From: Methylotenera sp.
Lineage (GTDB): Bacteria > Pseudomonadota > Gammaproteobacteria > Burkholderiales > Methylophilaceae
Assembly: GCA_009693255.1 (NCBI GenBank)
Contig: SHXQ01000004.1
Location: 1 to 64,000 of the forward strand
DNA: 64,000 bases
Direction: 5' to 3'
This document shows, one piece after another, positions 1 to 64,000 of this stretch. Position numbers and translations under genes: made by a program. How positions within the stretch are numbered: position 1 is the stretch's first letter; every line of letters begins with the position of its first letter. The notes beneath the pieces are model-generated. The model saw only the letters and a list, made by a program, of their open reading frames with translations. It did no database searches and had not been told where the DNA came from.

Positions 1-16
1 CCCGCACGCCCTACCA
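1..16 (+). tRNA. 3' end of a tRNA (probably tRNA-Lys), truncated by the window start
   Basis: cccgcacgccctacca has the same acceptor 3' strand plus CCA as the tRNA-Lys at 2021-2096, but a different T-stem 3' strand (cccgc vs ctcgc). Confidence 0.7.
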
Positions 17-22
17 ATACAC

Positions 23-58
23 AAGCGGCTTCTAGGGCATATCCTTAGAGGCCGCTTT
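23..58 (+). terminator. Stem-loop terminator after the upstream tRNA
   Basis: aagcggcttctagg-gcatat-ccttagaggccgctt hairpin followed by a T-rich stretch. Confidence 0.6.
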
Positions 59-269
59 CATTTTATAGTCTCACAGACTACGCATAGACTACACAAGCAA
101 TTAGTCGATCTAGCGGTGGTTTTCATGGTATAAGTGATATTAATATAGACCATCAGATACAAAGAAATTTAATAATGAAGTCTAGCAGAGCATTCTGAAT
201 TCTTTAGGCTGGACTTCCCCCGATTTAGTAGACAGTTGATAATGTCTGAAATCACTAAAAGGAAGTTAA

Positions 270-923
270 ATGAGAGGCATCATGCTTGCAACACTATCCC
301 TTGCATTGTTGCTATTGATCACATTTCCAGCTCAAGCAGCTGCCTTAATGGGATTCAAAGATAGCGCAATGTTAATGAGTGAGTTCTCGACAGATAAAAA
401 AGAACTCATGCTGAACTATTCCCCCGCAGTGGGTCATGCCTTTGGCATTGAAACTATGTGGATGAGAGGAGGGAAGCAAACTAATCTCATTACTAACGTC
501 AATTACACAGGGCTCATCAAACGCTGGAATATGCCTAAGGGTCAAGCCAACTTATGGTTTATGACTGGTATAGGAGAAGCTTCTGGGGACTCTCGTGGAT
601 TTTCTTATTCACCCAGCGTTCAGTTTGATTATGAAACGACACGTCTCTATTTCTTGGCTAAAGCCAGAATGGTACGTGCCCCGCATATTCAATATGACAC
701 CTACAGCGTCCAAGGTGGTTTTTCTTTTTACGAAACAGGTTTTGAGGAGACTCAGCCTTGGTTTGTCATCGAAGCACGCACAACAGAAAACATGTCGACA
801 CATAATGAGATTACGCCAGCACTTAGATTAATCAATCAAAACTATTTTGTTGAGTTGGGTGTTACAAACCCATGGGATAGAGACTTACGCACACCCAAAC
901 TCAATTTAATGCTTACTTTTTAA
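270..923 (+). CDS. Predicted outer-membrane beta-barrel-like protein of unknown function, with signal peptide
   Basis: 217 aa ORF; hydrophobic signal ending AQA; alternating aromatic/polar segments and C-terminal Phe; SD aaggaag just upstream. Confidence 0.75.
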   Translation: MRGIMLATLSLALLLLITFPAQAAALMGFKDSAMLMSEFSTDKKELMLNYSPAVGHAFGIETMWMRGGKQTNLITNVNYTGLIKRWNMPKGQANLWFMTGIGEASGDSRGFSYSPSVQFDYETTRLYFLAKARMVRAPHIQYDTYSVQGGFSFYETGFEETQPWFVIEARTTENMSTHNEITPALRLINQNYFVELGVTNPWDRDLRTPKLNLMLTF

Positions 924-935
924 TAAGGAATCATC

Positions 936-1271
936 ATGAAGAAACTATTTGTTATCGCAGTATTAGCAATTTTTACCAACACAGCATTCGCTGCAACTTC
1001 TATTCACGCAGAGGTAAAGGGTATGGTCTGCGCATTTTGTGCAAAAGGTATTAATAAGAAATTGCGTGAATTGGATTCTACTCAAGATGTTTGGGTAGAC
1101 TTAAAAAGCCGTATGGTTGTGGTTGAAATTAAAGACCAAAAGACGATGAGCTTAGAGGCTTTCACAAAGTTAATTAAAGACGCTGGATACGATGTCACAA
1201 GTGTTGAATATATTAACAAGACGCTCGTTGAAATTAAGTCTGATCATACCCGTATGAAAGAGGTGAAGTAA
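936..1271 (+). CDS. Periplasmic heavy-metal-associated (HMA, MerP-like) protein
   Basis: Signal peptide, then KGMVCAFCAKGI (CxxC HMA motif) and the beta-alpha-beta pattern through DAGYDV. Confidence 0.85.
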   Translation: MKKLFVIAVLAIFTNTAFAATSIHAEVKGMVCAFCAKGINKKLRELDSTQDVWVDLKSRMVVVEIKDQKTMSLEAFTKLIKDAGYDVTSVEYINKTLVEIKSDHTRMKEVK

Positions 1272-1669
1272 TGAGTGTTAACCCTCGAATGTTATCGATG
1301 AAGAAAATGCTGGCGGTGAACTGGTTAATTCTTTTTACGAGCAGTGCAACGCTTATTTGTTGTGCTATTCCAGCTCTGTTAGTCAGCCTAGGCTTAGGAG
1401 CGGTATTGATTGGATTGGTTAGCAACGTGCCGCAGCTAATTTGGATTAGTGAGCATAAGCCTCTTGTTTTTGGTATTGCAGGTACTTTATTAGTGCTGGC
1501 AGGGCTGATGCAGTGGCGTTCTTCGAAGCTACCTTGCCCTGCAGATAAGCAATTGGCTGAAGCTTGTATGAAAGCAAGAAAGATGTTGAATGTGATTTAT
1601 GGCATCTCGTTACTATTTTTTGCAGTAGGGTCTTGGTTTGCTTTTGTTGCGCCTTATTGGCTCGACTAA
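1271..1669 (+). CDS. MerT-like small membrane metal transporter
   Basis: Overlaps the preceding stop; TM segments; Cys pair LICCAIPALLVSLGLG as in the first TM helix of MerT-type proteins. Confidence 0.6.
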   Translation: MSVNPRMLSMKKMLAVNWLILFTSSATLICCAIPALLVSLGLGAVLIGLVSNVPQLIWISEHKPLVFGIAGTLLVLAGLMQWRSSKLPCPADKQLAEACMKARKMLNVIYGISLLFFAVGSWFAFVAPYWLD

Positions 1670-1726
1670 TCCAAACTAAGTATTAAGAGTTTGTCGTTAT
1701 AAAGTTTTTAACCTTAGAAGAAAATC

Positions 1727-1912
1727 ATGCATGAAGTTTTTAATGGAACAATTCCTATGCACGCTATTGCAATGTGCATCTTGATGAATGTTGCTTTGGT
1801 GTTATCAATCGCAGCATTAATTAAATATTTAATAAAAGGAAAATGTGGTTGCTCTTGCTGTAATGGCAAAAAAGAAAGCTCTGGCACTGAAGGTAATTCT
1901 TGCTGTAAATAA
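1727..1912 (+). CDS. Small membrane peptide with Cys-rich tail
   Basis: 61 aa ORF: one TM segment, then KGKCGCSCCNGKKES...NSCCK; downstream of HMA and MerT-like genes. Confidence 0.65.
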   Translation: MHEVFNGTIPMHAIAMCILMNVALVLSIAALIKYLIKGKCGCSCCNGKKESSGTEGNSCCK

Positions 1913-2020
1913 TTAGTAGCCATGTGTTTTACATGACCTTTTTGTTGCATTAATTTCTTTAGCAGACGGTGCTTTTGTATTTTGCTATACTTCCACCTGT
2001 TGTTTAGAATCAACTTTTAT

Positions 2021-2096
2021 GGGGTGTTAGCTCAGCTGGTAGAGCAGCGGACTCTTAATCCGTTTGTCGCGAGTTCGACCCTCGCACGCCCTACCA
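2021..2096 (+). tRNA. tRNA-Lys(CTT)
   Basis: Cloverleaf ggggtgt-ta-gctcagctggtagagc-...-ggactcttaatccg-...-gcgagttcgaccctcgc-acgccct-acca; anticodon loop CTCTTAA; CCA encoded. Confidence 0.95.
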
Positions 2097-2232
2097 ACAC
2101 TATAGCAATGCTGGAAAATATGAATTGTTGTCATTTGTTTTGCAAAAGCATCATTAAGAACCCCTTAATCTATGGCTGTTATCCTAGCGCCATTGATTCC
2201 AAATTCACTCATCTGATTCGGAGCATTTAATC

Positions 2233-2850
2233 ATGCTGATGGCGCAGGGCTTAGCGTGCTTGCGTGGTGACCACCTGCTATTTAAAAACGTTGGCTTTGA
2301 ACTGAAAGCGGGCGGCTTGCTGTATGTGTTAGGTGAGAACGGCAGTGGTAAAAGTAGTTTATTGCGCATGTTGTGTGGGCTATTAATGCCAGGAGCGGGT
2401 GCAGTGTTTTGGGGCAACAAAAAAATCAAAGAAGATGCCGAAAATTATTTGCCGAACTTAACGTATATTGGCCATTTAAATGGCCTTAAAGATGACCTCA
2501 CGGCATTGGAAAACTTGCAAATTTCAGCGCGTTTGGCGGGCAATGATGTGAGTAGCCAAGAATCGTTAGCCGCACTTACGGCGATAGGTATAGCGCGTTG
2601 CGCAGACTTACCCGTACGCGTGCTTTCGCAGGGGCAAAAAAGGCGTGTGGCGCTGGCCATGCTTTGGTTAACGCAAAGTCAATTATGGATTTTAGACGAA
2701 CCTTTTACCGCGCTGGATGTCGCTTCCACTGAGGTGTTAGCGTCGCGACTTGGGGCGCATATGGCCAATGGTGGCATGACGATTATCACCACGCACCAAG
2801 ATGTTTCGATTAGTGCACGCGCCACTCAAACTTTAAGGCTTAGCGTTTGA
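2233..2850 (+). CDS. ccmA: Cytochrome c biogenesis heme exporter ATP-binding protein CcmA
   Basis: Walker A GENGSGKSSLL, signature LSQGQKRRVALA, Walker B LWILDEPFTALD; first gene of a ccm cluster. Confidence 0.95.
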   Translation: MLMAQGLACLRGDHLLFKNVGFELKAGGLLYVLGENGSGKSSLLRMLCGLLMPGAGAVFWGNKKIKEDAENYLPNLTYIGHLNGLKDDLTALENLQISARLAGNDVSSQESLAALTAIGIARCADLPVRVLSQGQKRRVALAMLWLTQSQLWILDEPFTALDVASTEVLASRLGAHMANGGMTIITTHQDVSISARATQTLRLSV

Positions 2851-3539
2851 AAACGGCCAAAAAAAATGCTTGGACAAACGCGTGGCTCACGGTACTTAAG
2901 CGTGATCTTTTGTTGGCCTTACGTAGACGGTCTGATATTGCCACAACGCTATTTTTCTTTGTGATTGTTTCTAGTCTTTTCCCGTTAGGTATTGGCCCTG
3001 AAGCGGCGGTGCTAAGTAGTATTGCACCCGGCGTATTATGGGTGGCGGCATTATTGGCTGGCATGATATCTCTTTCACGATTATTCTCAGCAGATTTTAC
3101 CGACGGTACTTTAGAACAAATTCTGCTTGCGCCTCAACCACTGGCCTTACTGGTGACGGCAAAAATTCTAGCGCATTGGCTAGTGTGTGGCTTGCCGGTG
3201 GTACTGCTGGCACCGTTGATTGGTTTGCAATACGCCTTGCCTAATGAGGCGCTATTGGTATTGGTTTATTCATTATTGCTCGGTACCCCAGCCTTAAGTT
3301 TAATTGGCGCTATTGGCGCGGCGCTTACGCTAGGCGTGCGGGGCAGTGGTTTGTTGGTGGCGTTGTTGGTGTTGCCATTGTATATCCCTGCACTTATTTT
3401 TGGCGCTGGTGCAGTGGCGGCTAGCCAGCATGGCATGAGTGCAGAAGCACATCTTTCATTGTTGGCAGCCTGTTCTTTATTGTCCTTAGTGTTGGCGCCT
3501 TTAGCGACCGCAGCTGCCTTACGTATTTCTGTAGAGTAA
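2847..3539 (+). CDS. ccmB: Heme exporter permease CcmB
   Basis: Multi-TM protein with LFSADFTDGTLEQILLAPQP; overlaps ccmA. Confidence 0.95.
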   Translation: MKTAKKNAWTNAWLTVLKRDLLLALRRRSDIATTLFFFVIVSSLFPLGIGPEAAVLSSIAPGVLWVAALLAGMISLSRLFSADFTDGTLEQILLAPQPLALLVTAKILAHWLVCGLPVVLLAPLIGLQYALPNEALLVLVYSLLLGTPALSLIGAIGAALTLGVRGSGLLVALLVLPLYIPALIFGAGAVAASQHGMSAEAHLSLLAACSLLSLVLAPLATAAALRISVE

Positions 3540-3546
3540 ATTTGAT

Positions 3547-4290
3547 ATGAACATTAACTGGTTTAAATATTCTTCTCCACAAACTTTTTACCCCTTAGCC
3601 GGAAAAATGATTCCTTGGTTTACTTGGTTAGCGGTGGTGTTGGCGATGGCTGGTTTATATGTGAGTTTTGCCATCGCGCCGACTGACTTTCAACAAGGTG
3701 AGGCTTATCGCATTATCTTTGTGCATGTGCCTGCGGCGTGGATGTCGATGGTGATTTATATTGCGATGGCGGGTTGGGCGGCAGTAGGTTTGGCGCTGAA
3801 TGCGCGACTATCTGCTATGATGGCGCAAGCCTTAGCCCCTACCGGTGCCATTTTTACGCTGCTGGCATTGGTAACAGGATCATTATGGGGTAAACCGATG
3901 TGGGGCGCGTGGTGGGTATGGGATGCGCGTTTAACTTCTGAGCTGATTTTATTATTCTTATATTTAGGCTTTATGGCCTTGCAGTCTTCTATTGATGACC
4001 CGCGTCGGGCAGATCGCGCTGGGGCATTATTGGCTTTGGTGGGCGTGGTCAATGTGCCGATTATTTATTTTTCAGTGAAATGGTGGAATACCTTGCATCA
4101 AGGGTCAACTATTAATATGGGCGTAGCCCCTAAAATGGCCGCTACCATGTTGCTTGGTATGTTGCTCATGGCGTTGGCTTTTTGGGTGTACACCGTTGCA
4201 GTAGCATTGATGCGGGTGCGTTGCATTATATTGGAGCGTGAGTGCAGTACAGACTGGGTTAAAGAATTATCAACAGGAGGACAAGCATAA
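3547..4290 (+). CDS. ccmC: Heme exporter protein CcmC
   Basis: WGKPMWGAWWVWDARLTSELILLFLYLG tryptophan-rich heme-handling motif. Confidence 0.97.
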   Translation: MNINWFKYSSPQTFYPLAGKMIPWFTWLAVVLAMAGLYVSFAIAPTDFQQGEAYRIIFVHVPAAWMSMVIYIAMAGWAAVGLALNARLSAMMAQALAPTGAIFTLLALVTGSLWGKPMWGAWWVWDARLTSELILLFLYLGFMALQSSIDDPRRADRAGALLALVGVVNVPIIYFSVKWWNTLHQGSTINMGVAPKMAATMLLGMLLMALAFWVYTVAVALMRVRCIILERECSTDWVKELSTGGQA

Positions 4291-4454
4291 TGCAGTGGGC
4301 GAGTTGGTCAGCGTTTTTCAATATGGGTGGCTATGCATTCTATGTGTGGTTTTCTTTTGGGCTTACCGCACTATGTGTGGTTTGGGAGGTCCTAGCGCTG
4401 CGCAAACGTAGTCAACAGGCTTTGCGTTTATCTCAATTATTGGCACAGAATTAA
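4290..4454 (+). CDS. ccmD: Heme exporter protein CcmD (below the ORF-track size cutoff)
   Basis: taATG overlap with ccmC; MQWASWSAFFNMGGYAFYVWFSFGLTALCVVWEVLALRKRSQQALRLSQLLAQN (54 aa). Confidence 0.92.
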   Translation: MQWASWSAFFNMGGYAFYVWFSFGLTALCVVWEVLALRKRSQQALRLSQLLAQN

Positions 4455-4463
4455 GGATCAAGA

Positions 4464-4922
4464 ATGGCTTTAAAAGCACGACACAAACGTTTTGTATTAA
4501 TTGGCATTGGCTTGGCATTAATAGGTTTGGCCGCCATGCTTATTTTGAATGCATTTCAAAGCAATATGGTGTTCTTTTACACGCCTACGCAAGTTGCCAA
4601 AGGTGAAGTGCCGCATAATATCGGCTTTCGCATCGGCGGTTTGGTTGAGGTCGGCAGCATTAAGCGTGGTGACGATGGCTTAACGGTTAATTTTGTGATT
4701 ACCGATACTGCCAAGACCGTGCCTGTAATCTACAAAGGCGTTTTGCCTGACTTGTTTAAAGAAGGTAAAGGTGTGGTTGCGCAGGGTAAGGTGGGTACGG
4801 ATGGTTTATTTGTGGCCAGTGAAGTATTGGCCAAGCATGATGAAAATTACATGCCACCAGAAGCGGCCGCCGCCTTAAAAAGCGCTCAAGAGCAAAGTAA
4901 AACTTTGGTCATGCCTAAGTAA
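4464..4922 (+). CDS. ccmE: Cytochrome c maturation heme chaperone CcmE
   Basis: N-terminal [31 protein letters not shown] heme-binding His motif. Confidence 0.97.
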
Positions 4923-4963
4923 GTAAAATTAAAAGACAGCAAAATTATTAAAAGGATGTACAC

Positions 4964-6940
4964 GTGATTCCCGAAATTGGTCATTTTTCTCTAATTTTAG
5001 CGTTGCTAGTTTCGCTAATATTAGGCAGTTTTCCTATTATTGGTGCTGCCCGTGGCAATGCGGTATGGATGGGGCTGGCTAAACCGTTAGCGAGCGTTCA
5101 GTTTATTTTGATAGCCTTTGCTTTTCTTTGCTTGGTCTACGCATTTGCATTTATGGACTATTCAGTCTTATACGTTGCCAACAACTCCAATTCTAAGCTG
5201 CCTTTGCAGTTTCGTATCGCCGCGGTGTGGGGTGGTCACGAAGGTTCATTATTACTATGGTCGCTTATTTTAAGTATTTGGACTGTTGCGGTCAGCCTAT
5301 TTTCTAAGCACCTCCCCGATGACATGCGTGCGCGGATTTTAGGCGTAATGGGGCTCATCAGCGTTGGCTTTTTGTTATTCATGCTGATGGCGTCTAATCC
5401 TTTTGAGCGCTTAATTCCTGCTGCTTTAGATGGGCGTGATCTCAACCCGCTATTGCAAGACCCCGGCATGATTTTTCATCCACCGATGTTATATATGGGC
5501 TATGTGGGTTTTTCTGTGGCCTTTGCTTTTTCAATTGCGGCATTGCTCGGTGGCCAGTTAGACGCGGCTTGGGCGCGCTGGTCTCGCCCTTGGACAATAC
5601 TGGCATGGATATTTCTGACTGTGGGTATTATGGCCGGCAGTAACTGGGCATATTATGAATTAGGCTGGGGCGGTTGGTGGTTTTGGGATGCGGTAGAAAA
5701 TGCCTCATTCATGCCTTGGTTAGTCGGTACGGCGCTTATACACTCATTAGCGGTCACCGAAAAGCGCGGCAGCTTTAAAGCGTGGACAGTGTTGTTGGCG
5801 ATTTGCGCTTTTTCTTTAAGTTTACTCGGTACTTTTTTAGTGCGTTCAGGCGTGCTCACCTCGGTACATGCTTTTGCCACAGACCCTAGACGGGGTATTT
5901 TTATCCTAGCATTTTTGGTGATCGTCATTGGCGGCTCATTATTATTGTTTGCTTGGCGCGCTTCAACAGTCGGCCGTGGTGGTAAGTTTGACGTAGTGTC
6001 ACGCGAAAGCTTTTTACTAGCAAACAATGTGCTGCTGGCGGTAGCGGCAATGTCTGTGCTACTCGGCACCCTCTACCCCTTATTTTTAGATGCGCTTAAT
6101 TTAGGCAAAATTTCAGTAGGTCCTCCCTATTTTGATGCGGTATTTGCACCGCTGATGGCACCGGCCATTTTCTTAATGGGCGTTGGTCCGATAGCGCGTT
6201 GGAAAGACGCATCACTACCAGGAATGGCCATGCGTTTACGTTGGGCATTTGGCATTAGTCTTGCGACAGCAGTGATTCTACCTTTGATGCTAGGTAACTT
6301 CACGCCGATGATAGGCTTGGGTTTATTTTTAGCTTTTTGGGTTTTTGCCAGCAGTGCCGAGTTGGTCTATCAGCGTTTAGCTAAATCAGATTTGCCATTG
6401 ATGGGCCGCATTAAAGCTAATTCACGTTCCTGGTGGGGCATGGTGATTGCGCATTTAGGCATTGCGGTGTTTGTGTTAGGGCTGACCATCGTCAAAGGCT
6501 TTGAATCTGAAATTGCCGTCAAAATGTTACCAGGTGATGTGGCGCATTTAGCGGGTTATGACTTTACCTTTGATGGTGTAGTTGATCACAAAGGGCCAAA
6601 TTACGAAGCCAGTCACGGTCAAATTCATGTCACTAAGAATGGTGTGTTGCGCACTATATTAGAACCAGAAAAAAGACTTTATACTGTGACCAATATGCCG
6701 ATGACTGAAGCGGGTATTAGCCCGCACCTCATTCATGATTTATACGCATCATTGGGTGAGCCGCTAGAAGGTGGTGCTTGGAGCGTGCGAATCTACCATA
6801 AGCCTATGGTGGAATGGGTTTGGTTTGGTTGTTTAATGATGGCATTCGGTGGGTTTTTGGCCTTGACTGATAAACGTTACCGTTTAAAAAGACGTGCTCC
6901 TAGTAAAGCGGCCAACAGTAGTAAAGCGGCCAAAATATGA
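4964..6940 (+). CDS. ccmF: Cytochrome c heme lyase subunit CcmF
   Basis: 658 aa; WGGHEGSLLLWSLILS and WGGWWFWDAVENASFMPWL motifs. Confidence 0.97.
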   Translation: MIPEIGHFSLILALLVSLILGSFPIIGAARGNAVWMGLAKPLASVQFILIAFAFLCLVYAFAFMDYSVLYVANNSNSKLPLQFRIAAVWGGHEGSLLLWSLILSIWTVAVSLFSKHLPDDMRARILGVMGLISVGFLLFMLMASNPFERLIPAALDGRDLNPLLQDPGMIFHPPMLYMGYVGFSVAFAFSIAALLGGQLDAAWARWSRPWTILAWIFLTVGIMAGSNWAYYELGWGGWWFWDAVENASFMPWLVGTALIHSLAVTEKRGSFKAWTVLLAICAFSLSLLGTFLVRSGVLTSVHAFATDPRRGIFILAFLVIVIGGSLLLFAWRASTVGRGGKFDVVSRESFLLANNVLLAVAAMSVLLGTLYPLFLDALNLGKISVGPPYFDAVFAPLMAPAIFLMGVGPIARWKDASLPGMAMRLRWAFGISLATAVILPLMLGNFTPMIGLGLFLAFWVFASSAELVYQRLAKSDLPLMGRIKANSRSWWGMVIAHLGIAVFVLGLTIVKGFESEIAVKMLPGDVAHLAGYDFTFDGVVDHKGPNYEASHGQIHVTKNGVLRTILEPEKRLYTVTNMPMTEAGISPHLIHDLYASLGEPLEGGAWSVRIYHKPMVEWVWFGCLMMAFGGFLALTDKRYRLKRRAPSKAANSSKAAKI

Positions 6941-7464
6941 AACGCGGCTTGATCCCTTTTGCAATCTTTTTGGTGGTAGTGGGATTTCTTTTCAAGGGCT
7001 TGTTCCTTGACCCCCGTGAAGTGCCTTCGCCACTGGTGGGTAAGCCTACGCCACAATTTAGCCTGCCACGTTTAGATAACCCAGCAACAATATTTTCGCC
7101 TAAAGAGATGTTGGGCAAAGTATGGCTATTTAATGTGTGGGCCTCATGGTGCGGCGCGTGTCGTGATGAGCATCCAATTTTAGTGGAATTAGCTAAAACA
7201 GGGTTTGTGCCTGTTATCGGTATGGATTACAAAGATACGCGCCCAGAAGCGCAGCAATGGTTAGATCAGGGCGGCAATCCATATAACTTGGTTGCGGTAG
7301 ATGCCGATGGACGCGTGGGGATTGAATATGGCGTGTATGGCGTGCCTGAAACCTATGTGATTGATAAGGCGGGGATGATTGCTTATAAGCAAATTGGCCC
7401 AGTGACTTATGATGCTTTACGAGACAAAATTATTCCTTTAGTGAAAAGGTTGCAAGCACAATGA
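6937..7464 (+). CDS. ccmG: Thiol:disulfide interchange protein CcmG/DsbE
   Basis: Thioredoxin fold with WASWCGACRDEHP; overlaps ccmF. Confidence 0.95.
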   Translation: MKRGLIPFAIFLVVVGFLFKGLFLDPREVPSPLVGKPTPQFSLPRLDNPATIFSPKEMLGKVWLFNVWASWCGACRDEHPILVELAKTGFVPVIGMDYKDTRPEAQQWLDQGGNPYNLVAVDADGRVGIEYGVYGVPETYVIDKAGMIAYKQIGPVTYDALRDKIIPLVKRLQAQ

Positions 7465-7922
7465 AGTTAACCCCCGTCGTTTGCTTAATCGTTATTTTAG
7501 GCTTATTGCAATCGGTAAGTTTATGGGCGCAAGAAGCCCAACCATTGCAAGCTAATGCGGCAGTAGAGGTGCAGGTAGAACGGCTTTCTACACAATTGCG
7601 CTGCTTGGTTTGCCAAAACCAAACCATTGCCGATTCGCATGCGGAGCTTGCGCAAGATTTGAAGCAAGAAATACGTGCCATGGCGGCCAAAGGCATGACA
7701 GATCAAGCCATTATTGATTATTTGGTAGCGCGTTATGGCGACTTTGTACGCTATAAACCACCCTTTAACCCAGTCACCTCTTTGTTATGGTTAGGCCCTT
7801 TCGGCTTATTGTTAGCCGGTGGCTTTGGCTTATTTGTGATGTTGCGCAGACGTCAAACAATGACGACTGATGCACCATTGAGTGCAGATGAAGCGCGACA
7901 AGTGAGTGAGCTATTAAAGTAA
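7461..7922 (+). CDS. ccmH: Cytochrome c maturation protein CcmH
   Basis: LRCLVCQNQTIADSHAELAQDLK motif. Confidence 0.97.
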   Translation: MKLTPVVCLIVILGLLQSVSLWAQEAQPLQANAAVEVQVERLSTQLRCLVCQNQTIADSHAELAQDLKQEIRAMAAKGMTDQAIIDYLVARYGDFVRYKPPFNPVTSLLWLGPFGLLLAGGFGLFVMLRRRQTMTTDAPLSADEARQVSELLK

Positions 7923-7950
7923 GTCAATTTAAGTCAATTAAGGATTCAGA

Positions 7951-8727
7951 ATGTTGGTATTTTTTGCGATAGTCATTTTGTTACTGGTCATGGTGCTCAC
8001 TTTTATGGTGCGGCCTTTAATGTGGCCCAGTGCGGTGGTAAGAACTGATGGCAATGCCGCGAAACGAGATATTTTTCGTCAACAGTTTGATGAGATTGAG
8101 CAAGATAAAATAACCGGTATGCTCGATACGGATCAATACAATATTGCAAAAACTGAGCTAGAGCGTCGTATGTTGGATGAGCTGGGCAGCACAGAAAAAG
8201 TAGCCGCGGTGGCTAAGCCAGACGTACGACTGGCCTTTACGCTTATCATCATCATCCCTATTCTTGCTATTTATATTTACCTTGTGGTTGGTCGCCCCAT
8301 GGCGATGATTCCGGCTGCCGGCATGCCTGCTGTTGCACTAGAGACAACTATGCCAGTAGCACCAAAAGCCTCTCCTGCTAGTGCGGCCAATATTCGTGGC
8401 ATTATCAGTTTAGCGCCGGCATTAGCCAGTAACATAGACCCGGCAGCCACGGTATTTATTTTTGCCCGTGCTACACAAGGCGTACCAATGCCACTTGCTA
8501 TTGCCCGCACCACCGTAAAAGAGTTGCCATATACTTATCGGCTAGATGATAGCACTACGCTCATGTCAGACATCAAGCTTTCACAAGCGAGCGAAGTAGT
8601 GGTGGTAGCAAGAATTTCTAAAGGTGGTGATGCCAAAGCGAAAGCGGGTGATTTGCAGGGTATCTCTACCGCGGTTAAACCTAATGGTATGACGGTAAAT
8701 ATTGAAATCAATCAGATGTTGCCATAA
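7951..8727 (+). CDS. ccmI: Cytochrome c maturation protein CcmI
   Basis: N-terminal TM, position after ccmH, C-terminal beta-rich domain (ASNIDPAATVFIFARATQGVPMPLAI). Confidence 0.85.
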   Translation: MLVFFAIVILLLVMVLTFMVRPLMWPSAVVRTDGNAAKRDIFRQQFDEIEQDKITGMLDTDQYNIAKTELERRMLDELGSTEKVAAVAKPDVRLAFTLIIIIPILAIYIYLVVGRPMAMIPAAGMPAVALETTMPVAPKASPASAANIRGIISLAPALASNIDPAATVFIFARATQGVPMPLAIARTTVKELPYTYRLDDSTTLMSDIKLSQASEVVVVARISKGGDAKAKAGDLQGISTAVKPNGMTVNIEINQMLP

Positions 8728-8740
8728 TTCAATTTAAATG

Positions 8741-8774
8741 AAAAATTCAGTAGCAATTCTGCTGCTGAATTTTT
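8741..8774. terminator. Bidirectional terminator between ccmI and tRNA-Arg
   Basis: aaaaattcagtagc-aattct-gctgctgaattttt, 14-bp stem with A-run 5' and T-run 3'. Confidence 0.8.
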
Positions 8775-8777
8775 AAC

Positions 8778-8854
8778 TGGTGCGCCCGGCGGGAGTCGAA
8801 CCCACGACCTTTGGCTTCGGAAACCAACACTCTATCCAGCTGAGCTACGGGCGC
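8778..8854 (-). tRNA. tRNA-Arg(CCG)
   Basis: Reverse complement gcgcccgtagctcagctggatagagtgttggtttccgaagccaaaggtcgtgggttcgactcccgccgggcgcacca; anticodon loop TTCCGAA. Confidence 0.95.
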
Positions 8855-8982
8855 AATTAATTTCGGCATTATACCAAACCATTGCGTGTTATGCCCTTTT
8901 ACATTGGGTAAGTCCTTTTACCTTCAGTTAAAGTGCGGGTATAATCTTGCCAATATAAAACCACCCTTAGGAATTAACTGAT

Positions 8983-9537
8983 ATGAGTAATGAATATAAA
9001 GGTTCTACGTTTTGGCAACTAATTCTGGTTATTCCAGGTACTATTTTAGCCTTCACTTTAATTATTTCTTTAATTGCTAAAACGTCTGGTGTCGTTAGTG
9101 CACCTGCGGAGGTGGTTGTGGAGTCAGCTGCTGCGACGGCGCAAGTTGAAGAAAACATTAAACCTGTTGCAACGGTTGAAGTTGCAGCCGCAGATGCTGG
9201 CCCACACGTAGATAAAAGTGGCGAAGAAGTGGTGAAAGCAGTGTGTGGTATGTGCCATACAGCAGGCTTAATGAATGCTCCTAAAATTGGTGATAAAGGT
9301 CCATGGGCGCCTCGTATTGCGCAAGGCTATGATGTGCTAGTCAATCATGCGATTAACGGTATTCGTGCGATGCCAGCACGTGGTGGTAACCCAGCATTGA
9401 CCGATGGTGAAATTGCCGGTGCAGTGGCTCATATGGCCAATGCCAGTGGCGCTAGTTTTAAAGCACCAGCGCCTAAGGCGGCAGAAACTGCAGCGCCAGC
9501 TGAAGCTAAACCAGCTATGCCGGCAGCAGAGAAATAG
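8983..9537 (+). CDS. Membrane-anchored cytochrome c5-family protein
   Basis: N-terminal TM, linker, VCGMCHTAGLMNAPKIGDKGPWAPRIAQG and AMPARGGNPALTDGEIAGAVAHM. Confidence 0.9.
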   Translation: MSNEYKGSTFWQLILVIPGTILAFTLIISLIAKTSGVVSAPAEVVVESAAATAQVEENIKPVATVEVAAADAGPHVDKSGEEVVKAVCGMCHTAGLMNAPKIGDKGPWAPRIAQGYDVLVNHAINGIRAMPARGGNPALTDGEIAGAVAHMANASGASFKAPAPKAAETAAPAEAKPAMPAAEK

Positions 9538-9620
9538 AAGCTAAATGAGACGAGTGTAGGTTTTAGTCACATTTAAATTAATCGCTCGTTTTAATACAAA
9601 GCATGACAAAAATCAAAAAT

Positions 9621-9646
9621 CCACTTAGTCTCATAAGTGGTTTTTT
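9621..9646 (+). terminator. Rho-independent terminator downstream of cytochrome c5 gene
   Basis: ccactta-gtctca-taagtgg followed by tttttt. Confidence 0.75.
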
Positions 9647-9664
9647 ATTGCAGGCGACACATTA

Positions 9665-10510
9665 ATGGCAATCTATGCAATCGGCGATATTCAAGGTTGT
9701 TACCATGCTTTTCAGGCATTGCTAGCACGTATTGAGTTTAATCCAGAAATCGATGAGCTTTGGCTGGTCGGCGATTTAATCAACCGTGGCAATGGCTCAC
9801 TTGAGGTGTTGCGTTGGTGTTATGCACATCAAGATAATTTAAAAGTGGTGTTGGGCAATCATGACTTACATGCTTTAGTTGTGGCGGCGGGTTTTGTTAG
9901 AGCACACAAAGGCGACACTCTAGATGCATTGCTTGAAGCAGATGATAAAGATGAGTTGCTAGCTTGGTTACGCCATCAACGACTGGCTTATCAAGCGGAA
10001 CCAACACCGGGCGAGCACTATTTAATGGTCCATGCTGGCTTACTACCACAATGGACAACGAAACAAACTATGCGCTATGCCGCTGAAGTAGAGGCTGCGC
10101 TACAAGGCGAAAGCCACTTAGATTTTTTAGCGCATATGTATGGTAACTTGCCCAATTGTTGGCATGATGACTTAACTGGCATTGACAGGCTACGGGTGAT
10201 TACCAACGCCATGACGCGATTACGCGTATGTACTTTACAAGGTAAAATGGAGTTTCAGTTCAAGGGGGAATTAGCCGATGTACCCCAAGACTTTACTCCT
10301 TGGTTTGATGTACCTAATCGTGCAGCGCAAGATGTACAAGTGATTTTTGGCCATTGGTCTGCAGTGGGACTGCAACAAAGATCCAATGTCTATGCGCTCG
10401 ATACCGGCTGTTTATGGGGCAGACAACTGACGGCGATGAACCTACAGACAAAAGAAATCATGCAAGTGCAGTCGCACCCGCTGGATAAGCCCCTCAAATT
10501 AAAGGGCTAA
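9665..10510 (+). CDS. apaH: Symmetrical bis(5'-nucleosyl)-tetraphosphatase ApaH
   Basis: AIGDIQGCYHAFQALL, GDLINRGNGSLEVLRW, LGNHDLHAL metallophosphatase motifs. Confidence 0.97.
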   Translation: MAIYAIGDIQGCYHAFQALLARIEFNPEIDELWLVGDLINRGNGSLEVLRWCYAHQDNLKVVLGNHDLHALVVAAGFVRAHKGDTLDALLEADDKDELLAWLRHQRLAYQAEPTPGEHYLMVHAGLLPQWTTKQTMRYAAEVEAALQGESHLDFLAHMYGNLPNCWHDDLTGIDRLRVITNAMTRLRVCTLQGKMEFQFKGELADVPQDFTPWFDVPNRAAQDVQVIFGHWSAVGLQQRSNVYALDTGCLWGRQLTAMNLQTKEIMQVQSHPLDKPLKLKG

Positions 10511-11299
10511 TTTTTTAGTAATGAGCGATTGAATGTATCGCGTTAAGTCACGGCGGTTTTTATCTTGATCGGCTAATTCAGCCGTAACAATTGGCGCCAA
10601 AAAATGTAGTTCAATGACAGGGTTTTTTTGTAATAGCACTTGTTGTATTGACTGCGCCATCGTTGTATCACCAGCATAAGCCACTTCGGTATTGATGCTG
10701 CCATCTGTACGCGGATAGCGAATGGCAACCGGCCAAATGATCGAGTGTGCGTCTATGGCAGACTGAATCACACTGCCTTTGAAGGGCATGATTGCAGTGC
10801 CGTCGGTGGTGGTGCCTTCTGGAAACAGACACAGGTTGTCACCGGCTTTTAAACTGCGTGTAGTGATGTCGACAATGCGTGTTGCATGATGTCGTTTGCC
10901 ACGCTCTAGAAAGATTGCATTGCCTTTGCTGACGAGGTAACCAAACACGGGCCAACTTTTAATGTCGGATTTAGCGAGAAAAGTGAGCGGTAAAATACTG
11001 TTGATAGCATGAATATCGACCCACGAAATATGGTTGGCGATAATCATGTGGTTACTTGCCGTTTTGTATGATGGCGGACTGTGACCCAAGCTAATCACGC
11101 TGACGTTAAAAATATCCAGTAAATGTGTACACCACCATTTAATGAGGCCTAATTTGAAATGCTTGGTGCCCACAGGAAACATTAAAGTTACGACAAACAA
11201 CCCAAATAAGGTATGCGCAGCCACGCGACTAATTCTAAAGTAGCGCGTGGCTTGGTTGGTACGTATATTATTTTTGTTAACTAATGGCAAAGTGTCCAT
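10499..11299 (-). CDS. 1-acylglycerol-3-phosphate acyltransferase-family protein (candidate OlsA, lyso-ornithine lipid acyltransferase)
   Basis: PlsC motifs NHISWVDIHAI and FPEGTTTDG; downstream of an OlsB-like gene. Confidence 0.85.
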   Translation of the reverse strand: MDTLPLVNKNNIRTNQATRYFRISRVAAHTLFGLFVVTLMFPVGTKHFKLGLIKWWCTHLLDIFNVSVISLGHSPPSYKTASNHMIIANHISWVDIHAINSILPLTFLAKSDIKSWPVFGYLVSKGNAIFLERGKRHHATRIVDITTRSLKAGDNLCLFPEGTTTDGTAIMPFKGSVIQSAIDAHSIIWPVAIRYPRTDGSINTEVAYAGDTTMAQSIQQVLLQKNPVIELHFLAPIVTAELADQDKNRRDLTRYIQSLITKKLAL

Positions 11300-11331
11300 C
11301 GATACAGCGCATGCTCTCAGAAATAATCTGC

Positions 11332-12120
11332 TTATTTAAAAAAGTGTGCAGTGTATCTGGGGTTGATTCTAGATAGCGGTAACATTACCAGCATATCGGC
11401 CGTGTTGAAATAGGGATCCCATGCAGGTTCACCACAAATATAGGCGCCAAGACGTAAATAACCCTTAATTAAAGGCGGGCAGGCTACCTGCATATCGGTG
11501 CGTAGCGTGTCGTTGAGTAATGGATTGCGCGGAAAAACACGGTATTCAAGGGGAGATAAATAATCCTCTGCTAATCTGCGATACAAGCTTGCTGCGGCAT
11601 GGCCACCGTCAGACATACTCACGCTACCGCAACCTATCATGTATTCGTAGTTGTGAATTTGCATGTATTTAGCCAACCCAGCCCACAGCATAGTAATGGT
11701 GCCGCCATTACGGTAATTTTGGTGTACACAAGCACGGCCAACTTCTACGGTGCGGTCAAACAGATGCGTTAACCGGCTTAAATCAAACTCGCCAGCAGAG
11801 TAGTAACCGCCCGCTTCATTGGCGCTTGATGGGCTTAAAATGCGGTAGGTGCCTATCACTTGATTGGTATTGCTATCACGCACAATCAGGTGATCGCAAT
11901 ATTGATCAAAGCCATCAACATCCAAGGCGCCGGTGCCTAAAAGTTGCGCGCCCATTTCTACAGCAAATACTTTGTAGCGTAAGCGTTGCGCTTCTTCAAT
12001 TTCAACTTGGGTGCGTGCCAGACTAATGCTTAGGCGTCTTTGGTCGGGTACGGATAGGTCAAGGTGCTTACGGTTGTGTTCAATTGTATCACTGGTTGAT
12101 AGCAACTTTTTGCTTAACAT
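11332..12120 (-). CDS. GNAT-family ornithine-acyl-ACP N-acyltransferase-like protein (candidate OlsB)
   Basis: VEVGRACVHQNYRNGGTITMLWAGLAKYM, GCGSVSMSDGGHAAASLYRRL typical of OlsB/hemolysin-like family. Confidence 0.85.
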   Translation of the reverse strand: MLSKKLLSTSDTIEHNRKHLDLSVPDQRRLSISLARTQVEIEEAQRLRYKVFAVEMGAQLLGTGALDVDGFDQYCDHLIVRDSNTNQVIGTYRILSPSSANEAGGYYSAGEFDLSRLTHLFDRTVEVGRACVHQNYRNGGTITMLWAGLAKYMQIHNYEYMIGCGSVSMSDGGHAAASLYRRLAEDYLSPLEYRVFPRNPLLNDTLRTDMQVACPPLIKGYLRLGAYICGEPAWDPYFNTADMLVMLPLSRINPRYTAHFFK

Positions 12121-12167
12121 TGGATATCTCCTTTTAAATTAAGGAGACTTTAATGATTCAACATTAA

Positions 12168-12213
12168 ATTATAGTGACAGAAATATGACTGTTTATTGAC
12201 AGTATTTTTACAG
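12168..12213 (-). promoter_or_regulatory. Pho-box array (four 7-mers at 11-bp spacing) plus TATAAT -10 upstream of the olsBA-like operon
   Basis: Plus strand: attata-GTGACAG-aaat-ATGACTG-ttta-TTGACAG-tatt-TTTACAG; minus strand toward olsB: CTGTAAA aata CTGTCAA taaa CAGTCAT attt CTGTCAC TATAAT. Confidence 0.8.
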
Positions 12214-12300
12214 TAGGCTGAAATTTACAAGGTCAGCCCCAGAATGTTGTGGTTAACCTCTCTGGTGTTAAGCGCCTTAGGTTAGCTGTGGTAAATGCAT

Positions 12301-12753
12301 TTAATGCGATACGCGTGTTGTGCCGCCACTTTCTATTAAACGGACTTTATCGCCGGCTTTAAATTGCTCGTCAGCCTCTTGTACGATGGCAACTAAAGCA
12401 CCACCATCAACTTTCACGGTGATTTCTAAGGCGTCTTTGCGCGTTAGTCCTTCTTCAAGGGCTGAGCCCGCCAGCCCACCCACTACAGCGCCTATCACGG
12501 CGCCAACGATATTGCCATCACCATTGCCAAGCGAGCTGCCCGCAACGCCGCCAACAGCTGCACCTGCTACTGTGCCTATCGGTGTTTTAGTGCCTTCAAG
12601 TTTTACTTGGCGCACACTTTCTACTACGCCTGTTTTAACGGTTTGCACTCTGCGCGCTTCATCGCGACTGTAAACGGCGCCAGAGTTAGAGCTGGCGCAA
12701 GCGCCGAGCACTAAGCTGAGTAAGCCTATGGTCAATAATTGTGTCGTTTTCAT
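12301..12753 (-). CDS. Glycine-zipper 2TM outer-membrane lipoprotein (SlyB/Pcp family)
   Basis: Lipobox LGAC; GTVAGAAVGGVAGSSLGNGDGNIVGAVIGAVVGGLAGSALEE. Confidence 0.9.
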   Translation of the reverse strand: MKTTQLLTIGLLSLVLGACASSNSGAVYSRDEARRVQTVKTGVVESVRQVKLEGTKTPIGTVAGAAVGGVAGSSLGNGDGNIVGAVIGAVVGGLAGSALEEGLTRKDALEITVKVDGGALVAIVQEADEQFKAGDKVRLIESGGTTRVSH

Positions 12754-12802
12754 TTGATTATCCTTTAAAAAAGGTATCTTTAATTAAGCTTTAAATGCGG
12801 AC

Positions 12803-13744
12803 TTATTCAACTTTAGTTTCATTCACTAGGGCTTGTGTGTAAATGGCTTCTATCTCAGCACGGGTCGGTTTATGGTTTTGGCCGCCACGACTTTCAATTT
12901 TAATCGCGCCCATGGTTGACGCTAATCTTCCGCAGGTTGGCCAATCCCAACCTTTGCTTATGCCGTAAAGTAAGCCAGCACGGTAAGCATCACCACAACC
13001 GGTAGGGTCAACGATGCTCATGGCTTTAACGCAGGGAATATCAAAGCGTTGACCATCGGCATAAATTTGCGAGCCAGAGCCGCCCAGCGTAACGATGAGT
13101 GCTTTTACTTTCAGCGCCAGTTGATCTAACGATAAGCCAGTTTTGTCTTGAATAATTTGTGATTCATAGTCATTGACGGCTAAGTAATCAGCCATGTCAA
13201 TGAATTGCAGCAACTCTTCACCATTAAACATAGGCAGACCTTGGCCAGGATCAAACAAAAATGGAATGCCCGTATCAAAACATTCGCGTGCATGTTGAAA
13301 CATGCCATCACGACCATCAGGTGCAATAATTGCCAATGTGACATTGGCAGCATCATTGACACTGTTCTGATGTGAGGCGATCATCGCGCCAGGGTGGAAG
13401 GCGGTAATTTGGTTATCATCAATATCAGTGGTGATAAATGCTTGTGCAGTAAAGCTGTTGGGGATAGTTTTGATATGGGCTGCATTTAGATTGTTATGCT
13501 TAATCCACTTTGAGTAGGTAGAAAAATCTTCACCCACGGTGGCCATAATCAATGGATTACCTTCCAGTAATTGCAAATTATAAGCAATGTTGCCCGCGGT
13601 GCCACCAAACTCACGGCGCATTTCTGGCACATAAAATGCCACACTTAGGGTGTGAATTTTATCCGGCAGAATATGGTTTTTGAATTGATCTTGAAACACC
13701 ATAATGGTGTCGAAGGCGAGTGAGCCGCAAATAAGGGTATGCAT
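12803..13744 (-). CDS. PfkB-family carbohydrate/nucleoside kinase
   Basis: GGTAGNIAYNLQLL and SIVDPTGCGDAYRAGLLYG PfkB signatures. Confidence 0.92.
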   Translation of the reverse strand: MHTLICGSLAFDTIMVFQDQFKNHILPDKIHTLSVAFYVPEMRREFGGTAGNIAYNLQLLEGNPLIMATVGEDFSTYSKWIKHNNLNAAHIKTIPNSFTAQAFITTDIDDNQITAFHPGAMIASHQNSVNDAANVTLAIIAPDGRDGMFQHARECFDTGIPFLFDPGQGLPMFNGEELLQFIDMADYLAVNDYESQIIQDKTGLSLDQLALKVKALIVTLGGSGSQIYADGQRFDIPCVKAMSIVDPTGCGDAYRAGLLYGISKGWDWPTCGRLASTMGAIKIESRGGQNHKPTRAEIEAIYTQALVNETKVE

Positions 13745-13831
13745 GAGAGCTAGGCTAGGGGTTAAAAGAACATTATCTTATTTTTTGCCTATGGCAGGCA
13801 AGTAACTTAGAGGCAAATTTGCGGGTTGAGT

Positions 13832-14395
13832 TTATTGCGTTGGTGCGCCGTCAATCAATATTTTGGCGGCTTTTTTTGCATAAGTCATGGCGCCAGAACC
13901 GCGCTTCATTTGCTCGGCTTGTACTGCACCTTCAAATAACAAGGAAAGTTGTAGGGCTAAACCATCCGCATCTTGGATGTGGGCTTCGCTTGCTAAGTTG
14001 CTGATATATTGCCTAAATTGGCGTGATTGCTTAGACGATAATTGATGCACGGGGTTATCTTCATTGGGAAACTCGGCAGAGGCTTTAATAAATCCCATGC
14101 CAATAAAGTCGGGCGAGGTGACCCATTCTTCAATGAAGTCAAAAAGCTTTTGTATTTTGTCGCTAGGTTTTTTGGCTTGGCTATTAAGCTTATCGTTCAA
14201 CCAATTTTGAAAATCTTGATGGCTATGGGTGAGCACCTCAAGAATCAGTAATTCTTTACTACGAAAGTATTTGTAGAGCGTCATCTTGGTGGTGCCAGCT
14301 ACCGCAACAATGGTGTCGACACCGGTCGAGTTAATCCCTTGTGTTTGGAATAAAGTGGTGGCAGTTGCCAGTATTTTTGCACGTAGGATAGACAT
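13832..14395 (-). CDS. TetR/AcrR-family transcriptional regulator
   Basis: N-terminal HTH ILATATTLFQTQGINSTGVDTIVAVAGTTKMTLYKYFRSKELL. Confidence 0.95.
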   Translation of the reverse strand: MSILRAKILATATTLFQTQGINSTGVDTIVAVAGTTKMTLYKYFRSKELLILEVLTHSHQDFQNWLNDKLNSQAKKPSDKIQKLFDFIEEWVTSPDFIGMGFIKASAEFPNEDNPVHQLSSKQSRQFRQYISNLASEAHIQDADGLALQLSLLFEGAVQAEQMKRGSGAMTYAKKAAKILIDGAPTQ

Positions 14396-14412
14396 GGTTT
14401 TATTATACTAAT

Positions 14413-14422
14413 CTGTATACAG
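14413..14422. promoter_or_regulatory. Palindrome upstream of the TetR gene (candidate autoregulatory operator)
   Basis: Perfect ctgtatacag nested in tatac-taatct-gtata, 18-27 bp from the tetR start codon. Confidence 0.35.
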
Positions 14423-14444
14423 GCTTGCAATCATTATTTTTTGG

Positions 14445-15221
14445 CTAATTTTTAGAATTAGCCATTAACATAGGGGTGAAATTGCAGCGCACTTTTTCTA
14501 GATAACTATTCGCCGTCGCTAAATCACTGAGATTGGTCGGTAGTTTGCCACCCACGACATTCTCTAAATAAATCGTTTTATCTTTGTCTGGAATTTGCAG
14601 TGCTTCTAGAAATTGGCAAGTGCCATTGCGCATTTGTTCATATTTGGCATACATGGTGGATGCATCTTGCGCGCTCAAGTTTTTGCTGTTTAGTGGCGCT
14701 GTAACTGCTACTGATCTTATATAGCCGCCACGGCCGGTATTCGCCCATGTGGTTTTTTGAGGATTGTTTTGCGTGAGTATCGGCAACAAGGCCATGCCGA
14801 TGCCAATAAGTAAGACTAAACTTGCCGCAATGCCGTAAATGGAAGATTGCGTGCGGAAGGTTTTTAACAGGCACCATTGTTTTTGCGTTTGCGTCAAAAT
14901 TAGCGCATTTGCCGCTTTTTTTGCATGCGCTAAACTTCCGCCCCCGGGATGATCAATCTCTTGTTGGGCGGCGTTAAGTGCAATGAACACAATATGCTCA
15001 GCCAGCACGGTTGGCTGGCTCGCCCCCAATGCAGTCGCCTGCTTGGCACAATAGCTAATCAGTTGCAGCTTGGGCGTGGTGTGCGGTGTCATTTTCACCT
15101 GAATTTCAGGTGCGGCTAACCAGTCCTCCAAAATGTCGAATAGGCTGAGTATCCGACCTTGTGGCGTGTTGCTAGATTTCTCCAGCATATTAATGAGCCA
15201 TTGAGAATCAAAGATATCCAT
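14445..15221 (-). CDS. Single-TM protein with an N-terminal TetR C-terminal-like domain and no HTH
   Basis: ILSLFDILEDWLAAPEI...GGSLAHAKKAANALI parallels adjacent TetR IQKLFDFIEEWVTSPDF...GSGAMTYAKKAAKILI; then TM SIYGIAASLVLLIGIGMALLPIL and an extracytoplasmic tail. Confidence 0.75.
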   Translation of the reverse strand: MDIFDSQWLINMLEKSSNTPQGRILSLFDILEDWLAAPEIQVKMTPHTTPKLQLISYCAKQATALGASQPTVLAEHIVFIALNAAQQEIDHPGGGSLAHAKKAANALILTQTQKQWCLLKTFRTQSSIYGIAASLVLLIGIGMALLPILTQNNPQKTTWANTGRGGYIRSVAVTAPLNSKNLSAQDASTMYAKYEQMRNGTCQFLEALQIPDKDKTIYLENVVGGKLPTNLSDLATANSYLEKVRCNFTPMLMANSKN

Positions 15222-15248
15222 ATCATTAAATGTTGGCTAGGTCTGCGC

Positions 15249-15659
15249 TTAGAAAGGCTTAACAACAACCAGTATGACAACAATGCTGAGTACCATGACC
15301 GGCAGTTCATTAAACCAGCGGTACCATACGTGGCTACGCTGATTTCTATCGTGTTTGAAGTCATTGACCAGTTTTCCGCAATAAAAATGATAACCAATGA
15401 GCACGGCAACAAGTGTTAATTTTGGGTGCATCCAACGACCAGAAATACCATAGCCAAGCCACAACCAAAGCCCGAATACAAGGGCTAATATAGCCAGTGG
15501 CAACATAAAGCAGTATAGTTTTTGCTCCATTAGTTTTAGCCGGTCAGAGGTGGCAGTGTCCGTTACCATGGCGTGATTGACTAACAATCTGGGCAAGTAA
15601 AATAGCCCAGCAAACCAGCTGGTCACAAAAATAATATGTAGTGATTTAATCCAAAGCAT
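15249..15659 (-). CDS. hemJ: HemJ-like protoporphyrinogen oxidase family membrane protein
   Basis: LWIKSLHIIFVTSWFAGLFYLPRLLVNH, GRWMHPKLTLVAVLIGYHF, WYRWFNELPVMVLSIVVILVVVKPF. Confidence 0.9.
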   Translation of the reverse strand: MLWIKSLHIIFVTSWFAGLFYLPRLLVNHAMVTDTATSDRLKLMEQKLYCFMLPLAILALVFGLWLWLGYGISGRWMHPKLTLVAVLIGYHFYCGKLVNDFKHDRNQRSHVWYRWFNELPVMVLSIVVILVVVKPF

Positions 15660-15680
15660 TATTGAGCGTCTCCGTTTTGA

Positions 15681-16178
15681 TCAGCGCAGCGCAGCGCTGA
15701 GCAATTGATCTAATTTAACAAAATCTAATGCCCCTACCGAGCGTTGCAAAAGCTTACCTTGTTTATCGTAAATAAACAGTGTTGGCGTTAAATTTACCCC
15801 GCCGAATTTTTCAACCATTTCCGACAATCCATCATGCATCACTGGGAATGGAATCTCTTTTTTGGTCACATAATTAAGCACTTGTGCCGGCGGGTCGTCA
15901 GGCATGGCGATGGCAATTAATTCAAGCCCCTGGGCATGGTAAGCATTATAAATGCGCACTAATTCCGGCATCTCCTTAATGCAACTCAGGCAATCAGTAG
16001 CCCAAAAATTTACCAACAGCACTTTGCTTTTTAAGTCTGCCGCAGCAATTTTTTTGCCGCTGAGCGTGGTAAAAACAACATGAGGTAAATTATTTTTAGC
16101 CTGCAGTTGAATAGCAAAAAATGCCAGTAAGCCAATAATAACTATTGCTAACAGTGTTTTTTTCAGAGAATCAGACAT
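15681..16178 (-). CDS. TlpA-like membrane-anchored thioredoxin
   Basis: LVNFWATDCLSCIKEMPELVRIY (CxxC) with N-terminal TM. Confidence 0.9.
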   Translation of the reverse strand: MSDSLKKTLLAIVIIGLLAFFAIQLQAKNNLPHVVFTTLSGKKIAAADLKSKVLLVNFWATDCLSCIKEMPELVRIYNAYHAQGLELIAIAMPDDPPAQVLNYVTKKEIPFPVMHDGLSEMVEKFGGVNLTPTLFIYDKQGKLLQRSVGALDFVKLDQLLSAALR

Positions 16179-16204
16179 CTGTGCAGTGTATCGCGTTCAA
16201 TTGA

Positions 16205-16336
16205 TTAGTCTATCAATTTCATTAACCAGCCCATTGATTTTTTTAGGTTTGGTGTCGCCAATGAGGCATGCATGATGGGCATGACTAGGTTTGCAGAGTT
16301 GGCAAGGGCTGCGAAAGTATTTTTGTCAGTAACCAT
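16205..16336 (-). CDS. Possible 43-aa small ORF (uncertain)
   Basis: MVTDKNTFAALANSANLVMPIMHASLATPNLKKSMGWLMKLID*, in the gap between tlpA-like and FAD-oxidase genes; below ORF-track cutoff. Confidence 0.25.
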   Translation of the reverse strand: MVTDKNTFAALANSANLVMPIMHASLATPNLKKSMGWLMKLID

Positions 16337-16417
16337 AAAGCTATTGCGCTTATTTGTAGGGTTTCATCATGTTATAATCTGACCATCAATAGTTAAGCTA
16401 TTTATCAAAACAAGAAA

Positions 16418-19400
16418 ATGAACGCACCTCTACCTAGCGATATTCAGAACGCAGAGTCGATACCTGCTTCGCGCTTGCGCGAAATTCCTTACAATTACAC
16501 CTCATTTTCAGACCGTGAAATCGTCATCCGCTTCTTAGGGGAAGATATTTGGCAGGCGTTAAATGAATTGCGCAGTGAGCGTAAAACGGGTCGTAGTGCA
16601 CGCATGTTGTTTGAGGTGTTGGGTGATTTGTGGGTGGTCTCTAGGAACCCTTACTTGCAAGATGATTTGCTGGGAAATCCAAAGCGCCGCAAAGCTTTAA
16701 TTGACGCCTTGCAGCATCGTATTGCCGCCATTGACGAGCGTAATGCGGGCGGTACGTCTAATGCAAAAGTACAGAAAATGGTGGTCGCTGCCCAGCAGGC
16801 GGTGGATAAATTTGCCGAAGATTTCCGTCAAACTTATGATTTGCGTAAGAAAGCATTGAGTAAGTTAAGCAAAATTACCCGAAAAGATAACGTGCAGTTT
16901 GATGGATTAGCCAGAGTTTCGCACGTGACTGATGCAACCGACTGGCGTGTTGAATATCCGTTTGTGGTGCTGAACCCCGATAATGAAAAAGAAATTGCCG
17001 CATTGGTGCGTGCCTGTATTGAGTTAGGGCTCACTGTGATTCCGCGTGGTGGTGGTACCGGCTATACCGGTGGAGCGATCCCGCTCACGCCTATGTCGGC
17101 TGTAATTAACACCGAAAAGTTAGATCGACATACCGGCGTACAAATGCGCACACTGCCTGGCGTGGCTAGGCAAGTGGCCACCATTGAATGTGGCGCAGGG
17201 GTAGTGACGCGTCGTGCAATGGAAGCGGCAAGCGATGCTGGTTTAGAGTTTGCTTGCGATCCAACTAGCGCTGATGCGAGTTGTATTGGTGGTAACGTGG
17301 CCATGAATGCCGGCGGCAAAAAAGCCGTGCTATGGGGTACTGCCCTAGATAATCTCGCCTCTTGGCGCATGGTGACGCCAGATGCACAGTGGCTTGAAGT
17401 CGAACGCTTAGATCACAACTTGGGAAAAATTCATGATATAGCGATGGCGCGCTTTAAAATAAGCCGTTACGACATGGATATGAAAACCTTGTTAGGTGAG
17501 CCCGAAATATTAGAAATTGCTGGGCCGAGCTTTCGTAAAGTCGGCTTAGGTAAAGATGTCACGGATAAATTTCTATCTGGCTTACCTGGCATACAAAAAG
17601 AGGGCTGTGATGGCTTAATTACCAGCGCTACCTTTATTCTGCACCGCATGCCTAAGCATGTGCGTACGGTTGCATTAGAGTTTTTTGGTAATGTTTCACG
17701 CGCGGTGCCCGCCATCGTCGAGATAAAAGACTACTTAGATGCCACGGCAAAAAAAGACCCCTTAGTGCTGATGGCAGGCTTAGAGCACATGGATGAGCGC
17801 TATATTAAAGCGGTGGGCTATGCCACTAAAGCGGCACGTCAACAGCGCCCCAAAATGGTATTGATCGCTGATATTGCTTCTGATGATGAAAACGCGGTAG
17901 GCGAAGCTGCGTCGCACATCGTGCGGTTATGTAACGCCCGTGACGGTGAGGGCTTTATTGCGGTGTCGCAAGAGGCGCGCAAAAAATTCTGGTTGGATCG
18001 CGCCCGTACAGCGGCCATTGCCAAACACACCAATGCATTTAAAATCAATGAAGATGTGGTGATTCCATTGCCGCGCTTAGGCGATTATTCTGATGGAATT
18101 GAGCGCATTAATATCGAGCTTTCGATTCAAAATAAACTCAAGTTGCTGGATGCTTTAGAAGTCTTTATGCAGGGCGATTTGCCTTTGCAAGCGGATGAAG
18201 ATGGTAATGCGGATGAGCAAATGGTGAAATCCAAGCAAGCGATGGCGCTACAGCTATTAAGCGAGCTGCGCGCACGTTGGAGTTTAATTTTAAATCATTT
18301 AGATGCCCCAATCTCTGTGCTTGCCTCAAGTCTTGGTGACGCGACCAGTCAACTTAGTCAATACGAGAATGTATTCCGTGCCGTGCAATCTTACGATTTA
18401 CGCATTTCTTGGAAGCGTGAACTTAAGCGGCCAATCGCCGATATTTTTGCTGGGCGCGAGTATCAGAAAATACTTGATCATTGTGATGAGATTCACAAAA
18501 CCGTACTTAAAGGTCGCGTATTCATTGCCTTGCACATGCATGCAGGTGACGGCAATGTGCATACCAACATTCCGGTCAATTCTGATGATTACCAGATGAT
18601 GCACGCCGCACACGACGCTGTGGCGCGGGTTATGGCGCTGGCAAAAGGTTTGGGTGGCGTGATTTCAGGTGAGCATGGTATTGGTATTACCAAAATGGAA
18701 TTTGTGGAGGCCTCTACTATTGAGGCGTTTACTAAGTACAAAAATAAAGTAGACCCCAACGGTCACTTTAATAAAGGTAAGCTATTGGCAGGGTCTGGCC
18801 TAGAAAATGCTTATACCCCCAGCTTTGGCTTACTTGAGCAAGAATCTATCATCATGGAGCAATCTGCCATAGGTGAGATTGCAGACTCGATTAGTGATTG
18901 TTTGCGTTGTGGTAAATGTAAACCGGTGTGTACAACGCATGTGCCACGGGCAAACTTGCTGTATAGCCCGCGCAACAAAATCTTAGGCACATCATTGTTG
19001 ATTGAAGCCTTTTTATATGAAGAGCAAACGCGGCGCGGCATTTCGCTCAAACATTTTGATGAGTTTAATGATGTCGCCGATCATTGTACGGTCTGTCATA
19101 AATGCCTAAATCCGTGCCCGGTGGATATTGATTTTGGTGATGTTTCTGTTGCCATGCGTAATTTTTTACGCGAGCAAGGTAAAAAACAATTCAACCCAGG
19201 CACGGCGTTGGGGATGGCTTTTTTGAATGCAACTGACCCTGCAACGATAAAGCTACTTCGCACTTTCATGGTTGGCATTGGCTATAAAGCGCAAGGTTTT
19301 GCACACAGTTTGGCTAAAAAGTTTGGCTTGCTAAAAGATAAAATTAGACCGCCGGCAACCGTAGGTAAACCTAATATTCAAGCGCAGGTCATTCATTTCA

Positions 19401-20308
19401 TTAACCGACCTATGCCGAAAAAAATGCCGACTAAAACGTCACGGGCATTATTGGGTATAGAGGATGACCGCATGATTCCGGTCATCCGTAATCCGCAAAA
19501 AGTGACGGAATATTCTGAGGCGGTATTCTACTTTCCGGGTTGTGGATCGGAGCGTTTGTTCTCAAATGTGGGCTTAGCCACACAAGCGATGTTGTATGAA
19601 GTAGGCGCTATTACGGTGCTGCCACCCGGCTATTTATGTTGTGGTTACCCACAAACGGCGAGTGGCAATCATGATAAAGGCCAAGAAATCACCACAGACA
19701 ACCGTGTGCTGTTCCACCGCGTGGCCAATACGCTCAATTACCTCGACATCAAGACGGTCATTGTGTCTTGCGGCACTTGTATGGATCAGCTGCAAAGATA
19801 TGAATTCGAGAAAATATTTCCGGGTTGCAGATTGTTGGACATACACGAATATCTCATGGAAAAAGACATGAAGCTCAGCGGCATTACTGGGACTAAGTAT
19901 ATGTACCACGACCCATGCCATACGCCGATGAAGACTTACAAGCCGCTGGAAGTGACCAACAAGCTTATGGGGCAAGACGTGCAATTGAACGATCGTTGCT
20001 GTGGCGAAGCCGGTACGTTTGCGGCAGCGCGCCCAGATATTGCCACGCAGGTAAAAATGCGTAAGCAAGAAGAGTTGGAAAAAGGCATGGATAAGCTAGG
20101 TCTAACGGTAGGTGCGCCAGAACAGAAAGTGAAAATTCTGACTTCCTGCCCAAGTTGCTTGCAAGGATTAGCGCGCTATGGCGAAGATACCGGAATTGAA
20201 GCGGATTATATTGTGGTTGAAATGGCGAAGCATATTCTGGGTGAAAATTGGATGCAAGAGTATGTGGAGCGCGTGAATAAGGGTGGTATTGAGAAGGTGC
20301 TATTGTAG
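16418..20308 (+). CDS. FAD-linked oxidase / 4Fe-4S / CCG-domain fusion (D-lactate dehydrogenase/GlcD-like, DUF3683 type)
   Basis: 1296 aa; FAD-binding [15 protein letters not shown], Fe-[12 protein letters not shown] and [13 protein letters not shown]-terminal CCG-type motifs ([44 protein letters not shown]). Confidence 0.9.
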
Positions 20309-20350
20309 TCATCAATAGCCTTCAATCATTAACGAAAGTGGAGCGACTGG

Positions 20351-21067
20351 CTAAAAAGGCAAGAATATAGCCGTTGCCAAATTTTGCATCACCCGTGCAA
20401 TAAGCCGTTCAGATTTTTCTGCTAAAGTAATGGCATATAAGTCGGTACGGCCTATCATCTTGCCAAACTCACGCTCAAAAGATAAATTCCTATCTTTATC
20501 GTTGATTTCATTGCTTAGTAAATAGAGTGTCCCCGCTTCATCGCGCGCGTTCGACAGTTTCCATGCCGCTATTTCTATGTTTCTAGCGACGTTATAGATA
20601 TGTTGTGGGTTTACTGTGTCGGTGAGGTAAAAGTCTCTTTTACCGTCATGCGCTTGCAGTAGCATTGTTTGTAGCCCAACAATAAAAGGCAGCACGCGAT
20701 CGCCACTATATTCAGGCTTAAACGCTAAGAAGATAGCTTCAGTGCCTTGTTTATTATCAATCTCTTTAAATAAATTGTGATGTTGTTGTTCGCCATCAAT
20801 AACCCATATCGCCATTTTCTCGGCATTATCAGAGGTGCTTTTTGCCAGTTCGTGCGGGTTGCGCTTGTAGAGCTTGATCATTAAATGACGCAAACTTTGC
20901 ATGTTTTCTGATATTTCAACATCAGTCATGCGGTCAAAATCTCCCTTGGCTAATTGGTTACCCGAACTTTTATCACTACGCTCGGGAACAGGTTTATTTT
21001 CTACTGGGCTATTGAGTGCACAGGCGACTAAGCCGCCTGCCATTAAAAGGGTAACAATGATTCTCAT
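20351..21067 (-). CDS. Conserved-looking lipoprotein of unknown function overlapping phoR
   Basis: Lipobox GGLVACAL; start overlaps the phoR stop by 4 nt. Confidence 0.75.
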   Translation of the reverse strand: MRIIVTLLMAGGLVACALNSPVENKPVPERSDKSSGNQLAKGDFDRMTDVEISENMQSLRHLMIKLYKRNPHELAKSTSDNAEKMAIWVIDGEQQHHNLFKEIDNKQGTEAIFLAFKPEYSGDRVLPFIVGLQTMLLQAHDGKRDFYLTDTVNPQHIYNVARNIEIAAWKLSNARDEAGTLYLLSNEINDKDRNLSFEREFGKMIGRTDLYAITLAEKSERLIARVMQNLATAIFLPF

Positions 21068-22407
21068 GTTGTGGTGGCCAATGCAACGTGCACAATTCTT
21101 GATTTAGGAAATACCGCGCTAAAGGTGCTACCCAAACCTAATCTACTCGAGATTTCCAGCTTGGCTTGATGGCGAATGAGAATATGCTTAACGATAGATA
21201 GCCCTAGGCCGGTGCCGCCAGTTTCTCGACTACGGCTTCTATCGACACGATAAAAGCGCTCGGTAAGGCGCTCAATATGTTGCAATTCAATGCCAATGCC
21301 GGTGTCGCGCACTGAGAATACAGCTTCCCCATCACGTAAGCCCCAGCTAATAAATATCTCACCGTGCCCCTTGGTTTTATTTTCTGGGGTGTAACGTATT
21401 GCATTACTCACTAAATTGCTAAAGGCACTACGCAGTTCATCAATTGCACCGCTTAAGTTGAGTGTAGCGTCGACATCAAGGTGAATTTTGTGTTTGGTCT
21501 TTTTTAGCCCTTGGCTTAAACCTATGGCATCGTTTTGTACTGCTTCTAACAATTGGGCAATATCAATCTCGCTATCGTCAGGATTGCCGGTATTGCTTTC
21601 TATGGTCGACAGGGTGAGTAAATCTTCAATAATTCGGCGCATGCGTATGGTTTGTTCTTCCATCAGGGCAAAGTAGTGCTTCAGGCTTGCTGGTACCGCA
21701 CCATCCATATCGCTAAGGGTTTCTAAGAACCCACCCACTACCGTTAATGGGGTGCGTAGCTCATGTGAAACGTTGGCAATAAAATCACGGCGCATGATAT
21801 CTACTTTTTCGAGTTGCGTCATATCTCGACTAATTAATAATTTTTGTTGGTTAGCGAAGGGGACGAGCTGAAGTTCCAGAATCAATTCAGGATTTCGCCA
21901 AGACTGTAGTTTAAAAGGGAGGTCGTATTCGCCGTTATATAAGTAGGCAATAAAATGGCTGTCACGAATTAAGTTGACGATAGGTAGGTTTTTATCGGTA
22001 GTTAAATTAAGGCCAAGCTGCTTTTCCGCATTCGGTGTGCACCATTCAATAGCGTTGCCAGCACTGAGTATCACCAAGCCATCTGGCATGGCACTGGTGG
22101 CAAGGTTAAAAAGTTCTAATGACGAATTTAATTTGGTCTGGATTAACTTGTTATTACGCTCATATTTCAGGAGCATAGTAAAAATATCTTCCCATAAACC
22201 AAACCCTTCAGGGATTACTTTAAGATCGGGGGCTTTAAACCAGATTCGTAATTGGTGAAGCCAAAAAATATGGCTGCTGAGATAGAGTAAAAGGCCGGTA
22301 GAAAACACCAGCAATGCCGCTGTCGCGCCACTGATTAGCCATAAAAAGAGACTAATGACAATAAGTGCGCAAACAAATAAGCCAGCTTTCCAACGAATAT
22401 CTAGCAC
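21064..22407 (-). CDS. phoR: Phosphate regulon sensor histidine kinase PhoR
   Basis: FIANVSHELRTPLTVVGGFLETL, NLVSNAIRYTP, GTGLGLSIVKHIL; adjacent to phoB. Confidence 0.92.
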   Translation of the reverse strand: MLDIRWKAGLFVCALIVISLFLWLISGATAALLVFSTGLLLYLSSHIFWLHQLRIWFKAPDLKVIPEGFGLWEDIFTMLLKYERNNKLIQTKLNSSLELFNLATSAMPDGLVILSAGNAIEWCTPNAEKQLGLNLTTDKNLPIVNLIRDSHFIAYLYNGEYDLPFKLQSWRNPELILELQLVPFANQQKLLISRDMTQLEKVDIMRRDFIANVSHELRTPLTVVGGFLETLSDMDGAVPASLKHYFALMEEQTIRMRRIIEDLLTLSTIESNTGNPDDSEIDIAQLLEAVQNDAIGLSQGLKKTKHKIHLDVDATLNLSGAIDELRSAFSNLVSNAIRYTPENKTKGHGEIFISWGLRDGEAVFSVRDTGIGIELQHIERLTERFYRVDRSRSRETGGTGLGLSIVKHILIRHQAKLEISSRLGLGSTFSAVFPKSRIVHVALATTT

Positions 22408-22498
22408 TGATTGATTTTCAATAAATTGACATGCTTAATTATAGCTAGGAATTGCAAGCCTAGACGATATTTATAGCTGAATTAAGCACAATAAAAAC

Positions 22499-23191
22499 TT
22501 AATCATTTCTATTTGATAATCGGTAACCAGCGCCGCGCACAGTTTGAATCAAATCCTCGTGACCTGAAAGGGACAGTGCGTTACGTAAACGCCGAATGTG
22601 CACATCTACGGTACGGTCTTCAACAAATACGCGGTCGCCCCATACTTTGTCCAATAATTGGCTACGTGTATGCACGCGCTCGGCATTAGTCATGAAAAAA
22701 TGCAATAACCTAAATTCGGTTGGACCTAAATCGAGGGTTTTTTGGTTGCCAGTCACGCGATGTGTCGTTGGGTCTAAGCATAAGCCATTGACTTCAATCG
22801 GATCGTCAGTCATTTGTGGCGCGCGACGGCGGAGTACCGCCTTAATTCTAGCGTTAAGTTCACGCGGACTGAATGGCTTGGTGACATAGTCATCAGCCCC
22901 AACTTCTAAGCCGCGAACTTTATCGTATTCATCACCCCTTGCGGTGAGCATAATAATGGGAATGGATTTTGTGTGCGTATCAGATTTCAATTTACGCGCA
23001 AATTCCAAGCCATTCATGCCCGGCAGCATCCAATCTAACAAAATTAAATCAGGAATAGTTTCACGCATCAAGTTTTGCGCAATCTCCACACTGAGTGCCC
23101 GTATGGCATTGTGCCCAGCTTGTGTAATATTAAGGGCAAGCAACTCTTGAATTGCTGGCTCATCTTCAACAACGAGTATATTGGCTGGCAT
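22499..23191 (-). CDS. phoB: Phosphate regulon response regulator PhoB
   Basis: Receiver (LILLDWMLPGMNGLEFARKLK) plus winged HTH (LGPTEFRLLHFFM...VWGDRVFVEDRTVDVHIRRLR). Confidence 0.95.
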   Translation of the reverse strand: MPANILVVEDEPAIQELLALNITQAGHNAIRALSVEIAQNLMRETIPDLILLDWMLPGMNGLEFARKLKSDTHTKSIPIIMLTARGDEYDKVRGLEVGADDYVTKPFSPRELNARIKAVLRRRAPQMTDDPIEVNGLCLDPTTHRVTGNQKTLDLGPTEFRLLHFFMTNAERVHTRSQLLDKVWGDRVFVEDRTVDVHIRRLRNALSLSGHEDLIQTVRGAGYRLSNRND

Positions 23192-23248
23192 ATTTTCCCT
23201 TATGTCACTTCATCTACATTTTATAAGAAGTGAGTTTATGGCCTAAAT

Positions 23249-23266
23249 GTGAAATATTTATGACAA
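23249..23266 (-). promoter_or_regulatory. Candidate Pho box upstream of phoB
   Basis: Minus strand TTGTCAT-AAAT-ATTTCAC vs CTGTCAT-AAAT-CTGTCAC, 15/18 identical. Confidence 0.5.
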
Positions 23267-23308
23267 ATATTAAATGCATGCATAAGTAAATTGCCATTTT
23301 TTTTTATT

Positions 23309-23325
23309 TGTTACACTATGTAACA
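23309..23325. promoter_or_regulatory. Perfect inverted repeat upstream of the MFS transporter
   Basis: TGTTACA-cta-TGTAACA, about 45 bp upstream of the start codon. Confidence 0.5.
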
Positions 23326-23369
23326 TAATAATAATATATAAAAAATAATACTTCATTAAAGATGGTGGC

Positions 23370-25046
23370 ATGGCAAACTTTTTATCTAAAGAACACATTA
23401 CAGCAAATACTCATTTTAATCGCTGGTTAGTTCCACCGGCTGCCTTGGCCGTGCATTTATCCATCGGCATGGCGTATGGATTTAGTGTGTTTTGGAAGCC
23501 CTTAGGTAAAGTGCTGATGGGAGAAGATGGTACACCACTTAAGGCTTGTGCAGCTGGAGCCGCAACATTTGCAGATAAATTAAGCGGCACGGCAAAAGCC
23601 TTGTTTGCTACCGATTGTAATTGGACGCAGTTTGACTTGGGTTGGATGTTTACCTTATTTTTTGTTTTGCTAGGCTGCTCGGCAGCGCTATGGGGCGGCT
23701 GGTTAGAGCGTGAGGGGCCACGTAAGGCCGGCTTGGTTTCGATGTTGTTATGGTGTGGTGGCTTGCTTATTTCAGCCTATGGCGTATATACGCACCAGTT
23801 ATGGCTTATGTGGCTAGGTAGCGGTGTGATTGGTGGTATTGGCCTAGGTTTGGGTTATATTTCACCTGTTTCGACCTTGATTAAATGGTTTCCTGATCAT
23901 CGCGGTATGGCGACAGGCATGGCGATTATGGGTTTTGGTGGAGGGGCGATGATAGGCTCACCACTAGCGACTAAACTCATGGCTTATTTTGCAACACCAA
24001 GTAGTGTCGGTGTTTGGCAAACGTTTGTAGCGCTTGCCGCTATTTATTTTGTATTTATGCTATGCGGTGCCTTAGGCTATCGCGTGCCGCCAACAGCGTG
24101 GAAGCCTGCTAATTGGACGCCATCAGCAATACAAAGCAATGCCATGATTTCATCTAAGCATGTGCATCTTAAAAACGCCCATAAAACCCCACAGTTTTGG
24201 CTATTATGGTTGGTGCTATGTATGAATGTGTCTGCAGGGATAGGCATTATTGGTGCGGCTGCGCCCATGCTACAAGAGACATTCGGTGGGGCGTTGCTAG
24301 GTTTGCCTGATATTGGTTTTGCGGATATTAAAAAAGATGAAGTATTGACTGCCGCCGCCGCCGCTGTGGGGGCAGGTTTTGTGGGTTTGATTTCATTATT
24401 TAATATTTTTGGTCGTTTTGCTTGGGCGACTTCATCGGATAAATTAGGCCGTAAGCGCACTTACTACATTTTCTTTGTGCTAGGTGCCATCATGTATTGC
24501 ACCGCCACTTATGTGTCCGGATTCAAATCACTGGCTTTATTTGTGGCTAGCTTTTGTGTCATTGCCTCTATGTACGGGGGTGGTTTTGCCACAATTCCCG
24601 CCTATTTGGCGGATATGTTTGGCACGCAATTTGTCGGTGCGATTCACGGGCGCTTGCTGACTGCATGGTCTACGGCAGGAATTTTAGGGCCGGTTGTGGT
24701 GAATTATATGCACGATACGCGCTTAGATGCAGGGGTACCGTTTGATCAAATTTATGCCCCTATTTTTGTGGTGTTAGCAGGTCTGCTGGTGGTTGGTTTT
24801 ATTGCTAACGCGCTAGTAAAACCGGTCGCTGAAAAGTTTTACATGACCGATGCAGAGCTGGCAGCGGAACGTAGTCTTGCCCATGAAAAATTAGCCACCA
24901 CAAGTAGTGGCAATAGCTCAATTAATAACGATAGCTCGGCGGCGAAGCGCCCCATGTTAGTGATTATGGCTTGGGCTTTGGTGTTCATTCCAATCAGTTA
25001 TGGCGTTTGGAGTACGATGCAAAAAGCGTGGGGCCTGTTTCATTAA
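23370..25046 (+). CDS. MFS transporter, OFA (oxalate/formate antiporter-like) family
   Basis: NRWLVPPAALAVHLSIGMAYGFSVFWKPL; GIGLGLGYISPVSTLIKWFPDHRGMATGMAIMGFGGGAMIGSP. Confidence 0.93.
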   Translation: MANFLSKEHITANTHFNRWLVPPAALAVHLSIGMAYGFSVFWKPLGKVLMGEDGTPLKACAAGAATFADKLSGTAKALFATDCNWTQFDLGWMFTLFFVLLGCSAALWGGWLEREGPRKAGLVSMLLWCGGLLISAYGVYTHQLWLMWLGSGVIGGIGLGLGYISPVSTLIKWFPDHRGMATGMAIMGFGGGAMIGSPLATKLMAYFATPSSVGVWQTFVALAAIYFVFMLCGALGYRVPPTAWKPANWTPSAIQSNAMISSKHVHLKNAHKTPQFWLLWLVLCMNVSAGIGIIGAAAPMLQETFGGALLGLPDIGFADIKKDEVLTAAAAAVGAGFVGLISLFNIFGRFAWATSSDKLGRKRTYYIFFVLGAIMYCTATYVSGFKSLALFVASFCVIASMYGGGFATIPAYLADMFGTQFVGAIHGRLLTAWSTAGILGPVVVNYMHDTRLDAGVPFDQIYAPIFVVLAGLLVVGFIANALVKPVAEKFYMTDAELAAERSLAHEKLATTSSGNSSINNDSSAAKRPMLVIMAWALVFIPISYGVWSTMQKAWGLFH

Positions 25047-25140
25047 ACCTTATTCGCTAGACCATTTTTACGCAAGCATGTGGCAGATATGCGGTAAAAT
25101 ACGGCTTTATGTCATATGCCGTAGCGATTAAGGATAAAGT

Positions 25141-25590
25141 GTGAGAGAGATTGAAAAGAATTTAGATGGGACAGGTCTACGCATTGGTGTGGTGCTGTCA
25201 AGGTTTAATAGTGATATTGGCGATGGCTTACTTAGTGCATGCACAGCCGAGCTTTTAACGCTAGGTGTCGCCACTGAGGCGATTACTGTGGTGACTGTAG
25301 CAGGTGCATTAGAAACACCATTAGTGTTACAACATATGGCGATGAGTGAGAAGTTTGATGCCCTTGTTGCCTTGGGGGCAATTATTCGCGGCGAAACCTA
25401 TCACTTTGAGGTGGTTGCCAACGAATCTGCGCGAGGAATTTCTGAAGTGCAATTCAACACTGGCATTCCTGTTGCTAATGCCGTATTAACTACTGAAGAC
25501 GATGATCAAGCGATAGCGCGCATGCGTGTAAAAGGCGCCGAAGCGGCACAAGTGGCTATTGAAATGGTCAATTTGATTAGAGCGCTATAA
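25141..25590 (+). CDS. ribH: 6,7-dimethyl-8-ribityllumazine synthase (GTG start)
   Basis: [51 protein letters not shown]. Confidence 0.97.
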
Positions 25591-26129
25591 TGGCTAATCG
25601 TGAGTTAACAGACGTAAAGCAAAAACTGACTAGCTTAGTTGCAGGTAGCGATGAAACTAAAAAAACGCTAGGCAAGAAACCGGTAGCTAAGAAAAATACC
25701 GGTAAGAATCGTAGAAAATCACGTGAATTAGTACTTAAAGCAGTTTATCGTGGCATGTTGAATGCATCTGACTTGGCTTCAGTTTTCCGTGACATGGCAG
25801 AAGATCCTGACTACAACAAGGCGGATGAGGCTTATTTTAAATTCCTGCTGGAGTCTGTGACCAATCATGTGCATGCGCTTGATGAGAAGATGGCCAGCTT
25901 TATTGATCGAAAAATTACTGAATTAAGTCCGGTAGAACATGCAATATTACGCATTTCTGGTTGTGAACTGATGTTTGATATGAGCATCCCGTATCGCGTT
26001 GTGATTAATGAAGGTGTGGAGTTGGCTAAAATATACGGCGGCACAGATGGGCACAAGTATATCAATGGTGTTTTAGATAAGCTGGCGCTTGATGTGAGGA
26101 CTGCTGAGGTTAAAAATATTAAAAAATAA
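25590..26129 (+). CDS. nusB: Transcription antitermination protein NusB
   Basis: SRELVLKAVYRGML, LSPVEHAILRISGCELMFDMSIPYRVVINEGVELAKIYGGTDGHKYINGVLDKLA. Confidence 0.95.
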   Translation: MANRELTDVKQKLTSLVAGSDETKKTLGKKPVAKKNTGKNRRKSRELVLKAVYRGMLNASDLASVFRDMAEDPDYNKADEAYFKFLLESVTNHVHALDEKMASFIDRKITELSPVEHAILRISGCELMFDMSIPYRVVINEGVELAKIYGGTDGHKYINGVLDKLALDVRTAEVKNIKK

Positions 26130-26135
26130 ATAGCA

Positions 26136-26637
26136 TAATGGACCATAACTCTCTTATTTACTCAAGCAGCTTGAGCGACACAATTCAATTGGCGTAGCAT
26201 TGTCAGCAAAGCGTGATAATAACCGCCTATTGGGAATTATTTTATTTGGGGCGAAAGAAATCACCAATGCCGATGGCGGCACCATTTACACGGTGACTGA
26301 CGATAAGCATCTCAAGTTTGCAATCATGAGTAATAAAACACTCAACATTGCCATGGGGGGGTACGACAGGGGTGGGTATTTCGTGCCAGCCGGGTGATGG
26401 ACATTGCCGACATTCTTTGAGGCGCTTACCTCAAAAGATAGACCCTACAAAAAAGCAAAAACGCTGACGGAGTCATTATCTATTTTAGGTAAGATGAAGT
26501 TGGATCATCATATAGATTCAGACCTATTTGATATTTTTATCCGCGACAAAATTTATTTAAAATATGCGCATCGATTCTTGGAGCCTGAGAAAATAGATGA
26601 TGTGGATGAAGAAAAAATCCCAGGCTATCAGCCTTAA
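26136..26637 (+). pseudogene. Remnant of a GAF + HD-GYP protein (c-di-GMP phosphodiesterase-like)
   Basis: RDNNRLLGIILFGAKEITNADGGTIYTVTDDKHLKFAIMSNKTLNIAMGG (GAF) is joined directly to VPA/RVMDIADI/FEALTSKDRPYKKAKTLTESLSILGKMK...YLKYAHRFLEPEKIDDVDEEKIPGYQP (HD-GYP C-terminus) across frameshifts; the HD core is absent. Confidence 0.88.
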
Positions 26638-27410
26638 TCGACCGTTGCCGTTATGGCATGGCTTTTACAGCCGAACTGGTCACAACTTAAATAGCTACCC
26701 TGTTCATACCAGTCACCTAATACCCAGCGTGTGATGTGATGCCCATCTAATTGAATGCTATGTTGATTGGGTCTGTGTGTGTGCCCATGAATCAGCAGTT
26801 CTGGGTAATGATATTTTTTCAGCACCTGTGTAACAGCGTCATGGTTAACATCCGTAATCTCTGCTGATTTCTGCGATTTTTCATGCGTACTACGTGCTCT
26901 AATCGATTGTATTTGGGTTTTTCTTGATGCCAATGGTAAGTCTAAAAAGTCGGCCTGCCATTTTTGGTCACGGACGAGTAGGCGAAATTCCTGGTAGGCG
27001 AGATCATCGGTACATAAGGCATCGCCATGGCTCAAAAGTACCGGTTTACCATGCAAATTAATTAAGCTAGGGTCTTGTAGCAAGGTGATATTAGCGGCGC
27101 TACAAAATTTAGATGAAATTAAAAAATCACGATTACCATGCAAAAAATAGAGTTTCACGCCGGCATTAGCTAGTGCACGAAAAGCAGCAACAACCGCTTG
27201 ATGATCGACGTTATCAAGCTCGTCATCGCCAGCCCAGTATTCAAATAAGTCGCCCAAAATATAGAGGGCATGGGCTTGCGCAGCGGTGTTTTTTAGAAAG
27301 CTTAAAAAGGCCATAGTAATATGCGGACGGCTTGCGCACAGATGTAAGTCAGAGATAAATAGGTCTGGCCTTGTCGTGCTTGAGCCTGATTTATCTCCGA
27401 GGTTTTTCAA
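26634..27410 (-). CDS. lpxH: UDP-2,3-diacylglucosamine hydrolase
   Basis: LFISDLHLCASRPH, LGDLFEYWAGDDE, LHGNRDFLI, LIHGHTHRP. Confidence 0.95.
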   Translation of the reverse strand: MKNLGDKSGSSTTRPDLFISDLHLCASRPHITMAFLSFLKNTAAQAHALYILGDLFEYWAGDDELDNVDHQAVVAAFRALANAGVKLYFLHGNRDFLISSKFCSAANITLLQDPSLINLHGKPVLLSHGDALCTDDLAYQEFRLLVRDQKWQADFLDLPLASRKTQIQSIRARSTHEKSQKSAEITDVNHDAVTQVLKKYHYPELLIHGHTHRPNQHSIQLDGHHITRWVLGDWYEQGSYLSCDQFGCKSHAITATVD

Positions 27411-27469
27411 GAGAAAGTGAGTATATTGAACATTATTGTAGTGGGGACTATTGACTTAATAATGCTTGT

Positions 27470-27961
27470 TTAGCTGCGCGTAGCACTTTCAATCACTACA
27501 TTTTCAACTGGGACATCTTGGTGACCATTGCGCGTGGTGGTGGTCACTTTTTTGATTTTATCAACGATATCCATCCCAGCCGTTACTTTGCCGAAGACGC
27601 AGTAACCCCATCCACTACTGGTTGGCGCGCTGTGGTTTAAAAAGTCATTGTTGCCCACATTAATAAAAAATTGATTGCTAGCCGAGTGTGGTGCTGATGT
27701 TCGTGCCATGGCGATGGTGTATTGGTTGTTACTCAGACCATTATCCGCTTCATTCTTAATTTCATCGGCTGACTCTTTTTGTTTCATAGTGCCGTCAAAT
27801 CCGCCACCTTGAATCATAAAGCCATCTATGACGCGGTGGAAAATAGTGCCATCATAGAATCCACCGTCTACATAATGTAAAAAATTAGCAACGGTAATCG
27901 GTGCGTTAGTAGCGTCAAGTTCTAAAGTAATTTCGCCAAAATTGGTAAGTAGTTTAACCAC
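27470..27961 (-). CDS. ppiB: Cyclophilin-type peptidyl-prolyl cis-trans isomerase (cytoplasmic)
   Basis: [40 protein letters not shown]; no signal peptide. Confidence 0.93.
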
Positions 27962-28019
27962 AAAATATCCTTAATTTATTAAAGTGTAAATGATAAGCAT
28001 CAAAGAAAATAAGCCTAAT

Positions 28020-28607
28020 TTATAGGGGCTTATTATTTAATTTAATCTGGTGAATTAGAATTGTTAATCTTGGAACGTCAGAATAAGGGCCCGCATTCTT
28101 GGTTGGAGCAGCGCCAATTTCGCGCACAACATCCATGCCTTTCAGGACGCGGCCAAATACACAGTAACCAATCAGCTCAGGGTCTGAACCTTGAAAATTA
28201 AGCGGTATATTATTTTCTAAGTTAATAAAAAATTGTGCGGTAGCTGAGTCAGGATCGCTAGTTCTTGCCATGGCAATGGTGCCAGTTTCATTGAGTAAGC
28301 CGTTAGCGGCCTCGTTGATCACTGGTGCTAAGGTTTGTTTTTCTAACATATCTGCTGAGAAGCCGCCGCCCTGAATCATAAATCGATTAATCACACGGTG
28401 AAAAATAGTCTCTTTATAAAAACCAGAGTCGACATATTTCATAAAGTTAGCCACTGTTTTAGGTGCTTTTTCTGGGTAAAGCTCAACGACAAAATTACCG
28501 CGGTTGGTTTCAAAGGTAAATTGCGGGTTAGCGGCTAGCGCAGCCCCGTTGATAAGCCCCGCGCTAGCTATAAAGGCCAACATTAAAACATAGTGAATGT
28601 GACGCAT
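28020..28607 (-). CDS. ppiA: Cyclophilin-type peptidyl-prolyl cis-trans isomerase with signal peptide
   Basis: [18 protein letters not shown] with N-terminal signal sequence. Confidence 0.9.
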   Translation of the reverse strand: MRHIHYVLMLAFIASAGLINGAALAANPQFTFETNRGNFVVELYPEKAPKTVANFMKYVDSGFYKETIFHRVINRFMIQGGGFSADMLEKQTLAPVINEAANGLLNETGTIAMARTSDPDSATAQFFINLENNIPLNFQGSDPELIGYCVFGRVLKGMDVVREIGAAPTKNAGPYSDVPRLTILIHQIKLNNKPL

Positions 28608-28690
28608 GTTATTCCTTAAAATTAAACAATAGAATTGAAGTGCATTCTAATTTGAGATGATTAATAGCGGGCGGACTTGTTGCCAATGAC

Positions 28691-29920
28691 TTAAGTTGAG
28701 CCTTCGGAGATGATTCTCCAAGTATTATCTTCCTGTATCCAGTATTGGCGTTTCTGCATTTTATTGCTTAATGTTGGGCTTCTGAAGTCTTGTGTAAAAT
28801 CAACCACCACCAATTTTTTATCTGTATCTGGGTAGGCAAACATACTGATGTTGCTTAATGAGATATCTACTTTTGGTTTGTTTTCTTGCACTCTAAATTT
28901 ATGCGCTGCCCATTGTTGATAGTTGATGCCATCGTTGGAGAATGCGTGGGAGTAGTGCGATAGATATTGACTGGTATTTTGCGATTTCCAGTCAGCCAGC
29001 CAGGTGTCGATTGCGGCTTGTAGGGTTTGCTTTTCAGCGTTAGATTGATCTGCATCTGACCATTTTAAATGGTTAGCAATAATGACCGGTGTCTTACCTG
29101 TTTGCAATATCGGGGCGAGTGCTTTTAAGTCCTGGTTAGTCAATACTACACAGCCATCACTGGCGTTTGGCGGACGGCTATAAGTGCCACTAGGTGTGCC
29201 ATGCACCCAAATTCCAGAGCCACTCCTATTGTGTTGCGCATCCCATTCATTGGGGTAATTGAGTGGATAAGCACCATCCCCATACATGTCGGCTAAGGGC
29301 TGCGTCAGTTTTTGTTTGGCAAAATAAACACCAATAGGCGTACGTTTATCACCCTCAGATTTTTTATCGACGCCATTTTTTCCTACGGTGACATAGTAGT
29401 CAGCAACATAACTTAATTTATCGCCATTATTTTTATATAAATATAAGCGCGATTTATCCGTATCAACCACAATGACATGGCTTTGTTGTTCATTTGGGGA
29501 TAAAAGTAGCTCGGGAACTTTATCTAAATTTTCATCCGATAAATAACGGTCAATACGGACCCGCGCTTCAGCTTGCAGGTCTTTAATGGCTTCAGTTTGA
29601 TCGGCGTTTGCATTACCAAAAGCTTGCAAGTTTTGAGCTTGCGCCATGAGTAAATCGCCACGCACTAGATAAGCCAGTTTGAAATTAGGAATCGTCCTAA
29701 TGAGTTCATCTACGGTGTTTAAAGCTTGCTGGTTTTTACCTTGCGTTATTTCCAACAAGCTTTTTGCGAGCAAGTTCTCGCTTAGCGCCGTCAATTGGCT
29801 AAGCTTGGGTTTGTGCAATAAGTTGCTCAAGCTGTAGCTGTTGATTGCCGTAGCATTCCACGGCATCAATGTAATCGCCGCTAAAAGTGTGTAGGTTAAA
29901 ACTTTATTCAGAAACATCAA
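28691..29920 (-). CDS. YkuD-type L,D-transpeptidase with C-terminal NTF2/SnoaL-like domain
   Basis: HGTPSGTYSRPPNASDGCVVL catalytic motif; C-terminal IDTWLADWKSQNTSQYLSHYSHAF...YWIQEDNTWRIISE. Confidence 0.9.
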   Translation of the reverse strand: MMFLNKVLTYTLLAAITLMPWNATAINSYSLSNLLHKPKLSQLTALSENLLAKSLLEITQGKNQQALNTVDELIRTIPNFKLAYLVRGDLLMAQAQNLQAFGNANADQTEAIKDLQAEARVRIDRYLSDENLDKVPELLLSPNEQQSHVIVVDTDKSRLYLYKNNGDKLSYVADYYVTVGKNGVDKKSEGDKRTPIGVYFAKQKLTQPLADMYGDGAYPLNYPNEWDAQHNRSGSGIWVHGTPSGTYSRPPNASDGCVVLTNQDLKALAPILQTGKTPVIIANHLKWSDADQSNAEKQTLQAAIDTWLADWKSQNTSQYLSHYSHAFSNDGINYQQWAAHKFRVQENKPKVDISLSNISMFAYPDTDKKLVVVDFTQDFRSPTLSNKMQKRQYWIQEDNTWRIISEGST

Positions 29921-30031
29921 TTAACAGATTACCTTTTAAAAACTTACATGCTGAAATTAAGAAGCGGCGGTTAAGCTAAAATTAAAACATTGTTATGGCA
30001 CTTTGCCTTAGCTAGCCAAATTTCTTACAAC

Positions 30032-31066
30032 TTAATTATTTGCAAGCTCTTGTTGGATGTACCAGTTATCACCTTCTTTTTTCATGACCAGCGTTTTAGT
30101 GGTGTAAATTGGCTTGCCATCAGCACGATAGGCTTGCTTGAAGCGTACTTTAGCGTTGTTGCCATCTATAGTGTTGATATTAAGGCTGGATAAATTAACG
30201 CTGATTTTGGAGGGCTTAGTAATACGCTCTTTACGTTGTTGTTCCCATTGTTTACGGCTTTCACCCTTGGTCGGCTGGAAATTAGCGCCGTAACTAGCAA
30301 AGTATTGGTCAAGATTTTTTGATGACCAAGCTTGCGCCCAGTTATTGACCGCTGAAGTTAAACTATCTTCACTGCTTTTTGCAACATCAACACTCGCTTT
30401 TGTTGTTGGGTCATCCACTTTTTTCACGTCTGTTGAACGCGCAGGGCTGGTCGCTTTTGAACTTGTTTTAGCCGGCTCTTTGGAGGCAATGGTGGTTTTG
30501 TTGCCGGTACCAAACAAGTCTTTGATGAGCGACAATTTGCTTTGAGCGCGGGTATTGCTGGTATCAAGTTGTAACGCTTTGTCGTAAGCTTCAGACGCCA
30601 TACGGGCATAAATGTCACCCAGGTTTTCATGGGCAGTTGCATAGGTCGGGTGGGTTTTAATGGCTGTTTCAAGGGCTTTTCTGGCTTTATCAAACTGACC
30701 TTGGTCTGCATAAAGTACAGCTAGATTGTTGTATGGCTCTGGCAAGTTAGGAAATTTCTCAGTAACATCTAGAAAGCTTTTAATCGCATCATCGCGGTGA
30801 CCCTGTTCAGCCAATAAAACACCCTTCATGAACAATGCCTGCGCATTTTTTGGGTTAGCAGTAATGTAAGTATTTAATCGCTCTATGGCAGAGGCAGCTT
30901 GGCCTTGGTCTGCCATTTGTGAGATATCTTTCAGCTCATCTGCATGTGCAGGGGACATTAATAGGCTAACAGACAAAATCAGTAGTGACTTGGTCATTAT
31001 GGACTTTAGCAAGGTAATAAATTTATTCATTGTGATATACTTTTTTGTTAACTGACAAAGTGTCAT
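30032..31066 (-). CDS. TPR-repeat exported protein with C-terminal NTF2/SnoaL-like domain
   Basis: TPR repeats (AQALFMKGVLLAEQGHRDDAIKSFLD; EPYNNLAVLYADQGQFDKARKALETAI) and VNNWAQAWSSKNLDQYFASYGANF...MKKEGDNWYIQQE. Confidence 0.88.
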   Translation of the reverse strand: MTLCQLTKKYITMNKFITLLKSIMTKSLLILSVSLLMSPAHADELKDISQMADQGQAASAIERLNTYITANPKNAQALFMKGVLLAEQGHRDDAIKSFLDVTEKFPNLPEPYNNLAVLYADQGQFDKARKALETAIKTHPTYATAHENLGDIYARMASEAYDKALQLDTSNTRAQSKLSLIKDLFGTGNKTTIASKEPAKTSSKATSPARSTDVKKVDDPTTKASVDVAKSSEDSLTSAVNNWAQAWSSKNLDQYFASYGANFQPTKGESRKQWEQQRKERITKPSKISVNLSSLNINTIDGNNAKVRFKQAYRADGKPIYTTKTLVMKKEGDNWYIQQELANN

Positions 31067-31204
31067 TCTATCAATAGCCTAGCCAACCTCCAATAGCTTA
31101 TTTAGGTGTAATGCACTATATTTCGCAATAATTTTCTAAATCATCCGCATTTTAATTAGTATTTAATATAATTAACCATTCAACCCTTACACTACCGTTA
31201 GATT

Positions 31205-32626
31205 ATGCTAAAAATTTACAACACTCTCGCGCGTGAAAAGCAAGTATTTACGCCAATTATTGCCGGAAAAGTGAGCATGTATGTATGCGGCATGACCGTC
31301 TATGACTACTGCCATTTAGGTCACGCTCGCGTGATGGTGGTGTTTGATATGGTCAGTCGTTGGTTGCGTGTTTCTGGCTATGCTGTGAAATATGTGCGTA
31401 ATATTACCGATATTGATGACAAAATCATTAAGCGGGCTAACGAAAACAAGGAAACCATTGCTCAATTAACGCAGCGTTTTATCCATGCGATGGACGAAGA
31501 TTCAGTTCAATTAGGGGTAATACGGCCCGATATTGAGCCTAAAGCGACAGACTTTATTGAGGGGATGATAGGCATGATATCTGCCTTGGTTGAAAAAGGC
31601 TTTGCTTATGCGGCAGATAACGGTGATGTATTTTATGCGGTCAAGAACTTCGATGGCTATGGTAAGTTATCAGGAAAGTCGCTAGAGGATTTGCGCGCTG
31701 GTGAGCGTGTGGAAGTGGATACGCATAAAAAAGATCCCATGGATTTTGTGTTGTGGAAATCGGTAAAGCCTAATGAGCCAAGTTGGGATTCGCCTTGGGG
31801 AAAAGGTCGCCCAGGCTGGCATATCGAATGTTCTGCCATGAGCTCACATCATCTTGGCGAACGCTTTGATATTCATGGCGGTGGCCAAGATTTGCAGTTC
31901 CCACACCATGAAAATGAAATTGCGCAATCAGAAGCGGCGCATAGCCACGATGGTAAGTCCTGCCAAATGGTGAATTACTGGATGCATAATGGCTTCGTGC
32001 GTGTGGATGATGAAAAAATGTCTAAGTCATTAGGCAATTTTTTTACCATACGGACTGTGCTAGAAAAATATGATGCAGAAGTGGTGCGGTTCTTCATTTT
32101 ACGGGCCCATTATCGTAGCCCGCTTAATTATTCGGACCAACATTTAGATGATGCTAAGTTAGCGCTCACCCGATTGTACACCGCCTTGCGCGGTCATCAT
32201 ATGGTCAGCGCTGAAGCCATTGATTGGCAGCACGCGCAGGCGGCACGATTTAAAGCGGCACTGGATGATGACTTTAATACGCCAGAGGCCATGGCGGTAT
32301 TGTTTGATTTGGCCAATGAAGTGAATAAGACCAAGTCTGTAGCCGTAGCCGCATTGCTCAGAAATTTGGCGGCTATTTTGGGGCTATTGCAACGTGATGC
32401 GAATGAATTTTTGCAGGGCGTTGGGCAGGTTAGCAATATCCAGTCGAATGCTGTTGAAATGAATCAGCCGTTCGATAGCGATGTGATTGATCGTAAAATT
32501 TTAGAGCGTATAGCCGCAAAAAAAGCTAAAAATTTCGCAGAAGCGGACCATATCCGTAAGGCGCTGGCTGAGGCAGGGATTATTCTAGAAGATACGCCAC
32601 AAGGTACGACATGGCGCCGTGCATAA
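31205..32626 (+). CDS. cysS: Cysteinyl-tRNA synthetase
   Basis: [42 protein letters not shown]. Confidence 0.98.
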
Positions 32627-32662
32627 TTTTTAAAATAAAAAATAGATAGAAGGAAATTAGCT

Positions 32663-33889
32663 ATGCCAGTGAACTTAACTGCCCCGCAAGCCTCGTCCCT
32701 ACTGCCTGTCAGAGGTGTTAAATTAGGATTTTCTGAAGCGCATATGCGCAAAGCAAATCGTAAAGACGTGCTGGTAATGACATTGGTAGAAGGCAGTAAA
32801 GTGGCGGGCGTCTTTACTTTGAATCAGTTTTGCGCGGCACCTGTGATTTTGTGTAAAGATTTTCTTGCGCAAAAACCAGGCGTTCGAGCGTTGTTGGTGA
32901 ATACCGGTTGCGCAAATGCGGGGACAGGCGAAGATGGCTTAAATCGCGCCAAGCAAACTTGTGATGCCTTGGGCAATTTACTACACTTGCAAGCCAATCA
33001 AATATTGCCCTTTTCTACCGGGGTTATTTTAGAGCCCTTGCCCGTAGAAAAAGTGATTGCAGGCTTACCTGCCGCCATTGCTAATTTAAAAGAAGATAAT
33101 TGGTTGCATGCCGCTGAAGCGATTATGACCACGGACATTGTTGCTAAGGGGACCTCGCGCCAAATTCAACTTGGCGGAAAAACCATCACCATTACTGGGA
33201 TTAGCAAAGGCTCTGGCATGATACACCCCAACATGGCGACCATGCTGGGTTACATTGCAACCGATGCCGCCGTTAGCCAGTCTGCACTTGAGAGTATTAT
33301 TCATTACGCGGTCAACAAGTCATTCAATTGCATCACCGTGGATGGCGATACATCAACCAATGATAGTTTGATTCTGATGGCAACTAATCTTGCGGCTAAT
33401 GCTGAAATTACGGAAGCTAGCAAGGACTTTATCACTTTGCGCGATGCGTTAACTGAGGTGGCGATTGAGCTGGCTCAAGCGATTGTGCGTGATGGCGAAG
33501 GCGCGACAAAGTTCATGACGGTCACTATTGAAGGGGGGCGTGATGTCGCTGAATGTCGAAAAGTGGCTTATGCGATCGCACATTCGCCCTTGATTAAAAC
33601 TGCTTTTTTCGCATCTGACCCTAATTTAGGGCGTATTTTGGCGGCAATTGGTTATGCGGGTGTTGAGCGATTAGACGTGAATGCACTCAAGCTCTATTTA
33701 GGCGAGGTGTTGGTGGCTGAAAATGGGGGGCGAGCGCTAGCTTACCAAGAAGAACAAGGATCTGCCGTGATGAAAGAGCAGGAAATTTTAGTGCGTGTTG
33801 ATTTGGCAAGAGGTCACGCTAGTTGCACAGTATGGACGTGTGATTTTTCTTATGATTATGTCAAAATTAACGCAGATTATCGATCTTGA
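32663..33889 (+). CDS. argJ: Bifunctional glutamate N-acetyltransferase/amino-acid acetyltransferase ArgJ
   Basis: [23 protein letters not shown] with the autoprocessing site [25 protein letters not shown]. Confidence 0.97.
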
Positions 33890-34895
33890 TACGGTAAAGC
33901 CCTTGTTAGCAAGCCCTATCACGCATGCCGCAGTAGGCGTTATCCAGCGTAGCGACGGCTTGGTGCTACTGGCTGAGCGGCCATCAGGCAAGACTTGGGC
34001 GGGCTATTGGGAATTTCCAGGCGGCAAGATAGAAGATGAGGAAACCCCACAGCAGGCGCTAAATCGTGAGTTGCAAGAAGAATTAGGTATCACCGTAAGA
34101 TCCTCTTATCCGTGGCTCACACGGTCTTTCGATTATCCAGAGAAATATGCGGCGACTGGCCACTTGGAGTCACCGGCGAAAACGGTCAAACTCCATTTTT
34201 TTGTTATCACTGAATGGCTAGGCGAGCCAGCCGGTCTAGAAAATCAAGCCATTAGTTGGCAACGCCCTGACATGGTGACGGTTTCTCCCTTGCTCCCCGC
34301 TAACGCCCCTATATTCAAGGCGCTGACTTTACCTTCAATCTATGCCATTAGTCATTTAAGTGCATTGGGCGATGCTTTGTTTTTTACGCGATTAAAAGCC
34401 GCTTTGGATGGGGGCTTGAGGATGATACAGCTGCGTGAAAAGCAGCTTACGTTGGCAGATTTACCGCTATTTGTTGCGCGGGTCATTAAAATGGCAACTG
34501 CATACCAAGCTAAGGTTTTGCTAAATTCAGGTATGTCATATTTAAATGCGGACTCAGCGCAGGAGTTAACAGCAGCGGGGACGCATTTTACTGCGCAAGA
34601 TTTGATGCGACTGCAAGTTAAGCCAGAAGGGGTCTTGAGCGGCGCCTCTTGCCATAACAGCCAGGAACTGGAAAAAGCAGCCGCCCTGGGACTGGATTAT
34701 GTCATTTTGTCACCAGTGCAAGCCACGCAAAGTCATGCGGAGGCTATTCCCCTGGGATGGGGTAAATTTAGCGCATTAATTGCAGATTACCCATTACCAG
34801 TCTATGCGTTAGGGGGCATGCAGGCGACTGATTTGCATACCGCTAGATTGCATGGTGCACATGGGATTGCCATGCTGCGCGACATTTGGCGTTAA
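33858..34895 (+). CDS. Nudix (MutT-like) / ThiE-like fusion protein; start chosen downstream of the track ORF start at 33795
   Basis: Nudix box [25 protein letters not shown]-terminal ThiE-like [36 protein letters not shown]. Confidence 0.9.
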
Positions 34896-35368
34896 TACGC
34901 GGCTTGCACCATCGCGCTCACATTTTGTTTGAAAAAGGCTTTATTTTTTTTCTTAAAAGTGAGCACAAACTTTACTTGCTCTCCTGCATTGAGGGGCTTT
35001 TTTAGGTCAAATAACATTAAATGAAACCCGCCAGGGCTGAGCTGGTAAGGTTTGCCAGCCTTGAGCGCTAAAGTCTCTAGCATGCGCATTTTCATTACGC
35101 CATTTTCCATCGACATATTGTGAATTTCTATACTATTGGTGACGTCGCTTTCTATGCTAATAAGCATGACATCCTGCCGGCTTAAAAAAGTCATATAAGC
35201 CGCGCCTACATCTTGCCCAGGACTGCTTGGGCGCACCCATGCGTCTTGTATTAAGACCAGTTCTTTGCTTGAGGCGAGCGCTAAAACTTGCACAGAAAAG
35301 GCGCTTAAGCAGAGCAGTAAAAATAATGCGTAATAATTTAAATTGGGGGAACTAAGACTTTTCATCAT
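34892..35368 (-). CDS. PCu(A)C-type periplasmic copper chaperone
   Basis: EIHNMSMENGVMKMRM...PGGFHLMLFDLKKPL metal-binding pattern; signal peptide. Confidence 0.9.
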   Translation of the reverse strand: MMKSLSSPNLNYYALFLLLCLSAFSVQVLALASSKELVLIQDAWVRPSSPGQDVGAAYMTFLSRQDVMLISIESDVTNSIEIHNMSMENGVMKMRMLETLALKAGKPYQLSPGGFHLMLFDLKKPLNAGEQVKFVLTFKKKNKAFFKQNVSAMVQAAY

Positions 35369-35396
35369 TCAACTTATTTTGTTAAAGGTCGTCATT

Positions 35397-35609
35397 CTAG
35401 AATTCGTCAGTCAGGTGTTCAGGTTTGATCTCTTCTGGAATGGTGTAGCCTTCGCTTGCCCACAGGCCTAAATCAATGAGCTTGCAACGCTCGCTACAAA
35501 AAGGCCGGAAAGCATTGCTAGGCGAAAATTCCGATAAATTACTGCACTTTGGACAAGCCACTAAACGTTTTTTTACAGGTTGCATATGACTTGCCGTTAT
35601 AAGTTGCAA
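35397..35609 (-). CDS. yacG: DNA gyrase inhibitor YacG family zinc-binding protein
   Basis: [42 protein letters not shown]. Confidence 0.95.
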
Positions 35610-36355
35610 AGGGTTAGCGAGAAGCTGACATCATCATCATATTTTTGTAGTTTTTGAGCAGAATCAAGGGCGTTGAAGCGGATATTTATTGCGTATTTAT
35701 TGGCACTTACTTCTGGAAAGCAGTTGAGGTTGTCGTCCAACACAATCCTTAACATTTGTGCTGGTTTGGCACCAGCCAGCATTTTTTGGTAAGTGCCACT
35801 TGGTGCAATCAATTTGCTAGAGATGCCACTGCCGCGCAAAATATGCAAAATAATGCCGATAGCATCATGCATCGCTAATAGTGGTTTAAGCCAGATTTTA
35901 AAATAAGCTCTGCGACTGCCTTCACCAAGGTTAAGCCAGTAATGATAGGAAGGGAGATCAAATTCACATATGCCTCCAGGAATGCCGGCGCGCTGTTTAA
36001 TGCTCATTAGCCACTCATTGGCCCGCAACGTTTGGCCTAATTTAGTGTTTTCGCTGCGTAATACCTCTGCGGCAACCTCAATATCCTGCAAAATCGTTTC
36101 TAGTGTATTCGCAGCAATGGCTGGATTGCCAAGCAGTGTACGCATGGCATTTTTTTGTCGATCCAACTCATGCAATAGATCTAATCTCAGTTCTGCACGG
36201 TCAATAACATCTAAGATTTGTAACAGCACAATGAGTGCATTGTGATGATGATATTCGTGGCCCGCTTCAATATTGTATAAAAGTTTGGCAAACAAATCCT
36301 CTATGCGAAGTAATGTGCGTATACGCTCGTTAAAGGGATAATCATAGCTAGGCAT
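35597..36355 (-). CDS. zapD: Cell division protein ZapD
   Basis: [33 protein letters not shown]; position next to yacG and coaE. Confidence 0.93.
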
Positions 36356-36440
36356 GTTGGATGATGAGGATCACTAAATTATTAGCCAAGCAGCGCTATG
36401 TGTCATGAATAAAGAGGCGGTGGTAAGTTAAGCTGAATTA

Positions 36441-37064
36441 TCAAATGTATTTACTAACTATGCAAGTTTTAATGAATTTTTTGTGAATTTTAGTCACATT
36501 TGCTTGTAATTCTGCCAGAGATCCATTGTTTAAGATAACTGCGTCGGCAAGAGATAGTCGAACGGTTCTGCTTACCTGCGCTGCCATCATTGTTTTAACG
36601 GCCAATTCAGTCATTTGACTTCGCGCCATAGCGCGTTTAATTTGCTTGGCTTCGTCACAGTCAATGACTAAAACTGTATCTACCACACTGTCATAGCGAT
36701 TGTTTTCAAAAAAAAGTGGGATGACCAGAATCTGGTAGCTAGGGTGTAAATTAATTTCATTGTCATGCAGTTGTTTTATCGCGCGTTGATAGATCGCTGG
36801 GTGGAGTAAGGCTTCAAGTTTTAGCCGCTCTTGCGGATGTTGCAGTACATGCTCACGTAACTTTATGCGGTTTAATGTGTTATCTTTATTTAGGAAATCG
36901 CCACCAAAAATACCTACAATGTCTGTCAGCAGGGGTTCTCCAGTTGCCGTGAGTGCATGTGCAATCACATCTAGATCCACGATAGGCACCCCTAGGGCTG
37001 AAAATTGCCTTGCGACTTCGCTTTTGCCAGAACCTATGCCGCCTGTGAGTGCAATGATAGTCAT
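36441..37064 (-). CDS. coaE: Dephospho-CoA kinase
   Basis: IIALTGGIGSGKSEVARQFSALGVPIVDLDVIAH. Confidence 0.95.
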   Translation of the reverse strand: MTIIALTGGIGSGKSEVARQFSALGVPIVDLDVIAHALTATGEPLLTDIVGIFGGDFLNKDNTLNRIKLREHVLQHPQERLKLEALLHPAIYQRAIKQLHDNEINLHPSYQILVIPLFFENNRYDSVVDTVLVIDCDEAKQIKRAMARSQMTELAVKTMMAAQVSRTVRLSLADAVILNNGSLAELQANVTKIHKKFIKTCIVSKYI

Positions 37065-37068
37065 GAAA

Positions 37069-37938
37069 TTAAGCTAAATAATAGCTAGCAAGTTGAGGCC
37101 CTAAAAACAGCGCCGCGATTCCAGCGATTGTCAGAAATGGGCCGAATGGCATCGGTATATCGCGGCCGCGCTTAGCGAATACAATGAGGCTTATGCCGAT
37201 GGTGGCACCTAAAATAGAGGAGAGTAAAATGACTGCGGGCAACAACTGCCAGCCAAACCAAGCACCAATGGCGGCTAGTAATTTAAAGTCACCGTAGCCC
37301 ATGCCTTCTTTGCCTGTGACTAACTTAAATAGCCAGTAGATAGACCATAATGTTAAGTACCCTGCAATCACACCGATCACGGCAGAGTTTAAGTCAGTAA
37401 AGCCATGATTTAGATTGAAGAGCAAGCCTAGCCATAGCAAGGGTAGGGTGATGTCATCCGGTAAGAGTTGCGTGTCAAAATCAATAAAAGTAAGTGCAAT
37501 GAGTGCGAAGGACAATACCCAAGCAAAAAGTGTCGTGCTGGTGTAACCAAATTTCCAGCTTACTAAGCCGATTAACACGCCTGTCAGCAATTCAATCAAT
37601 GGGTAGCGGAGGCTTATGGTGACCTGACAGTGATTACATTTGCCTTTTAAAAATAAATAACTGATGATTGGGATGTTTTCTACTGCGGTAATCCTATGGC
37701 CGCAGCTAGGGCAGGCTGAGCGTGGCTTAGCGAGCGTGCAGTGATTGATTTTAGGTGTATCTTTGCCCTGCAGTTCAAGGCAGTTATTGTGCCATTCGCG
37801 CTCCATTATTTTGGGGAGTCTGTGTATCACAACATTCAAAAAACTACCGACCATTAAGCCAAAAATAACGGACAAGGCAATGAAAATGATCGTGCTTTGC
37901 TGTAATGCGACAGAAATATCAGTAAATCCGCTGAACAT
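37069..37938 (-). CDS. pilD: Type IV prepilin peptidase/leader peptidase PilD
   Basis: GSFLNVVIHRLP, CPSCGHRITAVENIPIISYLFLKGKCNHCQ, FIDFDTQLLPDDITLP, GYGDFKLLAAIGAWFG. Confidence 0.95.
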   Translation of the reverse strand: MFSGFTDISVALQQSTIIFIALSVIFGLMVGSFLNVVIHRLPKIMEREWHNNCLELQGKDTPKINHCTLAKPRSACPSCGHRITAVENIPIISYLFLKGKCNHCQVTISLRYPLIELLTGVLIGLVSWKFGYTSTTLFAWVLSFALIALTFIDFDTQLLPDDITLPLLWLGLLFNLNHGFTDLNSAVIGVIAGYLTLWSIYWLFKLVTGKEGMGYGDFKLLAAIGAWFGWQLLPAVILLSSILGATIGISLIVFAKRGRDIPMPFGPFLTIAGIAALFLGPQLASYYLA

Positions 37939-38174
37939 GGCAATCCTTAAAATTTAGCCTGTTGATAGGCTGATGCGGGTTAAGTTATCAACTAAACGCA
38001 TCATCGCATCGTTAAATGTTTGTGGCAACTGGTGCTTGCTTGATCGCGCTTAAGGTTTAAGCTAATAAAATTAACAGATAAGCCCTTGAAAATTTTGCAA
38101 ACAGCCGCAAATACTCAAGTAGATATTTAACGCAGCAAGATATAATGAGCACAATAAGGAAGTAGGAAAGCAAA

Positions 38175-38543
38175 ATGACTAATACCAATCGACAAAATGC
38201 AATTGAGCTATTAACAACAGAATTAAACCGACCTGAGTGGGACGAACCTATTGTTTGTCGCGTTGAGGTTGATTTGCCTGCATGGCTCTCTCAATTGGCC
38301 GGGGGTCGTGATTGGGAAGTCTACTCAGAGGCCGAGGAGGAGACTTGCATTAGCTTTGCCATGCGCCAAGGATCTAAGTTAACGTCAAAGCTCGCTGAAG
38401 TAACTTTGTATCATAATGGTTATGCTATTGTGGATGTAGATGGCAGATTCTTGTTTGACGGTTCTCTCACTTCAGGCGCCAACGATTGCGCGCATTTGAC
38501 GTATTACCACGCGGATAGTGGCGAGAAGATTACACTGAATTAA
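38175..38543 (+). CDS. Small acidic hypothetical protein
   Basis: 122 aa ORF with nearby upstream TATAAT and aaggaag; no family recognised. Confidence 0.65.
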   Translation: MTNTNRQNAIELLTTELNRPEWDEPIVCRVEVDLPAWLSQLAGGRDWEVYSEAEEETCISFAMRQGSKLTSKLAEVTLYHNGYAIVDVDGRFLFDGSLTSGANDCAHLTYYHADSGEKITLN

Positions 38544-38566
38544 ATGACTAAACCACGCGATAAGGG

Positions 38567-39568
38567 TTAATAATTTCTCGACACGGCGAATTTTGCCAAG
38601 GCTAGCATGGCTTGTTTGTAGGGAGAGTCTGCAAAGTGTGCAATGGAGGCGCAGGCTAGGTCAGCTTCTGTTGCCGCAACTTTTCGCACATGCAGTAACG
38701 CCCCAGTACGCTCAACAGCATTCAGCACCGCGGCTAAGTCATTTAGGCCGCCATGTTCAATAGCATGCTTGATGGATGCGGTTTCAGCTAAGGTGCCATG
38801 ACGCATGGCGTACAATAGCGGCAAGGTGGGTTTGCCTTCACTTAAATCATCGCCTAGATTTTTACCAATTTCAAGGCTATTACCGCTTAAATCTAAGACA
38901 TCATCAATCAGCTGAAAAGCAGTGCCTAGATGCATACCGTATAGGCCCAATGCTTTTTCGTCTGTTGCAGTGGCATCGCTGATAATGGCGCCCAGCTGTG
39001 CTGCGGCTTCAAACAATTTGGCGGTCTTGTAATGAATAACTTTTAGATAGGCGTCATCTGAAATATCAGCGTTGTGCACGTTGAGCAGTTGTAAAACCTC
39101 GCCTTCTGCGATGATGTTCGTTGCGTGACTCAGCACTTCCATGGCACGCATATTTCGTACGGCTACCATCATTTGAAATGCGCGTGAATAGACAAAATCG
39201 CCGACTAGCACGCTGGCGGCATTACCAAACAAAGCGTTAGCGGTATTTTTCCCGCGCCGCTTGGATGATTCGTCGACCACGTCGTCATGCAGCAAGGTGG
39301 CGGTATGAATAAACTCAACCACGGCGGCAAGTTGGTGGTGCTCAACTTTAATCTCACCAAGTAGCCCGGCAGAGAGTAGTACCAGCATAGGGCGCAAACG
39401 TTTTCCGCCGCTATGGATAATGTAATGCGCCACTTGATTCACCAGAGTGACCTCTGAGTATAGCGAGTGTTGAATAACACCATTAACCACTTCAATATCT
39501 GCTAATACACAAGATTGTATGGCTTCTAGTGGTGTAGAATCGGCTGGGTTGTTATGTTGTATAAGCAT
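38567..39568 (-). CDS. ispB: Octaprenyl/polyprenyl diphosphate synthase
   Basis: LLHDDVVDESSKRRG and LIDDVLDLSGNSLEIGKNLGDDLSEGKPTLPLLY. Confidence 0.95.
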   Translation of the reverse strand: MLIQHNNPADSTPLEAIQSCVLADIEVVNGVIQHSLYSEVTLVNQVAHYIIHSGGKRLRPMLVLLSAGLLGEIKVEHHQLAAVVEFIHTATLLHDDVVDESSKRRGKNTANALFGNAASVLVGDFVYSRAFQMMVAVRNMRAMEVLSHATNIIAEGEVLQLLNVHNADISDDAYLKVIHYKTAKLFEAAAQLGAIISDATATDEKALGLYGMHLGTAFQLIDDVLDLSGNSLEIGKNLGDDLSEGKPTLPLLYAMRHGTLAETASIKHAIEHGGLNDLAAVLNAVERTGALLHVRKVAATEADLACASIAHFADSPYKQAMLALAKFAVSRNY

Positions 39569-39793
39569 GCTTGGTATCGCTATAGTAAACCTTAATAATT
39601 AACCGATATTTTAACATAAGCAATTTTTGTTTATAGTAGCAGGAGCTAACTGTCAGCACATTAATTAGTTAAAGTTGTGATGAATTGCAGATCGCGTCAT
39701 AATTTTTGATTTAGCTTGCGATTATGGTTTGCTTTGCTAGATTATATGCGTATAATGCCGAGTTCTTTAGAAAGCGTAATTTAAGGCTCAATC

Positions 39794-40159
39794 ATGTATG
39801 CAGTAATCAAAACTGGTGGTAAGCAATATCGCGTCATTGCAGGCGAAAGATTAAAAGTTGAAAAATTAGAAGTTGAAGTTGGCGGTACTGTTACGCTAGA
39901 TCAAATTTTAATGGTTTCAGATGGCAGCACAACGACCATCGGTTCACCCATTATTAACGGCGCAACCGTTAAAGCTACTGTGCTTTCACATGGCCGTGGC
40001 GACAAGGTGATGATTTTCAAATTCCGTCGTCGTAAACATTATCGTAAAACACAAGGCCATCGCCAAAGTTTTACTGAAATTCAAATCGGTGAAATTTTAG
40101 CTGCAAGTCAAACTGCTGCTAAACCAGCAAAAGATAAAGCTGCTAAAGCTGCAGTATAA
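39794..40159 (+). CDS. rplU: 50S ribosomal protein L21 with Ala/Lys-rich C-terminal tail
   Basis: [25 protein letters not shown]; tail [15 protein letters not shown]. Confidence 0.98.
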
Positions 40160-40192
40160 TTGCAGCAATAAATAAGACTTAAGGATTAAATC

Positions 40193-40453
40193 ATGGCACA
40201 CAAAAAAGCAGGCGGTAGTTCACGTAACGGTCGCGACTCCCACTCACAACGACTTGGTGTTAAAGCCTTTGGCGAAACAGTCGTGACAGCAGGTAGCATT
40301 ATCGTGCGTCAGCGCGGTACAAAAATGCATGCTGGTGAAAACGTAGGTATGGGTAAAGATCATACTTTGTATGCAAAAGCAGATGGTAAAGTGTTTTTTG
40401 CAATTAAAGGTGCATTAAAGCGCCATACTGTAAGCATTATTGTTGCTGCGTAA
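40193..40453 (+). CDS. rpmA: 50S ribosomal protein L27
   Basis: [27 protein letters not shown]. Confidence 0.98.
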
Positions 40454-40472
40454 GTTAAAGTAACTATATTCA

Positions 40473-40504
40473 AAGCCTCATCGTTTGATGGGGCTTTTTT
40501 ATTT
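40473..40504 (+). terminator. Rho-independent terminator after rpmA
   Basis: aagcctcatc-gttt-gatggggctt followed by a T-run. Confidence 0.8.
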
Positions 40505-40630
40505 GGTAAACATGTCACATGTGAGCATGGGGCTTTAGTACCGGTTATTCACAGCTAAGGCCTTGACGGTCTTGCAAGAATGATGGGATAAGTTAAGTTT
40601 TTAGGGTTAAAATCCTTCGTGCGAAGGTAA

Positions 40631-41755
<1,125 letters not shown>

Positions 41756-41756
41756 A

Positions 41757-42890
41757 ATGAAGTCTTTCGAATTCAAATCTCTGCTTTTAGATACAAAGGT
41801 GATTGTAGTTAAGGTAGGCTCTAGCCTAGTCACCAATGATGGCAATGGTTTAGATCAAGTGGCTATTGCCGCATGGGCAACGCAAATTGCTACATTGGCG
41901 CGTCAAGGTAAGCAAATTGTTTTAGTTTCAAGTGGCGCTGTGGCTGAAGGCATGCAGCGTTTAGGCTGGAAAAAACGTCCGACCGCAGTCAATAAATTGC
42001 AAGCTGCGGCAGCCGTCGGTCAAATGGGTTTGGTGCAAATGTATGAAAGTTGCTTTAGCAAACATCAATTGCATACGGCGCAAGTGCTACTGACACATGA
42101 TGATTTAGCCGATAGAAAACGTTACCTCAATGCACGCAGTACGCTGCGTACATTATTAGACTTAAAAGTAATTCCCATCATCAACGAGAATGACACGGTG
42201 GTGACCGATGAAATTCGGTTTGGGGATAACGATACTTTAGGCTCATTGGTGGCAAATTTGATAGAGGCTGATGCCTTAGTGATTTTAACTGATCAGCAAG
42301 GGCTCTATTCCACAGATCCACGTAAAGATAAAGAGGCCACATTCATACAGCACGCTACCGCCGGTGATAGTGCGCTAGAAAAAATGGCCGGTGGGGTAGG
42401 TAGCAATGTCGGTACCGGTGGTATGTTAACCAAGATACTGGCGGCTAAACGGGCTGCGCGCAGTGGTGCTCATACAGTGATTGCCTCAGGGCGTGAAAAG
42501 GATGTGCTGGTTCGACTGGCCGCGGGTGAAATCATTGGTACCCATTTGCAAGCAACCGAGATGAAAACAACGGCGCGTAAACAGTGGTTGGCCGATCATT
42601 TGCAACTCCGTGGCAAATTAAGCTTAGATGCGGGCGCAGTAAAAGTGATTCAGCAAGAAGGTAAAAGTTTATTATCGATTGGCGTCACGGCTGTTGAAGG
42701 TAACTTTGAGCGCGGAGAAGTCGTGGCATGTTGTGATGCCGATGGCGCTGAAATTGCCCGTGGGCTAGTGAATTACTCTTCAGCCGAGGCGTTACGTATT
42801 ATGCGTAAGCCAAGTGCTGAGATTGAAAAAATATTGGGCTATGTAGAAGAGGCAGAACTCATACATAGAGATAATTTGGTATTACTATAG
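41757..42890 (+). CDS. proB: Glutamate 5-kinase with PUA domain
   Basis: [42 protein letters not shown]; start re-called from 41712 to 41757. Confidence 0.96.
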
Positions 42891-42940
42891 TTTTAGCATT
42901 GGTTATTTATAAGCATGGTGCTAAAAGAAATGTATAAGGA

Positions 42941-43447
42941 ATGTCGATGAAAAAACAACCATTAGTAGCCATTATTATGGGATCAGATAGCGACTGGCCT
43001 ATTATGAAGGCGGCAGCACAAATGCTAGCTGACTTTGATATTGCCTATACTGCACAAGTCGTTTCAGCGCATCGCACGCCCGATTTAATGTTTAGCTTTG
43101 CCGACGGTGCGGCTAAAAAAGGCTATCAAGTCATTATCGCTGGAGCGGGCGGCGCAGCGCACTTGCCGGGCATGGTGGCAGCTAAAACAACGTTACCGGT
43201 TTTGGGTGTGCCTATCCCTTCTAAGCATTTGCAAGGCCAAGATTCACTGCTATCTATTGTGCAAATGCCCAAAGGCATTCCTGTGGCTACTTTTGCTATT
43301 GGTGAAGCAGGTGCTGCTAATGCCGGCTTGTTTGCGGCTTCTATATTGGCAAATCAAGATGCCGGATTAGCGCAAAAGCTAGCAGAATTCCGTGCGAAAC
43401 AAACCGATAAAGTACAGTTAATGGTGTTAAGTGATCAGCCTCAATAG
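42941..43447 (+). CDS. purE: N5-carboxyaminoimidazole ribonucleotide mutase
   Basis: [50 protein letters not shown]. Confidence 0.97.
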
Positions 43448-43479
43448 TCGTATTCATTAATCCAATATAAATTCAATCT

Positions 43480-44646
43480 ATGACCCATCAAACTGCACAT
43501 CAAAACACAGTAATTTTGCCACCAGCAATGCTGGGCATGTTGGGTGGCGGCCAGTTGGGTCGATTCTTCGTCATCGCTGCCCATGAAATGGGTTATAAAG
43601 TAACGGTGTTAGATCCAGATGCCAATAGCCCAGCAGGTAAAATTGCGGATGCGCATATTTGTGCGGCATTTGATGATAAAGCCGCTTTATTAAAGCTAGC
43701 GAATGCTTGTGCGGCCATCAGTACTGAGTTTGAAAATGTGCCAGCCGATTCGCTGTCATTTTTAGCGCAAACTAAACCTGTGCTGCCGAGTGCTTATAGT
43801 GTCGCCATTGCCCAGCATCGCGTGAGTGAAAAGAACTTTCTTAAGCATGCTGGTTTGCCTGTGGCGCCATATGCAGTGATTAACGAAATAGATGATTTAC
43901 CTGATGATGCTAGTGATATTTATCCAGCCATTTTAAAGGTTGCGCGTTTTGGCTACGATGGCAAAGGCCAGACCAGAGTAAAAGATCAGCATGAAGCACA
44001 ATTGGCTTTTGTCGCCTTTGAACGTGAAGAATGCGTGTTAGAGAAAATGCTCAAGCTTGATTACGAAGTTTCTGTTGTACTGGCACGCGATGTGCGTGGC
44101 AATGTGGCGACGTTTCCTACGGCAGAGAATAGCCACTTGAATGGCATACTGGATGTTTCCATTGTGCCGGCGCGAGGTAGTGATACCATTAGCCACCAAG
44201 CGCAAAAATTAGCAGTGATGGTTGCAGAGAAATTAGCTTACACCGGGGTATTGGGGGTGGAGTTTTTTGTCTGTAATGGCGAATTGCTGGTCAATGAAAT
44301 GGCGCCGCGCCCCCATAATTCTGGCCATTACACGATAGATGCCTGTGTGACCAATCAATTTGAGCAGCAAGTGCGTGTGATGACTGGGTTGCCATTAGGC
44401 AGTGCTAGACAACATAGCCCAGCCGTAATGGTTAATTTGTTAGGCGATATATGGCCTGCGGATGACGCCGCGGCGCCAGAGTGGCAACTGGCCTTAAATA
44501 ATCCGCAACTTAAACTGCATATGTACGGCAAGCATGAGGCACGTTCAGGACGTAAAATGGGACACTTTACCATGATTAACGTCAGTCGTGATGAGGCGCT
44601 TAAGCAGGCAATGCAGATCCGTGCGGAGTTAAATATTGGGGACTAG
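43480..44646 (+). CDS. purK: N5-carboxyaminoimidazole ribonucleotide synthase
   Basis: LGMLGGGQLGRFFVIAAHEMGYKVTVLDPD; VNEMAPRPHNSGHYTIDACVTNQFEQ. Confidence 0.97.
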   Translation: MTHQTAHQNTVILPPAMLGMLGGGQLGRFFVIAAHEMGYKVTVLDPDANSPAGKIADAHICAAFDDKAALLKLANACAAISTEFENVPADSLSFLAQTKPVLPSAYSVAIAQHRVSEKNFLKHAGLPVAPYAVINEIDDLPDDASDIYPAILKVARFGYDGKGQTRVKDQHEAQLAFVAFEREECVLEKMLKLDYEVSVVLARDVRGNVATFPTAENSHLNGILDVSIVPARGSDTISHQAQKLAVMVAEKLAYTGVLGVEFFVCNGELLVNEMAPRPHNSGHYTIDACVTNQFEQQVRVMTGLPLGSARQHSPAVMVNLLGDIWPADDAAAPEWQLALNNPQLKLHMYGKHEARSGRKMGHFTMINVSRDEALKQAMQIRAELNIGD

Positions 44647-44691
44647 TATTTTTCTAAATTGAGTGGGATTGCATTCAATTAAGCAATAAAA

Positions 44692-44713
44692 AAGCCGAAC
44701 ATTTGTTCGGCTT
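44692..44713. terminator. Bidirectional terminator between purK and rpsT
   Basis: aaaaaagccgaac-attt-gttcggctttttt, perfect 9-bp core stem flanked by A- and T-runs. Confidence 0.9.
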
Positions 44714-44731
44714 TTTTAATATGACGGCTAA

Positions 44732-45094
44732 TTATACAGTTTTAGCTTTTGGCGCTGCTTTAGCCTTAGGTGCTGCCTTAGCTTCTACTTTAGCCTTAGG
44801 CGCAGCTTTTGCTGCCGTTACTGGTACGCTACCAGACATTGCCTTAATAGCTGCATTTAAGCGACTTTTATGACGTGAAGCTTTGTTTTTATGAATTATT
44901 TTTTTGTCTGCAATGCTGTCGATCACGCTTACGTTTTCACTGTAAGCTGCCGTAGCTGCTGCTTTATCACCAGCTTCTACTGCTTTAATAATTTTTTTAA
45001 TCGCGGTACGCAAAGTAGAACGCAAACTTGCATTGTGAGCGCGTTGCTTAACTGCTTGACGAGCACGTTTTCTTGCTTGTGCGGTATTTGCCAT
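44732..45094 (-). CDS. rpsT: 30S ribosomal protein S20 with Ala/Lys/Pro-repeat C-terminal extension
   Basis: [34 protein letters not shown]; tail [24 protein letters not shown]. Confidence 0.96.
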
Positions 45095-45280
45095 CTGAGA
45101 TTTTTCCTAAAAGCTATTCAAAATACGAAGCCCATAATAATAGCGATTTTATAAAACTATTGCAAGTTAAAATAGCGTAAATATCATTGGCATTTACTAC
45201 GGGAGAGTTGCTGGCATGTTAAAATCTCACAATATGTGGTTAATCCATCAATTTTATTGTAATTTTAGAAGAAATCTCGC

Positions 45281-46837
45281 ATGAATTTACTCAAAGCGCT
45301 GGCTAAAGTCGGCAGCATGACTTTTATGTCTCGCATATTAGGTTTTGTGCGAGATACACTCATTGCGCGGGTATTTGGTGCGGGCATGTTAAGCGATGCG
45401 TTCATCGTGGCCTTCAAAATCCCCAACTTATTACGTCGGGTTTCTGCTGAAGGCGCTTTTAGCCAGGCTTTTGTGCCCATATTGGCGGAATATAAAAGCC
45501 AGCGTAGCTTTGATGAAACGCACGGCCTGATTAATCGCGTGGCCACATGGTTGGGTTTGATTCTGGTGGGCGTGACTTTATTAGGCATGTTGGCTGCGCC
45601 TTTGATTGTCGCCTTAATTGCGCCAGGATTTACTGCTGACCATGCCAAGATGCAACTTACGGTTGAGTTGTTGCGTATTACCTTCCCCTACATTTTCTTT
45701 ATCTCGCTAGTTTCAATGGCAGGTGGCGTTCTCAACACCTATAACAAATTTGGCATTCCAGCCTTTACCCCGGTTTGGCTCAATGTCTCGATGATTGCTG
45801 GCGTATTGTTTTTTGCTGATTATTTTGCAGAGCCAATTAAAGTGCTTGCTTGGGCGGTATTTTTTGGCGGATTCTTACAGTTGATGTTTCAAATTCCATT
45901 TTTAAAGAAAATTGGTTTATTGCCCAAGTTTGAACTTAGGCGGGCGGATGGTAGCCATGATGAAGGCGTGTCTCGTATTTTAAAGCTCATGGGGCCCGCC
46001 ATGCTAGGAGTTTCAGTGGCGCAAATTTCACTGATTATCAACACGGTTTTCGCTTCCTTTTTAAAAACAGGCAGCGTCAGTTGGTTGTATTACGCCGATA
46101 GATTAATGGAGTTCCCCACCGGCGTTCTAGGTGTGGCCTTAGGTACGATATTGTTGCCCAGTTTATCCAAAGCTTATGCCAGCCAAGACGATAGCGAATA
46201 TTCGCAGTTGTTAGATTGGGGCTTGCGCTTAACCTTTATTTTAGCCGCGCCTGCAGCCGTTGCTTTAGCGGTACTGTCTGCACCGTTAGTGATTGCTTTA
46301 TTCCATTACGGAAAATTTACCGGATTAGACGTACTCATGACGCAGCAAGCATTGGTCGCTTACAGCCTAGGTTTATTGGGCTTAATTTTGGTTAAAATTT
46401 TAGCGCCAGGGTTTTATGCACGGCAAAACATCAAAACGCCGGTTAAGATCGCCGTGTTTACCCTAGTGACAACGCAGTTGATGAATTTAGTCTTTGTTTT
46501 TGGCTTGGATTTGAAGCACGCCGGTTTGGCGTTAGCCATTGGCTTAGGCGCCTGTATTAACGCTTCATTGTTGTATTATCATTTGCGTAAAGCCGGCATC
46601 TATCAATTGCAAGCTGGCTGGTTGATGTTTTTAGCTAAATTAGCGCTGGCCTTAATGGTGATGGCTATTGCCCTTTATTTGGCTAAGGGCGACACCGAGG
46701 CATGGCTAAATTTTAGTTTGATAAAACGGCTGCTGTATATCAGCGGCCTAGTATCGTTGGGTGCAATCAGTTATTTTGCCACATTAATGTTACTAGGCTT
46801 TAGGCCGCGAGATTTCATCCGCAAGGTGATGCATTAA
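45281..46837 (+). CDS. murJ: Lipid II flippase MurJ
   Basis: [56 protein letters not shown]. Confidence 0.97.
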
Positions 46838-47731
46838 ATGCAGGTTTTTAGGCACTTTCCAACAGCACAGCAGTTGCCGTGTGCACTTGCGATAGGTAAT
46901 TTTGATGGAATGCATCTAGGGCATCAGGCGCTATTGCATAAATTGGTCGAAACCGCCAAAGCGCTTAATATCAGTGCCGCGGTCATGACGTTTGAGCCAC
47001 ACCCACGTGAGTTTTTTGCCGCACAAAGCGCACCAACCCGGCTCAGTTCTTTGCGTGAAAAGCTGGAGTATTTTGCCGAAGCAGGGATTGAAAAAGTGTA
47101 TGTGTGTCGTTTTAATCAGGGTCTGGCAAACCTGAGCCCACAACAATTTATGCAAACTATTTTGCGAGACTCACTCAATGCCGAATCCATTTTAGTCGGT
47201 GATGATTTCAGGTTTGGTGCAATGCGAGCGGGTTCTATTGCTGATTTTATCGAGGCTAAATTTAATCTGGTGAGTTTGCCGCAAGTGGATTTAAATGCTG
47301 TCAGAGTGTCTAGTACGCGTGTACGTAACGCCTTGGCGACAGGTGATTTGCCAGTGGCGACGCAGTTATTAAGCCGTCCTTACAGCATTAGTGGAAAAGT
47401 GGTGCATGGTGCAAAACGTGGTCGAGAATTAGGTTTCCCCACCGCCAATGTGCACATGTGGCATGAGCGTCCAGCCTTAACAGGCGTGTATGCGGTAAAA
47501 TTAGACAGATTGAATGGTGTGGCTAATTTAGGCGTACGACCGACTATTTCCGGGCTGTCTAAATTGATTCTTGAAGTGCATGTGATTGATTTTAATGGTA
47601 ATTTGTATGGAAAGCACGTGCACGTTGAATTTCTACATAAAATACGTGATGAAATGAAGTTTGACAGTTTGACTGCCTTGAAAGCGCAGATTGCCAAAGA
47701 TGTAGCTGTTGCAAGAGATTTTTTTGAATAG
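46838..47731 (+). CDS. ribF: Bifunctional riboflavin kinase/FAD synthetase
   Basis: ALAIGNFDGMHLGHQALL; LVGDDFRFG; GRELGFPTANV. Confidence 0.97.
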   Translation: MQVFRHFPTAQQLPCALAIGNFDGMHLGHQALLHKLVETAKALNISAAVMTFEPHPREFFAAQSAPTRLSSLREKLEYFAEAGIEKVYVCRFNQGLANLSPQQFMQTILRDSLNAESILVGDDFRFGAMRAGSIADFIEAKFNLVSLPQVDLNAVRVSSTRVRNALATGDLPVATQLLSRPYSISGKVVHGAKRGRELGFPTANVHMWHERPALTGVYAVKLDRLNGVANLGVRPTISGLSKLILEVHVIDFNGNLYGKHVHVEFLHKIRDEMKFDSLTALKAQIAKDVAVARDFFE

Positions 47732-47775
47732 ATCATTCCGACGTGTTGTCGGAATGATCATAGAGATTTTTTTGA
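47714..47775. repeat. 14-bp direct repeats flanking a 12-bp-arm palindrome in the ribF-ileS gap
   Basis: agagatttttttga at 47714-47727 and 47762-47775; between them gatcattccgac-gtgtt-gtcggaatgatc (47731-47759). Confidence 0.85.
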
Positions 47776-47782
47776 GATTTAA

Positions 47783-50596
47783 ATGACTGAAGAAAATAGC
47801 CCGTATAAATTAAACCTGCCTGAAACTACTTTCCCTATGCGGGGTGATTTAGCTAAGCGTGAGCCTGCATGGCTAAAGGAATGGACGGACAAGAAGCTCT
47901 ATGAGCGCATTCGTCAATCGCGCAAAGGTAAAACAAAATTTATTCTGCACGATGGCCCACCGTATGCCAATGGTGACATTCATATTGGCCATGCTGTGAA
48001 TAAAATTCTTAAAGACATTATTGTGAAATCTAAAACCATGAGTGGCTTTGATGCCCCTTATGTACCAGGTTGGGATTGTCATGGCTTGCCCATTGAGTTG
48101 GTGGTAGAAAAAAATCACGGTAAAAACATTGATCCCGCTAAATTTCGCGAGCTTTGTCGTAAGTACGCCGCTGAACAAGTTGAGCGTCAAAAGAAAGACT
48201 TTATCCGTCTAGGTGTGTTGGGCGATTGGCATAACTCATATCTAACGATGGATTTTAAAACTGAAGCTGACATCATGCGTGCGCTTGGTGAGATTTATAA
48301 AAATGGCTATTTGTACCAAGGCAGTAAACCTGTGCATTGGTGCGTAGATTGCGCTTCAGCCTTGGCTGAGGCTGAAGTTGAGTATGAAGATGTCAACTCA
48401 CCTGCGATAGATGTCGGGTTTAAGGCGCTCGATAACGCGGCCTTAAGTCAAGCATTTGGCACGCAAGTGACAGACGACGCATTTGCCGTGATTTGGACGA
48501 CGACCCCATGGACTTTGCCGGCTAACCAAGCCGTTTCGGTCAATGCTAATCTCACTTATGATTTAATTAAAACGAGTCGCGGTGTGTTGATTTTGGCGCA
48601 TGATTTAGTGAAAGCCACCTTGGATCGGTATGGTGAAGTGGATACGGTACTACTGGGTAGTTGCCAAGGTTCAGACTTAGAAGTACTAGTTTTGCAACAT
48701 CCATTCGACAATCGCCAAGTGCCTATGATTTGTGGTGACCACGTCACTACCGAGGCCGGTACTGGTTTGGTGCACACCGCTGCTGCGCATGGTAACGACG
48801 ACTGGTTGGTGATGCGCGCTAATTTCCCTAATGAAAAGCCGCGTGTGTTAATGGGTGGTGATGGTAAGTTTTTTAATAGTGAGTTGGTTGAGTTTGCGGC
48901 GATACGCGGCCTAACAAGGCAGGAGGCGAATAAACTTATCCTGGCGGCGATGCAAGAAAGTGGACACTTGCTAGCAAGTGCGCGGATGAATCACAGCTTT
49001 CCACATTGCTGGCGGCATAAAACGCCACTCATGCAACTAGCGACCCATCAATGGTTTATTGGCATGTATGCGCAAGACGCCGCTGGCATTAGTCTGCGTG
49101 ATTACGCTAATAAAGCGGTGGATGCCACTGCATTTTTCCCCTCTTGGGGGAGGGCGCGCTTAGAGGCGATGATTAAAAATCGTCCTGATTGGTGTGTGTC
49201 ACGCCAACGTAATTGGGGCGTACCTATGCCATTCTTTGTGCATAAAGAGAGCGGTGAACCGCACCCGAAAACTGCAGACTTGCTTGAAAAGGCAGCGCTG
49301 CTAGTCGAGGCGCGTGGCGTAGAAGCCTGGTTTAGCTTGGATGGCGCAGCCTTTTTAGCCGAGCATGCGGCAACAAACGCGGCGGATTATAAGAAAGTCA
49401 CGTATACATTAGATGTATGGTTTGATTCTGGCGCTACGCATGCGTCTGTTTTGAAGCGTCGTCCTGAATTACAGTTCCCAGCGGATTTGTATCTTGAGGG
49501 CTCAGACCAACATCGCGGCTGGTTCCAATCAAGCTTACTCACCGGTTGTGCAATTGATGGTCGTGCGCCTTATGAAGCTTTGCTCACGCATGGCTTTGTG
49601 GTCGATGGCGCTGGCCACAAAATGAGTAAATCTAAAGGTAATGTTGTGGCACCGCAAAAGGTGATGGATACTTATGGCGCAGATATTTTGCGCTTATGGA
49701 CCGCCTCGACGGATTACTCTGGCGAACTAACGATTTCAGATGAGATTTTAAAGCGCGTGGCAGAAAGTTATCGCCGTATTCGCAACACCATGAAATTCTT
49801 ATTGGCTAATATCGCCGATTTTGATACCAATACAGATATGTTGCCCGTGAATGAGTGGTTGGAAATTGACCAATATGCTTTGTATCTAACGCATCAACTG
49901 CAAACAGAAATTTTGGCAGATTACGATAACTATGAATTTCATTTGGCGGTACAAAAATTTGTCAGCTTTTGCTCAGAAAATTTAGGTGGATTCTATTTAG
50001 ATATTTTAAAAGACCGCCTTTACACTACCGGTGAATCCTCACATGCACGACGCGCGGCACAAAGCGCATTGCATCACATTACGCAGACCATGATGCGCTT
50101 GATGGCGCCGATTCTTAGCTTTACGGCGAACGAGATTTGGCAAACGCTAGCCATCGATGCGGATAAAACAGTATTTGAAGATGTTTGGTATGCATTGCCA
50201 GAGCACGGCTTAACTGCGGAGCGCCTAAGTGCATGGGGCTTAATTGTCACAGCGCGCGGGCAGGCGGCAAAAGAAATTGAGCTGTTGCGCGCCGTAGGCT
50301 TGGTAGGCTCATCGCTACAAGCAGAGTTAGATTTTTATACCACAGATGCAAGCTATGAAGCGCTCAATAGTCTAGGCGATGATTTACGGTTTGTGATGAT
50401 TACTTCAAGTGCTCGGGTATATCGGATGCCTGGTGACACAGCGCAAAAAATTCTAGTGACGCCAAGTAGCTATATTAAATGTGACCGCTGCTGGCATTAT
50501 CGTGCAGACACTGGCCGAGATCCTGCGCATCCGCAACTATGTGGGCGCTGTGTGAATAACTTATTTGGTGCTGGAGAGGCGCGTAGTCATGCGTAA
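47783..50596 (+). CDS. ileS: Isoleucyl-tRNA synthetase
   Basis: [43 protein letters not shown]-terminal zinc finger [12 protein letters not shown]...LCGRCV. Confidence 0.98.
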
Positions 50597-51044
50597 ATGG
50601 CTAGCCATTAGTGCGCTTGTGATCGTAATCGACCTCTATACCAAGCACTTAATACAAGACGTTTTTGTTTATGGTGACATCCGCACTATCAACCGCTTTT
50701 TTGATCTGGTACGTTATCACAACGAAGGCGCCGCTTTTAGCTTGTTAGCCCATGCCGGCGGTTGGCAGAAATGGTTTTTTAGTACCATCTCAATCGTGGC
50801 GATTGTGGTGATCACTTACCTTATTCGAAAATATCATACGGAGAAACTTTTCTGCTTAGGTTTGGCTCTAGTGTTAGGTGGCGCAGTCGGCAATCTGTAT
50901 GATCGTTTCACCTTAGGCTATGTGGTAGATTTTTTAAACTTTCACTATCAAAGTTACTATTGGCCAGCGTTTAATGTGGCGGATAGTGCAATTTGTGTTG
51001 GGGTCGGCTTGTTGCTACTGGATAGTTTTAAAAAACCAAAGTAG
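50589..51044 (+). CDS. lspA: Lipoprotein signal peptidase
   Basis: [52 protein letters not shown] overlaps the ileS stop. Confidence 0.96.
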
Positions 51045-51077
51045 TTAGTAGCCCTCTGACAAGATCGGGAATCAAGT

Positions 51078-51716
51078 ATGCCAGATTGGAAAAAGCTCAT
51101 AGAAGGAAAAATTGCCCTCGCTAAACGAGGCGCACCGCCTAGTCGCGCCAAAGCCAATAACCGTATTCCTGCGGGGCAAACACAAGTTAAAAATTTCCCG
51201 GTGCTTGATATGGGAATCAAACCGAATATCACTCAAACTGAATGGTCGTTACGGGTATTTGGCTTGGTAGAAAAAGAGCTCAATATCGACTGGGCTACTT
51301 TTCAAGCACTGCCACAAGTCATCAATACCTCAGACTTTCACTGCGTGACACGGTGGAGTCAATTAGACATGGATTGGCAAGGCGTCCGTGCGCAAACTAT
51401 TTTGGCGCTAGCCACACCGTTAGATTCAGCTAAATTTGTTACCTTACATAGTTACGATGGCTACACCACCAATATTGCGCTAGAAGCTTTGCTGGATGAT
51501 GACGTGATAGTTGCGCATTCAGTGTTAGGGGCACCACTCACACGTGAACATGGTGGCCCGGTGCGCATGGTCGTGCCTAAACGCTATGCTTGGAAAAGTG
51601 CAAAGTGGCTAAAAGGTATTGAGCTGCATGCGGAAGATAAACCTGGCTTTTGGGAAGTACGTGGTTATCATAACGATGCCGACCCTTGGCTAGAGCAGCG
51701 CTTTTCGGATGAATAG
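51078..51716 (+). CDS. Sulfite oxidase-like molybdopterin-binding oxidoreductase
   Basis: TSDFHCVTRWSQLDMDWQGV (Mo-ligand Cys motif), LTREHGGPVRMVVPKRYAWKSAKWLKGIEL. Confidence 0.9.
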   Translation: MPDWKKLIEGKIALAKRGAPPSRAKANNRIPAGQTQVKNFPVLDMGIKPNITQTEWSLRVFGLVEKELNIDWATFQALPQVINTSDFHCVTRWSQLDMDWQGVRAQTILALATPLDSAKFVTLHSYDGYTTNIALEALLDDDVIVAHSVLGAPLTREHGGPVRMVVPKRYAWKSAKWLKGIELHAEDKPGFWEVRGYHNDADPWLEQRFSDE

Positions 51717-51804
51717 TCATTGATGACGTTGCCCTTTCATTCAGCGCAATCTTTTCTGGGCGGATTGCCCGTGGCTAATTGCCCGCTAGCCATCCAATAG
51801 CATT

Positions 51805-52212
51805 AGATTTTTTTAAGTAAAGTTTCAAACACTTCAATCGGCACGGGTTTACTAAACAAATATCCTTGGTAATGCGTACAGTCACACGCTAACAGGTGTT
51901 GTCGTTGCTCCGCCGTTTCTACCCCTCAGCAATCACAGTGAGGCCCAAGCTACGCGCCATGTTAATGATGGCATGGATAATCACTTTGTCGCTACTATCC
52001 GTCACAATGTCACGCACAAATAACTAGTCTACCTTCAATTCATTTAAGGGCAACTTCTTGAGGTAGTGCAAAGAGGAATAGCCGGTACCAAAGTCATCTA
52101 ATAAAAAGAGAACCCCTATTTTACTGAGCGCATCCATTTTAATAATGATGTCGTCGACATTATTTAGCAACATACTTTCGGTCAGCTCTAGCTTGAGTCG
52201 CGGTTTTAAGGT
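51805..52212 (-). pseudogene. Remnant of an EAL-domain (c-di-GMP phosphodiesterase-type) protein
   Basis: Minus-strand reading gives KPRLKLELTESMLLNNVDDIIIKMDALSKIGVLFLLDDFGTGYSSLHYLKKLPLNELKVD*LFVRDIVTDSSDKVIIHAIINMARSLGLTVIAEG/(frameshift)/ETAEQRQHLLACDCTHYQGYLFSKPVPIEVFETLLKKI*. Confidence 0.9.
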
Positions 52213-52281
52213 TATTAAAACGTATTGAATTATTCAAGTGATTATTACTTAGTGGTAAAAAAGTAAATCACAGTGAGTAGC

Positions 52282-52620
52282 TTATTCTTCTGCAGTAAAT
52301 AGCTTGCCAATACTTGCTTGCTCAGTCATGCGCGTGCCTATCTTCCCGCACACTAATTCACAAAGTTCGTACACGCTCGGATCGGCAATGCTGTAAAACA
52401 CGCAGTTGCCACGTGGTTCACGTTTAACTAGGCCATATTGATCAAGCAAAGAGAGGTGTTTAGAAATATTGGCTTGCGTGCCGCCTGATAATGCTGTCAG
52501 TTGGCTGACATTTTTTTCACCATCTTGCAGTGCATTCAGCACTTTTAGTCGCGTAGGTTCAGCCAGTGCCTTAAAGTATTTAGCTATATGCTGTAGTACT
52601 TTATCATCAAGTTTACTCAT
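52282..52620 (-). CDS. ArsR-family winged-helix repressor
   Basis: FKALAEPTRLKVLNALQDGEKNVSQLTALSGGTQANISKHLSLLDQYGLVKREPRGNCVFYSIAD. Confidence 0.95.
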   Translation of the reverse strand: MSKLDDKVLQHIAKYFKALAEPTRLKVLNALQDGEKNVSQLTALSGGTQANISKHLSLLDQYGLVKREPRGNCVFYSIADPSVYELCELVCGKIGTRMTEQASIGKLFTAEE

Positions 52621-52671
52621 ATCTTAATACCTGTTATGGTCTAGTTAAATTAATTATACACTAGATATGTA

Positions 52672-52700
52672 TTGACTATATAACAGTATGGTTATATAGT
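52672..52700 (+). promoter_or_regulatory. sigma70-like promoter with embedded ArsR-type operator
   Basis: TTGACT-N17-TATAGT; perfect inverted repeat ACTATATAAC-agtatg-GTTATATAGT at 52675-52700. Confidence 0.75.
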
Positions 52701-52732
52701 TAGTTGTTGGTAGGTGTAAAGTTGGCTTTGGC

Positions 52733-53815
52733 GTGGTGGTGAGGAAAATAGGATTGACTAAACAATATCAGTGGTTATTTGTTTCGATGCTGCGCTGTAC
52801 TGGCGTTGCCTTTTTAAGCTTGGCGTTATCAGCGCCAGCGACTGCGGCTAGCTTAGCTACAACAATGGTTAAGCAATTAAACAGTGCACCTACCTTTACC
52901 GCAGAAGGTGTTGTTGAGGCGATTAGAGGTAGTGTGATTGCGCCACAGGTGCCTGGCAGCATTACTGCCTTAGCCGTTAAAGTGGGCGATCATGTTAAAG
53001 CGGGTCAATTACTAGCACGGATTGATACGCGTATGGCAACGCAGCAAGCCATAACCAACCAAGCACAAGTCATGGCAGCGCAAGCGCAGCTAAGTGCGGC
53101 CCGCAAAGAGTATGAGCGCAAGAATAGGCTTTATGAAAAGCAATACATTAGCCAAGCAGCGCTGGAACGCGCTGAATCAGATTACAAAACAGCGGAAGCA
53201 CAAACTAAAGCGCAACTTGCGCAAACTGGGTTGTCTGACGTGCAGACAGGCTTACATACCATCAATGCGCCTTATGCAGGTGTCATTGCCGAAGTGATGA
53301 CCGAAGTGGGCGGCATGGCCATGCCAGGTCAGCCGTTGCTAGCCATCTATGATCCCAGTGAATTTCGCGTTACGGTGAATGTGCCACAAAGCCAATTAGC
53401 CAACTTAAAGGCAGGCGCTAGTGTAGAAGTGCAGATTCCTGCTGCCGCAGAAGCGTGTAGAAAATTAAGCAGTACGCATATGACGATACTGCCAATGGTG
53501 GACCCGGTGAGTAATATGGTGCAGGTACGCCTTACTTTGCCGCAGCGCTTAACTAGCCTTAGCCCTGGCATGTTCGCCCGCGCTATGTTGCCAGTTGAAG
53601 CTGTAAAAGGTGCAGGACAGATTCTTGTGCCCGCCAAATCGGTCATTAGACGTAGTGAATTAGTGGCGATCTATGTGGTTGATCAACAAGGCCGTCCGCA
53701 GTTAAGGCAAGTTCGGCTAGGTCGTCAGCAAGGCGAAAATGTTGAAGTTTTTGCCGGCTTGAACGTGGGCGAGTTAGTCGCACTAGACCCAATCGCCGCA
53801 GCGAATTTTAAGTAA
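52733..53815 (+). CDS. RND efflux periplasmic adaptor (membrane fusion) protein; start codon uncertain
   Basis: GSVIAPQVPGSITALAVKVGDHVKAGQLLARIDTR; INAPYAGVIAEVMTEVGGMAMPGQPL. Confidence 0.92.
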   Translation: MVVRKIGLTKQYQWLFVSMLRCTGVAFLSLALSAPATAASLATTMVKQLNSAPTFTAEGVVEAIRGSVIAPQVPGSITALAVKVGDHVKAGQLLARIDTRMATQQAITNQAQVMAAQAQLSAARKEYERKNRLYEKQYISQAALERAESDYKTAEAQTKAQLAQTGLSDVQTGLHTINAPYAGVIAEVMTEVGGMAMPGQPLLAIYDPSEFRVTVNVPQSQLANLKAGASVEVQIPAAAEACRKLSSTHMTILPMVDPVSNMVQVRLTLPQRLTSLSPGMFARAMLPVEAVKGAGQILVPAKSVIRRSELVAIYVVDQQGRPQLRQVRLGRQQGENVEVFAGLNVGELVALDPIAAANFK

Positions 53816-53825
53816 GGTCATTTTC

Positions 53826-56800
53826 GTGACTACGCTAAATCAAGAAAAAATAAATAATCAGGCGCTAGCGCCACGGTCATTGGGGGTGTCTGGACGTATC
53901 GCTCGGTATTTTCAATCGGCGCAAATTACGCCATTGATTGCCTTGGTGGCATTGTTGTTAGGCCTATTTGCGGTGCTGGTCACCCCGCGTGAAGAAGAGC
54001 CGCAAATCAACGTGACCATGGCCAATGTGCTGATTCCATTCCCTGGCGCATCGGCAAAAAATGTAGAACAAATGGTGGTTGTGCCGGCAGAGCAAGCGTT
54101 GTCACAAATTGCCGATATCGAACATGTGACTTCGGTTTCACGCCCTGGCATGGCGGTGATTACCGTGCAGTTTCAAGTGGGTGTGCCGCGTACTGAAGCC
54201 TTGGTGCGCTTATACAATATCATTCAATCTAATCAAGACTGGTTACCCAAAAATCTTGGCGTAGGGGATCCTATTATTAAGCCTAAGGGCATAGACGATG
54301 TGCCTATTTTAACCGCCACTTTATACACCAAAAATAGTCAGCAAGGGGCTTATGAGCTTGAGCGCGTAGCCCATGCCTTAGAGGCTGAAATCAAGCATGT
54401 AAAAGGGACTCGCGAGGTTGTGACGCTAGGTGGACCAGGTCGTGCGGTAAATATTGATATTGATCCAGCGCGAATGGCCGCAGCGAATATCACGATTACG
54501 GATATGCGCCGCGCCCTGCAATCGGCAAATCTGGGTGCGCCACTGGGTGAAGTGACGAATGCTAATCAATCTATTGCGGTCGAAATAGGTCAGTATTTTT
54601 CCGACGCTAAAGATATCGCCGCATTAGTGGTTGGGTTACATCAAGGCCAACCGGTTTATCTTGGTGAAGTGGCGAGCATTAATGATGGACCGCCACCTGC
54701 AGAGCGCTATGTTTGGTTTAGCGAAGCTGGTAATAGCAGCGCTGAATATCCGGCCGTAACCTTAAGCGTTACCAAAAAGCCCGGCCAAAATGCAGTAGCC
54801 GTGGCTGATGCGGTGATTAAGCAAATTGATGGCTTAAAAAATGTACTGATTCCCGCCGGTGTTGAAGTCAATATCACTAGAAATTATGGTGAGACTGCGA
54901 ATGAAAAAGCCAAAAAACTCATCCAAAAGTTAATTTTTGCTACCTCAGCGGTGGTTCTGTTGGTGTTTGTCGCATTGGGTCGTCGTGAGGCAGCAATTGT
55001 AGGAACGGCAGTGGTATTGACCTTAACTGCCACATTATTTGCTTCGTGGGCTTGGGGATTCACCCTCAATCGCGTGTCCTTATTCGCTTTAATTTTCTCT
55101 ATAGGCATTTTGGTAGATGACGCCATTGTGGTGGTTGAAAATATTCATCGGCATATGAAATTAACACCAACAGCGAGCCTGACGGAAATTATTCCATTGG
55201 CGGTAGATGAAGTGGGTGGACCCACCATTTTAGCGACCTTGGCGGTCATTGCGGCATTGTTGCCTATGGCTTTTGTCAGCGGCTTGATGGGGCCGTATAT
55301 GAGCCCGATCCCGATTAACGCCAGCATGGGCATGTTGATTTCTCTGGCGGTGGCATTCATGATCACGCCCTGGTTATCTGGTCTTTGGCTACGCCATGCA
55401 TCGCATGAAGATGCGCTTAGCGCAAAAATAGCGCCACTATTTACACGGCTATTTAGCCCATTTTTGCATGAAACACAGGGCAAAAAGAATAGGCGTAAAT
55501 TAGGCTTGGCGATAGTCGGGCTGATTGTTATTTCGCTAGCACTGCCAGTGACCAAGTTGGTGGTGATGAAAATGCTACCCTTCGATAATAAATCTGAATT
55601 TCAGGTCATCGTGGATATGCCGGCCGGCACGCCTCTAGAAACCACTGCCAGCGTCTTGCATGCCATGACCGCTTATTTATCTAGCGTAGCTGAGGTGAAA
55701 AATTATCAGGCTTACGTGGGCCTTGCCGCGCCGATTAATTTTAATGGCTTGGTGCGTCAATACTATCTTAGAAGTGGCGATGAGGTTGGCGACATACAGG
55801 TGAATTTGGTCGATAAACACCATCGTAGCGAACAGAGTCATGCCATTGCTGGTCGTGTGAGACCGGCATTACAAAAGATTGCGCTAACCATGGGCGCTAA
55901 AGTTAAAGTGGTTGAAGTGCCGCCTGGCCCACCGGTCATTTCACCGATAGTGGCTGAAATTTACGGCCCAGACGATGCGAGTAGATTAAAACTGGCAGGG
56001 CAGGTGCGCCAAGTGTTCAATCATAGCACTAGCATTGTAGATACCGATGATAGCGGCATCGCCGATGCGAGAAAAATTGAGTTGGTGGTTGATAAGAAAA
56101 AAGCTGCATTACTCGGCGTTTCACAAGCGACCATTGTGAGTACTTTACGTACCGGTTTGGCGGGCGAAGACGTGACTTATCTGCATGATGCTAGCAAATA
56201 CCCGGCGGGTACCCGCTTACGTCTGCCAGTATCGGCCCAAGGCGATCTTGATGCCTTGCTCAAGCTATCTGTGGCTAGCGCAACCGGAAAATTAGTACCA
56301 ATACGTGAATTAGTCGCGATAGCAGACACTTTGCGTGAACAGCCGATTTTTCATAAAGATCTACTACCGGTGAATTATGTGGTGGGCGATATGGCCGGAA
56401 AACTGGATAGCCCGCTTTATGGGATGTTCAGCATGCGTGATGCAGTGAGTAAAATTCAAGTGCCTGGCGGTAGTCAATTGGGTGAGTATTTCATTAGTCA
56501 GCCCGAAGACAACCAACGTGGCTATGCCATCAAATGGGATGGTGAGTGGCAAGTGACTTATGAAACCTTTCGCGACATGGGCGCCGCTTATGCCATCGGC
56601 TTGATATTGATCTATCTATTGGTGGTTGCACAATTTGGTTCATATTTGACACCGCTTATTATTATGGCGCCTATCCCGCTGACTATTATTGGCGTCATGC
56701 CAGGACACGCCTTGCTGGGTTCGCAATTCACCGCGACATCGATGATCGGTATGATTGCCTTGGCTGGAATTATTGTCAGAAATTCTATTTTATTAGTCGA

Positions 56801-57050
56801 CTTTATTAACTTAGAAGCCGCTGCAGGCAAGCCATTTAAAGAGGCGGTGGTGAACTCTGCCATCATTCGTGCACAACCTATTGTACTCACGGCTTTATCA
56901 GCCATGCTGGGAGCTTTTTTTATTCTGGATGACCCCATTTTTAACGGCTTAGCCATTTCCTTGATATTTGGTATTTTGGTGTCAACACTGCTGACCTTAA
57001 TCGTGATTCCCTTGCTTTACTTTGTCGCTTATCAACATAAATTTAATTAG
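53826..57050 (+). CDS. RND-family efflux transporter permease
   Basis: 1074 aa; LIFSIGILVDDAIVVVENIHRH, GMIALAGIIVRNSILLVDFI. Confidence 0.95.
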   Translation: MTTLNQEKINNQALAPRSLGVSGRIARYFQSAQITPLIALVALLLGLFAVLVTPREEEPQINVTMANVLIPFPGASAKNVEQMVVVPAEQALSQIADIEHVTSVSRPGMAVITVQFQVGVPRTEALVRLYNIIQSNQDWLPKNLGVGDPIIKPKGIDDVPILTATLYTKNSQQGAYELERVAHALEAEIKHVKGTREVVTLGGPGRAVNIDIDPARMAAANITITDMRRALQSANLGAPLGEVTNANQSIAVEIGQYFSDAKDIAALVVGLHQGQPVYLGEVASINDGPPPAERYVWFSEAGNSSAEYPAVTLSVTKKPGQNAVAVADAVIKQIDGLKNVLIPAGVEVNITRNYGETANEKAKKLIQKLIFATSAVVLLVFVALGRREAAIVGTAVVLTLTATLFASWAWGFTLNRVSLFALIFSIGILVDDAIVVVENIHRHMKLTPTASLTEIIPLAVDEVGGPTILATLAVIAALLPMAFVSGLMGPYMSPIPINASMGMLISLAVAFMITPWLSGLWLRHASHEDALSAKIAPLFTRLFSPFLHETQGKKNRRKLGLAIVGLIVISLALPVTKLVVMKMLPFDNKSEFQVIVDMPAGTPLETTASVLHAMTAYLSSVAEVKNYQAYVGLAAPINFNGLVRQYYLRSGDEVGDIQVNLVDKHHRSEQSHAIAGRVRPALQKIALTMGAKVKVVEVPPGPPVISPIVAEIYGPDDASRLKLAGQVRQVFNHSTSIVDTDDSGIADARKIELVVDKKKAALLGVSQATIVSTLRTGLAGEDVTYLHDASKYPAGTRLRLPVSAQGDLDALLKLSVASATGKLVPIRELVAIADTLREQPIFHKDLLPVNYVVGDMAGKLDSPLYGMFSMRDAVSKIQVPGGSQLGEYFISQPEDNQRGYAIKWDGEWQVTYETFRDMGAAYAIGLILIYLLVVAQFGSYLTPLIIMAPIPLTIIGVMPGHALLGSQFTATSMIGMIALAGIIVRNSILLVDFINLEAAAGKPFKEAVVNSAIIRAQPIVLTALSAMLGAFFILDDPIFNGLAISLIFGILVSTLLTLIVIPLLYFVAYQHKFN

Positions 57051-57062
57051 GAGAGTTTTAAA

Positions 57063-57272
57063 ATGACTTCATGGAAATTAGTCCGTATCCTCGCCGGTTT
57101 GTTAATTCTGCTGTCGCTAGCGTTAGGCGTGGCTGAAAACCCACTTTTTGTAAGCAAATATTGGCTGTATTTTACCGCTTTTATTGGGCTTAATTTGCTG
57201 CAAAGTGGCTTGACCAATTGGTGTTTGATGGAAAGCATCTTACGTAAATTAGGCGTTCGCGCAGGTTGCTAA
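57063..57272 (+). CDS. DUF2892-type (YgaP TM-like) small membrane protein
   Basis: RILAGLLILLSLALGVAENPLFVSKYWLYFTAFIGLNLLQSGLTNWCLMESILRKLGV. Confidence 0.88.
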   Translation: MTSWKLVRILAGLLILLSLALGVAENPLFVSKYWLYFTAFIGLNLLQSGLTNWCLMESILRKLGVRAGC

Positions 57273-57274
57273 CG

Positions 57275-58678
57275 ATGGGCACTCGCATGCTAAGCGCTAG
57301 ACGCTCGATGCGTTATTGGATGTTGCCACTATTATTCATCGTTGGGCAAGCGCATGCCTTGGATTTATTGGGGGCATGGCAGGCGGCGCTTAGCCAAGAC
57401 CCAGTGTTTGCGGCAGCGCGCGCAGCAGCGAGGGTTGGGCGCACAAAAATCTTGCAAGCTACGGCGCTTAAAGGCCCGCAAGTCACGCTTAATGCGGGCG
57501 TGGCAGGGGTGAGCAATGACAATAAGATTACGGATGCACAGTTTTCTAATGCACAATTTGCTGGTGGCGCGACAGGCACAAATGGCACGACCGACTTTCT
57601 GACTAAAACCGATGGCGGTCTTGATTTAAACGTCAATCTGCGTGCTGAGATGCCCTTGTATGATGTAGCCAAAATCAGCGCCGCATCGCAACTGAATAAA
57701 CAAGCGGCTTTGGCTGAAGTCCAGTTAATAGCAGAAGCACAACAGTTAATGTTACGGGTCTCACAGGCGTACTTTGATGTATTGCTGGCGACAGACGCGC
57801 TGCAAGCCCTCAAGGCGCAACAAACAGCACTAGCCGAAGCGCTCGCTAGCGCAAAAGCCCGCTTTAAAGAAGGCGATGCGGCGATTATTGATACGCATGA
57901 AACCCAAGCGCGGGCCGATATGCTGAGCGCACAAGTATTGGAAGCTGAAAGTAATGTTCATCTCACGCGTGCGGCGTTGGCGGATATTTCTGGCAACCAA
58001 GAGGCGTCTTTATCTCAGTTGTCTAATAAGGCTAATTTTCAGCAGTATGCGGGCGGCGATTTACAAAGCTGGTTGACCCGAGTGCAAACCAATAACCCAC
58101 AGTTACAGGTGCAACAATTGCAGCACGATATTGCGCAACTCGAAAGTGGTAAGTTGCAGTCTAAATACGCACCTATGCTAAATTTAGTGGCGCAGGTGGG
58201 GAGTGAGCGTTTACAAGGCTTAGCGGGTAGTGATGCCGATGTGACTAATCGACAGTTAAGCCTAGGGGTGCAGTTGACTATTCCCCTTTATAGCAGTGGC
58301 ATGCGTGATGCACGTTACCAAGAAGCTTTAGCCCTAGAAAATCAGGCGCGCAGCCAAACCGATGTGGTTAAGCAGCGTGCCGTGCAAGCGGCAAGATCAG
58401 CATGGATGGCGGTCACGGTTGGGCAAGGGCAGGTCAAGGCTTTAGAACAGGCACAGCACTCGGCTGAGGTTAAACTAGATTCCACCCGCTTAGGCCGTGA
58501 TGTAGGCGACCGCACTACGCTGGATGTGCTAAATTCCGAGCAAGAGCTGCACACTACCCGATTGGCACTTTATCGTAGTAAATATCAAGTATTACAGGCT
58601 TTGCTTAATCTTTCAGCGGCGGCTGGCGAGTTAGACGAAGCCCGTTTACATGAGATTAATCAAGCACTCAGTCAATAA
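57275..58678 (+). CDS. TolC-family outer membrane protein (ATG start chosen over TTG at 57266)
   Basis: LDLLGAWQAALSQDPVFAAARAAARVGRTKILQATALKGPQVTLNAG; GDRTTLDVLNSEQELHTTRLALYRSKYQVLQALLNL. Confidence 0.92.
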   Translation: MGTRMLSARRSMRYWMLPLLFIVGQAHALDLLGAWQAALSQDPVFAAARAAARVGRTKILQATALKGPQVTLNAGVAGVSNDNKITDAQFSNAQFAGGATGTNGTTDFLTKTDGGLDLNVNLRAEMPLYDVAKISAASQLNKQAALAEVQLIAEAQQLMLRVSQAYFDVLLATDALQALKAQQTALAEALASAKARFKEGDAAIIDTHETQARADMLSAQVLEAESNVHLTRAALADISGNQEASLSQLSNKANFQQYAGGDLQSWLTRVQTNNPQLQVQQLQHDIAQLESGKLQSKYAPMLNLVAQVGSERLQGLAGSDADVTNRQLSLGVQLTIPLYSSGMRDARYQEALALENQARSQTDVVKQRAVQAARSAWMAVTVGQGQVKALEQAQHSAEVKLDSTRLGRDVGDRTTLDVLNSEQELHTTRLALYRSKYQVLQALLNLSAAAGELDEARLHEINQALSQ

Positions 58679-58687
58679 CTTTATTAA

Positions 58688-59983
<1,296 letters not shown>

Positions 59984-60004
59984 GTTTTGGGCTGTAGTAT
60001 GATT

Positions 60005-60031
60005 AACGCACTGAATTCAATTCAGTGCGTT
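60005..60031. terminator. Long palindromic stem-loop after the SQR-like gene
   Basis: aacgcactgaatt-c-aattcagtgcgtt, 13-bp arms. Confidence 0.7.
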
Positions 60032-60099
60032 TCTAGTGTTAGTGAGTTACAAGCAGTCATTCATATTGCATCTTCAATTCGATTGAAAAGGCCGTTATC

Positions 60100-60615
60100 A
60101 TGAACAGTAGCCAAACCCCAGAAAAAGCCAATGATGCCGTAGATCAAGAATACGAGCCATCCTTAGAAAATGCCTTAAAAAAATCCAAGCAAACTGACGC
60201 CAGCCCACACGATTTACTTAGTAGCGCTGATAGGCAAAAACCGCCAAGTACATTAGGCTTTATTGATGGGGCGATTAGACTGGAGCAGTCTATTAAGCGA
60301 GATTTGATTGAAGCGGCACATCATATGAATGAAACTGGCAAAGAGCTGAAAGATTGGCTAGGCTTTGATTTGATGCTCATTAAAAATGAACTGTGGAAAA
60401 ACTTCACAGAAGCTACCGATAAAACTACGCTAGAGCTATTGAAACTGAAAAATATTGCGGCTAATGCCGAGTATCACACGGGTGAGATTATTGGCTTAAG
60501 TACTTTAATTTGTGATCATTGCCAGGCTGCCTTAAATTTTCACAAATCTGGGCATATTCCCCCTTGTGGTAAATGCCATGGTAGCAGTTTTCATCGGCAA
60601 AAGTTTGTGGCTTAA
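60100..60615 (+). CDS. Zinc-ribbon protein (DUF1451-like)
   Basis: C-terminal LICDHCQAALNFHKSGHIPPCGKCHGSSFHRQKF. Confidence 0.85.
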   Translation: MNSSQTPEKANDAVDQEYEPSLENALKKSKQTDASPHDLLSSADRQKPPSTLGFIDGAIRLEQSIKRDLIEAAHHMNETGKELKDWLGFDLMLIKNELWKNFTEATDKTTLELLKLKNIAANAEYHTGEIIGLSTLICDHCQAALNFHKSGHIPPCGKCHGSSFHRQKFVA

Positions 60616-60656
60616 ACGGCTATAAAAAATAAAGGCAACACTAAGATGCCTGTATT

Positions 60657-61604
60657 TTAGTGCTTTTTAGCTAACACTTTATGCGTCAATTCAACCAGTA
60701 GCAGGAAAATTGCACCAACAATTAAGCCAATAATCGCATCGACTACTAGTGGCGTTATCAGCGCTAATGCCTCACCAATTAAGCCCAAGCCTTGCACTAT
60801 GGCGGCAACGTATTCAGCCCAATGATGTAGCACAGGTATGCCATGCCCAATAATGCTACCGCCCACCATAAACATGGCAAGCGTGCCGACAACCGACAAG
60901 GTGCGCATTAACCTAGGCGCAAAAGCCAATAGATATTTGCCGACGTTACGTTGAAGTTGACGGTACAAACTTTTGCCATTTTTTAGCATTAAATATAGCC
61001 CAAGGTCATCTAGCTTAACAATGCCCGCAACCAAACCATATACCCCCACCGTCATCACCATCGCCACGATAGCGACTACAGAAGCTTGCTGGTTAAAGCT
61101 AGCTTCTGCTACTGTGCCCAGCGCAATCACAATAATTTCTGCGGACAAAATAAAGTCGGTACGAATAGCGCCTTGGATTTTTTCTTTTTCTAGGGCGACT
61201 AAATCTACTTTGGCATCTGTGATAGCCTTGGCTAGCTCAGCATGGTGTGACAGCGCTTGCTGTGGGCTATGCAGTAGTTTGTGCGCGACCTTTTCAAAAC
61301 CCTCAAAACATAAATAAGCGCCACCCGCCATGAGTAATGGTGTAATGACCCAGGGTGCAAAATAGCTAATTGCGAGTGCGCTAGGGACTAATATCAGTTT
61401 GTTGAGAAATGATCCTTTAGCCACCGCCCATACTACCGGTAGCTCACGCTCAGCATGTACACCTGAGACTTGTTGAGCATTAAGCGCTAAATCATCACCC
61501 AATACCCCCGCTGTTTTTTTGGCGGCAATTTGTGTCATCACCGACACGTCATCGAGTATCGTCGCAATGTCGTCTAAGAGTGCTAATAAACTGCCTGCGG
61601 CCAT
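60657..61604 (-). CDS. DUF808/YedI-family membrane protein
   Basis: MAAGSLLALLDDIATILDDVSVMTQIAAKKTAGVLGDDLALNAQQVSG. Confidence 0.93.
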   Translation of the reverse strand: MAAGSLLALLDDIATILDDVSVMTQIAAKKTAGVLGDDLALNAQQVSGVHAERELPVVWAVAKGSFLNKLILVPSALAISYFAPWVITPLLMAGGAYLCFEGFEKVAHKLLHSPQQALSHHAELAKAITDAKVDLVALEKEKIQGAIRTDFILSAEIIVIALGTVAEASFNQQASVVAIVAMVMTVGVYGLVAGIVKLDDLGLYLMLKNGKSLYRQLQRNVGKYLLAFAPRLMRTLSVVGTLAMFMVGGSIIGHGIPVLHHWAEYVAAIVQGLGLIGEALALITPLVVDAIIGLIVGAIFLLLVELTHKVLAKKH

Positions 61605-61608
61605 GTTT

Positions 61609-62163
61609 TTATTTAGTCCTTAATGGGGTTTTGTTTAGTTTTCTTTGCAATGTGCGTCTATGCATATTTAAGCTACGTGCGGTGGCCGATATATTGCCAT
61701 CATGCTCGGTTAATACACGCTGAATATGCTCCCACTCTAGGCGATCAATAGAAAGTGGATTGGCTGATAATTCAACGTCGGTATCACCGGATTTTTTGCC
61801 AAACGCCTCCACAATTTCATCCGCATCTACTGGCTTAGCAAGGTAATGCGTTGCGCCCAATTTAATAGCTTCTATTGCTGTTGTAATGCTAGCAAAACCA
61901 GTCAGCACCACTATGCGCATACCGGCTTGTAAACTGGCGAGCTGACGGACCAATACCAGCCCTGAATGACCCGCCATTTTTAGATCAACCACGGCATATT
62001 CTGGTGCTTCTAGCTGCGCCAACTCAAATGCAGTTTCGGCACTATTAGCCGTGGTGACTAAAAAGCCGCGTTTAGTCATGGCTGGGGCGAGCACGCTTAA
62101 AAAATCGGTATCGTCATCGACTAAAAGTAGCGTAGGTTTTTCGTCTGTTGTCGCTGTACTCAT
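61609..62163 (-). CDS. PrrA/RegA-type response regulator
   Basis: Receiver domain plus Fis-type HTH DRLEWEHIQRVLTEHDGNISATARSLNMHRRTLQRKLNK. Confidence 0.93.
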   Translation of the reverse strand: MSTATTDEKPTLLLVDDDTDFLSVLAPAMTKRGFLVTTANSAETAFELAQLEAPEYAVVDLKMAGHSGLVLVRQLASLQAGMRIVVLTGFASITTAIEAIKLGATHYLAKPVDADEIVEAFGKKSGDTDVELSANPLSIDRLEWEHIQRVLTEHDGNISATARSLNMHRRTLQRKLNKTPLRTK

Positions 62164-63464
62164 TGTGCAACCTTCAATTTGGCTAATGGCAGTTTGACGC
62201 TGGTCAGTACACCGCCTTCTGCGTGGTTGTTCAAACTTAACTCACCGTCATAACGCGCCAATGTGGTTTGCGTTAAATAGACGCCCAGTCCCATGCCTTC
62301 TTCATTTTTAGAGGTAAAAAATGGCGTGCCTAATTGTCTCTTGGTTTCTGTACTTAAGCCGCGCCCAAAATCACGTATCTGTATTGTGAGCAATTTTTCA
62401 GTCCAATCAGCCTCAAATACAATACGCTCAGGTGATTCATCGGCGGCATTATCCAGCAAATTTAAAATCGCTTGGGTGAGGGTTCTGTCTATTAAAATCA
62501 TTGGGTCAAATCCACTGCTAGGCATAGTCACTAGCAATTCTGTCGCTGGCCGCGTATCGCGCCAGCGCTGAATAGCCTCTAATATAAATTCGCTTATGGG
62601 CAAGCCATGCCCTGATTCCGCCCTTGTTTGGCCAGCGTTACGGGTAATAGACGATAAAATTTCTTTGCAGCGCGACACTTGTTTTTGCAATATCTCAAGT
62701 TGCTTTAAAAGTTCAGGTTGGCTTGCATATTCTTGGCTAAGTTCTTTACTCACCACCGCCATGGTGGCGAGTGGTGTGCCTAGCTCATGGGCGGCGCTGG
62801 TGGCTAAGGTGCCCAAGGCCAGCATGCGTTCACTTTCTAACGCTTTTTCACGCACTGCAGCAATGGTTTTATCGTAGTCACGCAAGTTTTGTCCAATACG
62901 CGCAATAAAAATGGCCACAATAATTGAGCTTACGACAAAGCCTATCCACATGCCAACTAAATGAATATCTAACTGCACGGCACTTTGCCCATCCACATGC
63001 GCATGTAAATGCAAATGCGAAAGCGGCACATGGTAAAACATCAGCAAGGTATAACAAGTAATGCTTAAACTTGCTACTGCCCAAGCGTAAGCCGCTCGTA
63101 AAGCCACTGCCGCAACAGTAACCGGCAGTAAATACATCCAAATAAATGGATTGCTATAACCGCCGCTAAAATAAAAAAGCACGGAAAGCGCGGCAATGTC
63201 TCCTAACAGCTGCAGCAGTAATTCCTGCTGCGTGATGGCTTGGTGCGTTTGCTGAGTGTGCTTGAGTCGCCACCATGCCACCAAGCTGAATAAGCCTAAC
63301 GCCACAATCGCCAGTGACAAAGGCAACACAGGCAAAGGCACAGAGGTCTGGCGCAAAATAAAAATGACCAAACTTAAACACACCATCACCACACTGCGGA
63401 GCATGATTAAACGCTGCATGTTTAAGCGTGTTGCATTAAAAAGTGATGGTTGGTTGGCTAGCAT
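62160..63464 (-). CDS. PrrB/RegB-type redox sensor histidine kinase
   Basis: TM sensor region with GGYSNPFIWMYLLPVTVAA (RegB-type quinone-binding-like motif); ATSAAHELGTPLATMAVV H-box. Confidence 0.92.
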   Translation of the reverse strand: MLANQPSLFNATRLNMQRLIMLRSVVMVCLSLVIFILRQTSVPLPVLPLSLAIVALGLFSLVAWWRLKHTQQTHQAITQQELLLQLLGDIAALSVLFYFSGGYSNPFIWMYLLPVTVAAVALRAAYAWAVASLSITCYTLLMFYHVPLSHLHLHAHVDGQSAVQLDIHLVGMWIGFVVSSIIVAIFIARIGQNLRDYDKTIAAVREKALESERMLALGTLATSAAHELGTPLATMAVVSKELSQEYASQPELLKQLEILQKQVSRCKEILSSITRNAGQTRAESGHGLPISEFILEAIQRWRDTRPATELLVTMPSSGFDPMILIDRTLTQAILNLLDNAADESPERIVFEADWTEKLLTIQIRDFGRGLSTETKRQLGTPFFTSKNEEGMGLGVYLTQTTLARYDGELSLNNHAEGGVLTSVKLPLAKLKVAQ

Positions 63465-63540
63465 GTTATGGGTCGTCAGTATGGCAGGTAATTAAGCCAC
63501 ATTATAAAGCCTACGCGAAAATAATTATTAATTCCTACCT

Positions 63541-63555
63541 GCGACAATTTGTCAC
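63541..63555. promoter_or_regulatory. RegA/RegR/PrrA-like binding box between prrB and the divergent OMP gene
   Basis: GCGACAATTTGTCAC vs recalled RegR-box GNGRCRTTNNGNCGC (two mismatches); TATAAT at 63580-63585. Confidence 0.55.
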
Positions 63556-63622
63556 ATTCCTTAGCATTTTCATTTCACCTATAATCGCATGCATTAATAA
63601 TTTCTAAATGAAATGAATCGTT

Positions 63623-64000
63623 ATGAATAAGTCCATCTTAGCATCGACGCTACTTGCAGTCCTTACCGGTGTTGCTTCTCCCGCAGCCTTTTCTTATTGT
63701 GGCGGTGCTTTTTGTACCATGAACACTAACTGGGATGTACAAGGTGTTTGGGATAAACCAGGCATTCGCCTTGATTTACGTGCCGAGTTTATTAATCTTG
63801 ATCAACTACGAGCCGGTACTAAAAATGTTAGTCCTGCAGGCCTACTCAATACGCATGATGAAACACGAACATTGAACCGAAATTTTGTAGGCACTCTGGA
63901 TTGGAGTATTAACGATGACTGGGGCGTGACTTTTCGTGCCCCGCTGGTTAATCGGGCTCACAATCACATCCATAATATAAGCGACGGTGCTGGTGGAGTT
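63623..64000 (+). CDS. Exported/outer-membrane protein, truncated by window end
   Basis: MNKSILASTLLAVLTGVASPAAFSYCGGAFCTMNTNWDVQGVWDKPGIRLDLRAEFINLDQLRAGTKN..., open to window end. Confidence 0.75.
   Translation, partial: MNKSILASTLLAVLTGVASPAAFSYCGGAFCTMNTNWDVQGVWDKPGIRLDLRAEFINLDQLRAGTKNVSPAGLLNTHDETRTLNRNFVGTLDWSINDDWGVTFRAPLVNRAHNHIHNISDGAGGV

Follow-up and report, generated by a model that had tools for sequence, protein, structure and literature searches.

The −10 element and discriminator of the promoter preceding an olsB-like gene contain a sequence complementary to the ribosome-binding site (RBS) of that gene, and the two complementary arms covary across olsB promoters. The region lies on the minus strand of a 64,000-nucleotide (nt) stretch of DNA (hereafter referred to as the window), and reads CTGTAAAAATACTGTCAATAAACAGTCATATTTCTGTCACTATAATTTAATGTTGAATCATTAAAGTCTCCTTAATTTAAAAGGAGATATCCAATG across an array of Pho units. 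We consider a PhoB promoter combined with a translational lock on read-through RNA to be the best explanation of the olsB region, with a probability of roughly 63%. In the proposed mechanism, olsBA would be transcribed from a PhoB-dependent promoter comprising two tandem Pho boxes, a 10-base pair (bp) spacer and the −10 element TAAAGT; phosphorylated PhoB bound at 12202–12163 would replace the −35 element, and the mRNA would start at about 12140, with a short leader, an open Shine–Dalgarno site and no hairpin. The −10/discriminator DNA would double as the complement of the olsB Shine–Dalgarno site, and RNA arriving from upstream, chiefly by read-through from a lipoprotein gene, would carry both arms, form the hairpin and escape translation. 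Such a promoter would place transcription under phosphate control and, at the same time, passively lock leaky transcripts against translation. On balance, the −10/discriminator probably encodes the anti-Shine–Dalgarno strand of this lock, covarying order-wide and partly beyond, and gates both the transcription and the translation of olsB.

The olsBA locus and its Pho-unit array

The window belongs to a 1.4-Mb genome assembly of 24 contigs, with Methylotenera (Methylophilaceae, Burkholderiales) as its closest named relatives, and contains the following genes that bear on the analysis:

10499–11299, minus strand: olsA-like lyso-ornithine-lipid O-acyltransferase gene (PF01553), directly downstream of the olsB-like gene
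11332–12120, minus strand: olsB-like gene (L-ornithine N-alpha-acyltransferase family), 262 residues (Pfam PF13444, E = 1.3e-35)
12301–12753, minus strand: co-directional glycine-zipper lipoprotein gene (PF05433), the likely source of read-through
21064–22407, minus strand: phoR (TIGR02966, 395.1 bits; cut-off 334.2)
22499–23191, minus strand: phoB (TIGR02154, 349.9 bits; cut-off 296.2)

The olsB-like gene has its top NCBIfam matches in two OlsB equivalogs, at 178.6 and 162.4 bits and so short of the curated cut-offs of 320 and 350, and the olsA-like gene has its own in OlsA models, also under cut-off; the gene order fits ornithine lipid synthesis by OlsB and OlsA, with the NCBIfam scores below the curated thresholds. 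The olsA-like gene is convergent with an apaH-like phosphoesterase gene (9665–10510, plus strand), with which it overlaps by 12 bp (10499–10510). Elsewhere in the window, 16418–20308 encodes a 1,296-residue protein in which a GlcD-like FAD-binding oxidase is fused to an iron–sulfur subunit.

The initial annotation had proposed four Pho 7-mers in front of olsB, followed by TATAAT as the −10 element. The four 7-mers are present at the claimed positions in an 11-bp phase, and they form the best array in the window, matching CTGTCA[TC] at 24 of 28 positions, a score reached in none of 200 simulated windows (mean of the maxima 18.8, highest 22). A scan with a simple Pho pattern yielded 81 matches, as compared with 41 for a control pattern, a mild enrichment. 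We then gathered the olsB upstream regions of this genus, family and order (216 distinct sequences) and read them from a common anchor. The 11-bp phasing is kept across these regions, and the comparison of more than 200 sequences shifts the array one unit further downstream, to 12202–12163, correcting the register first proposed. The uppermost unit of the original set, CTGTAAA (12207–12213, minus strand), is not conserved; L021 and L022, the two closest relatives, are the only ones in which it is nearly preserved. The computed positions of the conserved elements, together with the start that they predict, are as follows:

12196–12202, minus strand: Pho unit A, CTGTCAA, kept in the genus and order at the 11-bp phase
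12185–12191, minus strand: Pho unit B, CAGTCAT (CRGTCAT in the genus), kept in the genus and order at the 11-bp phase
12174–12180, minus strand: Pho unit C, CTGTCAC, kept in the genus and order at the 11-bp phase
12163–12169, minus strand: Pho unit D, ATTTAAT, position kept at the 11-bp phase
12147–12152, minus strand: conserved −10 element TAAAGT, 10 bp past unit D, assigned by conservation and PhoB-type spacing
12140, minus strand: predicted transcription start (A), 7 nt past the −10 element, placed by the standard −10-to-start spacing

Unit D is degenerate in the window, and many relatives are closer to the consensus at this position (for example, CTGTCAC or CCGTCAT). The genus pattern reads CTGTCAA-taaa-CRGTCAT-attt-CTGTCAY-nnnn-TTTAAT/TTCAC, followed by 10 bp, TAAAGT (or TATAGT or TACACT) and then CTCC.

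Of 105 non-redundant olsB promoters, 96 have a TANNNT exactly 10 or 21 bp past their best pair of units. Because the promoters had been preselected by a score to which the −10 element contributes, this proportion is somewhat flattered, although the raw sequences agree with it. This count uses an anchor defined by the units only, because the base composition around the −10 element is partly circular when the anchor itself scores TANNNT. The same 10-bp spacing occurs upstream of phoB, whose Pho box reads TTGTCAT-4-ATTTCAC-10-TAAACT, and in front of the pstS-like gene, both in this genome and in its genus. The spacing shared by the three genes and the frequency of TANNNT argue that the olsB promoter is of the PhoB type, with TAAAGT at 12152–12147 as its −10 element and a start predicted at about 12140. 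The phoB box (23191–23270) points to autoregulation.

These results bear on the direct control of olsB by PhoB, which the initial annotation had predicted. The olsB promoter has at least two CTGTCAT-like units at 11 bp and a −10 element about 10 bp past the last unit, and the assignments of phoB and phoR in this genome were confirmed, both models scoring over their cut-offs. PhoB probably binds the olsB array and, since phoB and the pstS-like gene share its box geometry, direct control of olsB is very likely. The prediction is strongly supported by the units and the TANNNT at 10 bp kept in the genus and order, whereas the −10 element, register and geometry attached to it were wrong.

A plain PhoB promoter with TATAAT (12168–12173, minus strand) as the −10 element, in which any inverted repeat downstream would be incidental, is very unlikely. 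TATAAT is a perfect hexamer adjoining the array, but it is conserved only in the nearest relatives, being kept solely in L022, as CATAAT; it overlaps unit D and the following linker, where the other relatives differ in sequence. The hexamer also implies a geometry other than the 10-bp gap that olsB, phoB and pstS share within this group, and the covariation described below argues against an incidental repeat. The hexamer was described as having no recognizable −35 element, which is debatable, as TAAACA-16 bp-TATAAT (12168–12195, minus strand) agrees with the sigma-70 consensus in 10 of its 12 hexamer bases. It may represent a species-specific sigma-70 promoter whose RNA, beginning before the 5′ arm, would be locked.

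Covariation between the promoter and the ribosome-binding site

No other feature of the region is as unusual as the inverted repeat that covers the olsB RBS, which the initial annotation overlooked. The arms of the repeat are:

12141–12148, minus strand: 5′ arm GTCTCCTT, the end of the −10 element plus the discriminator, complementary to the RBS and supported by covariation tests
12126–12133, minus strand: 3′ arm AAGGAGAT, which contains the Shine–Dalgarno sequence and pairs with the 5′ arm

The stem comprises seven Watson–Crick pairs and one outer G–U pair. In other genomes, arms that differ in sequence are nevertheless complementary, as in TAACATCTCTC/GAGAGATGTTA (L320), TACCATCTCTCC/GGAGAGATGGTA (L326) and CTTTCCTGTT/AACAGGAAAG (L345). 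Further complementary pairs are AAGAATCCTC/GAGGATTCTT (L078), GCCCTCGTT/AACGAGGGC (L081), GTTTCACC/GGTGAAAC (L071) and CTGTGCATTCCATT/AATGGAGTGCACAG (L204). Some species have no good stem (for example, L076, L221 and L332).

We compared the best stem formed by the 5′ and 3′ windows of each genome with the stems obtained when the windows were exchanged between genomes, with start codons and promoters picked by Shine–Dalgarno and Pho-box scores and never by complementarity. The stem score was 17.0 for own arms and 11.9 for swapped arms (z = 20; 0 of 20,000 permutations), and the computed covariation was retained with GC-matched swaps (z = 15.9) and with shuffled 5′ arms (z = 23.3). The signal is present in Methylophilaceae alone (z = 8.8), in other Burkholderiales (z = 16.9) and, for 20 promoters, outside Burkholderiales (z = 5.1). 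Unbroken Watson–Crick stems of at least 8 pairs occur in 20% of olsB leaders, as compared with 0.3% of shuffled arms. By contrast, control promoters of pstS, with the same Pho box and spacing, gave arm-swap z values of about 0 in the genus (n = 11) and the order (n = 13), so that, of the genes tested, olsB alone shows the covariation of the RBS arm.

Two accounts of the repeat are opposed by these data. Pyrimidine-rich discriminators might pair with any purine-rich Shine–Dalgarno site by chance or composition, and the CTCC/GGAG pair found throughout the genus fits such an origin; however, the effect survives all three randomizations, is lacking at pstS and, in AAGAATCCTC/GAGGATTCTT and GCCCTCGTT/AACGAGGGC, involves stems that reach past the Shine–Dalgarno core. 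Chance, the least probable of the explanations weighed, is refuted for the family as a whole, although it could still apply to individual species whose stems are short. Alternatively, the repeat might act as DNA, as an operator for a second dimeric regulator or as a cruciform, and its location across the −10 element would suit a repressor. However, 94 different discriminator hexamers occur among the 105 olsB promoters, and it is the complementarity, rather than the sequence, that is kept; a sequence-specific regulator would not tolerate such variation, which makes this account highly improbable.

Several individual promoters show other features. In olsB promoters of the Methylotenera versatilis type (L317–L336), the stem takes in much or all of the −10 element and reaches the start codon, with up to 11–12 pairs, so that the bases preceding the ATG covary with the −10 hexamer itself. 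In three large genomes of one family (L226, L230 and L253; family f31), the hairpins are displaced or weak and the RBS seems free, a state that could relate to constitutive ornithine-lipid synthesis. The pstS-like promoter of the window's genome (G000:C1:10357-10372, L003) has RBS-complementary arms (TCACCTC/GAGGTGA), although the pstS family lacks covariation. In the same genome, CACTTC/GAAGTG follows the phoB −10 element; it does not cover the RBS and is absent from the relatives shown.

Predicted transcript start, RBS accessibility and possible read-through

With the 5′ window restricted to the bases upstream of position +7 after the −10 element, the covariation remained strong (z = 13.0), whereas the bases at +7 to +16, where the transcript is predicted to start, showed no signal (z = 0.4). 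A sliding scan peaked in windows starting between 4 and 0 nt before the end of the −10 element (4 nt before to 0 nt after), and faded upstream of about −18. The computed signal is limited to the side predicted to be untranscribed, and the 5′ arm thus lies outside the transcript of the PhoB promoter, as judged from the start that the −10 element predicts. Since this arm would not be transcribed from the PhoB promoter, the hairpin would form only in RNA from further upstream. A few 5′ arms extend past +7, and part of the stem could persist in the PhoB transcripts of these promoters.

Structure prediction is consistent with this arrangement. The predicted cost of opening the Shine–Dalgarno site of the window is 10.2 kcal/mol in the long RNA and 2.6 kcal/mol in the PhoB transcript, and its predicted mean unpaired probability is 0.016 and 0.475, respectively. 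The difference in opening cost has a median of 4.5 kcal/mol over the 105 olsB promoters, as compared with 2.0 kcal/mol for pstS, the longer RNA being generally more structured.

The hairpin could instead be present in every olsB mRNA, as a conventional 5′ leader element (an mRNA-stabilizing stem, a thermosensor or a regulator site), if transcripts began before the 5′ arm. In favour of this reading, the covariation of the arms resembles that of an RNA helix, and TAAACA-16 bp-TATAAT, a fair sigma-70 promoter of this genome, would initiate RNA ahead of the arm. We nevertheless regard this explanation as unlikely, because TATAAT is not conserved, the −10 element is found at PhoB spacing in most promoters, and the arm either shares bases with this element or comes directly after it, sometimes taking in most of it (L320 and L326). 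In addition, the complementarity ends at the predicted start.

For the proposed lock on read-through RNA, the gene adjoining olsB on its upstream side is the relevant source. The glycine-zipper lipoprotein gene occupies this position in 70 of 78 distinct Methylophilaceae loci, and no terminator was detected between it and olsB in the window; we infer that transcripts read through into olsB and that the hairpin would block their translation in cells. In Methylophilaceae, the hairpin energy is −7.5 kcal/mol at loci with an intervening intrinsic terminator (27 loci) and −12.5 kcal/mol at those without (43 loci; p = 1.7e-6), and a hairpin that is weaker behind a terminator is expected if it guards against read-through from the lipoprotein gene. 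The comparison was made in this family because, across all families, random open frames in GC-rich genomes made it too noisy. The association holds in phylogenetic generalized least squares with lambda fitted (energy, p = 1.2e-4; stem score, p = 1.6e-4); under strict Brownian motion, it gives p = 0.0014 for energy and p = 0.08 for stem score. Among 12 independent sister pairs, the expected direction prevailed by 6 to 4 (stem) and in 7 of 12 (energy), neither being significant. Collectively, the terminator association suggests a guard against read-through, as supporting rather than decisive evidence.

Comparison with known systems

PhoB promoters of the Escherichia coli pstS and phoA type have 7-mers in an 11-bp phase, a −10 element about 10 bp past the last unit and a weak or absent −35 element. 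The olsB promoter resembles them in the phasing of its units and the spacing of its −10 element, whereas it differs in having four units, the last of which is degenerate, and a −10/discriminator region that complements the RBS.

Control of olsB by PhoB is the ordinary part of our findings. Pho boxes were already predicted before olsB in 43 genomes of Burkholderia sensu lato, in one of which ornithine lipids were reported, as data not shown, to replace phospholipids at low phosphate (PMC7814305), and a predicted Pho box at olsB in Acinetobacter has genetic support from a phoR mutant (PMC11828411). The gene and the regulator are the same here; our results extend the prediction to Methylophilaceae, place the −10 element and add the covariation of the arms. 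Neither PMC7814305 nor PMC11828411 mentions a hairpin at olsB (0 occurrences of the word).

The new part is the covarying RBS complement embedded in the promoter, which we think is best explained, with the same confidence as above, as a lock on read-through transcripts. Titles and abstracts in the open-licence literature, which offers partial coverage and thus weak evidence, yielded no precedent for such a lock at a conserved chromosomal gene. If the explanation is correct, the region represents a translational insulator built into a promoter that drives a chromosomal metabolic gene, with selection acting on it in more than 100 genomes, and would provide compact genomes with a general way to silence an inducible gene behind a transcribed neighbour without a terminator. 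Its signature, complementarity that ends at the transcription start, can be searched for in other regulons. A lock on read-through RNA would also mean that olsB RNA does not equal OlsB protein at high phosphate, and expression studies could consequently be misled.

The logic of the proposed lock is shared with fold-back inhibition in IS10 and IS50, in which the RBS is sequestered in impinging transcripts, guarding the gene from outside transcription; these systems protect the transposase of a mobile element, whereas olsB is a metabolic gene of the host. In phage T4, the late genes I-TevI, segB, soc and e hide their RBS only in transcripts from upstream promoters, and the proximal promoter starts inside the hairpin, giving a transcript that is translated (PMC2988022). 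The olsB RBS is likewise predicted to be paired in the long RNA and free in the proximal RNA, with the 5′ arm upstream of the predicted start, and the compensatory change between its arms matches the conservation of pairing expected of a T4-type system. Unlike the phage genes, which are under temporal control, olsB is a chromosomal lipid gene under probable phosphate control, and its arrangement is conserved across an order.
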